DNA from: a virus
Length of the DNA: 37,098 nucleotides
IMG/VR virus record: IMGVR_UViG_3300032516_000081
Coordinates: 1-37,098 of that record
Direction: 5' to 3' (one strand)
Position 1 is the first letter of the stretch. Each line of letters begins with the position of its first letter. A model generated the notes under the pieces. The model ran no database searches, had not been told where the DNA came from, and worked only from the letters and a program-made list of their open reading frames with translations. The translations under genes were made by a program, and so were the position numbers. This document shows, one piece after another, positions 1 to 37,098 of the stretch.

Positions 1-126
1 CCTTCACGCGATCGTGCACGAGTCGCTCCATTCGTTCTCCGACGCCGAGCCCGGGACGTACCTCTTCCGGCGCGGATGGGAGGAAGGCGTCGTCGAAGGC
101 ATGACGCGCGTGCTAGAGACGAAGGT
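1..126. repeat. Left copy of the terminal direct repeat (circle junction)
   Basis: These 126 bases are identical to 36962-37087. Reading across the repeat restores one continuous reading frame (the MuF gene), so the contig closes into a circle of about 36,961 bp. A repeat of this size is typical of an assembler k-mer overlap, but a short terminal redundancy of the virion DNA is not excluded. Confidence 0.95.
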
Positions 127-385
127 AGGCGGGCGGATGGGTCTCGCGCAGCGGCCGGGCTTCCGGGCGTACCCGGAATTCGTGAACCCGCTCGAGGAGA
201 TGCGCGAGGCGCTCGGGATCGTCGGCGAGGACTTCTACGGGCGCCTCCTGTCGACGACCGCGGGCGAGCGGTCCGAAGAGGTGCGGAAGATGATCGCGGA
301 GAAGCTCGCCGGAGCCGGGCTCTTCGGGAACCCGCTTCACCTCGAGGGCATCATGACGCGGCTCGAGAAGGCGCTCAACGTCTAG
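1..385 (+). CDS. C-terminal end of the MuF-type head protein (continuation of the gene at 34602)
   Basis: This is the 3' part of the 914-residue MuF protein whose 5' part starts at 34602; the frame is continuous across the junction repeat. This piece carries the HESLH zinc-peptidase-like motif (codons at about 17-31), followed by a WEEGVVEG segment whose glutamates could be the third zinc ligand of a gluzincin-type site. It ends LEKALNV with TAG at 383-385. That stop sits in a TCTAGA palindrome that also contains the stop of the convergent gene at 382-558, so the two genes overlap by 4 bases. The internal ATG near position 14 in this frame is not the real start. Confidence 0.9.
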   Translation, partial: LHAIVHESLHSFSDAEPGTYLFRRGWEEGVVEGMTRVLETKVGGRMGLAQRPGFRAYPEFVNPLEEMREALGIVGEDFYGRLLSTTAGERSEEVRKMIAEKLAGAGLFGNPLHLEGIMTRLEKALNV

Positions 386-558
386 AGGCGCTCGAACGCC
401 GCGATCAGGTGCGCGACGCTCTCGAGCTCCATCGCGACCTCGGTATCGTCCGGATGCTCCTCGAGGTAGGCGACGACCTCGGCGTACACGGCGCGGGCCT
501 CCTCGAGCGTCCCGATGCGCGAGCTCATTCGGGCGCGCAGCCGCTCCCGATCGCTCAT
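382..558 (-). CDS. 58-residue hypothetical protein, last gene of leftward block L1
   Basis: The gene starts at ATG 558 and ends at TAG 382-384. The protein begins MSDRERLRARM and is charged and helical (LEEARAVYAEVVAYLEEHPDD, ending LIAAFERL). It has no cysteines, signal peptide or membrane segment, and I recognise no family. Its start overlaps the stop of the upstream gene (555-785) as ATGA, which argues that it is translated in an operon. Its 3' end meets the MuF gene head-on with overlapping stop codons and no terminator between them, so transcripts from the two sides would be antisense to each other. It is too short for a function call. Confidence 0.65.
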   Translation of the reverse strand: MSDRERLRARMSSRIGTLEEARAVYAEVVAYLEEHPDDTEVAMELESVAHLIAAFERL

Positions 559-785
559 GGCGCTACCGGCTTCGCGATGATCGCGGCCGCGTCCTCGCGG
601 GAGATCTGGTCATAGTGACCGTCGCCGCCGATGCCGTAGATCTTCCCGAAGAGGTCCGGGAACGCGACCCACGCCTTCCGCGCCGGGCTCCATAGAGCGA
701 GCTCGAGGGATCCCTCGGGCGTGACGATCGACCGCGCTACGCCTCCGTCCGCGAGGTAGTACCGGGTGCCGACCTCGAATGGCAT
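555..785 (-). CDS. 76-residue hypothetical protein of block L1
   Basis: The start is ATG 785, preceded on the minus strand by a near-perfect AGGAGG ribosome site about 7 bases upstream, which fixes the start. The protein opens MPFEVGTRYYLADGGVARSI, and its composition (RYYLADGG, LALWSPARKAWVAF) suggests a small beta-rich domain. The C-terminal half, DQISREDAAAIIAKPVAP, looks helical. No known family is recognised. It lies downstream of the LPD29-like gene, separated by 108 bases holding a strong nested inverted repeat (815-885), so its expression may be uncoupled from the upstream genes. The stop overlaps the start of the next gene. Confidence 0.7.
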   Translation of the reverse strand: MPFEVGTRYYLADGGVARSIVTPEGSLELALWSPARKAWVAFPDLFGKIYGIGGDGHYDQISREDAAAIIAKPVAP

Positions 786-814
786 ACGTGCCTCCTGTGC
801 TCCGTCTCGATTGT

Positions 815-885
815 ACGTCTACCCGGCGGGCGCCGGATCGGAGGAGAACCGATCAACAGTCACCGGGCGCCCGCCGGGTAGACGT
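815..885. repeat. Nested inverted repeat (possible RNA hairpin) in block L1
   Basis: The outer arms 815-833 and 867-885 are perfectly complementary over 19 bp (left arm begins ACGTCTACCCGGCGG) and extend by three more pairs with one bulge. Inside the loop a second hairpin pairs GATCGG (836-841) with CCGATC (849-854). On the minus strand this RNA would form between the LPD29-like gene and the 76-residue gene, in front of its ribosome site. It lacks a U-tract, so a classical terminator is not clear. An attenuator, RNA-processing or stability element, or a protein or DNA-packaging site are alternatives. Confidence 0.7.
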
Positions 886-893
886 CTCGGATC

Positions 894-1511
894 CTACCTC
901 CCGGCGATCGCGTCGGCGATCGCCGCATCCCGGACGTAGAGCGGGCAGTCCCACGGGGCCGCGGGATCGTACCCGCGCTTCCGGAGGATCCCGTCGGCCG
1001 CCGTCCGGACGGCCGGGGAGACGTCACGCTGCGCGAAGACGTAGCTCGCGCCGAAGTGCACGATCCGAGCTCCGGGCGGAACCGGGTCGTCGGTCGGCGG
1101 GATCGTGCCGTGCGAGCCGACCGTGCCGGGCGACTTGTGGCCGACGACCCGGCCTCGAGCGTCGACGATCGCGTCGACGTAGATCCCGAGGTCAATCATC
1201 CCGTCGAAGTCCTTACCGGCGAAGACGCCGATCACGTCGTCGACGTCCCGGCTCGAGGGCCCGTCCGTCCATCGGACGTTGATCGAGCTCCCGCCGGAGT
1301 AGACCTTCGAGCGGACGGAGAACCGCACGCCCGGGAAGGCGTCGGCGAGGGCGACGCGGACGCACTTCGCGGTATCGGCCGTGGAGATCCACGAGCGAGC
1401 GGACCGGGCGAAGGCGACCGGGTCGCGCCCGGTGCCGTCGAGCATCGCCCGCGTGAGATCAGTAGGGGATCCGTCCGGATTGGAGACGGGGCCGAGGTCT
1501 AGGTCAGTCAC
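894..1511 (-). CDS. LPD29-domain protein (large polyvalent protein-associated domain 29-like)
   Basis: I chose GTG 1511 because it forms a GTGA overlap with the stop of the upstream gene; the longer open frame to 1757 lies in a neighbour's shadow. The protein has 205 residues. About residues 45-110 carry the pattern TAKCVRVALADAFPGVRFSV, then YSGGSSINVRWTDGP and FDGMIDLG, which fits my knowledge of the LPD29 family. LPD29 domains occur in phage and plasmid polyvalent proteins and in small phage accessory proteins. The biochemical role is not established. The C-terminal region (VHFGASYVFAQRDVS onward) is unassigned. It sits in a leftward block of small genes, as expected for early or host-directed functions. 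Confidence 0.75.
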   Translation of the reverse strand: MTDLDLGPVSNPDGSPTDLTRAMLDGTGRDPVAFARSARSWISTADTAKCVRVALADAFPGVRFSVRSKVYSGGSSINVRWTDGPSSRDVDDVIGVFAGKDFDGMIDLGIYVDAIVDARGRVVGHKSPGTVGSHGTIPPTDDPVPPGARIVHFGASYVFAQRDVSPAVRTAADGILRKRGYDPAAPWDCPLYVRDAAIADAIAGR

Positions 1512-1750
1512 GAGGGGTCTCCGATCGTGTCGCGCGGGACGAAGTGCCGGTCGAATGGATGGGCGAGGAGCCGGCGGGAGGCGACGACGCCGGTCCCGGA
1601 GAGGCTCACGTCGACGAGCGGGTAGTCCGCCGGCGACAGGGCCCGAGCTCCGGAGAGCGCGGCGTCGAGCGTCGCGTACCGGGCGAGGAACGGATCGAAG
1701 TCGCTCCACCCGTGGTACGCCCGGACGGCGTAGGGAGTCGAGGTCGTCAT
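1508..1750 (-). CDS. 80-residue hypothetical protein of block L1
   Basis: The start is ATG 1750, overlapping the TGA of the upstream gene (ATGA at 1747-1750); the stop overlaps the next gene's GTG. The sequence (MTTSTPYAVRAYHGWSDFDP, then FLARYATLDAALSGARAL) has a soluble, mixed alpha/beta look, with a short C-terminal tail SRRLLAHPFDRHFVPRDT. There are no cysteines, membrane segments or recognised motifs. Tight translational coupling with the LPD29-like gene suggests they are made together, but a shared function is only an inference. Confidence 0.7.
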   Translation of the reverse strand: MTTSTPYAVRAYHGWSDFDPFLARYATLDAALSGARALSPADYPLVDVSLSGTGVVASRRLLAHPFDRHFVPRDTIGDPS

Positions 1751-2142
1751 GCGTCACCTCCGGGAGAGAGGGAGAAGGCGGCGTCGACGCCGGGCCCGAG
1801 GAGCCCGACGTCCGCCGGCCGGCAGTAGATCGTGACGCCGGCGTCCGTGCCGCAGAAGTAGCTCCGGACGACGAGCATCGCGCCCGCCGGGCAGTCGACC
1901 GGGTCGGCCGCGCCGTGACTCCACGGGGCCGGCACCCGGAGATGACCGATGCGGCCGCCGACGAAGTCGATCACGGCGACCTTGTCGACCGTCCCGCCGG
2001 ACCATGAGAGGTCGAGGTGGAGCGGAGAGCTCCACATCGCGACCCGGACCTTCCGGCCGCGGTAGTCCGGGAACGTGGCGGCGAGGATCGCCTTCACGCG
2101 CGGATCCGACCGCGGAGCCGGGAGGGAGGAGGAGAGGGCCAT
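1747..2142 (-). CDS. 131-residue hypothetical protein, first gene of leftward block L1
   Basis: The start is ATG 2142 with an AAGGAGG ribosome site 6-7 bases upstream on the minus strand. It is the first gene after the promoter at 2205-2233. The N-terminal half reads DPRVKAILAATFPDYRGRKV followed by DLSWSGGTVDKVAVIDF. This is a helix then strand-turn-strand pattern that loosely recalls the LPD29-like neighbour (aFPdyrGRk...sW.GGt), so the two may be distant relatives. The C-terminal part (GAMLVVRSYFCGTDAGVTIYC) looks like beta strands. No catalytic motif is visible and function is unknown. Confidence 0.75.
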   Translation of the reverse strand: MALSSSLPAPRSDPRVKAILAATFPDYRGRKVRVAMWSSPLHLDLSWSGGTVDKVAVIDFVGGRIGHLRVPAPWSHGAADPVDCPAGAMLVVRSYFCGTDAGVTIYCRPADVGLLGPGVDAAFSLSPGGDA

Positions 2143-2204
2143 CGAAGCCTCCTTCGAGGGGCGGTCCGGGCGCCGGTTCCGAGCTCGGCGCGGGGGACAA
2201 CTAG

Positions 2205-2233
2205 AGTATGACCGTCCGCACTACGCCTGTCAA
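2205..2233 (-). promoter_or_regulatory. Sigma-70-type promoter of leftward block L1
   Basis: On the minus strand a perfect TTGACA (2233-2228) is followed after 17 bases by CATACT (2210-2205, four of six matches to TATAAT). Transcription would start near 2198, leaving a leader of about 55 bases before ATG 2142. The spacing and position mirror the promoter in front of block L2. Confidence 0.65.
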
Positions 2234-2274
2234 GTGCTAACCGTTCACACGTGCGCGGTACTTCCTTCGCGGTG

Positions 2275-2280
2275 TACGAT
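2275..2280 (+). promoter_or_regulatory. Weak candidate -10 element for rightward block R1
   Basis: TACGAT followed by CG resembles the -10 of the block R2 promoter (22792-22797, also TACGATCG) and lies about 53 bases before the protease start. No good -35 hexamer is present 16-18 bases upstream, so a factor-dependent (late) promoter is possible. The call rests mainly on position and the shared octamer. Confidence 0.3.
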
Positions 2281-2332
2281 CGCGTGCGATGGGCCGCGCG
2301 TGCCGTGGTCCCGCTCGAGGAGAGGCGACGCG

Positions 2333-3175
2333 ATGGGCGAAGAGCTCGAGGATCTCGACGAGTCGCCGGCCGTCGGCGAGTACGCATGGAAGAGCGCGCC
2401 GGCGGCGCGCTTCGCACTCGACGAAGGGGCCGAGGGCGACGTCCTCGTCGCCTTCGCGAAGCTCAACGTCGTCGACCGCGACGGGCACGTCACGTACCCG
2501 GGCGCAATGCCGGCGGGCAAGAAGGTTCCGATCTCGGCCTACGGGCACACGTCATGGCCGGAGAAGGGAGCGAGGCTCCCGGTCGGGATCTCGGAGATCG
2601 GCGAGGACGGCGAGCTCGCTACGGCGCGCGGCCGCTTCCTCGTGGAGACGTCGCACGGGCGCGATACCTACCTCACCGTGAAGGCGCTCGGCGACCTACA
2701 GGAATGGAGCTACGGCTACCGCATCCTCTCGAGCGAGAAGGAGAAGCGGGACGGCCGGAACGTCCTCGGGCTCAAGGGCCTAGACGTCTTCGAGATCTCG
2801 CCGACGCTCGTCGGCGCGGGGATCGGGACGCGGACGATGGGGATCAAGAGCGACGAGACGGGGCCGCTTGCCGGCCTTCCGTTCGCCGAAGACTTCGAGC
2901 GCGTGCTCGCCGAGGTCGACGCGGTCGTCGTGCGATCGAAGAGCCTCCGCGACCTTCGAGCGAAGGAAGGGCGGGAGCTCTCGGCGCGGAACAGGGAACG
3001 CCTCACGAGGCTACGCGACGCGATCGCGACGCTCGAGGAGACTCGGGCCGAGATCGAGGAGCTCCTCACGAGGACGGAGCCCGGATCCGTCGAGGAGAAG
3101 AGCGCCGGCCTTCGGCTCCTTCTCGAGTACGAACGAACACGTGCGGCGCTCTCGGGCGTCGTCATCGGAGGGTAG
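2333..3175 (+). CDS. HK97-family prohead maturation protease (S78-like)
   Basis: The start is ATG 2333 with GAGGAGAGG about 8 bases upstream; the longer open frame from 2075 overlaps the divergent block L1 and has no ribosome site. The 280-residue protein fits the S78 serine protease family, which cleaves the capsid scaffold domain during head maturation. AYGHTSW (His72) and EWSYGY (Ser126) look like the catalytic His and Ser, with VGISEIGEDG between them as in family members. The region after about residue 170 is charged and helical (RLTRLRDAIATLEETRAEIEELLTR), consistent with a scaffold-like tail. It directly precedes the capsid gene, the usual order. Confidence 0.9.
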   Translation: MGEELEDLDESPAVGEYAWKSAPAARFALDEGAEGDVLVAFAKLNVVDRDGHVTYPGAMPAGKKVPISAYGHTSWPEKGARLPVGISEIGEDGELATARGRFLVETSHGRDTYLTVKALGDLQEWSYGYRILSSEKEKRDGRNVLGLKGLDVFEISPTLVGAGIGTRTMGIKSDETGPLAGLPFAEDFERVLAEVDAVVVRSKSLRDLRAKEGRELSARNRERLTRLRDAIATLEETRAEIEELLTRTEPGSVEEKSAGLRLLLEYERTRAALSGVVIGG

Positions 3176-3180
3176 ATACC

Positions 3181-4491
3181 GTGGCATCGAAGCTTATCGA
3201 GAAGCGCGAGGAGCTCGCCGCGAAGCGGAAGGCACTCGCCGGGATCTTCGAGGAGGCGGGCGCCGACCTCGACATGGCAGCCGTGAAGTCGCTCGAGGGC
3301 GACTCCGCGACGAAGGCGGCGGAGATCCGCCGGCGCAATGACGAGCTCACGGGGCTCGGGAAGGAAGTCGACGAGCTCGTCGAGCTCGACGGCATCGCCC
3401 GGCAGACGAAGAGCGCGGAGGACGCCGCTCGCGGCGCCCGGTCCGGCCTCCCGTTCGCGGACGGCCGCGAGACGGAGCGGGGCGAGGCGCGCGCGAAGAC
3501 GCTCGGCGAGCTCTTCATCGAGAGCGACGCCTTCGTCAAGTACGATCGCGTGACGCATCGCTCGCCGACCGTCGAGATCGACCTCGCGAAGACGATGGGC
3601 GACTACGTCGCCGATCACGGCGTCAAGGCGGCGATGGATCTCTCGGATCAGATCCGCCTCAAGGCGACGCTCACGACGACCGGCTACCCGCCGGAGTCGG
3701 TCCGGATCCCGCTCCTCGTCACGCCCGGCGAGATGGCGCCGACGGTGGCATCGCTCATGCCACAGGGGACGACCTCGCAGGGCTCGATCCCCTACATGGA
3801 AGAGACGACGACGACGAACGCCGCCGCCGAGGTCACGGAGGGCGACGCGAAGCCGGAGTCGACGCTCGCCTTCACGGAGCGGACCTCGACGGTCCGCAAG
3901 ATCGCGACCTTCCTCCCGGTCACAGACGAGCTCTTCGCCGACGCGCCGGCGATGCGGAGCTACGTCGAGAACCGGCTCCGGACCTTCGTGATCCAGCGCG
4001 AGGACGGGCAGCTTCTCAACGGGGACGGCAACGCGCCGAACCTCCGCGGGATCCTCAACGTCGTCGGCATCCAGACGGAGGCGAAGGGTGCGAACCCGAC
4101 GCCCGACGCGATCTACCGCGCCATGACGAAGGTCGCCGTCGGCGCCTTCCTCGACGCCTCGGCGTACGTGACGCATCACAACGATTGGCAGGAGGTCCGC
4201 CTCCTCCGCACGGTCGACGGGATCTACATTTGGGGCTCGCCCGCGGATCCCGGGCCCGAGCGGATTTGGGGCCTCCCGGTCGTGAAGACGACCCGGATCG
4301 CCGAGGGGACCGGCCTCGTCGGCTCCTTCCGCGACGCCGCGCAGATCTTCCGGCGCTCCGAGCTCGCCTTCGCGGTCTCGGACTCGCACTCGGACTACTT
4401 CCAGAAGAACCTTCTCGCGCTCCGCGTCGAGGAGCGGCTCGCGCTCGTCGTGTACCGGCCGACCGGCTTCTGTACGGTGACGGGCATCTAG
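3181..4491 (+). CDS. Major capsid protein, HK97 fold
   Basis: The GTG start at 3181 lies 5 bases after the protease stop, with GGAGGG upstream. The protein has 436 residues. Residues 1 to about 85 are a coiled-coil delta/scaffold domain (LIEKREELAAKRKALAGIFEE). The HK97 core follows: a long N-arm, the strand region LLVTPGEMAPTVASLM, a P-domain/A-domain with RKIATFLPVTDELFAD, the RTFVIQREDGQLLNGDG segment, and the C-terminal RRSELAFAVSDSHSDYF and FCTVTGI. Cleavage by the upstream protease probably falls near residues 80-105. A perfect hairpin directly downstream (4505-4535) may set the high capsid dose. Confidence 0.93.
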   Translation: MASKLIEKREELAAKRKALAGIFEEAGADLDMAAVKSLEGDSATKAAEIRRRNDELTGLGKEVDELVELDGIARQTKSAEDAARGARSGLPFADGRETERGEARAKTLGELFIESDAFVKYDRVTHRSPTVEIDLAKTMGDYVADHGVKAAMDLSDQIRLKATLTTTGYPPESVRIPLLVTPGEMAPTVASLMPQGTTSQGSIPYMEETTTTNAAAEVTEGDAKPESTLAFTERTSTVRKIATFLPVTDELFADAPAMRSYVENRLRTFVIQREDGQLLNGDGNAPNLRGILNVVGIQTEAKGANPTPDAIYRAMTKVAVGAFLDASAYVTHHNDWQEVRLLRTVDGIYIWGSPADPGPERIWGLPVVKTTRIAEGTGLVGSFRDAAQIFRRSELAFAVSDSHSDYFQKNLLALRVEERLALVVYRPTGFCTVTGI

Positions 4492-4504
4492 GCGTAGATC
4501 CCCT

Positions 4505-4535
4505 CGAGGGAGGCTCTCCCCCCGAGCCTCCCTCG
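4505..4535 (+). terminator. Hairpin after the capsid gene (partial terminator candidate)
   Basis: CGAGGGAGGCTC (4505-4516) and GAGCCTCCCTCG (4524-4535) are perfectly complementary over 12 bp with a 7-base loop TCCCCCC. The run after it, CACCTTCTCACC, is only weakly T-rich. A leaky terminator or 3' mRNA stabiliser just behind the major capsid gene is a common phage arrangement. Confidence 0.6.
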
Positions 4536-4569
4536 CACCTTCTCACCGCGACACAGGAGGACACGACGA

Positions 4570-5079
4570 ATGGCGATCATCGAAGGGTCGGCGGTAGCCG
4601 GCTACACCTTCGCCGGCGACCCGACGGCGGCCGGCACCGCGGCGGTGCAGACGCTCACCTTCGGAGGGACGCCGACCGGCGGCACCTTCCGGCTCGCGCA
4701 TCAGGGCTTCGTCACGGCGGATATCACGTGGACGGCCGTCGACGCGACGCTCGTCTCGAGGATCGACACGGCGCTCGAGGCGCTTCCGAGCATCGGCTCC
4801 GGCGGCGTCGTGACGGCGGACGTCACGCTCACCTCGGGCATCGGCGACGCATCGCTCACCTTCGGGAAGGCCGTCGTGTCGCTCGTCTCGATCAACAAGA
4901 ACGCACTCACCGGCACGCTCCCGACGCTCGCCGTCGTGAACACGACGCCGGGCGTGCCGGAGACCGCGGCGGGCGCGCCGAAGGGCGCACTCCTCACGGA
5001 CACGACGAACGGCATCCTCTATATCAACACGGGGACCGCGGCGGATCCCACGTGGACGAAGGTCGGCGCACAGACCTAG
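4570..5079 (+). CDS. Decoration-like structural protein, copy A of a paralogous pair
   Basis: The start is ATG 4570 with ACAGGAGG upstream. The 169-residue protein is almost entirely beta-type. About residues 25-130 form one domain (AVQTLTFGGTPTGGTFRL, then SRIDTALEALPSIG and a strand-rich end). A tail motif follows, GALLTDTTNGILYINTGTA, of the kind often found at the end of phage surface proteins. The neighbouring protein (5094-5576) has the same order of elements. Position right after the capsid gene suggests a capsid decoration or cement protein; this is an inference from context. Confidence 0.75.
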   Translation: MAIIEGSAVAGYTFAGDPTAAGTAAVQTLTFGGTPTGGTFRLAHQGFVTADITWTAVDATLVSRIDTALEALPSIGSGGVVTADVTLTSGIGDASLTFGKAVVSLVSINKNALTGTLPTLAVVNTTPGVPETAAGAPKGALLTDTTNGILYINTGTAADPTWTKVGAQT

Positions 5080-5093
5080 AAGGAGCGGACACG

Positions 5094-5576
5094 ATGCCTG
5101 TCGCCTATCCGCTCCTCACCGGAACGGCGTCGCCGACGAACGGCGTCGACGAGGTGCAACGGATCACGCCCGGCGGGACGATCTCCGGCGGGACGTGGAG
5201 GATCACGTTCGAGACGGTACAGACGGCCGCGATCGCGTGGAATGCCACGGCGGCCGATACCCGGGCGGCGCTCGAGGCTCTCTCGAACGTCGAGCCGGGA
5301 GACGTCGTCGTCACGGGCGGACCGCTCGCGTCGGGTGCCTTCGACGTGACCTTCACCCGGAAGCTCGGCGGGATCGACCGGACACAGATCAGCCTACAGA
5401 GCTCGCTCACCGGCGCGGCGCCGACGATCACTCCGTCGACTCCAACGGCCGGCGTCCGCGGAACGTACCGCGGCGCACAGGGCGGCGCGCTCTTCGTCGA
5501 CACGACGGCGGGCCGGCTCTACGAGAACAGCGGAACGGCGTCGACGCCCGTGTGGACGGAACCGCCGGTATTGTGA
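5094..5576 (+). CDS. Decoration-like structural protein, copy B of a paralogous pair
   Basis: The start is ATG 5094 with AAGGAGCGG upstream, 14 bases after copy A. The 160-residue protein repeats the layout of copy A. VQRITPGGTISGGTWRI matches VQTLTFGGTPTGGTFRL, DTRAALEALSNVEPGDVVV matches the helix-strand segment, and the end GALFVDTTAGRLYENSGTA matches GALLTDTTNGILYINTGTA. The two therefore come from a tandem duplication that has diverged. It may occupy a different site on the capsid surface. No enzymatic motif is seen. Confidence 0.75.
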   Translation: MPVAYPLLTGTASPTNGVDEVQRITPGGTISGGTWRITFETVQTAAIAWNATAADTRAALEALSNVEPGDVVVTGGPLASGAFDVTFTRKLGGIDRTQISLQSSLTGAAPTITPSTPTAGVRGTYRGAQGGALFVDTTAGRLYENSGTASTPVWTEPPVL

Positions 5577-5577
5577 A

Positions 5578-5922
5578 ATGGAAGACTTCGACGAGCTCGG
5601 CGCGTGCCCGGTATGCGGCGCGTCGGGCTCGTCGTGTCGCGACGTCATGAAGGGGCCCGGCGGGCTCCGGATCGTGCGCTTCGGAGAGACGGAGGCAGTA
5701 CCAATGGTGCGAGTCGAGTACCGATTGTGGAAGGCGGCCGACGGGACAATCGTCCCGGACGGCGACGCGCGCGCGGCCTTCCTCTTCGCCGCGCCGGGAG
5801 ACGAGATCGCCGAGGAGCTCGCGGCCGAGCTCGGCATCGGGCAGCCGGCGCCGAAGGTCAAGGTCACGGCGAAGGCGGGACGGAAGCAACGGGAGTCGGT
5901 CGAAGAGGCATCGGAGGAGTAG
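5578..5922 (+). CDS. 114-residue hypothetical protein with an N-terminal Cys cluster
   Basis: ATG 5578 follows the TGA of the previous gene by one base. Residues 9-20 hold CPVCGASGSSC, a possible small metal-binding knuckle with only three cysteines in range. The middle (MVRVEYRLWKAADGTIVPDGDARAAF) looks like a beta hairpin domain. The tail is helical and charged, ending RESVEEASEE. Genes at this position between capsid and connector often encode small unrecognised head proteins. No function can be given. Confidence 0.7.
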   Translation: MEDFDELGACPVCGASGSSCRDVMKGPGGLRIVRFGETEAVPMVRVEYRLWKAADGTIVPDGDARAAFLFAAPGDEIAEELAAELGIGQPAPKVKVTAKAGRKQRESVEEASEE

Positions 5923-5925
5923 CTC

Positions 5926-6522
5926 GTGGCGACGTACATCTCGGCCGCCGAGCTCCGGGCGCACCTCGGCGGAGCGACCGGCGTCGACGACGCGGTCCTC
6001 GAGGACTACATCGACGCGCTCGAGGCGGAGATCGACCGGCGCTTCGGCGTCCTCGAGCCCGTCACGGTGCACCTCGAGCCGGCTCCGCATTCCGAGCTCC
6101 TCGTGCTCTCGCGGCGGGCCCGGTCGATCGTGTCGGTCGTCGAGTGGGACGCGGGCCCTGTCGAGGGACAGACGAAGACGACGCTCGCCGTAGACGACTA
6201 CGAACGCCGCAACGCCTACACGCTCGCGCGCCTCGGGAACGGGACGAACCCGGGCTCGTGGTGGAGCCCGTACGGCGTCGACGTGACGTACCTCCCGCAC
6301 GACGACTCGGCGGAGCGGAAGATCGTCATCGCCGACGTCGCGAAGCTCGAGAGCTCGACGATCGGGCTCGGGACCGTGGGCGGCTCGACGATCAAGATCG
6401 GGGAATACAGCGAGACGAGCGGCGGCGGCGGGTCCGGCGGCGGTCTCGACGCGAAGGTGCTCGAGGGCGGGCGAGAGAAGATCCTCGGCCGGCTCCGGCA
6501 CCGGAGGCTCGTCTTCGCATGA
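5926..6522 (+). CDS. Head-tail connector (gp6/adaptor-like) protein
   Basis: The start is GTG 5926 with GGAGGAG upstream. The protein has 198 residues. The N-terminal region (ISAAELRAHLGGATGVDDAVLEDYIDALEAEIDRRFG) is the helical opening typical of HK97 gp6-like adaptors that bind the portal ring. A strand-rich middle follows (LLVLSRRARSIVSVVEWDAG, DYERRNAYTLARL). A glycine-serine linker (GGGGSGGG) precedes a basic C-terminal helix (KILGRLRHRR). It overlaps the next gene by 4 bases. Confidence 0.8.
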   Translation: MATYISAAELRAHLGGATGVDDAVLEDYIDALEAEIDRRFGVLEPVTVHLEPAPHSELLVLSRRARSIVSVVEWDAGPVEGQTKTTLAVDDYERRNAYTLARLGNGTNPGSWWSPYGVDVTYLPHDDSAERKIVIADVAKLESSTIGLGTVGGSTIKIGEYSETSGGGGSGGGLDAKVLEGGREKILGRLRHRRLVFA

Positions 6523-6899
6523 CGCGGATCCTCGACGTCCTCACGCAGTCGATCGAAGTCGTCCGCACGAGCTACTCGGCTCCGGATGCCGAGGGAGCCG
6601 ACTACGGGCAGGGGACGCAGAGCGAGGCGGTCGTCGGGACGTACCGGGCCCTGATACAACCGCGGAACGCCGGCGCTCGCGACCGCTCGACGTCGACGGG
6701 CGAGGGCGCGACGGTGGGCCGCTTCGTCGCCTTCGTCGAAGGCGCGGCGATCGGGCACGTCGACGCCGACGACGTGATCCGGAAGGCGGCCGTCGACCCG
6801 GGCGCGAGCCTCGCCGGCGACTATGAGATCGTCTTCATATCGAACGCGGCCGGATGGGACCATCATCTCGAGATCGACCTCCGCCGAGTGGAGGCGTAG
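6519..6899 (+). CDS. Head closure (head-tail joining) protein-like
   Basis: ATG 6519 overlaps the connector stop (ATGA). The 126-residue protein reads MTRILDVLTQSIEVVRTSY, then strands (VVGTYRALIQPRNAG, VGRFVAFVEGAAIGHVDADDVI) and ends DYEIVFISNAAGWDHHLEIDL. Size, beta content and place between the gp6-like connector and the gp10-like protein fit a head-closure protein. The family call is by context as well as fold impression. Confidence 0.65.
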   Translation: MTRILDVLTQSIEVVRTSYSAPDAEGADYGQGTQSEAVVGTYRALIQPRNAGARDRSTSTGEGATVGRFVAFVEGAAIGHVDADDVIRKAAVDPGASLAGDYEIVFISNAAGWDHHLEIDLRRVEA

Positions 6900-6901
6900 C
6901 C

Positions 6902-7339
6902 GTGGCCGGCAGGGTCCGCGTCGTGCCGAACGCACGAGGGATCGCCGAATTCCGGGAGCGTCTCTCGCGTGGTCTCCTCGCGGTCATGCAGGACGCCGAG
7001 CTCGAGGCGAAGCGGGAGACGCCCGTCCGGGGCGCGTACCGCTCCTTCGTGCCGGGCACCTCACCGATCGGCGGCACGCTGCGCGAGAGCGTGCACTCGG
7101 CCGTCTTCCTCGACGGGCGGCAGATCGCCTCGACGGCGAAGGGCGCGCTCCCTCCGGAAGAGGCTCCCATCGGAGGGAAGGTCGTCGGGTACGTCGGGAC
7201 GAATTGCGGGTACGGCGCGTATGTCGAGCTCGGCACCCGGCGGATGCAACCGCGCCCGTACCTCGGGCCCGGCCTCGACGCCGCGATGCGACGCGCGCCG
7301 GCGACCTTCACGCGGGCGATGGGGAGGGCGAAGCCGTGA
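6902..7339 (+). CDS. HK97 gp10-like tail completion protein
   Basis: I chose GTG 6902 just after the upstream TAG, because the longer frame from 6854 would overlap that gene by 46 bases. The protein has 145 residues. The family signature is the C-terminal YGAYVELGTRRMQPRPYLGP, where a residue pattern VE.GT....RP(Y/F)L is diagnostic of HK97 gp10-like proteins. The N-terminal half (FRERLSRGLLAVMQDAELEA then KRETPVRGAYR) is a helix plus the conserved PVrtG-like turn. It acts at the head-tail interface. Confidence 0.85.
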   Translation: MAGRVRVVPNARGIAEFRERLSRGLLAVMQDAELEAKRETPVRGAYRSFVPGTSPIGGTLRESVHSAVFLDGRQIASTAKGALPPEEAPIGGKVVGYVGTNCGYGAYVELGTRRMQPRPYLGPGLDAAMRRAPATFTRAMGRAKP

Positions 7340-7785
7340 CGGAGCTCGGGCAGATGGTCGATCCGACCGGGAAGATCGTCGTCGAGCTCCGCACCGATGC
7401 GCGGATCCTCGCGCTCGTCGGGACCGTCCCGGGCGACGCGACGAAGGTACAGGTCTTCGGCGGCGAGGCGCACAAGGATGCAGCCGGCGCCTACGTCATC
7501 GTCCGCCGGCTCGGCCCGATGGTCCGCGCGAAGCGTGCGCCATTCGGGCGCTTCCGGATCATCGTCGACGCCTACGGTCACACGCCGGCGGAGGCGGCGA
7601 AGCTGGCCGGCTACATCTCGGACGTGCTCGCGACGCGGGGCCCTAGAACCTCGGCCGCGGGTGTGGCACTCTATCTATCAGTCGAGGACGTCGGCCCGCA
7701 AGCGTCGCTCGATCCGGACACGGACGAACCCGTAGAGCGGACGATCTACAGCTACTCCGCGGCGCTCGCTCAGGCGGGCTCATAG
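7336..7785 (+). CDS. Tail terminator-like protein
   Basis: The start is GTG 7336 in a GTGA overlap with the gp10-like gene. The protein has 149 residues. An N-terminal helix (GKIVVELRTDARILALVG) is followed by alternating strands and helices (AYVIVRRLGPMVRAKRAPFG, FRIIVDAYGHTPAEAAKLAGYI) and ends PVERTIYSYSAALAQ. This alpha/beta order and the position between the gp10-like gene and tail tube gene match tail terminator proteins that cap the tube and set where it joins the head. Confidence 0.7.
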   Translation: MTELGQMVDPTGKIVVELRTDARILALVGTVPGDATKVQVFGGEAHKDAAGAYVIVRRLGPMVRAKRAPFGRFRIIVDAYGHTPAEAAKLAGYISDVLATRGPRTSAAGVALYLSVEDVGPQASLDPDTDEPVERTIYSYSAALAQAGS

Positions 7786-7830
7786 GGTCGCTCGGCTCGA
7801 AGGGTCGACGATCGAGAGGAGGAACGGTCA

Positions 7831-8856
7831 ATGCCTGTCACCGCGACGACGGCACAGGAGATCTTCATTGGCGCCGGCGACGTCTACGTCGACGACGTCG
7901 CGGTCGGAGCGACGATGGAGGACAACGTCTTCCGCGTCGTGCAGGAGAAGGGGACGCCGGACCTCAACGGAGTGCCGGGCCCGCTCCTCGGTCTCGACTA
8001 CATCTCGAGCGAGACGGCGGAGCTCGAGGTCACGATCCCGGAGCTCGGGACGGACAAGCTCGCGTACGCGGTCCCGGGCGCGACCGCGCTCGCACAGGAT
8101 GGGATCGGCGTCGTCCTCGGCGGCGGCGGCTCGGGCACGCTCGCGGCCGACTCCGCGATCGGCGCGACGAATATCAGGGTCTCGAGCGTGACGAATATCA
8201 CCTCGGGCGACATTCTCCAGATCGGCGCGGCCGGAGCTCGCGAATTCCGCGAGGTCGTCACCGTCGGCACGATCGGCGCCGGTGGCACGGGTATCGACCT
8301 CGAGGGCGCGCTCAGCAAGGCGCACACGACGGGCGACGCCTACGTCGAGATCGTCTCGACGACGCTCGCGCTCGACGCTCCGGCCGGCTCGACGAACCTC
8401 AAGGTCGCAGCCGTGACCGGGCTCGTCATCGGCGATTACGTGCGCTTCGGCTACCCGGGAGAGCAGGAGGTCCGCAAGCTCACCTTCGTTGGGACGACGG
8501 GCCCGGCCGGCACCGGGATCTCCTTCGCGGTTCCGACGGCGCTCGCGCACCGCTCCGGCGACTTCCTCCTCGAGCAGACGAACGAAGGTTCGACGACGAT
8601 CACCTCCGGCACCGGCACCGCGCGGCGGATCCCGTCCGCGGCGTACCACAAGTGGCAGCTCCGGGTGCCGGGTCTCGACGGGCGCGAGGTCCGCTTCACG
8701 CTCACGAAGGCGATCATGACGGAGAACGCCGAATTTACGGCGACCGACGACCCGGAGGCACCGCTCGCTCCGCGCCTCACGCTACAGGCGCGGTGGGATC
8801 CGGCGGCTCCGACGACCTCACCGTGGGCGATCGAGCGCATCGGCCCGACGGCGTAG
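7831..8856 (+). CDS. Major tail (tube) protein with a duplicated inserted beta domain
   Basis: The start is ATG 7831 with GAGGAGGAAC upstream. The protein has 341 residues. The ends look like a tail tube protein: an opening IFIGAGDVYVDDVAVGATM and TAELEVTIPELG, and a close HKWQLRVPGLDGREVRFTL with LTLQARWDP. Between about residues 105 and 255 are two tandem copies of a roughly 70-residue module (GATNIRVSSVTNITSGDILQI and GSTNLKVAAVTGLVIGDYVRF, each followed by an EV/VGT...GTGI strand region). These probably project from the tube surface. Position before the chaperones and tape measure supports the call. Confidence 0.75.
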   Translation: MPVTATTAQEIFIGAGDVYVDDVAVGATMEDNVFRVVQEKGTPDLNGVPGPLLGLDYISSETAELEVTIPELGTDKLAYAVPGATALAQDGIGVVLGGGGSGTLAADSAIGATNIRVSSVTNITSGDILQIGAAGAREFREVVTVGTIGAGGTGIDLEGALSKAHTTGDAYVEIVSTTLALDAPAGSTNLKVAAVTGLVIGDYVRFGYPGEQEVRKLTFVGTTGPAGTGISFAVPTALAHRSGDFLLEQTNEGSTTITSGTGTARRIPSAAYHKWQLRVPGLDGREVRFTLTKAIMTENAEFTATDDPEAPLAPRLTLQARWDPAAPTTSPWAIERIGPTA

Positions 8857-8862
8857 CGGAAG

Positions 8863-9345
8863 ATGGCGCGATCGGAAGAGGACGTCCTCGGGGCGATCCT
8901 TCACGTGACCGTGGGCGGCCGGGAGCGCGAGCTCCCGGTCCGTACCATCGCGTCGGCGCGTGCATGGAAGGCGGAGCTCGTGAAGGTACTCGCCGGCCGG
9001 ATCGGCGAGATGCGCTTCGACTCGATCGAGGACACGGGAGCGATCGCCTCGGCGGTCGGCGACCAGATGCTCGATCTCGTCGTCGCGTATGACGAGAGCG
9101 CGGCGCTCGGCGGGCGGGAGTACCTCGAGGCGAAGGCAACCGACGCCGAGATCTATCTCGCCTTCCGGTCGATCCTCGAGGTGAGCTTCCCTTTCGTCCG
9201 AGACCTCCCGGCGGTAGTGGCCGTGCTACAGGCACTCGCCGCTTCCGCTCCGTCTCTCGCGCCGAGACCTACCTCGTCCTCATTCGGGATTGGGGCCTCG
9301 GCGGACCCGGACGACTCGAGCGGGAGCTCACCGAAGAGCAGCTAG
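8863..9345 (+). CDS. Tail assembly chaperone, short (G-like) form
   Basis: The start is ATG 8863, 6 bases after the tube gene. The protein has 160 residues. The body (LHVTVGGRERELPVRTIASA, WKAELVKVLAGRIGEM, LDLVVAYDESAALGGREYLE, ATDAEIYLAFRSILEVSFPF) has the makeup of a siphophage tail chaperone located before the tape measure. The last 33 residues are low-complexity Ser/Pro/Ala, as if translated past the natural frame switch. The better protein sequence continues in the -1 frame. The chaperone would guide tube subunits onto the tape measure. Confidence 0.75.
   Translation: MARSEEDVLGAILHVTVGGRERELPVRTIASARAWKAELVKVLAGRIGEMRFDSIEDTGAIASAVGDQMLDLVVAYDESAALGGREYLEAKATDAEIYLAFRSILEVSFPFVRDLPAVVAVLQALAASAPSLAPRPTSSSFGIGASADPDDSSGSSPKSS
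9189..9195 (+). promoter_or_regulatory. Candidate -1 programmed frameshift heptamer CCCTTTC
   Basis: The string C CCT TTC lies in exactly the reading phase needed for tandem slippage: CCT can re-pair on CCC and TTC on TTT. A -1 shift here fuses the G-like chaperone (8863-9195) to the open frame 9195-9599, giving about 245 residues. Other slip positions down to about 9297 are possible but I saw no equally good heptamer. Confidence 0.5.
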
Positions 9346-9599
9346 AGCTCTTGTGGAGGACGGCCGGCGACGACGAGATCCGGCGCACGAAGCGCAGAAT
9401 GCGGGAGGCGTACGTGACGGCGAGGGATGCCTTCGGGATCGTCTTCGCGAGCGCGTACGCACGCAAGGGCACGCGCCCGCGGGTGCCGAAGCTTTGGTAT
9501 CTCGAGGATGACGAAGCGGCTCCGAAGGGCCTCACGGGTGCCGCTCTCGAGACGGCCGTCAATCGCCTAGCGATCATCTTCCCGGACCGGGTGCACTAG
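9195..9599 (+). CDS. Tail assembly chaperone T-like extension (made by -1 frameshift from 8863)
   Basis: This frame lacks a good ATG or GTG start; the first near-cognate start in the convincing region is TTG 9351, which would cut off the conserved part. From about 9243 it reads FRSVSRAETYLVLIRDWGLG, then LERELTEEQLELLWRTAGDD, then REAYVTARDAFGIVFASAYA. An R/DWG...LTEE pattern like this is common in the second chaperone between G and the tape measure. The overlap and relative frame (-1) follow the lambda G/GT layout. Residues coded by 9195-9242 are Pro/Gly/Arg-rich and would be a linker. Confidence 0.65.
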   Translation, partial: RPRPPGGSGRATGTRRFRSVSRAETYLVLIRDWGLGGPGRLERELTEEQLELLWRTAGDDEIRRTKRRMREAYVTARDAFGIVFASAYARKGTRPRVPKLWYLEDDEAAPKGLTGAALETAVNRLAIIFPDRVH

Positions 9600-9603
9600 T
9601 GCC

Positions 9604-12141
9604 ATGACACAGGTAGCCGACGCTTACGTACGGCTCGTCGTCGACGAGGCGCAACTCAATAAGGATCTGGCCTCGGCCTCCGGCAAGGCGGGCACGGCCG
9701 CGGCCGCCGGCGGGGCGACCGTCGGCTCCCGCTTCGGCTCGGCCTTCTCGAAGGCGTCGACCGGCGCCGGCGCGGCGGCGGGGACGTTCCTCGTCGCGGG
9801 GATCGAACAGGCGACCGCCTTCGAGGATCAGCTTCGGACGATCAATACGGTAGCCGGGCTCTCCGACGACGTCCTCGGGAAGATGGGCGACGACATTCAG
9901 GCGCTCTCCCGGGAGACCGGGAAGACGACCGAAGATCTCGCCGCGGGAATGTACGATCTCGTCTCCGCCGGCGTGCCCGCGGGCGAGGCGATCGGCGTCC
10001 TCCGGGACTCGGCGAAGCTCGCCGTAGGGGCGCTCGGGACGACCGGCGAGACCGTCGACCTCGTGACGTCCGTCATGAACGCCTACGGGATGGAGGCGAA
10101 GGACTCCGCGAAGATCACGGACGTCTTCGCGAAGGCAGTCATGGACGGCAAGGTGACGGCCGCCGAGCTCGGGACGTCGATCGCCCGGGTCGCTCCGATC
10201 GCCGCACAAGCCGGTATCAGCATGGAGGAGCTCTCGGCCGGCTACGCGCTCCTCACCGCGAAGGGCGTCCCGGCGGCCGAGGCGTCTACACAGATGCGGA
10301 GCGCGATCTCGGCGCTCCTCACGCCGAACGCGAAGCTCCTCGCGATACAGGAGAAGACGGGGATCCAATTCGCGAAGCTCGCGAAGGAGAAGGGCCTCTC
10401 CGTCGCGCTCGAGGAGCTCCGGAAGAGCGTCGGCGGATCCGACGAGGCATTCGCGGCCGCGCTCGGCTCGATCGAGGCGTACGGCTTCGCCGTCAACGTG
10501 ACCGGCGAGAACGCCGACGCGATGGCGCTACAGATCGAGGAGTCGGGCAATTCGGCCGGCCTCGCGGCCGCGCAGTACGCCGAGAAGTCGAAGAGCGTCG
10601 CGGAACAGGGGAAGCGGCTCGTCGCGACCTTCGCGACCTTCGCGCAGGACGTCGGCGGGCCCTTCGTGGGCGGGCTCGGGCAAGCCGTCTTCGCGCTCAA
10701 TCAGCTAGGGCAAGCCTTCGGGATCCCGCTCCCGGCCGCGAAGATCCTCGGCGGCGTCATGGGCGGCTTCGGAGGGAAGCTCATCGGGAAGCTCGGCCCG
10801 CGCTTCACGACGGCGATCGCCGGGGCGACGGCGAGCGGCCTCGAGGAAGGCATGGCGCAGGGGATCGGCGCCGTCGGGAAGAGCTCGAAGATCGGCGGGG
10901 CGATGGGGAAGCTCGGCTCCTTCATGGGGTCGAAGCTCGGGAAGGGCCTCTCGGTAGCCTTCGCCGCGATCGCGATCGTCGAGGTCGTGAACACGTACAA
11001 CGAAGTGAAGGCGGGCCTCGACTCGCAATCCGAGGAGATCTCGGCCGGGATCGCGGCACAGATCAAGGGCGGAACGGACGCGCAGATCGCCGCGTCGAAG
11101 TCGGCCGTCACACAGGGCCTCGCCGACCTCAACGGCGTTTGGGACGCGGGCCTCTTCACGAATGACACGCGCGCGAAGCTCGAGGCGGACCTCGCGGCGC
11201 TCGAGGCGGAGACGGCTCGGCGCGCGACCGCGGCGGGCCCGGCTACCGGCGCGGCGCTCGCGGCAGGAGCTCCGGCCGTGGCGGCGGGCGCGGCCGCGAT
11301 GGCGGAGCCGATCCCGGCGGAGACGGCGGCGGCAAGCGAGGCGGCGGCGGCGGTAGCCGCGAAGACGCCGGGCGAGATCGCGGCCGCAATCAACGAACGC
11401 CGCGACTCGGCGAAGTCGGCGATGGTGGCGCTCCGCGAGGCTCTCCTCGCGCCGATGACGCCGGCGAAGGAGCGAGCTCGCCTCATCGGCTACCTCACCT
11501 CCTCGGCTCTCGCCGAGGGCCTCCGATCGAAGGATCCCGCGATCCGGGCACAGGCGGCACAGACGAAGGCGGATTGGGAGGCGGCGCTCGCGCAGCTTCC
11601 CGTCGGCGCGAAGGGTCTCGGGGCGAACACGGCCGCGGCGCTCGCCGAGGGTCTCCGCTCGAAGGATCCGGTCGTCCGTGAGAACGCGCGGCAAGTGAAG
11701 GCGATCGTCGAGGCGCAGATCGCGGCGGCGAAGGCGAAGGCGGCCGGCGCGACGGCGGCCGCCGATTACGCGGCCGGGATCCGCTCGGGGACCGGGGCGG
11801 TCGGCACCGCGGCGACCGCGCTCGCGACGACGGTCGCGACGAAGATCCTCGCCGGCGTCAATGCGGCCGGTCAACGGGCGGCGAACGCGGCGCCCGGGCG
11901 TGCCTTCGGCGGGCCCGTACAGGCGGGCGTCGCGCGCCCGGTCGGAGAGCGCGGATGGGAGCTCTTCGTCCCGGAGGTCGACGGGCGCGTCCTCTCGCAC
12001 GCCGACTCTATGGCCGTCGCGTCCGGCGGCGGGGCCGGCGGAGGGACGACGGTCAACGTCTACAATCCGACGCCCGAGCCGGCGTCGACCTCCGTCGAGC
12101 GTGAGCTCCGGAAGCTCGCCTACATGGGAGTCGTGGCATGA
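9604..12141 (+). CDS. Tail tape measure protein
   Basis: The start is ATG 9604, 4 bases after the chaperone frame. The protein has 845 residues and sets tail length. Residues about 60-260 match the TP901-like tape measure core (FEDQLRTINTVAGLSDDVLG, SRETGKTTEDLAAGMYDLVSAG, GKVTAAELGTSIARVAPIAAQ). Hydrophobic Gly/Ala segments at about 360-400 and 450-465 could be membrane-active. A very Ala-rich stretch (about 535-600) is followed by two copies of LAEGLRSKDP spaced about 45 residues apart. It ends with a gp15-like GWELFVPEVDGRVLSHADSM motif often seen at tape measure C-termini. At 845 residues the predicted tail is about 125 nm (0.15 nm per residue, inference). Confidence 0.92.
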   Translation: MTQVADAYVRLVVDEAQLNKDLASASGKAGTAAAAGGATVGSRFGSAFSKASTGAGAAAGTFLVAGIEQATAFEDQLRTINTVAGLSDDVLGKMGDDIQALSRETGKTTEDLAAGMYDLVSAGVPAGEAIGVLRDSAKLAVGALGTTGETVDLVTSVMNAYGMEAKDSAKITDVFAKAVMDGKVTAAELGTSIARVAPIAAQAGISMEELSAGYALLTAKGVPAAEASTQMRSAISALLTPNAKLLAIQEKTGIQFAKLAKEKGLSVALEELRKSVGGSDEAFAAALGSIEAYGFAVNVTGENADAMALQIEESGNSAGLAAAQYAEKSKSVAEQGKRLVATFATFAQDVGGPFVGGLGQAVFALNQLGQAFGIPLPAAKILGGVMGGFGGKLIGKLGPRFTTAIAGATASGLEEGMAQGIGAVGKSSKIGGAMGKLGSFMGSKLGKGLSVAFAAIAIVEVVNTYNEVKAGLDSQSEEISAGIAAQIKGGTDAQIAASKSAVTQGLADLNGVWDAGLFTNDTRAKLEADLAALEAETARRATAAGPATGAALAAGAPAVAAGAAAMAEPIPAETAAASEAAAAVAAKTPGEIAAAINERRDSAKSAMVALREALLAPMTPAKERARLIGYLTSSALAEGLRSKDPAIRAQAAQTKADWEAALAQLPVGAKGLGANTAAALAEGLRSKDPVVRENARQVKAIVEAQIAAAKAKAAGATAAADYAAGIRSGTGAVGTAATALATTVATKILAGVNAAGQRAANAAPGRAFGGPVQAGVARPVGERGWELFVPEVDGRVLSHADSMAVASGGGAGGGTTVNVYNPTPEPASTSVERELRKLAYMGVVA

Positions 12142-12962
12142 CGACGCTCGCGATCCGGCCGGATCGGTGGACGTTCCGCGGGACGGACCTCTCGAGCTAC
12201 ACCGTGCTCGTCGCGAAGGTCGACGGGGCCGAGGATCTTCCCGTGCTCCGCGGCTCGAACATTCCCGTCCCGAACCTTCCCGGGCAGATGTACGCGCCGA
12301 AGCTCCCGGACACGAAGCGGCTCGCGCTCGCGCTCCACGTCACGAACATGGACGCGAGCGGCGGCCTCACCTCGCCTACGCAGCTTCGACAGGCACAGGC
12401 GAACCTCGAGACGCTCCGCAAGCTCTTCGCGATCCCGGGCCGCGGAGCTCTCGTGCACGTGCTCCCGGACGGGAGCTCGAGGACGGCACAGGCGGAGGCG
12501 GTCCGCTTCCAATCCGTCGACCCGGAGTACGGCCGGCACGCCTTCGGGGCGATCGTCGACTTCGAGCTCGCCGACCCGTACTTCTATGGCGCGGACGTCG
12601 TCGTCGGGCCGACCGCGATCGCCGCGTCTCCGACCGATCAGGCGATCACGCACCCGGGAGAGCAGCGCACGAACCGGATCCTCCTCGACTTCGTCGGGCC
12701 GATCTCGAACCCGCGCGTCACACAGACGACGACCGGGATCTACGTCGAGTGCCTCGTGACCGTCGCCTCGGCGAAGCATCTCCTGATCGACTGTGCGCTC
12801 TTCACGGCGACGAATGATGGAGTGAACGCGATCGGTTCGATCCGGCACTCCGGGGACTTCCGATGGATGATCCTCGAGCCCGGGGCGCAGACGCTCCGCG
12901 TCACGTCGACGGCTCCCGGCGGCACGCTCACGACGACGGCGGGCGCGCCGTATCACGCCTAG
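12138..12962 (+). CDS. Distal tail (Dit-like) protein
   Basis: ATG 12138 overlaps the tape measure stop (ATGA). The 274-residue protein begins RPDRWTFRGTDLSSYTVLVAKVDGAEDLPVLRGSNIPVPNLPGQMY in outline: the short N-terminal strands and an R-G-x-N/D-I-x-V-P segment are typical of Dit and related baseplate-hub proteins. The middle (QANLETLRKLFAIPGRGALV, then FGAIVDFELADPYFYG) is the family's helix plus ADPyf strand. The C-terminal half is a beta sandwich (TTTGIYVECLVTVASAKHLL, FRWMILEPGAQTLRV). It connects the tube to the tail-tip proteins downstream. Confidence 0.8.
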   Translation: MTTLAIRPDRWTFRGTDLSSYTVLVAKVDGAEDLPVLRGSNIPVPNLPGQMYAPKLPDTKRLALALHVTNMDASGGLTSPTQLRQAQANLETLRKLFAIPGRGALVHVLPDGSSRTAQAEAVRFQSVDPEYGRHAFGAIVDFELADPYFYGADVVVGPTAIAASPTDQAITHPGEQRTNRILLDFVGPISNPRVTQTTTGIYVECLVTVASAKHLLIDCALFTATNDGVNAIGSIRHSGDFRWMILEPGAQTLRVTSTAPGGTLTTTAGAPYHA

Positions 12963-12974
12963 AGGAGCTCGACG

Positions 12975-13868
12975 ATGGCCTACACCGCACTCCCGGATCG
13001 CCGGATCCCGTATGACAACGATGGGACGGTCCTCGGCTACAGCGTGCCTACGTGGGGCGCTACGGAGGCGTCGGAGATCGCGAACGGCGTCGTCCTGTGG
13101 ATGACCGGCGCCGACATGATCGAATGGAATGATCCCGACTACGTCGGCCTTTCGTCCGCCAACATGAGTCTCGACGGAGGCGTCGGGCGGAACGCACAGG
13201 CAATCTGGCTCTTCATGCCCGAGCAGCGCGAAGTCACCGCGGCCTATGCCGGGCTCAACGTGGTCACGGCCGCCGACGGATCGAACCTCGGGCTCTTCTA
13301 TGGCTCCAATGACACGACGAACGGCGTAGACGGCACGTGGGAGGCCGCGTCGTGGTCGTCGGGCGTCGGGTCGGGTGCGAAGTCTCTCGACGGATGGAGG
13401 CGGGGGATCAAGCCTCTTTCTTTCACGGGCGGCAAGAAGGCGATCCGGTTCACGCAACATCTCGACGTGTCGGCGTCGATCACCACTCTCCACGTCTACG
13501 GAGAGAAGCAAGCCGGACAGACTCCCGACGACGTGATCTTCATCAATCACGATGACACGCCGGGCGTCGAATTCACCGCGCCCGAGGACTTCGGGGATCA
13601 GCCGCTCGGGACGACGGTCGTCCGGCAATTCCGGCTCAAGAACGTGTCGGGCACGAAGACGGCGAACACGATCAACGTCCAATGCAACGACTCCGACTTC
13701 GCGATCTCGGAGAACGGCTCGACGTGGGTCGTCACGATCAATATCACAAGCCTGTCGGCGGGCGCCGAGAGCGCGACGCTGTACGTCCGATGCACGACGC
13801 CGGCCGTCGGCGCGCTCCTCGGCCCGCGCTTCGCCCGGATCGTCGTCACCGTCGCAAGCTACACGTAG
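12975..13868 (+). CDS. Tail tip-associated protein with Ig-like C-terminal domain
   Basis: The start is ATG 12975; the stop-to-start spacer TAGAGGAGCTCGACGATG is nearly copied before the next gene (13868-13883). The protein has 297 residues. The N-terminal two thirds are beta-rich (VPTWGATEASEIANGVVLWM, AIWLFMPEQREVTAAYAGLN, LGLFYGSNDTTNGVDGTWEA). The C-terminal about 100 residues (VEFTAPEDFGDQPLGTTVVR, FRLKNVSGTKTANTINV) look like an Ig-like sandwich of the abnormal-spindle/choice-of-anchor kind. No enzyme motif is seen. Probably a structural or adhesion component of the tail tip. Confidence 0.7.
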   Translation: MAYTALPDRRIPYDNDGTVLGYSVPTWGATEASEIANGVVLWMTGADMIEWNDPDYVGLSSANMSLDGGVGRNAQAIWLFMPEQREVTAAYAGLNVVTAADGSNLGLFYGSNDTTNGVDGTWEAASWSSGVGSGAKSLDGWRRGIKPLSFTGGKKAIRFTQHLDVSASITTLHVYGEKQAGQTPDDVIFINHDDTPGVEFTAPEDFGDQPLGTTVVRQFRLKNVSGTKTANTINVQCNDSDFAISENGSTWVVTINITSLSAGAESATLYVRCTTPAVGALLGPRFARIVVTVASYT

Positions 13869-13880
13869 AGGAGCTCGAGG

Positions 13881-14195
13881 ATGGCACTCGCAACAGGGGC
13901 CGCGGTCTCCGCGAATACGGTGACGTGGACGACGATCGCAACCGTCACCGGCGACGGTACGAAACAGGTCATCGGGTGCGCGGCGTCGTGCGACGGAGAC
14001 GTCGCGCTCGCGTTCGAGGTCCGGATGCAGATCAACGGATCGAACGTCATCGCTCCGTTCCGAGTGCCGGCCGCACAGGCGGGCGTCGTCTATGACTCGC
14101 CGACGACGATCCCGAACGGGCAAGCGTGCATCGTACAGGTGCTCCACGCGAAGGGATCCGCGACGACCTTCTCCGCGACGCTCTTCGGGAGCTAG
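13881..14195 (+). CDS. 104-residue beta-rich tail protein
   Basis: ATG 13881 has AGGAG upstream. The protein is all strands and turns (TVTWTTIATVTGDGTKQVIG, DVALAFEVRMQINGSNVIAP, ACIVQVLHAKGSATTFSATL), consistent with a single beta sandwich. Two cysteines close together (GCAASC) could form a disulfide in the assembled virion. It is unrecognised at family level, and its place among tail-tip genes suggests a small fibre or decoration subunit. Confidence 0.65.
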   Translation: MALATGAAVSANTVTWTTIATVTGDGTKQVIGCAASCDGDVALAFEVRMQINGSNVIAPFRVPAAQAGVVYDSPTTIPNGQACIVQVLHAKGSATTFSATLFGS

Positions 14196-14198
14196 GTC

Positions 14199-15518
14199 GT
14201 GTACGCGCTCGCGACCTCGGCCGGTCCGCGGCTCGCGGGCGCCTTCATGCGGAACGTGCAGACGCGCCTCACCTCGCCGACCTCCGGATCATCGAATACC
14301 TCCTCGACAGTCACGCTCCGGGCAGTCGCGCTCGATCCCTTCCGTCGCTCTCTCGCGGTCTCCTTCCAACTGGACCGCTCCGGAGCCTTCGGGTCTCCAT
14401 CGCAACAGACGAGCGCGAACGTCAACGGGACAGGATGGGCGGACACGCCGATTGCGTGGGCCTCGACGGCGATCAGTAACGGGCAATGGTGGTATCGAGC
14501 CCGGGCGGTCTCCGTCGCCATCGGCGCGGGTCCGGGCGTGACGTCGAGGTACGCCGGCGCGGTCGGCTTCCTACAGGCGGGCGGGGCGGGTATCACGCGC
14601 TCGCTCTACGTCTACGTCAATAAGGGGATATGGGCGACGACTGTCGAGGCGCGCTCGCTCTACGTCTACGTCAATAAGGGGATCTATCCGGGCGTCCTGT
14701 CGATCCTCTCGCGGAGCCTCTACCTCTACGTCAATGAGGGCTTCGTCTCGGTGCTCGCGTCGCGCTCGCTCTATCTCTATGAGAACGTCCGCGACGGCGA
14801 GGTCTTCCCGTTCCTCAATCATCTATCGCCGGAAGAGCAGTACGTCGGCGGACAGGTCGACCTCTTCGGGGACGGCTTCGGGCAGTACCTCGACGCGCGC
14901 GCGTCGGCGACGCTCACCGTCTCCTCGACGAATGGCGGCAACGTCGCCGACTTCGTGCGCGATGGGAGCTCGGCGGAGTGGCAGTCGACGAGCGGCGCGG
15001 CGGCGTGGATCCGCTTCACGTGGGGCGCGGCGAAGCGGATCGTCGCGATCGTCCTCGAGGGGTCGCGACTCGGCGGTACGGAGTGGGGCGTCCCGCTCTT
15101 CCGCTTTGACGACGCGAGCTCGCAGAATGGCGGCGTCGCGGTTCCCGCTCCGGTGCTACCCGCCGGGTCGTCGGCGGAGTACCCGGTCGGAGGCGAGCGG
15201 GTCGTCTACTGGCTCGCGACGCCGAAGGTCTCGACGTACGTCGAGGTCGCGATCGCCTCGGGCGGAGGAGGCACGAACCGCGGGCTCTCGGAGGCGTGGG
15301 TCATCGAAGAGATCGTGCCGGCACAGGCGGCCGAGACCGCGCGCGCCGTGCTCAATCTCGGGCTCCTCACGGAGCAGAACATGGGGATCGTCGCGTGGCA
15401 GAACCGGAGCCCGAACCTGTACCCGGCGAATAGCGGCGTTGCGCTCGGGCCGGCGGCGACGGTCACGGTCCCGACCGGCGCGGTCTCGGGCCTCGTGCAC
15501 GTCGAGGAGTCGACGTAA
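14199..15518 (+). CDS. Tail protein with RSLYVYVNKG repeats and a discoidin-like domain
   Basis: The start is GTG 14199. The protein has 439 residues. Residues 1-130 are beta-rich (TVTLRAVALDPFRRSLAVSF) and resemble a fibronectin- or Ig-like domain. Residues about 134-205 contain four copies of RSLY(V/L)Y(V/E)N..., spaced 17-20 residues apart. The C-terminal about 200 residues (ARASATLTVSSTNGGNVADF, RDGSSAEWQSTSGAAAWIRF, RIVAIVLEGSRLGG) look like an F5/8 type C (discoidin, galactose-binding-like) domain, a carbohydrate-binding fold. A host surface-binding role is likely. It ends in a TAATG overlap with the next gene. Confidence 0.7.
   Translation: MYALATSAGPRLAGAFMRNVQTRLTSPTSGSSNTSSTVTLRAVALDPFRRSLAVSFQLDRSGAFGSPSQQTSANVNGTGWADTPIAWASTAISNGQWWYRARAVSVAIGAGPGVTSRYAGAVGFLQAGGAGITRSLYVYVNKGIWATTVEARSLYVYVNKGIYPGVLSILSRSLYLYVNEGFVSVLASRSLYLYENVRDGEVFPFLNHLSPEEQYVGGQVDLFGDGFGQYLDARASATLTVSSTNGGNVADFVRDGSSAEWQSTSGAAAWIRFTWGAAKRIVAIVLEGSRLGGTEWGVPLFRFDDASSQNGGVAVPAPVLPAGSSAEYPVGGERVVYWLATPKVSTYVEVAIASGGGGTNRGLSEAWVIEEIVPAQAAETARAVLNLGLLTEQNMGIVAWQNRSPNLYPANSGVALGPAATVTVPTGAVSGLVHVEEST
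14597..14683 (+). repeat. Exact 33-bp direct repeat coding RSLYVYVNKG units
   Basis: Bases 14597-14629 and 14651-14683 are identical, 54 bases apart. They encode the first two of four RSLYVYVNKGI-type units; the third and fourth units (to about 14790) have diverged. Identity at the DNA level, including synonymous positions, indicates a recent duplication or gene conversion. Confidence 0.9.
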
Positions 15519-17977
15519 TGGCGATCCGGACGTCGGGCGGGAAGCACCTCGAGATCCTCGAGCCCGGGGCGCTCGTCAATCTCCCGATCGAGGTCGACGT
15601 CTACGATGGCGGATCGCCGGCGACGATGCTCGCGACGATCGAGCGGGCACAGGACGCGGCGCTACAGCTACAGCTATCCGAGCTCGGCGCCGGCCGCTTC
15701 GCGATCGCGCGCTCCGACCCGAAGGCGACGGCCGCCATTCTGGCGAAGGGGAACCTCGTCAAGATCAAGACGGGCGGCGTCTACCGCGGCGCGTGGTGGA
15801 TCGAAGAGCCCGAGACGATCCTCACCTCGACAGACGAGGCAGCCGGCGAGCTCGTGAAGGTGGCCGGCCGAGGAGCTCTCGCGTACCTCGAGCAAGCGGT
15901 CGTCTACCCGCCGGTATGGCCGACGGCCGCCGGCGCGTACCGCTCGGCCTCGCACGCCGCGAACGTGGACGCCGGAGCGACGACGATCGTCGTCGGCAAG
16001 CCGGCCGGCACGGCGAACGGCGACGTCCTCATCGCGGCCGTCGGCTTCGTGGGCGGGAGCTCGAAGGTGATCTCGCCTCCGACCGGATGGCGGGAGATCC
16101 GGCGCGAGGACAACGGGACCGCGCTCGGCGTCGCGTACTACCGCAAGCCGGCGACGACGTCGGAACCGGCGACCTATCAATGGGCCTTCTCGACGGTCAC
16201 GAAGGCAGTCGCGAACGTCATCGCCGTACAGAATGTCTCGAGCGACTTCACGCAATACGGCTTCGCCGCGGCCTCGAGCGGAACGGGGAGCTCGATCCGC
16301 AATCCGTCGCTCGACGTAGCGACCGTCGACGGGATCCTCCTCACCTTCGCCGCGGCTACCGCGGGCTCCGGGATGACGCCTCCCGTCGGGATGACGGAGG
16401 CGACCGACGACGCGCAGCGGTCGACGTCCCGCGTCATGGAGTCGGCCTACCTCATCGGGCCGGCGCTCGGGTCGACGGGTGACAAGAACACGACGAACAC
16501 GACGGGCGCGGCGTGGATCGGCGCGCAGATCTTCCTCCCGTCGACGGCGACACTCGACGTAGCCTTCGGAGGCGACACGCCGGGCGCGATCCTCGAGACG
16601 TTGATCGACCGCGCACAGGCGCGCGGGGCCATGACGTACCTCACGTATGACTTCTCGGGCACCGCGGACTCGGCCGGGCAGCCGTGGCCGGACACGTTCG
16701 AGCTCACTTTCCACGCCGGGACGTCGCTCCTCGACGTATGGCGGCAGCTTGTCGCTCTCGGCGTCGAGGGAGAGATGACGCACGATCTCAAGCTCTCCGC
16801 CTACGTCGACCGGAGCCGGGACCGGACGGGCGACGTCATTCTCCGCAAGGGCTATCACTTCCTCGGGAACGTCTCGAACGTCGGGCACCTCTCCGGGCTC
16901 CGGACCCGGCTCCTCGTCGAAGGCGCCGGCGGCCGACTGATCGAGGTCGGCCCGAGCTCGCTCGAGGCGAACCCGAAGATTGCGCGGCGCGAGGGATACG
17001 TCGCGATGGCGACCTCCGACGCCGCGACGGACCTCGCGCGCGCGGGGACGAAGAGCCTCGAGCTCGGGGAGCTCGAGGACGGGGCCCGGTCGATCCCGGT
17101 CACGCACGGGCTCCTCTCCGCGGGCCTGTACGAACCGTGGGAGGACTACCGGACGGGCGACGTGATCGGGCTCGATCCGGACGGGACAGGCGTCTACTCC
17201 GAGGAGCGCGTGATCGGGATCACGGTCGCGCAAGCCGGACCGCTCGACTACGGCGTCACGCTCGCGCTCAATTCGGTCGTCCTCGAGGCGGCGATCCGGA
17301 TGCGGAGGGAGCTCGACGCGCTCGCCGGATCGGGCTCGAGGAGCTCCGGAGGGAGCTCGCTCGGGCTCGGCGGAGGAGGGAGCTCGAGCGGGGGCGCCTC
17401 CGCCGGTCTCGTGGCGGCGACGGCCGGCGACGCGACCGGCTACCTCATCGACAAGATCTCTGTCTCGCCGAAGCTCTCGAAGGTGCTCGGCGGCGTCTCC
17501 GGGAACCGTCAAGTCGCGCTCGACGTGAACGTGCCGGCGCTCGGATCAGGCACGCCGGACGGGACGCGCTTCCTTCGCGATGACGGCTCGTGGTCGCTCC
17601 CTCCGGGCGGCGGTGCCGCGACGCCTTCCGCCTACGGCACCATCGGCGCCGGAACCGGGGCCGGCGTGAAGACGCTTACCCTGACGGTCTCGGGAATGAC
17701 TCTCGTGAGCACGACGCGGCTACGGGTCGACACGGCGGGGATCTACCTCGTCCACGCGCAACAGCTGATCCAGAGCGGCGGCGGGCTGTATTGGGGGATC
17801 TATAAGAACGGGGCGTGGGTGGCGCACTATTACAACGGCGACGGCTTGTTCGCGGACCGGATCGTCACGATCATGACTTACTTCGCGGTGAACGACTACG
17901 TCGAGGTCTACCAGTCCGCGAGCGTATCGAATGCGTGGTCCGGGACGCACTCGTCGTTCGCGATGCACAAGGTCTGA
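15518..17977 (+). CDS. Tail tip hub and receptor-binding protein with inserted adhesin module and C1q/TNF-like end
   Basis: ATG 15518 lies in a TAATG overlap. The protein has 819 residues. Residues 1-130 and about 345-620 appear to form one hub part (LEILEPGALVNLPIEVDVYD; DTPGAILETLIDRAQARGAM; TFHAGTSLLDVWRQLVALGV), like Siphovirus ReqiPepy6/Tal-type tail proteins. Between them is an insert of about 215 residues (NGDVLIAAVGFVGGSSKVIS, PPTGWREIRRE) of a lectin-like beta module also recognisable in the protein at 30978. A Gly/Ser linker and LPALGSGTPDGTRFLRDDGS hinge lead to a final jelly roll (GIYLVHAQQLIQSGGGLYWG, NDYVEVYQSASVSN) of C1q/TNF type, the likely receptor-binding head. Confidence 0.75.
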   Translation: MAIRTSGGKHLEILEPGALVNLPIEVDVYDGGSPATMLATIERAQDAALQLQLSELGAGRFAIARSDPKATAAILAKGNLVKIKTGGVYRGAWWIEEPETILTSTDEAAGELVKVAGRGALAYLEQAVVYPPVWPTAAGAYRSASHAANVDAGATTIVVGKPAGTANGDVLIAAVGFVGGSSKVISPPTGWREIRREDNGTALGVAYYRKPATTSEPATYQWAFSTVTKAVANVIAVQNVSSDFTQYGFAAASSGTGSSIRNPSLDVATVDGILLTFAAATAGSGMTPPVGMTEATDDAQRSTSRVMESAYLIGPALGSTGDKNTTNTTGAAWIGAQIFLPSTATLDVAFGGDTPGAILETLIDRAQARGAMTYLTYDFSGTADSAGQPWPDTFELTFHAGTSLLDVWRQLVALGVEGEMTHDLKLSAYVDRSRDRTGDVILRKGYHFLGNVSNVGHLSGLRTRLLVEGAGGRLIEVGPSSLEANPKIARREGYVAMATSDAATDLARAGTKSLELGELEDGARSIPVTHGLLSAGLYEPWEDYRTGDVIGLDPDGTGVYSEERVIGITVAQAGPLDYGVTLALNSVVLEAAIRMRRELDALAGSGSRSSGGSSLGLGGGGSSSGGASAGLVAATAGDATGYLIDKISVSPKLSKVLGGVSGNRQVALDVNVPALGSGTPDGTRFLRDDGSWSLPPGGGAATPSAYGTIGAGTGAGVKTLTLTVSGMTLVSTTRLRVDTAGIYLVHAQQLIQSGGGLYWGIYKNGAWVAHYYNGDGLFADRIVTIMTYFAVNDYVEVYQSASVSNAWSGTHSSFAMHKV

Positions 17978-18012
17978 CCCGCGTAGACTTGCGGCGAACA
18001 GGAGGGCGACCC

Positions 18013-18453
18013 GTGGCAGAAGCGAAGAGCGAACCGATCGAGGAGAAGCCGGTCCTCGAGCTCGAGGAGAAGGTCGCTCGGCGCGACACGCGGCGCGCGG
18101 AGCTCAAGGCGAAGCTCGACGACCCGGACGGGAGGGAATGGCACCGGAAGGCGCGCGCGAAGTGGCGCACGGCCGAGGAGCTCGCGACCGTGCTCGGCGT
18201 CGAGACGATCGAGATGTACGATCCCGAGCCGCTCCCGGACTTCCGGGCGAGCGCGCCCGCGCACGTGACGCGCCCGGACGTCTACGGCCGCTTCCTCGTC
18301 GACCGCGACACGCTCGTCGTGCACGACGTCTACGCCTCGAGCGAGGAGTGCGGGATCGACGGGATCCGGAACGGGACGTACGTGCACTTCCTCTCGGAGC
18401 TCCTCGAGACGATCGAGGAAGAGACTCCGTGCGCGGCGTGCATCGGCGCGTGA
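18013..18453 (+). CDS. 146-residue hypothetical protein after the tail genes
   Basis: The start is GTG 18013 with CAGGAGGG upstream. The N-terminal 55 residues are highly charged and helical (EPIEEKPVLELEEKVARRDT). The middle reads KWRTAEELATVLGVETIEMY, and the C-terminus is EETPCAACIGA with a single CxxC. No signal peptide or membrane segment is present. It may be a minor virion or tail-fibre assembly factor at the junction of the tail and lysis genes. No family is recognised. Confidence 0.7.
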   Translation: MAEAKSEPIEEKPVLELEEKVARRDTRRAELKAKLDDPDGREWHRKARAKWRTAEELATVLGVETIEMYDPEPLPDFRASAPAHVTRPDVYGRFLVDRDTLVVHDVYASSEECGIDGIRNGTYVHFLSELLETIEEETPCAACIGA

Positions 18454-18454
18454 C

Positions 18455-18784
18455 GTGGAGCTCCTCCTCTCGGGTGTAGGGCCGATCCTGATCTCCGTAG
18501 CGATCTCGCTCGGCGGGGCGCTCGTGATCTCCCGGTACGCCGGTCCCGCACAGGCGGCCTACGTCGCCGCACTCGAGAAGAGGCTCGCGATCGTGACCGC
18601 GGAACGCGACGAGCTCGACGACGACGCCGGCGGGCTCCGGGGCCGGATCTCCGAGCTCGAGCGACAGGTCGAAGAGCTCCGCACGCTCGGCAACGCGAAG
18701 GATCGCGAGATCGCCGACCTCTACCGACGGCTCGACGCCGACGAGCGACGCCTCACGGCCGACGAGAAGAGGCTCCCGCGATGA
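18455..18784 (+). CDS. Membrane-anchored coiled-coil protein (spanin- or holin-like)
   Basis: The start is GTG 18455, one base after the previous stop. The 109-residue protein has one N-terminal membrane helix (about residues 4-27, SGVGPILISVAISLGGALVI). A long coiled coil follows (about 38-106: ALEKRLAIVTAERDELDDD, RISELERQVEELRTL). This N-in membrane anchor plus coiled coil is the topology of i-spanins and of some holin partners. It is the first of the lysis-region genes and overlaps the next by 4 bases. The spanin reading is an inference from topology and context. Confidence 0.7.
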   Translation: MELLLSGVGPILISVAISLGGALVISRYAGPAQAAYVAALEKRLAIVTAERDELDDDAGGLRGRISELERQVEELRTLGNAKDREIADLYRRLDADERRLTADEKRLPR

Positions 18785-19113
18785 CCGAAGAGATGACGCT
18801 CCGTAGCGTCCTCGCGCTCCTCGCGACGCCTTCGGTGATCGTCGGTCTCGTGCTCGCCGGCGCCGGCTACGGGCTCACGTTCCTGTGGTCGGTCGACGTC
18901 CGCGATCCCGTGCGGCTCTACGGGATCGCCGTCGTCCCGGGTCTCGCCTTCCTCGCGCTCCTCTTCGGGCTCCGGCTCGCCGCGGGCGTCGCGAGCCCGG
19001 TCTATCCTGTGCTCATCGCCGATTGGCTCCTCTTCGCTAACGTGGCATTCGGCGCGGTCATCGCTCGCCGGCGCTTCGTCCGGCGGCGCCTCGGGACAGG
19101 AGACAAGGAATGA
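18781..19113 (+). CDS. Three-helix membrane protein, holin candidate
   Basis: ATG 18781 overlaps the upstream stop (ATGA). The 110-residue protein has three predicted membrane helices: about 16-36 (TPSVIVGLVLAGAGYGLTFL), 46-68 (LYGIAVVPGLAFLALLFGLR) and 73-93 (VYPVLIADWLLFANVAFGAV). A basic tail RRRFVRRR follows. Three helices with a positive C-terminus and a place directly before the peptidase gene fit a class I holin. No direct family match is recognised. Confidence 0.7.
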   Translation: MTEEMTLRSVLALLATPSVIVGLVLAGAGYGLTFLWSVDVRDPVRLYGIAVVPGLAFLALLFGLRLAAGVASPVYPVLIADWLLFANVAFGAVIARRRFVRRRLGTGDKE

Positions 19114-20048
19114 CGGAGGAACCGATCTACGGTCTAGGGGCGCTCCCGAACCCGCCCGACGCGCGGGACTACCCGGTCTCGGCGCTCTACGCGGCCGAGG
19201 GGCTCAATCCGACGCCCGTCGCCGCGCTTCCCGTGAGCTACCTCGCGCCGGGAATGCCTCCCGTGCTCGATCAGGGCGCGACTCCGCAATGCACCGCGTT
19301 CTCTACCTCGGCAATGAAGGCGTGGATGGATCGCCGGGATCAGGGGCGGTACTTCGACTTCGACGAGGGCCTCTTCTTTCGGCAGATCGGCGGGACGGCC
19401 GATGGCGCCTTCACGCGCGACGCCTTCGCGCAGATGCGCTCGGCCGGCTACCCGGTCGTCTCCTCGGGCGACGCCTCGGCGCACAGGATCGCCGCCTACT
19501 ACTCCGTCCCGGCGACGTACGCGGAGCTCAAGGCGGCGATCTACGATCTCGGGCCGATCGTCATCTCGACGGCATGGTATCGGTCATGGTTTACGCCGGG
19601 CCCGGACGGAGTCCTCCCGGCTCCGAACGTGATCGTCGGCGGGCACGCGATCGTCGCCTACGGATGGAGCGCGAAGGGCCTCCGGCTCCGCAATTCGTGG
19701 GGCCGCTATTGGGGGTCTCTCGACGGCGACTGCATCATGGCGCCGTACCAGATCGCCGCGCTTTGGGATGCGTGGAAGGCGGTCGACCAGATCGTGCACC
19801 CGATCCCGTACGTGCACACGGTCGACGTCCTCGCCCGGCCGAGCCTCAACGCCCGGAGCTCGCCGTCGACGGCGGCCGCGAAGATCGCCTCGCTCGCGTA
19901 CGGGCGCGACCTCGCGACGACGCGCCTCGAGAAGTACGGCGGGAAGTACGTCGCGAACGGCGTCGCGCGGACCGATTGGCTCGAGGTCAAGATCAGCGCG
20001 ACCCGGAAGGGATGGGTCGCGCGCGGCTATACCCGGCTCATCGGGTAG
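19110..20048 (+). CDS. Papain-like (C1A) cysteine peptidase with C-terminal SH3 domain, candidate endolysin
   Basis: The ATG 19110 start overlaps the holin candidate. The 312-residue protein has a full papain-type active site. Oxyanion Gln55 and Cys61 lie in LDQGATPQCTAFSTSAM, His179 in GGHAIVAYGW and Asn195 in LRNSWGRYWG. There is no signal peptide or evident propeptide, so exit would need a holin. Residues about 236-312 (LARPSLNARSSPSTAAAKIA, DWLEVKIS, GWVARGYTRL) form an SH3b-like domain, a common cell-wall-binding module. Membrane protein genes on both sides make it the best lysin candidate; no other lysin was found. A role in cleaving a host surface or peptidoglycan peptide is inferred. 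Confidence 0.82.
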   Translation: MTEEPIYGLGALPNPPDARDYPVSALYAAEGLNPTPVAALPVSYLAPGMPPVLDQGATPQCTAFSTSAMKAWMDRRDQGRYFDFDEGLFFRQIGGTADGAFTRDAFAQMRSAGYPVVSSGDASAHRIAAYYSVPATYAELKAAIYDLGPIVISTAWYRSWFTPGPDGVLPAPNVIVGGHAIVAYGWSAKGLRLRNSWGRYWGSLDGDCIMAPYQIAALWDAWKAVDQIVHPIPYVHTVDVLARPSLNARSSPSTAAAKIASLAYGRDLATTRLEKYGGKYVANGVARTDWLEVKISATRKGWVARGYTRLIG

Positions 20049-20061
20049 GAACGGAGGGAGC

Positions 20062-20325
20062 ATGGAAGTCTCGGAGCTCGCGACGCTCGGCGGAGTCGCT
20101 ATCGTCGTGACGATCCTCGTCGAAGTAATCAAGCGGGCGGCCGCGATGACGGAGGAGGCGATCGCTCGCTTCGGTCCGCTCCTCGCCGTCGTGCTCGGGT
20201 GCGCGATCGCGATCGGCGCGGCGGCGTACACGGGCGGCGATCTCGTCGCCGGGGCCCTTACCGGGCTCCTCGCCGGCGCGAGCGCCTCGGGCATCTACAG
20301 CTACGCGAAGGGCGTCCGCTCGTGA
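20062..20325 (+). CDS. Two-helix membrane protein, holin candidate
   Basis: ATG 20062 has CGGAGGGAG upstream. The 87-residue protein has one membrane helix near the N-terminus (about 5-25, ELATLGGVAIVVTILVEVIK) and a second segment (about 41-58, LLAVVLGCAIAIGAAAYTGG). A short Gly/Ala helix (LVAGALTGLLAGASASGIYS) follows and may be a third. This resembles short phage holins encoded next to the lysin. Two candidate holins flank the peptidase, so one could be an antiholin or accessory protein. Confidence 0.7.
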   Translation: MEVSELATLGGVAIVVTILVEVIKRAAAMTEEAIARFGPLLAVVLGCAIAIGAAAYTGGDLVAGALTGLLAGASASGIYSYAKGVRS

Positions 20326-20501
20326 AGTGGGCCCGGGTCCGCTCGTGGCACGCGGTCCGGACGTTCCTCCTCGGAGGTTCCGTCGAGACGTATTGCGGCC
20401 GCGTGATCGCCTCGCCCGCTCCGATCGCCGAGGATCTCCCGGCGGAGAAGTCGTGCGAGACGTGCCTCCGGATCATCGCGCGGGCGGCCGACTCCGGGTA
20501 G
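20322..20501 (+). CDS. 59-residue Cys-containing protein, last gene of rightward block R1
   Basis: The start is GTG 20322 in a GTGA overlap. The short protein reads VKWARVRSWHAVRTFLLGGS in its first part, with a single Cys at TYCGR and CETC later, giving three Cys (C...CxxC) and one His that could bind one metal ion. This type of tiny protein is common in phages of GC-rich hosts. It ends 21 bases before a strong hairpin. Function is unknown. Confidence 0.6.
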   Translation: MKWARVRSWHAVRTFLLGGSVETYCGRVIASPAPIAEDLPAEKSCETCLRIIARAADSG

Positions 20502-20522
20502 ATCTCACCGCCGGAGGACACA

Positions 20523-20559
20523 GAAGGGCCCGAGCTCCTCGGAAGAGCTCGGGCCCTTC
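20523..20559. terminator. Bidirectional hairpin between convergent blocks R1 and L2
   Basis: GAAGGGCCCGAGCTC (20523-20537) and GAGCTCGGGCCCTTC (20545-20559) are perfectly complementary over 15 bp with a 7-base loop. It lies between the stop of the rightward gene at 20501 and the stop of the leftward gene at 20563. There is no T-run on either side, but its position and strength strongly suggest a shared terminator. Confidence 0.8.
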
Positions 20560-20562
20560 GTG

Positions 20563-20730
20563 CTACTCGCCGCGGATCAGGACGACGGTAGCGAAGGCGA
20601 GGGCGATCGTGACGGCCGCGATCGCGAGGATGGCGAGAGCATCGGTCGCGTTCACCGCGACGTGGGCGCCGAAGTAGATGATCGCGCCGGCGAGGAACGC
20701 CGGGACGACGACCCGGTCGATCGTCTTCAT
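20563..20730 (-). CDS. 55-residue two-helix membrane protein, last gene of block L2
   Basis: The start is ATG 20730, overlapping the stop of the upstream gene (ATGA), and the stop is TAG at 20563-20565. The protein begins MKTIDRVVVPAFLAGAIIYF and continues LAILAIAAVTIALAFATVVL before the end IRGE, giving two membrane helices with a very short hydrophilic turn. No family is recognised. A small inner-membrane protein in a leftward accessory block could alter the host envelope, but there is no direct evidence. Confidence 0.65.
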   Translation of the reverse strand: MKTIDRVVVPAFLAGAIIYFGAHVAVNATDALAILAIAAVTIALAFATVVLIRGE

Positions 20731-20900
20731 CGCGGCACGACGCGGTAGCCGGACCGCTCGAGGGTCCGGAGGAATGCCTCGACGCGGTCGCGCCGGGGAT
20801 TGATCTCCATCGCGGAGAAGGAGGAGCTCCGCTTCATCCTATCCGCCTCTCGCTTCGACTCGTGGATCGCGAAGTCGATCGCGTACTCGAGGTCCGTCAT
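20727..20900 (-). CDS. 57-residue hypothetical protein of block L2
   Basis: I chose ATG 20900 because it overlaps the upstream stop (ATGA at 20897-20900); the longer frame to 21290 is a shadow of the neighbouring gene. The protein is basic and helical (MTDLEYAIDFAIHESKREAD, then RRDRVEAFLRTLERSGYRVV). The last segment looks like a helix-strand unit. No motif identifies it. Confidence 0.6.
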   Translation of the reverse strand: MTDLEYAIDFAIHESKREADRMKRSSSFSAMEINPRRDRVEAFLRTLERSGYRVVPR

Positions 20901-21541
20901 CGGTCGCCGTACAGGTAGCGGAGCTCGAGCTCCGAGAGCCCGACCTCCTCGGAGAGCCGGGCGACCTCGGCCCGGATGATCGGCTCGAGGGCGAGGAGGT
21001 CGCCGCACGTGACGTCCCGTTGATCCTCGAGGACCGTCGGCGACCGGGCGGCGCCGGCTTGTGTGATCCATTCGTCCCATTCGGCGAGGCGGTACGAATT
21101 GCCGGTCTTCGTCTTTACCTCGCGCTCGACGACGACCCGGACGCCGATCCATCCGTAGAGCTCCGACTCCTCGAAGTGGAAGCGGCGACCGACGAGGCGC
21201 CGGCACAGGGCCGAGAGTCGGAGGATCCCGCCGGCGCGTTCGATCGACGACTGGCCGAGCTTCCACGAGATCATAGGCTCCGCGGTCCATCGTCCCGGCC
21301 TCGCGGGGACCGGCTTCGGGTCGGGCATCTCGAACGTGACCGATGGATTGGCTCGGCGGCCTTCGACGGCCGTCTCCTCGTGCGTGTGCATCCTCACCGC
21401 GAGGTGGGCTCCGGAGTGGTAGCCGTACGCCTCGAGCGAGAGCCCGCTCGGGAGCTCATAGACCTCGAGGCGGAGCCCGGTCCGATCATCGCAGATCGTC
21501 ATCCCCGAGTCGTCCCGGACGATCCGGATCCGCTTATCCAT
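20897..21541 (-). CDS. 214-residue hypothetical protein of block L2
   Basis: The start is ATG 21541 with GAGGAGG on the minus strand just upstream; it overlaps the upstream gene by 8 bases. It is the largest protein of the block. Residues 1-65 are strand-rich (KRIRIVRDDSGMTICDD, LRLEVYELPSGLSLEAYGYH). Residues about 85-145 include a helix and RFHFEESELYGWIGVRVVVE. The C-terminal 55 residues are helical (CGDLLALEPIIRAEVARLSE). Nothing matches an enzyme motif that I know. Confidence 0.7.
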   Translation of the reverse strand: MDKRIRIVRDDSGMTICDDRTGLRLEVYELPSGLSLEAYGYHSGAHLAVRMHTHEETAVEGRRANPSVTFEMPDPKPVPARPGRWTAEPMISWKLGQSSIERAGGILRLSALCRRLVGRRFHFEESELYGWIGVRVVVEREVKTKTGNSYRLAEWDEWITQAGAARSPTVLEDQRDVTCGDLLALEPIIRAEVARLSEEVGLSELELRYLYGDR

Positions 21542-21746
21542 GCCTTCCTCCTCTCCCGAGGATCGCCTCGGGCGTTCCGAGCCGGTCGATCAGGCGCTCG
21601 GCCTCGACGTACCGGCGGGTCTCCGGCGCTCCGGCATCGTGCCACGTGCGCCGGCTCATCATGGCGGCGAACCTCCGCCGGGCCCGGGCGTCCGCCCGGT
21701 CGACGATCCGGCCGAGCCGGCGGTAGCGAGCTCCGAGCGACCTCAT
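21534..21746 (-). CDS. 70-residue basic hypothetical protein of block L2
   Basis: ATG 21746 overlaps the upstream TGA (ATGA); longer starts in this frame would run through the neighbouring gene. The protein is rich in arginine (MRSLGARYRRLGRIVDRADA, RARRRFAAMMSRRTW), then acidic-helical (YVEAERLIDRLGTPEAILG). The charge suggests nucleic-acid contact, but this is weak. No known family. Confidence 0.6.
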   Translation of the reverse strand: MRSLGARYRRLGRIVDRADARARRRFAAMMSRRTWHDAGAPETRRYVEAERLIDRLGTPEAILGRGGRHG

Positions 21747-22054
21747 GATCCCGATCCCCACGGGTCGCTCGTCGTGATCTTCCCGTCGACGAACCCGGTC
21801 GCCATGACGGCGTGCCCGGGATGCACCGCGACGACCTCCTCGGCCGTTTCCGCAATCGCGACGAGGGCGGGATCGACGCCGGCCGAGACGAGCTTCTCTC
21901 GGCCGGACCTCGTGAGCTTCGGCACCCGGTCCGGGATGGGCCCGTGGTCCGGGTAGCCGTCCGGGAGCGGGCTCACGTGGGCGTAGGCGAACCGCGTCGA
22001 GTAGTACCGGACCGCGCGGCCGCAGATCCGGCAGACGAAGCCGTCGGCGGTCAC
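21743..22054 (-). CDS. 103-residue protein with an N-terminal zinc-knuckle-like CxxC
   Basis: The start is GTG 22054, overlapping the upstream stop (GTGA). Residues 6-15 read GFVCRICGRAV; only this Cys pair is present, with histidines later in the sequence. The C-terminal half (EKLVSAGVDPALVAIAETAE, VVAVHPGHAVMATGFV) is alpha/beta. No family is recognised. Confidence 0.65.
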   Translation of the reverse strand: MTADGFVCRICGRAVRYYSTRFAYAHVSPLPDGYPDHGPIPDRVPKLTRSGREKLVSAGVDPALVAIAETAEEVVAVHPGHAVMATGFVDGKITTSDPWGSGS

Positions 22055-22254
22055 TTCGCGGCCGCCTTCGCGCAGGGCGCGAGCTTCGCGCGAGCATCAT
22101 CGAAGCGCGCCCACGTGAGCGCGTCAAGGGCGCTCGGGTGCCCGTCGGAGAGGACTCCGCCTCCGCGCGCGAAGAGGCGCGGCAGATGGGCGCACCCGTC
22201 GACGTGAACCTGTAGCGCGCCGACGACCGGCGACGCGACGCTGTAGGTCGTCAC
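22051..22254 (-). CDS. 67-residue hypothetical protein of block L2
   Basis: I chose GTG 22254 because it has GGGAGG upstream and forms a GTGA overlap with the stop of the upstream gene. The protein reads VTTYSVASPVVGALQVHVDG, then CAHLPRLFARGGGVLSDGHP and ends with a helical basic tail (FDDARAKLAPCAKAAAK). Two cysteines are about 45 residues apart. Unknown function. Confidence 0.6.
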   Translation of the reverse strand: MTTYSVASPVVGALQVHVDGCAHLPRLFARGGGVLSDGHPSALDALTWARFDDARAKLAPCAKAAAK

Positions 22255-22670
22255 GAGGCACCTCCCGGAAGGTCGTCGCCGTAGTGGCACCAGACGCACA
22301 CGAGCCCGCCGGCGGCGCCGGCGTAGAGGGAGTGCGTCCCGCTCGGGCCGATGCACTTCACGTCCGCCCACCGGGCCCGGAGCGAGTCGGGCGCCGGGCC
22401 CGAGCTCCGCGCGAGGTCGGCGTAGCAGGGCCGGCAGAAGTCGCTCGTATCATCGTCGCCGGCGAACACGGCGCCGGCGAGGGCGCAGCCGCGGCCGGAG
22501 GGATCATGATCGTACCCGTCGAGCGGGTCGACGAAGGCGTGACCGGGAATGTCATACGGGCTCCGATCCATCCGGTAGCCGGGCGAGTGGTGCCGGTCGC
22601 CGCGAGGCGCCGTGCACAAGTCGCACAGGTCATACCGGATCCGGAGGGCCGTCACGTCCGGGCGAGTCAC
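22251..22670 (-). CDS. 139-residue Cys-pair-rich protein, first gene of leftward block L2
   Basis: I chose GTG 22670: it has an AAGGAG ribosome site, whereas the upstream ATG 22736 would put the promoter inside the gene. The protein carries three Cys pairs, CDLC near the N-terminus, CRPC in the middle and CVWC near the C-terminus, plus RHHSP and several His. It could fold as two small zinc ribbons. Proteins of this type in phages may bind nucleic acid or host factors, but no family is recognised. It is preceded by a TTGACA promoter and a palindromic operator candidate. Confidence 0.68.
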   Translation of the reverse strand: MTRPDVTALRIRYDLCDLCTAPRGDRHHSPGYRMDRSPYDIPGHAFVDPLDGYDHDPSGRGCALAGAVFAGDDDTSDFCRPCYADLARSSGPAPDSLRARWADVKCIGPSGTHSLYAGAAGGLVCVWCHYGDDLPGGAS

Positions 22671-22720
22671 CGGGAGGTCTCCTTCCTGATCCGAGGGGCT
22701 CCGTTCCGAGCGGCGCCTCC

Positions 22721-22734
22721 GAGAGAATTCTCTC
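22721..22734. promoter_or_regulatory. Perfect 14-bp palindrome over the L2 promoter, operator candidate
   Basis: GAGAGAATTCTCTC is a perfect dyad and contains the -10 element of the leftward promoter (22727-22732). A dimeric repressor bound here would block transcription of block L2. It is also the most AT-rich spot of the intergenic region. Confidence 0.6.
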
Positions 22735-22755
22735 ACGATCGGTCCGGACTGTCAA
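22727..22755 (-). promoter_or_regulatory. Sigma-70-type promoter of leftward block L2
   Basis: On the minus strand a perfect TTGACA (22755-22750) is followed after 17 bases by GAGAAT (22732-22727). The start point would be near 22720, about 50 bases before GTG 22670, matching the layout in front of block L1. CTGTCAAG is shared by both intergenic regions on the plus strand. Confidence 0.65.
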
Positions 22756-22768
22756 GCGTAGATAGGGC

Positions 22769-22797
22769 TAGACAGACGTAGCCGGAGGGAGTACGAT
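22769..22797 (+). promoter_or_regulatory. Promoter of rightward block R2 (recombination and replication genes)
   Basis: TAGACA (22769-22774, five of six matches to TTGACA) and TACGAT (22792-22797, four of six to TATAAT) are 17 bases apart. Transcription would start near 22804, before the exonuclease at 22842. It is back to back with the L2 promoter, whose -35 lies 14 bases away. Confidence 0.6.
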
Positions 22798-22841
22798 CGG
22801 CGCAATCCCGGCGCGGCCGGGTCGGAGCATGGAGGGCCGAG

Positions 22842-23840
22842 ATGGATCGGCAGGAATGGCTCGAGCGTCGCCGGAAGGGCATCGGCGGGACCGATGCGGC
22901 GGCGATCCTCGGGCTCTCGAAGTACCGCACGGCAATCGACGTATGGGCAGAGAAGACGGGCCGGCGCCGGCACGATCGCGAGATGACGGCGCCTATGAAG
23001 TGGGGCCTTCTCCTCGAGGAAGTCATCGCGCGCGCCTACACGGAAGAGACGGGCCGGATCGTCCGCCGGGTGCCGATCCGGAAGCATCCACGCCTCGACT
23101 TCGTGATCGGATCCTTCGACCGGCTCGTGCTCGCGACGGAGTACCTCCCGGGGAAGATCCTCGAGATCAAGACGGCACGCTCCGACGACGGCTACGCCGA
23201 GCGCGGGAGCGAGCTCGCCGTCGCGGCGCCGAGGCGGATCCCGCCGATGCACTACGTACAGGTGCAGCACTACCTCGGCATCTCCGGGCTCGCCGAGGCG
23301 GACGTCGCCGTGCTCTTCGGCGGGAGCGACTTCCGGATCTACCCGATCCCGCGCGACGACGAATTCATCTTCGACCTCTACGCGGAGCTCGGCCTGTGGT
23401 GGAACGCCTACGTCGTCGGGGACGTACAGCCGCCGGTCGGCCCGGACGATGCGGCCTTCCTCTCGAGGAAGTACCCGCGCGACCTCACGGAAGAGACGAT
23501 CGCGACGCCCGAGATCGTCGAGACGCTCGAGGCGCTCCTCGCGCTCCGGGACCGGATCGACCTCCTCGAGCGCGACCGTGACGCGATGGAGAACGCGATC
23601 AAGGAATACATGGGCGACGCCGGGAAGCTCATCTCGGCGCTCGGCACCGTCTCGTGGAAGGCGAACGATCGGCGGACGACGGGATGGAAGGAGGTCGCCG
23701 GCGCGTACCGGAAGCTCGCGATCGAGCGGATCGGCGGAGACGTCATTCTCGACGAGCTCGACTCGCTCGAGGGGCTCTATACTCAGTCGAACACGGTCCG
23801 GCCGTTCCGGGTCACTCGGAGTAAGGAGAAGGTATCATGA
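22842..23840 (+). CDS. YqaJ-family recombination exonuclease
   Basis: The start is ATG 22842 with ATGGAGGG upstream. The 332-residue protein has the YqaJ/lambda-exonuclease layout of the PD-(D/E)XK fold. The opening KGIGGTDAAAILGLSKYRTA is the family signature. It is followed by WGLLLEEVIARAYTEETG, the acidic DFVIGSFDRL, the catalytic ExK in KILEIKTAR, and YVQVQHYLGISG with the Gln helix. The enzyme resects double-stranded ends 5' to 3', and the single strand is handed to an annealing protein. The next gene is RecT, with a 4-base overlap, so the pair forms a complete two-part recombination system. The C-terminal 100 residues are a helical extension. Confidence 0.92.
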   Translation: MDRQEWLERRRKGIGGTDAAAILGLSKYRTAIDVWAEKTGRRRHDREMTAPMKWGLLLEEVIARAYTEETGRIVRRVPIRKHPRLDFVIGSFDRLVLATEYLPGKILEIKTARSDDGYAERGSELAVAAPRRIPPMHYVQVQHYLGISGLAEADVAVLFGGSDFRIYPIPRDDEFIFDLYAELGLWWNAYVVGDVQPPVGPDDAAFLSRKYPRDLTEETIATPEIVETLEALLALRDRIDLLERDRDAMENAIKEYMGDAGKLISALGTVSWKANDRRTTGWKEVAGAYRKLAIERIGGDVILDELDSLEGLYTQSNTVRPFRVTRSKEKVS

Positions 23841-24988
23841 CTCCACGCCCGCAGGACAGGCGGCGCGAGCTCGATCCGGAGGCGGCGGCCGCCAACCGGG
23901 CCCGCGCAGTCGTCGCGTACGATCCGGTCGCGGCCGGCCGTGCGCTCACACAGGCAGTCGAGGAGCGCCGGCCGCAGCTTGCCGCGCTCCTCGGCGTCGA
24001 GCTCGACTCGGAGCGAGGGAAGGCGATCGTCGATCGCTTCGTCACGGTCGCGCTCCACGCCGCGACGAGCCGGCCGGATCTCCTCATGGCGACGAAGGAG
24101 TCGCTCGTCGAGTCGATCCGTGACGCGGCGATGCTCGGCCTCGAGCCCGTCGGCGCGACGGGCGACGGGGCGATCGTCGTCTACCACGAGCGGCGGACCG
24201 TCAACGGCCGCGACGAGTGGGTCGACGTGGCGCGCTTCCAACCGATGTACCGCGGGCTCCTCAAGCTCGCCCGCCGGTCGGATCAGCTAGCCTCGATCGA
24301 CGCGCACGTCGTCTACGCCGGAGATCAGATCGAGCTCGATCTCGGGTCGCAGCCGAGCGTCCGTCATGCGCCCGCGCTACAGGGGCGCGGGAAGCCGATC
24401 GGCGTCTACGCCGTGGCCGAGCTCACGAACGGGCGCCGGTACGTCGATTGGATGCCGATCGCCGACGTCGAGGCGGTCCGCAAGGTCTCGAAGGCGGCGG
24501 ACAAGGGCCCGTGGGTCTCATTCTGGTCGGAGATGGCACGGAAGACGGCGATCCGCCGGCTCATGAAGAGGCTCCCGCTCGAGACGCTCGCCGAACACGC
24601 GATGCGCCTCGAGTCGGAGGCGGAGGAGCGCGCCTCGCTCCCGATGATCGCGGCGCCCGTCGAGGTCTCCGACGCGCGAGCCCGGCTCCGGGCCCGCTTC
24701 GGTGCCGTCGAGGAGCCCGTCGCGGAGCTCGAGGCGGGCGCGCCCGCCGTAGACGGCTCAGGAGCGGCGGAAGTGCTCGAGACGCACGACGCGGCGCCCG
24801 AGGTCCGGAACGTGTCACCGGAGCCGGCGCCGGCCGCCGTGGACCCGAATTGCGGGGCCGGCTCCGACCCGGCGCTCGGCGACGTCGAGATCTGCAACCT
24901 CCCGACCGGGCATTCGACCCGCGCCGGGCACAAGCGTATCGACCCGGAGACGGGGGAGGTGCTCGCAACATGGCCGGTGGCGAAGTGA
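23837..24988 (+). CDS. recT: RecT-family single-strand annealing protein with a Cys/His C-terminal extension
   Basis: ATG 23837 overlaps the exonuclease stop. The protein has 383 residues, longer than usual RecT (about 270-300). The RecT core is clear: VTVALHAATSRPDLLMATKE, DAAMLGLEPVGATGDGAIVV, FQPMYRGLLKLARRSDQLAS, the VYAGDQIELDLGSQPSVRH region and FWSEMARKTAIRRLMKRLP. After about residue 270 an Ala/Glu-rich linker leads to a tail with NCGAGSDPALGDVEICNLPT and GHSTRAGHKRIDPETGEV, where two Cys and two His could bind a metal. It anneals strands exposed by the YqaJ enzyme. The tail is unusual and its role unknown. Confidence 0.9.
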   Translation: MTPRPQDRRRELDPEAAAANRARAVVAYDPVAAGRALTQAVEERRPQLAALLGVELDSERGKAIVDRFVTVALHAATSRPDLLMATKESLVESIRDAAMLGLEPVGATGDGAIVVYHERRTVNGRDEWVDVARFQPMYRGLLKLARRSDQLASIDAHVVYAGDQIELDLGSQPSVRHAPALQGRGKPIGVYAVAELTNGRRYVDWMPIADVEAVRKVSKAADKGPWVSFWSEMARKTAIRRLMKRLPLETLAEHAMRLESEAEERASLPMIAAPVEVSDARARLRARFGAVEEPVAELEAGAPAVDGSGAAEVLETHDAAPEVRNVSPEPAPAAVDPNCGAGSDPALGDVEICNLPTGHSTRAGHKRIDPETGEVLATWPVAK

Positions 24989-25164
24989 TCGTGTATCTCA
25001 AGGTCGCCGAGGCGGCGGCCGCGATGGGCCTGTCGGTCTCCGCCGTGAAGCGGATCTCGCCGGCGGACCTCCCGTACACGCGGGTCGCCTCGCGGGGCGA
25101 TCGGCGCTACCACGTCGACGACGTGCGTCGCTACCTCGCGGCGCGGCGCGTCGACGGGAGGTGA
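24985..25164 (+). CDS. Small helix-turn-helix protein (excisionase/MerR-like)
   Basis: GTG 24985 forms a GTGA overlap with recT and gives 59 residues; ATG 24970 in the same frame (64 residues) is an alternative. The sequence YLKVAEAAAAMGLSVSAVKR is a winged helix-turn-helix of the excisionase/MerR type, and YTRVASRGDRRYHVDDVRRY is the wing and following helix. Such proteins bind DNA at repeats or serve as small transcription regulators. With no integrase in the genome, a regulatory role is more likely than excision. Confidence 0.78.
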   Translation: MIVYLKVAEAAAAMGLSVSAVKRISPADLPYTRVASRGDRRYHVDDVRRYLAARRVDGR

Positions 25165-25628
25165 AGAGGCTAGGCGCGAAGGATCCGGTCACGCCGGAGC
25201 TCCGCGCCTACGTCCTCACCCGCGACGCGGCGTGCGTCGTCGCGCTCCTCGTCATGCGGCACGAGCTCACCTTCGCGGACGTCGGCGGGTGCCGGGACCG
25301 CAAGGGGCGCGAGCTCGGCCTCCTGATCTCCGTCGGCCCGTCCCTCTTCGGCGAGCTCCTCACCGTCGCGCACGTGCGCGACCGCATGGGCGGCCGGCTC
25401 GGGCTCCGCCCGGCGTCGACTGCGCGCCGGCTCGCGGCCGTATGTCACGGGCACCATCTACTCGATCCCGTCGTCGATCGCCGCGACGTGCGCCCGGTCG
25501 TCGACGCCTACCTCGAAGGGCTCGAGGGCCCGGGACCGTCCTCGCGCCCGTGGGAGCGCATCGCGCGCGTCCGCGGCGCGCTATCCTCCTCACCATCGGA
25601 ACAGGAGGGTACAGATGGGCCGGAGTGA
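25161..25628 (+). CDS. HNH-like nuclease-fold protein
   Basis: GTG 25161 is in a GTGA overlap. The 155-residue protein has an HNH-like arrangement: LRAYVLTRDAACVVAL with a Cys, the central LTVAHVRDRMGGRLGLRPAS with a His, and LAAVCHGHHLLDPVVDR with CxxHH. This resembles a zinc-bearing beta-beta-alpha-metal core, but CxxC pairs are incomplete, so it may be degenerate. A phage-specific nuclease near the recombination genes is plausible. Its 3' end overlaps the next gene by 14 bases. Confidence 0.65.
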   Translation: MKRLGAKDPVTPELRAYVLTRDAACVVALLVMRHELTFADVGGCRDRKGRELGLLISVGPSLFGELLTVAHVRDRMGGRLGLRPASTARRLAAVCHGHHLLDPVVDRRDVRPVVDAYLEGLEGPGPSSRPWERIARVRGALSSSPSEQEGTDGPE

Positions 25629-26184
25629 CGGCTTCGAGACGGCGGACGTGTCGGTCGACCTCTTCGACGACGACCGCGTCCGGAAGCTCGCCCGGAGGAT
25701 CGGGCCCGCGCAGATGCAGACGGCGATGGTCGTCCTCGTCGGGACGATCCTCGGCTCATGGTCGGAGGGTCGGCGCGTCCGGGCCGACGAGGCGGCTCCG
25801 CTATGGCTCCCGCTCGAGCTCGTCGGGCCGGCCGTCGACGACCTCCGATCCGTCGGGCTCCTCGACAGGACGGGGCGCGTATCGGTGCGCTCATGGGCGC
25901 GAAGGTACGAACCTGTGCGCGAACGGCGCGAGAGGAACCGCGAGCGATGGTCGCGGTACAACGCATCGCGAACGGGAGGAACCGCGGACATACCGCGCGG
26001 TAGCCGCGCGGATACCACCGCTTCCGTTCCTCTCCTCTCCGATCCTATCCGTCCGTCGCGCGGGCGCGCGCGAGAGACGAGGTCGCAAGCGACCGGAGAG
26101 ACGGGCGGGCCGGTCTCGCTCGCGGAGGCGATGGCGGCGACTCCCTTCGGGGCGGAGCTCCTCGCGAAGAGAGGGTCGTCGTGA
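25615..26184 (+). CDS. Winged-helix replication initiator-like protein
   Basis: ATG 25615 has ACAGGAGGGT upstream. The protein has 189 residues. Residues 1-97 match the N-terminal winged helix common in phage DnaD-like or replisome-organiser proteins: VSVDLFDDDRVRKLARRIGP, then GRRVRADEAAPLWLPLELVG, DDLRSVGLLDRTGRVSVRSW. A basic helix RERRERNRERWSRYN follows, then a disordered linker and a short helix PVSLAEAMAATPFGAELLAK. It may bind the phage origin and recruit the host helicase. No other replication gene is visible, so the phage probably relies on the host replisome. Confidence 0.65.
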   Translation: MGRSDGFETADVSVDLFDDDRVRKLARRIGPAQMQTAMVVLVGTILGSWSEGRRVRADEAAPLWLPLELVGPAVDDLRSVGLLDRTGRVSVRSWARRYEPVRERRERNRERWSRYNASRTGGTADIPRGSRADTTASVPLLSDPIRPSRGRARETRSQATGETGGPVSLAEAMAATPFGAELLAKRGSS

Positions 26185-26822
26185 GCGATCTCTTCGGCTA
26201 CGATGACGAGGACGGCCGCTCGCCCGCTCCCGGATCCCGTGGGCCCGCAGCGGACCGGGCCGATGGCCTTCCTTCGGTCCGAGCGGGCGCGGGCCGGCCG
26301 TCACCTTCCTACTGGCCGTGCGGCTTCGTGAAGCTCACCGCGGCCGATCGTGAGCTCGCGCAGGAGTGCGCCGAGGTCATGATGCGGAGGGCCCGGGCGA
26401 CGCACGCGACCGATCGCTTCGGTACGCCGTCGACCCGCTCGCACTACATCGGGGCGCTCGGCGAGGTCGGCTTCGCCCGGTGGATCCGCTTCCCGTGGAA
26501 GTGCCATCCCGGCGACACGCACGGGAAGACGGACGTCTTCGGCTACGAAGTGCGGGCCGTCGGGCCCGACGTCCGGACGCTCTACGTGAAGACGAAGGGC
26601 AACGATCGCCACGAGACGGAGATCGCCGGCGTCGCGATCCTCGCCGGCCGGGACGCCGACGGCGTCATCTCGAGAGAGGCGGCCGTCTTCGTCCTCGGAT
26701 GGATAACGGCCGGCGAGCTCCGGAGGCTCGGCCGGCTCGGCGACCCGGGCAACCGCGGCGCTCCCGGGTACTTCCTCGAGGATCTTCGGAAGCTCCGGCA
26801 GGACGGATGGAGGCAGCCGTGA
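26181..26822 (+). CDS. Putative PD-(D/E)XK-like nuclease
   Basis: GTG 26181 is in a GTGA overlap. The protein has 213 residues. An N-terminal linker (to about 48) precedes a helical segment (TAADRELAQECAEVMMRRAR). Then GALGEVGFARWI (Glu95), HGKTDVFGYEVRAVG (Asp118, Glu123) and LYVKTKGND (Lys137/139) give a G-E...D...E-x-R...K pattern reminiscent of restriction-endonuclease-like folds, with Arg where Lys is usual. VFVLGWITAGEL and a GYFLEDLRKL end follow. The nuclease reading is tentative; an inactive or DNA-binding relative is possible. Confidence 0.5.
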   Translation: MSDLFGYDDEDGRSPAPGSRGPAADRADGLPSVRAGAGRPSPSYWPCGFVKLTAADRELAQECAEVMMRRARATHATDRFGTPSTRSHYIGALGEVGFARWIRFPWKCHPGDTHGKTDVFGYEVRAVGPDVRTLYVKTKGNDRHETEIAGVAILAGRDADGVISREAAVFVLGWITAGELRRLGRLGDPGNRGAPGYFLEDLRKLRQDGWRQP

Positions 26823-26965
26823 TAGAGGTAGCCGTGCTCGCTCTCGTGTGCTTCGTCGTCGGCGGCCTTGCCGGCGCAGTCGTGACGCTCATCATGGCGG
26901 CGGCGATCGCCGGCGGTCGCGCCGATGACGAGATGGATGCTCTACGGAACAGGAGGAAGGAATGA
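26819..26965 (+). CDS. 48-residue single-helix membrane protein
   Basis: GTG 26819 overlaps the upstream TGA (GTGA). The protein opens VIEVAVLALVCFVVGGLAGA and continues VVTLIMAAAIAGG, giving one long or two short membrane helices. A charged tail ADDEMDALRNRRKE follows. No family is recognised; the coding call rests on codon pattern and coupling at both ends (the stop overlaps the next ATG). Confidence 0.6.
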   Translation: MIEVAVLALVCFVVGGLAGAVVTLIMAAAIAGGRADDEMDALRNRRKE

Positions 26966-27258
26966 CTACGTCGATCGAGCTCCCGTGCGTCCTCGAGATG
27001 GTCGTCGAGTGCCCGAGGTGCGGCGACGTCGCCGCGATCGCCGTCGGGCTACACGGCCGGCTCGTCGCCGATGACGACGGGACGGGCACGCTCAAGGTCC
27101 GCGTCGATCAGAAGGCAGTCGAGCACGTGTGCGCGCAGACGCGCCTCGATCGCGTCCCGGGCTTCGTGACATTCGAGGCGCAGGGGCGGAAGGTCACGAT
27201 CGACGCCGATGAGGGCCTCGAGCGGCTCGAGTCGATCTCTCGAGGCGAGATCTCATGA
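26962..27258 (+). CDS. 98-residue hypothetical protein with CPRCG motif
   Basis: ATG 26962 overlaps the previous stop. The protein begins MTTSIELPCVLEMVVECPRC, a strand leading into a CxxC turn, then DVAAIAVGLHGRLVADDDGT. LKVRVDQKAVEHVCAQTR adds another Cys, so Cys and His in the first 55 residues might bind one zinc. The rest is strand and turn. This looks like a small zinc-ribbon protein of unknown function in a series of such genes. Confidence 0.65.
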   Translation: MTTSIELPCVLEMVVECPRCGDVAAIAVGLHGRLVADDDGTGTLKVRVDQKAVEHVCAQTRLDRVPGFVTFEAQGRKVTIDADEGLERLESISRGEIS

Positions 27259-27492
27259 CGGAGACGGGGCCCGCGACGCTCCGCTTCATGCCCGACGGCG
27301 AAGATGCGCCGTGGATCCTCCCGGATTGGGCGGTCTACCGCGAGGGCGCGCCGACGACGTGCCGCTCGTGCAGGGCGGTCGTCCTTTGGGTCGAGTCGGC
27401 GGTCGACAGGCAAGCGCGCTCCGATCAATCCCGACGGGATCTCGCACTTCGCGACGTGCCCGGACGCGGCGAAGTGGAGGAAGCCGAAGTGA
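27255..27492 (+). pseudogene. Small zinc-ribbon-like protein broken by a one-base frameshift
   Basis: The frame starting at ATG 27255 reads PWILPDWAVYREGAPTTCRS and CRAVVLWVESA, then loses sense. The +1 frame from about 27403 gives STGKRAPINPDGISHFATCP, ending DAAKWRKPK with TGA 27490-27492, and this stop overlaps the GTG of the next gene. Joined, the two parts make a protein of about 78 residues with CxxC...HxxxC, a common phage pattern (a CRSC half and an INPDG.SHFATCP half). The extra base lies in GGCGG at 27398-27402. It may be a sequencing or assembly error, a true lesion, or a +1 recoding site. Confidence 0.65.
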
Positions 27493-27935
27493 TCGTCGAC
27501 ACGATCGTCCCGATCGGGCTCGCGATCGCGCTCGCGCTCGGGTACGATCTCGGCCTCGAGCCGGCGACCGGAACACGGTCCGCGCCGGCTCTCGAGGAGG
27601 TCCGGACCGCGATCCCTCCGGACCTCACTCCCTCGGCGACGCGGCCTCCGGGCCCGTCGGCCGCACCGGCTCCGACCCGCGTCGTCCGGGGGATAGCATC
27701 CACGTACGGTCCCGGCTTCGCCGGCTACCTCGCTCTCCCGGAGGGGCGCGGGATCCGGGTCCGCGTGTGCGGGCCCGCGGCGTGCGTGGTGCGAACCTCG
27801 AACGATGCGGGCCCGGCGCTCTCCGCGCAGCGGGCCGGCCGGGTCGTCGACCTCAGCGTCGCCGACTTCGAGACAGTCTCCGGGTCCGGATGGCGCCGGG
27901 GCCTCGTGCGCGTGACCGTGGAGTACCTCCGATGA
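27489..27935 (+). CDS. Membrane-anchored RlpA-like (double-psi beta-barrel) protein
   Basis: I chose GTG 27489: it overlaps the upstream stop and has GTGGAGG about 9 bases before it. The 148-residue protein has an N-terminal hydrophobic helix (IVDTIVPIGLAIALALGY), then a Pro/Ala linker. A C-terminal domain (about 66-148) follows: VVRGIASTYGPGFAGYLALP, VRVRVCGPAACVVRTSNDAG, AGRVVDLSVADFETV and GLVRVTVEYL. The G-x-AS-x-Y opening and the D-x-GP...R..DLS..F pattern are those of RlpA/expansin-like barrels that act on or bind cell-wall glycans. As a signal-anchored protein it could work in the host envelope. It is usually mis-joined to the preceding frame. Confidence 0.75.
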   Translation: MIVDTIVPIGLAIALALGYDLGLEPATGTRSAPALEEVRTAIPPDLTPSATRPPGPSAAPAPTRVVRGIASTYGPGFAGYLALPEGRGIRVRVCGPAACVVRTSNDAGPALSAQRAGRVVDLSVADFETVSGSGWRRGLVRVTVEYLR

Positions 27936-28204
27936 GAGCCCGGATCATCTTCGGCGCGCAGATGGCCGACCTCGCGGCCTTCATGGTCGGCGTGTCGGCC
28001 GTCGGGATCGGAGGGGAGTCGAATGTCGCGATGGGCGGGCTCTACGCGCTCGGCGGTATGACGGCGGTCGTCCTCGTCAAGAGCTCGGGTGCCGTGGCGC
28101 TCGCCTACATGGGCCCGCGGGCGGGGCGATGGTGGATCCTCCCGGCCGGCGCCGGCCTCGCCGGAGCGGCGACGGCGATCGCCACGGTAGCGCGGGCGGC
28201 GTAG
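27932..28204 (+). CDS. 90-residue membrane protein with three helices
   Basis: ATG 27932 overlaps the RlpA-like stop (ATGA). Membrane-type segments are MADLAAFMVGVSAVGIG (about 11-27), LYALGGMTAVVLVKSSGAVA (about 38-58) and WWILPAGAGLAGAATAIATV (about 68-87). Its coupling to the RlpA-like gene suggests both act at the envelope. No family is recognised; a holin-like or superinfection-exclusion role are open options. Confidence 0.65.
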   Translation: MRARIIFGAQMADLAAFMVGVSAVGIGGESNVAMGGLYALGGMTAVVLVKSSGAVALAYMGPRAGRWWILPAGAGLAGAATAIATVARAA

Positions 28205-28213
28205 GATGCCGTC

Positions 28214-28429
28214 ATGGATCCGCGGCGGTGCTACTGGTGCGATCGGCCGACGGCGGAGCTCTTCCCTCCGGAGGGAGCCCGCCTCGCCGGCTCGCCTCCG
28301 CTCCCTCTCCCGTCGCGCATGACGGAGCGCGAGCGGCTCCGCTTCCTCCTGTGCCTCGAGTGCATGGTCGTCTTCGCCGGGCTCCGCTACCGACGCGACG
28401 CCGAGCTCATGGAGGCGGGACGTGCGTGA
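28214..28429 (+). CDS. 71-residue two-CxxC zinc-ribbon-like protein
   Basis: The start is ATG 28214. The protein begins MDPRRCYWCDRPTAELFPPE and has the second pair in LLCLECMVVFAGLRYRR, so CxxC...CxxC could bind one zinc ion. The linker is Pro-rich. Such a compact two-knuckle protein is probably a nucleic-acid or protein adaptor. Unknown function. Confidence 0.68.
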   Translation: MDPRRCYWCDRPTAELFPPEGARLAGSPPLPLPSRMTERERLRFLLCLECMVVFAGLRYRRDAELMEAGRA

Positions 28430-28568
28430 TCTCTCGCACTACGGCGACCCGCCGACGCCTCCGCGCGACGAGACGCGGGCGCTCCGGATCATCGCCCGCG
28501 TCGTCGTCTTCGCCGCGCTCGGCTTCGTCTCCGCGGCGCTCGCGGCCGCTCTCCTCGGGTGGCGATGA
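28422..28568 (+). CDS. 48-residue single-pass membrane protein
   Basis: GTG 28422 starts inside the last codons of the previous gene. The protein has a polar front (VRDLSHYGDPPTPPRDETRA) and one membrane helix (IIARVVVFAALGFVSAALAA, ending LLGWR). The stop TGA 28566-28568 overlaps the start of the terminase small subunit gene (ATGATG). No family is recognised. Confidence 0.58.
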   Translation: MRDLSHYGDPPTPPRDETRALRIIARVVVFAALGFVSAALAAALLGWR

Positions 28569-29074
28569 TGGGCCGGCCGGCGAAGCTCGAGGATCTCATC
28601 ATCCTCGACGGGCAGCCGCGCAAGCGATGGGAGGTCATCGTCGAGCGGGTGCGCGCTGGATCGTACGCGGAGGTCGCCGCGGCCTCGACGGGCGTGCATC
28701 ATTCGACGTTCTACCGATGGCGGCAGCTAGGCGAGGACCGCTTCGAGGACGGGAAGAGGATCCCGGCACGCCCGGAATACCGGGAGTTTCGCGAGGCGCT
28801 AGATCGCGCCGAGGCGGAGTCGGAGGAAGAGGCGATCGCGCACGTCCGCAAGGCGATGGGGACCGATTGGAAGGCGGCGATGACGTACCTCGAGCGTCGA
28901 GCTCCGCAACGGTGGAGACGCCGCGAGACCGTATACGGAGCAGGGCCCGCCGATGACGATCCAATCCCTCCCGCCCGGCGCCTCCGGGTCGAAGTCGACG
29001 AGGACGCACCCGGCAAGCTCGCCGAGCTCGTCGAGCTTCTCGAACGCGCAGCGGGCGGCGAGCCTACCGCCTGA
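28565..29074 (+). CDS. Terminase small subunit-like DNA-binding protein
   Basis: I chose ATG 28565 (ATGA overlap); GTG 28559 and ATG 28568 in the same frame are alternatives. The protein has about 169 residues. A helix-turn-helix (VRAGSYAEVAAASTGVHHST then FYRWRQLGE) is followed by the Ala-Glu-rich helix YREFREALDRAEAESEEEAI and the segment DWKAAMTYLERRAPQRW, the usual build of phage small terminase subunits. The tail is acidic and Pro-rich (DDDPIPPARRLRVEVDEDAP). It would recognise the packaging site and feed DNA to the large subunit, whose gene overlaps its last 122 bases. Confidence 0.78.
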   Translation: MMGRPAKLEDLIILDGQPRKRWEVIVERVRAGSYAEVAAASTGVHHSTFYRWRQLGEDRFEDGKRIPARPEYREFREALDRAEAESEEEAIAHVRKAMGTDWKAAMTYLERRAPQRWRRRETVYGAGPADDDPIPPARRLRVEVDEDAPGKLAELVELLERAAGGEPTA

Positions 29075-30440
29075 TCGGGCGACCGCGGCGCTCCGGAGCG
29101 TCACGATCCGAGGCATCCCGGGCCCGTACGTCCCGCACGATCCCCTCTCGGCCGGCCGGGAGAACATTCCGCAAGCGGCCTTCTGTCTTCTCGACGACCT
29201 CGAGGCGTTCTACGGCGGGGCCGCCGGCGGGGGGAAGAGCGACGCGCTCCTCATGACCGGCTTGCAATACGTCGACGTGCCCGGGTACGCGGCGATCATC
29301 TTCCGGCGCACCTTCACGGACCTAGAGCTCCCGGGCGGCCTGATCGAACGATCGCAGGAGTGGCTCGGCGGGACGACCGCGCGGTGGATCGACCGGATGC
29401 ACACGTGGGCCTTCCCGGCAGGGTCGACGCTCTCCTTCGGCTACCTCGAGAGCGAGCAGGACAAGTACCGCTACAAGTCCGCCGAATTCCAATTCGTCGC
29501 CTTCGACGAGCTCACGCAATTCAGCGAGGCGCAGTACCGCTACCTCTTCTCGAGGCTCCGGCGCCCGTCGAAGATGGCCGACCCGGCGCTCTTCCGCGTC
29601 CCGCTCCGGATGCGTGGCGCCTCGAACCCGGGCGATCGCGGGCACGCATGGGTCCGCCGACACTTCATTCCGCGAGAGGTCGTCGACCCGGACACGGGCG
29701 AGCATCGCTTCGAGGTGCCGAAGGATCCAGCCTCCGGACGTCGCCGGATCTTCATTCCCGCGAAGATCACGGACAACCCGTATCTCGATCAGGAGAGCTA
29801 CATCGCGAACCTCCGGCGGCTCGATCCCCTCGAGGCGGCTCGGCTCGAGCGCGGCGATTGGGACGCGACGGAGGGCGGTAAGCTCTTCGCTCCCGGCAAG
29901 GAACAGTACCTCCCGGTGCGGCCGGCCGACGTGCCGCGATGGTGCCGCCATTGGGACTTCGCGGCGACCGACGAGCGCGAGGGAGACGACCCGGACTACA
30001 CGGCCGGGACGCTCCTCGGGCGAGCTCGCGACGGGAAGATCATCGTCGGCGACGTCGTGCGCGGCAGATGGTCGCCGGCGCGCGTCGAGGAGATCCTGCG
30101 CTCCACGGCCGAGCGAGACGGGCGGGCGACGATGATCCGGCTCGAACAGGAGCCCGGCTCGGCCGGCAAGGCGAACGTGTCGCACTACGTCCGGCACGTG
30201 CTACACGGCTTCGACGTCAAGGGCGTTCGCCCGACAGGCGAGAAGGCGGTCCGGGCCCGGGCCTTCTCGGCGCAATGGGACGCCGGGAACGTCTACCTCG
30301 TGCGGGGCCCGTGGAATGCGGAGTACGTCGAGGAGCTCGTCGCCTTCCCGAGCTCGGGCGTGCACGACGATCAGGTCGACGCGACGAGCGGTGCCTTCGA
30401 GGCGATCGTCGGGTATCGCCGGAGGCTCCGTCCGGCGTAG
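28953..30440 (+). CDS. Terminase large subunit
   Basis: The start is ATG 28953; no other ATG, GTG, TTG or CTG lies in frame before the conserved region, so the 122-base overlap with the small-subunit gene appears real. The protein has 495 residues. The first about 50 residues are Ser/Pro-rich and dual-coded. The ATPase has a Walker A (AFYGGAAGGGKSDALL, about 87-99), FRRTFTDLELPGG, and Walker B plus catalytic Glu in FVAFDELTQF (Asp185, Glu186). The RNase H-like nuclease has HWDFAATDERE and the C-terminal SGVHDDQVDATSGAF. It packages the genome and cuts it; family clade (cos or pac) cannot be told by eye. Confidence 0.93.
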   Translation: MTIQSLPPGASGSKSTRTHPASSPSSSSFSNAQRAASLPPDRATAALRSVTIRGIPGPYVPHDPLSAGRENIPQAAFCLLDDLEAFYGGAAGGGKSDALLMTGLQYVDVPGYAAIIFRRTFTDLELPGGLIERSQEWLGGTTARWIDRMHTWAFPAGSTLSFGYLESEQDKYRYKSAEFQFVAFDELTQFSEAQYRYLFSRLRRPSKMADPALFRVPLRMRGASNPGDRGHAWVRRHFIPREVVDPDTGEHRFEVPKDPASGRRRIFIPAKITDNPYLDQESYIANLRRLDPLEAARLERGDWDATEGGKLFAPGKEQYLPVRPADVPRWCRHWDFAATDEREGDDPDYTAGTLLGRARDGKIIVGDVVRGRWSPARVEEILRSTAERDGRATMIRLEQEPGSAGKANVSHYVRHVLHGFDVKGVRPTGEKAVRARAFSAQWDAGNVYLVRGPWNAEYVEELVAFPSSGVHDDQVDATSGAFEAIVGYRRRLRPA

Positions 30441-30501
30441 CGCGAGGGTGTAGGATCGCCGCGAGCGCGGGGCTCTTCCGCGACGATGGGAGGTTCCTCG
30501 G

Positions 30502-30954
30502 ATGTCTTTCTGGTACACCGGCGCGAAGGAGAAGATCGCGAAGGGGACGCTCAATTGGTTGGAGTCGGGCGGGATCGACGCGCGCGTGCTCCTCGCCATG
30601 TCAAACACGACGGCCGACACGGATCAGGACGCACTCACGATCTCCGGGATCGGCACGCTCGACGAATACGACGGCTCCGGCTACAGCCGGGCACAGATCG
30701 CCGCACAGGCAGTCACGCGCGACGACCCGAATAACCGGGCGGAGCTCTCCGGCACCTCTCCGATCTCCTTCGGGGCGACGGTCGGCGCCGGCTCTCGCTC
30801 GGCGGCCGGCGCGGTCGTCTACGCGCACGTCGACGGCACCGCGGCGAATGACTGGCCGATCGCGTGGATTGACACCGGCGGCTTCCCGATCAATGGCGGC
30901 GGCGGGCCGTTCCAGATCGCGATCAACGCCGAGGGCCTTCTGCAAGCGACCTAA
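30502..30954 (+). CDS. 150-residue virion-like protein of unknown function
   Basis: ATG 30502 lies 61 bases after the terminase, preceded by GGGAGGTTCCTCGG. The layout is AKGTLNWLESGGIDARVLLA, DALTISGIGTLDEYDGSGYS, RAQIAAQAVTRDDPNN, then VVYAHVDGTAANDWPIAWID. This matches a widely seen phage structural type where a short helix is followed by a beta sandwich (lnWL...iRv.L... tldEydgsGYsR). A minor fibre or decoration protein is likely. No enzyme motif. Confidence 0.72.
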   Translation: MSFWYTGAKEKIAKGTLNWLESGGIDARVLLAMSNTTADTDQDALTISGIGTLDEYDGSGYSRAQIAAQAVTRDDPNNRAELSGTSPISFGATVGAGSRSAAGAVVYAHVDGTAANDWPIAWIDTGGFPINGGGGPFQIAINAEGLLQAT

Positions 30955-30977
30955 TCCGGGAGGGGAGGGCTCCTCCC

Positions 30978-32921
30978 GTGGCGATCTCTATCCGCGGCAA
31001 CGCCGGCGCGTGGGTCGCGACGGCGGCCGCCTCGAGTCTCACGCCGACCCTCCCGACGCACGTCGCCGGGGATCTCCTGATCGTCCGCGTGGCGGCGAAG
31101 GGCGTCAGCGGAGCGGCGCCGTCGACGGTTACGATCTCGTGCTCGACGTCGGGATGGAACCCGTGCGGGACGCAATTCCAGAATGGGACGACGGTCAACG
31201 CGAACGGCCTCGGGTCGCTCGCGTTCCGTGCCTTCTACAAGATCGCCACGTCCTCTTCCGAGACGAACCCGCAGATTGACTTCGGAGTCACGCCGTCGCC
31301 GGGCATGGCGGCGGCGGTCGTCTACCAGAAGGGTGCCGGCGAGTCATGGATCACGCCGACCGGGGCCGGCGGCGGCGACTCTACCCTCCGCACCGCTCAT
31401 ACGGCGACCATCGGGTCGCATATCTCGACGACGGCCGGCGACATGGTCGACTTCTACTCCGCGTGGGGCGATAACTACGCGGCGACCGTCCCGACCTTCA
31501 CACAGGCGGGCCTCACGCTAGACACCGTCGCCGAGCAGCCCGCCGCGGCGGGATCGTTCTCCGACGGCAACGATGGGGCGGCAGACGGCGGCTACCGGCT
31601 CGTCTCGTCGGGCACGTCTTCGGCGGCGGCGGTCGTCACCGGCACCTTCGGCAACTCGGAGCAGGGCGGCTCGTGGACGACTCGCCTCCGGGTCGTCGCG
31701 ACGACGGAGGTCACGCCGGATCCGGTCGCGCTCCCGCTCGCGGTCACGACGCCGACCGTCACCGCGGGCCGGCTCCTCGCACCGGCTCCCGTCGCGCTCC
31801 CTCTCGCGGTCGTCGACCCGGTCGTCACGGTAGGCGTGCTCCTCGCCCCGGCTCCTGTAGCCGTGGCGCTCGCCGTCCCGATCCCGACCGTCACGGCCGA
31901 CGCGGCGCCGGTCATCGTCACTCCGGCTCCGGTAGAGCTCGTGCTCGCCGTGCCGACGCCGGGCGTCTCGGCCGGCGTGCTCCTCGCCCCTGCGCCCGTG
32001 GCGGTCGTCCTCGAGACTGTCGCTCCCGTCGTCTCAGCCGGCCGGCTCGTCTCTCCTGATCCCGTCGCGGTCGTCCTCGCGGTCACGACGAACCCGGTCA
32101 CGGTCACGACGGAGCTCCATCCGGACCCGGCGCCCGTCGTGCTCGAGGTGCCGATCCCGACGGTCACGGCCGGCACCGCGGCTACGTCGGTCTCGCCCGA
32201 TCCCGTCGCACTCACGCTCGCCGTTCCGACGCCGACGCTCCTCGTCGGTCGCGAGCTCGAACCCGCGCCCGTCACGCTTCCGCTCGTCGTGCCGGTGCCT
32301 ATCGCGACCGCGGGCGTCCTCGTGTCGCCGGCGCCCGTCGAGCTTGTGCTCTCCGTCCCGGTGCCGACGCTCGTCGTCGGGATCATCCTCGCGCCCGCGC
32401 CCGCGCCCGTCGTGCTCGAGGTTCCGACGCCGGTCGTCAACGTGGGCGGCTCCGTCACGGTTTCGCCGGCTCCCGTGGCACTCGTGCTCGAGGTTCCGAC
32501 GCCGACGGTAGCGGCGACCGTCTACCTCGAGCCGGCTCCCGTCGGGCTCTCTTTCGAGGTTCCGATCCCCGTCGTCTCCGCCGGCGTGCTCGTGACGCCC
32601 GATCCTGTGCTCCTCGAGCTCGCGGTCCCGACGCCCGTCGTCGCGGCGTCCGTGCTCCTCGCGCCCGATCCTGTCGAGCTCGTGCTCGCGGTTCCGGTGC
32701 CGCTCGTCACGAACACGGACATAGGCGTCCTCGTGACGCCGGCTCCCGTGCCTATCGCTCTCGTCGTCGGGAGCGTGACTGTTACGATCTCCGGGCACCC
32801 GAAGGTCGTCGTCGTCGCCGCGGATGCGAGGCGGATCTCCGTCGTCCCGGTCGACTCGAGGCGTAGCATCGCCGCGGCGGGCGACGATCGCCGCGTGCTA
32901 GTGGAGGTCGGCGATGGCTAG
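30978..32921 (+). CDS. Fibre-like protein: lectin-like module plus about 16 repeats of 22 residues
   Basis: GTG 30978 has GGAGGGGAGG upstream. The protein has 647 residues. The first about 245 residues are a beta module (AGDLLIVRVAAKGVSG, SGWNPCGTQFQNGTTV) similar in order to the insert of the tail hub protein at 15518. Residues about 246-600 are a run of near-identical 22-residue units, consensus xPAPVxLxLxVPTPxVxAGxLL. The last about 45 residues (PKVVVVAADARRISVV, DDRRVLVEV) form a small charged cap. Likely an extended fibre or capsid-surface spike. Its place between terminase and portal is unusual for a tail fibre. Confidence 0.72.
   Translation: MAISIRGNAGAWVATAAASSLTPTLPTHVAGDLLIVRVAAKGVSGAAPSTVTISCSTSGWNPCGTQFQNGTTVNANGLGSLAFRAFYKIATSSSETNPQIDFGVTPSPGMAAAVVYQKGAGESWITPTGAGGGDSTLRTAHTATIGSHISTTAGDMVDFYSAWGDNYAATVPTFTQAGLTLDTVAEQPAAAGSFSDGNDGAADGGYRLVSSGTSSAAAVVTGTFGNSEQGGSWTTRLRVVATTEVTPDPVALPLAVTTPTVTAGRLLAPAPVALPLAVVDPVVTVGVLLAPAPVAVALAVPIPTVTADAAPVIVTPAPVELVLAVPTPGVSAGVLLAPAPVAVVLETVAPVVSAGRLVSPDPVAVVLAVTTNPVTVTTELHPDPAPVVLEVPIPTVTAGTAATSVSPDPVALTLAVPTPTLLVGRELEPAPVTLPLVVPVPIATAGVLVSPAPVELVLSVPVPTLVVGIILAPAPAPVVLEVPTPVVNVGGSVTVSPAPVALVLEVPTPTVAATVYLEPAPVGLSFEVPIPVVSAGVLVTPDPVLLELAVPTPVVAASVLLAPDPVELVLAVPVPLVTNTDIGVLVTPAPVPIALVVGSVTVTISGHPKVVVVAADARRISVVPVDSRRSIAAAGDDRRVLVEVGDG
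31713..32787 (+). repeat. Tandem 66-bp coding repeats, about 16 units
   Basis: Units start with (T/A/S/E)PAPV or PDPV and are 22 codons long; a few have 2-3 extra codons. They differ from one another at many third positions, so the array is old or under gene conversion with drift rather than a fresh expansion. Four or five units carry VPTP as the central turn. The repeats are in frame throughout. Confidence 0.88.
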
Positions 32922-33183
32922 GTACACGAAGGGCGAAGAGGTCCGTCTCACGGGCACCTTCCGCGTCGGAGGCGTGCTCACGGACCCGACGGTCGTCACG
33001 CTCACGATCCGCGATCCAAACGGGGCGCAGACGACGCCGACGGCTACGAAGAGCACGACGGGGACGTACTACGCCGACCTCGCCGTCGCGACGGAGGGCC
33101 TGTATCACTACCGCTTCGAGGGAACCGCGCCCGCGCTCGGGGCCGCCGAAGGGAAGCTCGAAGTGAGGAGTGACTTCGGATGA
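32914..33183 (+). CDS. 89-residue Ig-like protein before the portal gene
   Basis: ATG 32914 overlaps the end of the repeat gene by 8 bases, with GTGGAGG upstream. The protein is one beta sandwich: EVRLTGTFRVGGVLTDPTVV, LTIRDPNGAQTTPTATKSTT, GTYYADLAVATEGLYHYRFE and GAAEGKLEVRSDF. This fits a bacterial Ig-like domain of the kind attached to virions. It overlaps the portal start (ATGA) and may be a minor head surface protein. Confidence 0.75.
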   Translation: MARYTKGEEVRLTGTFRVGGVLTDPTVVTLTIRDPNGAQTTPTATKSTTGTYYADLAVATEGLYHYRFEGTAPALGAAEGKLEVRSDFG

Positions 33184-34598
33184 GCCGGATCAAGGCGTGG
33201 ATCCTCCGCTTCGTCGGGCGCTCCGGCGATGGATGGGCCTTCCTCACGGGCCGGCAGTCGGCAGACGCCCGCAAGGTCGGCGACGGATCGGGCTCGTCGA
33301 TCGTCGTCGCGGCGGTCGGATGGATCGCCCGCAACTTCCCGGAGGCGCCCGTCCGGGTACAGCGCAAGAACGATGACGGCGAGCTCGAGCTCGCGAACGA
33401 TCCCGGCGTCGAGGCGTTCCTCGAGCTCCTCCGGCACCCGAACGATTGGTACAGCGGGATCCTCCTGTGGATGGCCTCGATCGTCGACTATTGGATCCGC
33501 GGGAATTCCTATTGGGTCAAGATCCGGGACAAGTCGACCGGGAACCGGGTCGTCGCCTTGTGGTGGATCCCTTCGTGGGCGATCGCGCCGGCGTGGCCGG
33601 AGAGCGACCCGTCCGTCTACATCTCGCACTACGTCTACAAGCCGAACGCCGACACGATCCTCGAGATCCCGCCCGAGGACGTCGTGCACTTCCGATGGGG
33701 CTTCGACCCGCAGAACATTCGCGTCGGCCTGTCGCCGCTCGGCTCCGTGCTCCGGGAGATCTTCACGGACGAAGAGGCGGCGAGCTACACGTCGACGATC
33801 CTCCGGAACCTCGGCGTCCCGGGGATCGTCATCTCGCCCGGCGAGGACGTCGACCTCGAGGCCGAAGACGCCGAGGCGATCAAGGAGCAATTCCGGCAGC
33901 AATTCTCGGCCGACCGGCGGGGCGACCCGATGGTGCTCGCGGCGAATGCGAAGGTCGACCGGGTCTCCTTCTCGCCGGCGGAGCTCGATCTCCGCACACT
34001 CCGGCGGATCCCCGAGGAGCGCGTCTCGGGCGTCCTCGGCGTGCCGGCGATCGTGGCGGGCCTCGGCGCCGGCCTCGATCGGTCGACGTTCGCGAATTTC
34101 GGCGAGGCTCGAGAGGCGGGATGGGAGGAGAACCTGATCCCGACGCAACGCCTCCTCGCGGCCGAGCTCGAGTCGCAGCTACTCGACGACTTCGTCCCGG
34201 ACCTCACCGGCTACGTCGTCGACTTCGACGTCTCGAAGGTCCGGGTGCTACAGGAAGACGAGAATGCGAAGTGGGCCCGCTACGGGGCCTCGGCGAAGGA
34301 TGGCCTGATCCTCCTCTCCGACTTCCGGCGCGGCGTGGGCCTCCCGGTCGACGAGGAGCTTCACGACGTCTACCTTCGCGATGCGCGGATCGTGGCGATC
34401 AGGGCCGACTCGCCCGAGGCTACGGGGATCGAGGAAGAGGCGCCGGCCGAGGAAGTGCTCGGCGGCGTGCCTGTCGAGGAGCCCGAAGAGCCGGCCGAGC
34501 CGACGGTCGAAGAGGAGCTCTCGGCGCTCGAGGAGCTCGTCGCTCCCGCTCCCGCATCGGGCAACGGATCCGCTCCGCCCGTCCCGACCGGGGCGTAG
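33180..34598 (+). CDS. Portal protein, HK97 family
   Basis: ATG 33180 overlaps the Ig-like gene stop. The 472-residue protein matches HK97-type portals: AAVGWIARNFPEAPVRVQRK (N-terminal wing), FLELLRHPNDWYSGILLWMA, SIVDYWIRGNSYWVKIRDKS, the stem and clip region (VVHFRWGFDPQNIRVGLSPL, REIFTDEEAASYTSTILRNL), and GVPAIVAGLGAGLDRSTFAN. The tail is acidic and Pro/Ala-rich. Twelve subunits form the DNA entry ring. It is followed by the MuF gene with only 3 bases between stop and start. Confidence 0.93.
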   Translation: MSRIKAWILRFVGRSGDGWAFLTGRQSADARKVGDGSGSSIVVAAVGWIARNFPEAPVRVQRKNDDGELELANDPGVEAFLELLRHPNDWYSGILLWMASIVDYWIRGNSYWVKIRDKSTGNRVVALWWIPSWAIAPAWPESDPSVYISHYVYKPNADTILEIPPEDVVHFRWGFDPQNIRVGLSPLGSVLREIFTDEEAASYTSTILRNLGVPGIVISPGEDVDLEAEDAEAIKEQFRQQFSADRRGDPMVLAANAKVDRVSFSPAELDLRTLRRIPEERVSGVLGVPAIVAGLGAGLDRSTFANFGEAREAGWEENLIPTQRLLAAELESQLLDDFVPDLTGYVVDFDVSKVRVLQEDENAKWARYGASAKDGLILLSDFRRGVGLPVDEELHDVYLRDARIVAIRADSPEATGIEEEAPAEEVLGGVPVEEPEEPAEPTVEEELSALEELVAPAPASGNGSAPPVPTGA

Positions 34599-34601
34599 CT
34601 C

Positions 34602-37098
34602 GTGGCCGCGGCCGCGGTCGCACCCGCGCGTACAGCGCGCGTACAGCGCGCGCTACCCGCGCGCGCCTCGCGGGCGTCACAGGCGGCGAGGGCGCGCACG
34701 ATCGCGCAGCATGAGCGGCGCTACGTCAAGGTCGCCGATCGGTACTTCGCCGGCTTCTATCGGCGCGTCGCTCCCACGTGTGCCCGCGTCGCGCGCGACG
34801 TCAAGCTCACGAAGGCGGACCTCTCGATTGTCTCCGAGGTCTACGCGAAGCTCGGGACGTTCGCGTGGGATCAGGAGACGCGGATCCTCACGAGGGCTAC
34901 CTCGCCCGTCCTCATCGGGGCGATGACGGACGCATGGCGCTACGTCGACGCCGAGGTGCCGGGCGCCGGCGTCTCTTTCGACCTCAACGCACGCCCGGTC
35001 CGCTCGATTGTCGGAGGCGTCGGCCTCCGGATCCGACAGGTAGAGGACACGTCGAGGCAGCGGATCGCGACGATGATCGCGGACGGGATAGAGAAGGGCC
35101 TCTCCGTCGAGCAGATCGTCCGCGGCGTGCCTCCCGGGAAGACGTCCGTCCGGGGCCCGATCCCGGAATTCCCGGGGATCCGCGGCCTCGTCGACTCGTG
35201 GACGTCGACCGGCACCGTAGGCTTCCGCGGCGGCGGGACGGGCACGGGCTCCCGTAGCTACCTGATCGCCCGGACGGAGGTCGCGAACGCATACAACCTC
35301 GCGGCGTGCGACGCCTACGCCTCGAGCGGCGTCGACTTCCTCGAGGTCTTCGACGGGCAGGATTGCGGATGGAGCTCGCACGACTCGCCCGACACGGCGC
35401 ACGGGTCGATCCGCTCCGTCGAGGAGTGCGCGCGGCAGCCGATCTCGCACCCGCGATGCCAACGTGCCTTCGGGGCCCGGCTCGACGCGACCGTCGCGGC
35501 TCCGTCGCCGTACGCCGACTCTCGAGCTCGAGGCGGATCCGTACCGGGTGCGACGCCGGGTATCGGCGCGGTCGACCCGCTCGACGCCGAGGCTCTACAC
35601 CTCTCCGGGTATGAGAAGGTCTCGCGCCCGTCGGCGGACGTCGCACAGGCGGCGCAGCGTCAATGGGAGCGGGCCCGGGCCGCCGAGCCGGGGATCTCGA
35701 AGGCGCTACAGGTCGTCACGGACGGCCGGATGGTCACGTATGACGAGGCATTCGCACAGGCGGCGGCGGCTCCCGGCGGCGACCTCGCCGGCTTCGCGGC
35801 GCGCCGGAAGAGCCTCACCTCCCTGTCGCGGAAGATGCAGTCGGAGATCGACGAGGTCGCCGTCAAGGAAGCGCGCGCGATCTCGGGCGCCGAGGCGGCG
35901 ACGCGGATGGGCGACACGGTTCGCTATACGGTCCGCTTCCAACCGGGCGAGTACGGCGCCGGCGCGCGGCAGATCGCGCAGGAGCTCGTCGACGCCGGCA
36001 ATCGACCGTGGGCGCCGATCAATCCGAAGACGGGGCTCCCGGAGGTCCGATGGAAGGTCAAGTGGGCCGACGACGTCGACCCGGCCTACCGCGGGATCAA
36101 CTCGAATTGGGTCTCGCCGAACGGGACCGTCTTCGAGGTGCAATTCCATACGCCGGCTTCCTTCTACGTGAAGGAGAACCTCAATCACAAGCTGTACGAA
36201 GAGTGGCGCCTCCCGACGACGTCGGTCGCTCGGCAACAGGAGCTCGTGGCGGAGATGGCGCGGAACATAGCTTCGATCGAAGTCCCGGGAGGCATCCCGA
36301 GCGCGACGGAGATCTCGGCGATGGCGGCGCGCGAGACGGCTTCCGGGGCGGCGGCGGCCGCGGCGCGCAGCTTCGACGTCTTCGCCGACCCGGACGTCGT
36401 CGCGGCTCGAGCTCGATACGATGCCTTCCGGGCGATCGCCGGGCCGCAACAGGGCGAGGAGCTCGTCGCTCTATACGACGAATACACGGCTCTCGTGCGG
36501 TCGACGATCGCCCGGCACAAGGCGACGATCCGGGCGATGCCGGTCGACGAGGCGCGGACGGCGCTCGCGCGCACGCGCTCGGAGCTCGCGGATCTCGAGG
36601 CGGGGATGAGCAGGGCCCGGGACGCCCGGCAGACGGCAGAAGCGACCCGTCTACGCGAGGCTCGGGACTTCCTCCGCCGGCGGGAGGCGGAGCTCCGGGC
36701 GAAGCTCCCGTTTGACGAGCGCGTCATCGCGCGCCCGCTCGAGGAGGGCCTCGAGTGGCAGACTCGCACCCGGGCGTATGACACGATGCGATCGGCGACG
36801 CTCATCCTCGAAGACGAGCTCCTCTCGACGCTCGGGCTCCGATCGAAGTGGACGGGCAAGGTAGAGATCGGCGGGACGGGCCCCGGCGCGCTCGCGGAGA
36901 TGGGATGGGAGGGCGACCTCGGCCTCGCTAGGTCGATGGGCCGGAAGTCACAAGCGGACTACCTTCACGCGATCGTGCACGAGTCGCTCCATTCGTTCTC
37001 CGACGCCGAGCCCGGGACGTACCTCTTCCGGCGCGGATGGGAGGAAGGCGTCGTCGAAGGCATGACGCGCGTGCTAGAGACGAAGGTCGGCGCGAAGA
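34602..37098 (+). CDS. MuF-type head protein with RelA/SpoT-like, coiled-coil and HExxH domains (continues at 1-385)
   Basis: GTG 34602 lies 3 bases after the portal stop; with the wrap to 385 the protein has 914 residues. Residues about 30-200 are the helical head-binding part. Residues about 219-290 are the MuF core: SYLIARTEVANAYNLAACDA, the Cys/His set in GQDCGWSSHDSPDTAHGS and ISHPRCQRAF. Residues about 437-535 read DTVRYTVRF, then AYRGINSNW, FEVQFHTPASF and NHKLYEEWR, the YRxIx/ExQxxT/Hxx-Y signature of RelA/SpoT synthetase folds, with Glu512 as the likely key residue. About 615-705 is a coiled coil. HESLH at 793-797 plus a WEEG segment looks like a zincin. MuF proteins ride inside heads, so this may be an injected multi-domain effector. 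Confidence 0.85.
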   Translation, partial: MAAAAVAPARTARVQRALPARASRASQAARARTIAQHERRYVKVADRYFAGFYRRVAPTCARVARDVKLTKADLSIVSEVYAKLGTFAWDQETRILTRATSPVLIGAMTDAWRYVDAEVPGAGVSFDLNARPVRSIVGGVGLRIRQVEDTSRQRIATMIADGIEKGLSVEQIVRGVPPGKTSVRGPIPEFPGIRGLVDSWTSTGTVGFRGGGTGTGSRSYLIARTEVANAYNLAACDAYASSGVDFLEVFDGQDCGWSSHDSPDTAHGSIRSVEECARQPISHPRCQRAFGARLDATVAAPSPYADSRARGGSVPGATPGIGAVDPLDAEALHLSGYEKVSRPSADVAQAAQRQWERARAAEPGISKALQVVTDGRMVTYDEAFAQAAAAPGGDLAGFAARRKSLTSLSRKMQSEIDEVAVKEARAISGAEAATRMGDTVRYTVRFQPGEYGAGARQIAQELVDAGNRPWAPINPKTGLPEVRWKVKWADDVDPAYRGINSNWVSPNGTVFEVQFHTPASFYVKENLNHKLYEEWRLPTTSVARQQELVAEMARNIASIEVPGGIPSATEISAMAARETASGAAAAAARSFDVFADPDVVAARARYDAFRAIAGPQQGEELVALYDEYTALVRSTIARHKATIRAMPVDEARTALARTRSELADLEAGMSRARDARQTAEATRLREARDFLRRREAELRAKLPFDERVIARPLEEGLEWQTRTRAYDTMRSATLILEDELLSTLGLRSKWTGKVEIGGTGPGALAEMGWEGDLGLARSMGRKSQADYLHAIVHESLHSFSDAEPGTYLFRRGWEEGVVEGMTRVLETKVGAK
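36962..37087. repeat. Right copy of the terminal direct repeat (circle junction)
   Basis: Identical to 1-126. After the repeat the last 11 bases (37088-37098) differ from 127-137 at four positions, so the right end continues into a slightly different version of the same gene. This indicates a sequence variant in the sample or a low-quality end. Confidence 0.95.

Follow-up and report, generated by a model that had tools for sequence, protein, structure and literature searches.

Our analysis of the window, a stretch of 37,098 nucleotides (positions 1 to 37,098 of IMG/VR virus record IMGVR_UViG_3300032516_000081), suggests that the gene at 19110-20048 encodes a holin-released endolysin, which would be held on the wall by an SH3-like tail and would cut wall peptide. 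We put the probability of this reading at about two in three. Judged by profile comparison and predicted fold, the catalytic domain is a true member of the papain family C1A and lies nearest to xylellain. The preliminary description had already taken the protein for the apparent lysin, a reading that now gains support from the module context, the C-terminal tails and the pattern of transfer between phages. The catalytic domains of known phage lysins come from a restricted range of families. A lysin of the C1A type would bring papain's own family into this range, would imply a host wall with a load-carrying L-peptide or protein target and would represent a lytic enzyme of different specificity. 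It might also explain some of the many phage 'C1 peptidase' genes to which no role has been assigned.

The gene (Table 1) starts with ATG just downstream of an AGGAG motif, and its start shares bases with the stop of the preceding gene in an ATGA overlap. Its GC content by codon position (0.64/0.54/0.90) resembles that of the other genes on this 70% GC contig. All four residues that had been named as a complete C1A active site were recovered at their positions, together with Trp197. Cys61, His179, Asn195 and Trp197 are invariant in every phage alignment that we made, Gln55 is invariant in the alignments of 21 and 44 relatives and conserved at more than 90% in a third set, and the glycines flanking these residues are likewise invariant among the 44 aligned phage relatives. 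The protein contains only two cysteines, Cys61 and Cys208, and hydropathy analysis revealed no hydrophobic segment that could serve as a transmembrane (TM) segment or signal peptide. The gene is under purifying selection, with dN/dS values of 0.30-0.35 between relatives and the window and of 0.14-0.18 among L087, L088 and L089. These values and four full-length homologues with 61-72% amino acid identity establish it as real beyond chance.

Table 1. Coordinates of the candidate lysin gene, its predicted parts, the surrounding module and the prohead protease in the window.
Feature	Position	Strand	Basis or properties
Prohead maturation protease S78	2075..3175	+	phrog_80 3e-14, Peptidase_S78 3e-6
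146-aa protein between tail genes and lysis module	18013..18453	+	no significant family
Small protein with N-terminal TM segment and coiled coil, spanin-like or XhlA-like partner	18455..18784	+	PHROG Rz-like spanin 7e-4, a match driven by the coiled coil
Three-TM protein, candidate holin or antiholin	18781..19113	+	three hydrophobic segments
C1A peptidase with SH3_3-like tail, candidate endolysin	19110..20048	+	312 aa, 33.7 kDa, pI 8.7
Predicted C1A catalytic domain, residues 1-228, including xylellain-like N-terminal part	19110..19793	+	AF2, profile match to 3ois
Gln55 codon, oxyanion-hole residue	19272..19274	+	residue alignment
Cys61 codon, catalytic nucleophile	19290..19292	+	invariant in all relatives aligned
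His179 codon, catalytic base	19644..19646	+	residue alignment
Asn195 codon, NSWG motif	19692..19694	+	residue alignment
SH3_3-like wall-binding tail (predicted), residues 245-307	19842..20030	+	Pfam E 4.6e-5
Holin, two TM segments	20062..20325	+	phrog_1299 holin 1.4e-11
Small Cys-containing protein, CETCLR motif	20319..20501	+	also 3' of the C1A gene in L006

Several lines of evidence assign the catalytic domain to family C1A rather than among the CHAP or NlpC enzymes. The protein scores 21.8 bits against Pfam Peptidase_C1 (PF00112; cut-off 20.7), and neither the Pfam profiles nor CHAP and NlpC family searches gave a match to those two families. A profile comparison, the means by which the preliminary description had proposed to separate C1A from CHAP, was clear in its outcome: a profile of 44 sequences matched xylellain (3ois) best among PDB entries (8e-73), with cathepsins and plant papains next, and all of the best 60 matches were C1A-type enzymes. 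The AF2 model is predicted with pLDDT mostly above 90 across residues 11-230, and a Foldseek search of the PDB with this model returned 3ois first (1e-16) and cathepsins next. A CHAP or NlpC fold, which could have contradicted the lysin reading, was thus not what the model gave, and we consider such an identity ruled out by profile and fold. Xylellain from Xylella fastidiosa and the bacterial C1A enzymes of its type share family, active site, fold and a profile-aligned N-terminal part with the phage protein. However, identity to xylellain is only about 22%, and xylellain has no SH3 tail and is no phage lysis protein.

The tail had been described as SH3b, and this holds as a similarity, with an SH3_3 match at E 4.6e-5, but falls short of a formal assignment, as the score of 24.0 bits lies just under the Pfam cut-off of 27. 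The relatives with 61-72% identity behave in the same way (23-26.4 bits, E 8e-6 in L087), every one of them remaining under the cut-off, and we therefore refer to the tail as SH3_3-like on the basis of its sequence. In L088 it also matches the C-terminus of the amidase lysin family phrog_1794 (6.6e-5). From residue 229 onward the protein has a pI of about 10.3. Between the window and L087 the tail has diverged less than the catalytic domain (dN 0.12 vs 0.25), and so evolves at the lower rate. Its pLDDT stays below 60, and a second AF2 model built with additional SH3-bearing relatives again gave it no confident fold. Used alone as query, the tail had no match among the named phages or in the PDB, and in viral contigs we found it joined to C1A domains only and to no other catalytic domain.

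The preliminary description placed the gene in a lysis cassette, and its neighbours bear this out: the phrog_1299 holin gene follows directly and two small TM genes directly precede it. The module comes after the tail genes and reads, on the plus strand, from the 146-aa protein through the TM/coiled-coil protein, the three-TM protein and the C1A-SH3 protein to the holin. Parts of this arrangement recur in other phages. L090, whose C1A protein shows 47% identity, carries a homologue of the TM/coiled-coil gene in the same place (36% identity, E 2e-10) and a homologue of the three-TM gene directly upstream of its C1A gene (26% identity, E 1e-7). Moreover, the small Cys-containing protein is shared with L006 in addition to the C1A gene, at 40% identity over 62 aa (E 3e-5).

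The remainder of the window is a typical tailed-phage gene set. Tail genes lie upstream of the module (tape measure at 9604-12141, Dit at 12138-12962 and minor tail at 15518-17977), terminase, portal and head-morphogenesis genes are found at the right end of the contig, and the capsid genes at its left end. This placement of the head genes suggests a circularly permuted and nearly whole genome; the record is classed as linear. The ORF at 2251-4491 that matches capsid proteins appears over-extended at its start, as its first part overlaps, in another frame, the S78 protease gene at 2075-3175, and the major capsid match is confined to the C-terminal part of the ORF. Between terminase and portal, a 647-aa ORF (30978-32921) has no Pfam or PHROG match. 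The GC content and the relatives of the tail genes (Siphovirus ReqiPepy6 Gp37 type) suggest an actinobacterial host. A scan of the genome collection for bacterial homologues retrieved only a Gemmatimonadetes MAG contig (28%).

The preliminary description had found no other lysin candidate, and our search for a second lysin agrees with it. The Pfam scan covered two sets of ten ORFs and 46 ORFs (with two repeats), some 60 further ORFs, and yielded head, portal, tail, RecT, YqaJ, S78 and HTH families but no lysin domain. Likewise, a six-frame search of the window for nine families (Amidase_2, GH25, CHAP, M23, Amidase_3, NlpC, M15_4, GH108 and SLT) gave no match. The status as the only recognisable lysin is to be read within the sensitivity of Pfam and within a contig classed as linear, outside of which a lysin could lie.

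The strongest evidence for the lysin reading comes from the close relatives. A first scan with the protein alone as query returned no relatives. L087, L088 and L089 share about 70% of amino acids with the window protein over residues 7-311, tail included, and L093 (61%) was found by a scan with the tail as query; all four homologues are similar over their whole length. In blastn comparisons of the window with these four contigs the C1A gene alone matches (70-76% nucleotide identity), and tblastn of 22 window proteins against them gave no match besides this gene. In each of the four, a coiled-coil/TM gene precedes the C1A gene and a three-TM gene follows it. One gene common to otherwise unrelated phages, each time within the same kind of module, argues for the exchange of a lysis gene, and since it is the sole gene common to several such phages, its product is probably a wall-breaking enzyme.

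C1A genes in other phages point in the same direction. Among them, the C1A protein of L009 ends in PG_binding_1 (41.5 bits) and that of L041 (1912-2790) is fused to SLH (42.4 bits), both above the Pfam cut-offs; the short L041 contig also carries an Amidase_2 gene. L022 shows a weak SH3_3 match and has a TM/coiled-coil gene before and a two-TM gene after its C1A gene. Several phage C1A proteins have no tail. The repeated fusion of C1A domains to differing wall-binding modules supports a wall target. Furthermore, of 49 clusters of stand-alone phage C1A genes, 21 have a small TM gene no more than two genes away, compared with 93 among 498 control genes (Fisher p 3e-4), a difference that we regard as supportive only, because the underlying gene calls were crude (longest or GC3-weighted ORFs).

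As an endolysin, the protein would build up in the cytoplasm, as expected for an enzyme with no signal peptide. The holins on either side, encoded at 18781-19113 and/or 20062-20325, would permeabilise the membrane and let the enzyme reach the wall, where the basic tail would keep it in place while Cys61, His179 and Asn195 would cut peptide bonds as a thiol peptidase and so lyse the cell. C1A enzymes usually cleave L-L bonds, whereas D-residues take part in most bonds of the peptidoglycan stem peptide. This preference restricts the choice of peptidoglycan targets and counts against an endolysin, as does the C1A protein of L090, which occurs in the same module with no SH3 tail. Because C1A enzymes cut between L-residues, the likeliest target would have an L-residue at the scissile bond, either in a cross-bridge or in the stem peptide, an assignment that we make tentatively and at slightly less than even odds. 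A wall-attached protein is our second choice and a rather doubtful one.

The protein could also be an accessory lysis protease, which would strip wall-attached or surface (S-layer-like) proteins or trim a protein layer and thereby help an unrecognised main lysin or a spanin-like partner, with the load-bearing wall not being its target. Protein is the usual substrate of C1A enzymes, and the SLH tail of the L041 relative would suit such a role. The C1A genes of THSA-485A, L008 and Mufasa8 have a gene for GH25, GH108 and an annotated metallo-endopeptidase, respectively, next to them or nearby, and with a conventional lysin gene so close they may be mere accessories there. A 'peptidoglycan-binding' gene is found beside or near the C1A gene of a Kitasatospora plasmid prophage. 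Overall, one or more of the seven lysin families that were searched first scored above the cut-off in about 15 of 40 records, a set that includes many fragments. However, Pfam scans and family searches revealed no other lysin domain on L093 (42 kb) or L006 (41 kb), so that these phages resemble the window in having no recognisable second lysin, and the SH3_3 and PG_binding_1 tails indicate the wall rather than a protein layer. We therefore consider an accessory role unlikely for the window protein. The C1A domain may originally have been an accessory that took over as sole lysin in the group of the window; alternatively, it may be an accessory everywhere, with a main lysin here that is unrecognised.

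Roles outside lysis fit still less well. In L046-L065 (for example L059:4881-8528), very large ORFs of 900-1700 aa, mostly from one recurrent group, carry a C1A domain at their end and are possibly virion-associated; together with the position of our gene after the tail genes, they would fit a tail-associated entry enzyme or a maturation protease. A prohead protease role is nevertheless ruled out by the separate S78/phrog_80 protease, which makes the C1A gene dispensable for prohead maturation, and a stand-alone 312-aa protein, encoded within a holin module and found in phages with unrelated tail genes, makes any virion or structural function very improbable. As to a cargo protease that attacks a competing phage or a host regulatory protein, some mobile C1A genes do lie outside lysis modules: on a small plasmid of Priestia megaterium (L095:4986-6180) a C1 peptidase gene is directly followed by a gene for an I42-family (chagasin-type) protease inhibitor. 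In the window module we noticed no neighbour that resembles an inhibitor or immunity gene, some phage C1A proteins carry predicted wall-binding tails, and the gene takes the same place in a lysis-type module of five otherwise unrelated phages, all of which leaves a cargo function as a highly implausible explanation.

The endolysin reading has partial precedents. C1A genes have already been reported in Caudoviricetes (PMC10380794), and we found C1A relatives on 293 IMG/VR contigs. The earlier statement that C1A-type lysins are rare thus does not extend to C1A genes in phages, whereas phages with a C1A-SH3 protein as their only recognisable lysin still appear to be undescribed. The literature searched, with most subscription papers outside its coverage, contained no description of a C1A endolysin. 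The window protein matches phrog_16701, the family of the 'peptidase' genes of THSA-485A, Mufasa8 and Streptomyces phage BillNye, which encode the same C1A domain at 25-30% identity. As in the window, this gene lies close to lysis genes in THSA-485A and Mufasa8, but there another lysin is adjacent or near; in BillNye it is located near the terminase, and none of the three proteins has the SH3 tail. Among actinophage lysins, the N4 and N5 domains of mycobacteriophage LysA (L5 gp10, Bxz2 gp11) are also papain-superfamily cysteine peptidases, and L5 gp10 consists only of such a domain and a presumed binding domain (PMC3314691). Unlike the window protein, neither is C1A, N4 being RipA (NlpC/P60)-like and N5 C39-like (PMC3314691). 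CHAP endolysins such as LysK (PMC4126393) and other lysins that combine CHAP or NlpC with SH3 likewise join papain-like superfamily catalysis to a wall-binding domain. They belong to a different family, however, as the window protein has the C1A NSWG motif. The protein could stand for a new endolysin class in phages of high-GC hosts, with a C1A catalytic domain as the sole lysin, exchanged between unrelated phages and cutting a wall bond (an L-residue bridge or a wall-anchored protein layer) outside the known targets of the described families, a proposal that we hold with somewhat less than even confidence.

A decayed C1A copy was observed in L007 (4020-4919 and 5354-5814), in which residues about 113-175 are missing and the frame is broken. 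It lies near a gene for a secreted C39-like peptidase and a serine-recombinase-like gene.
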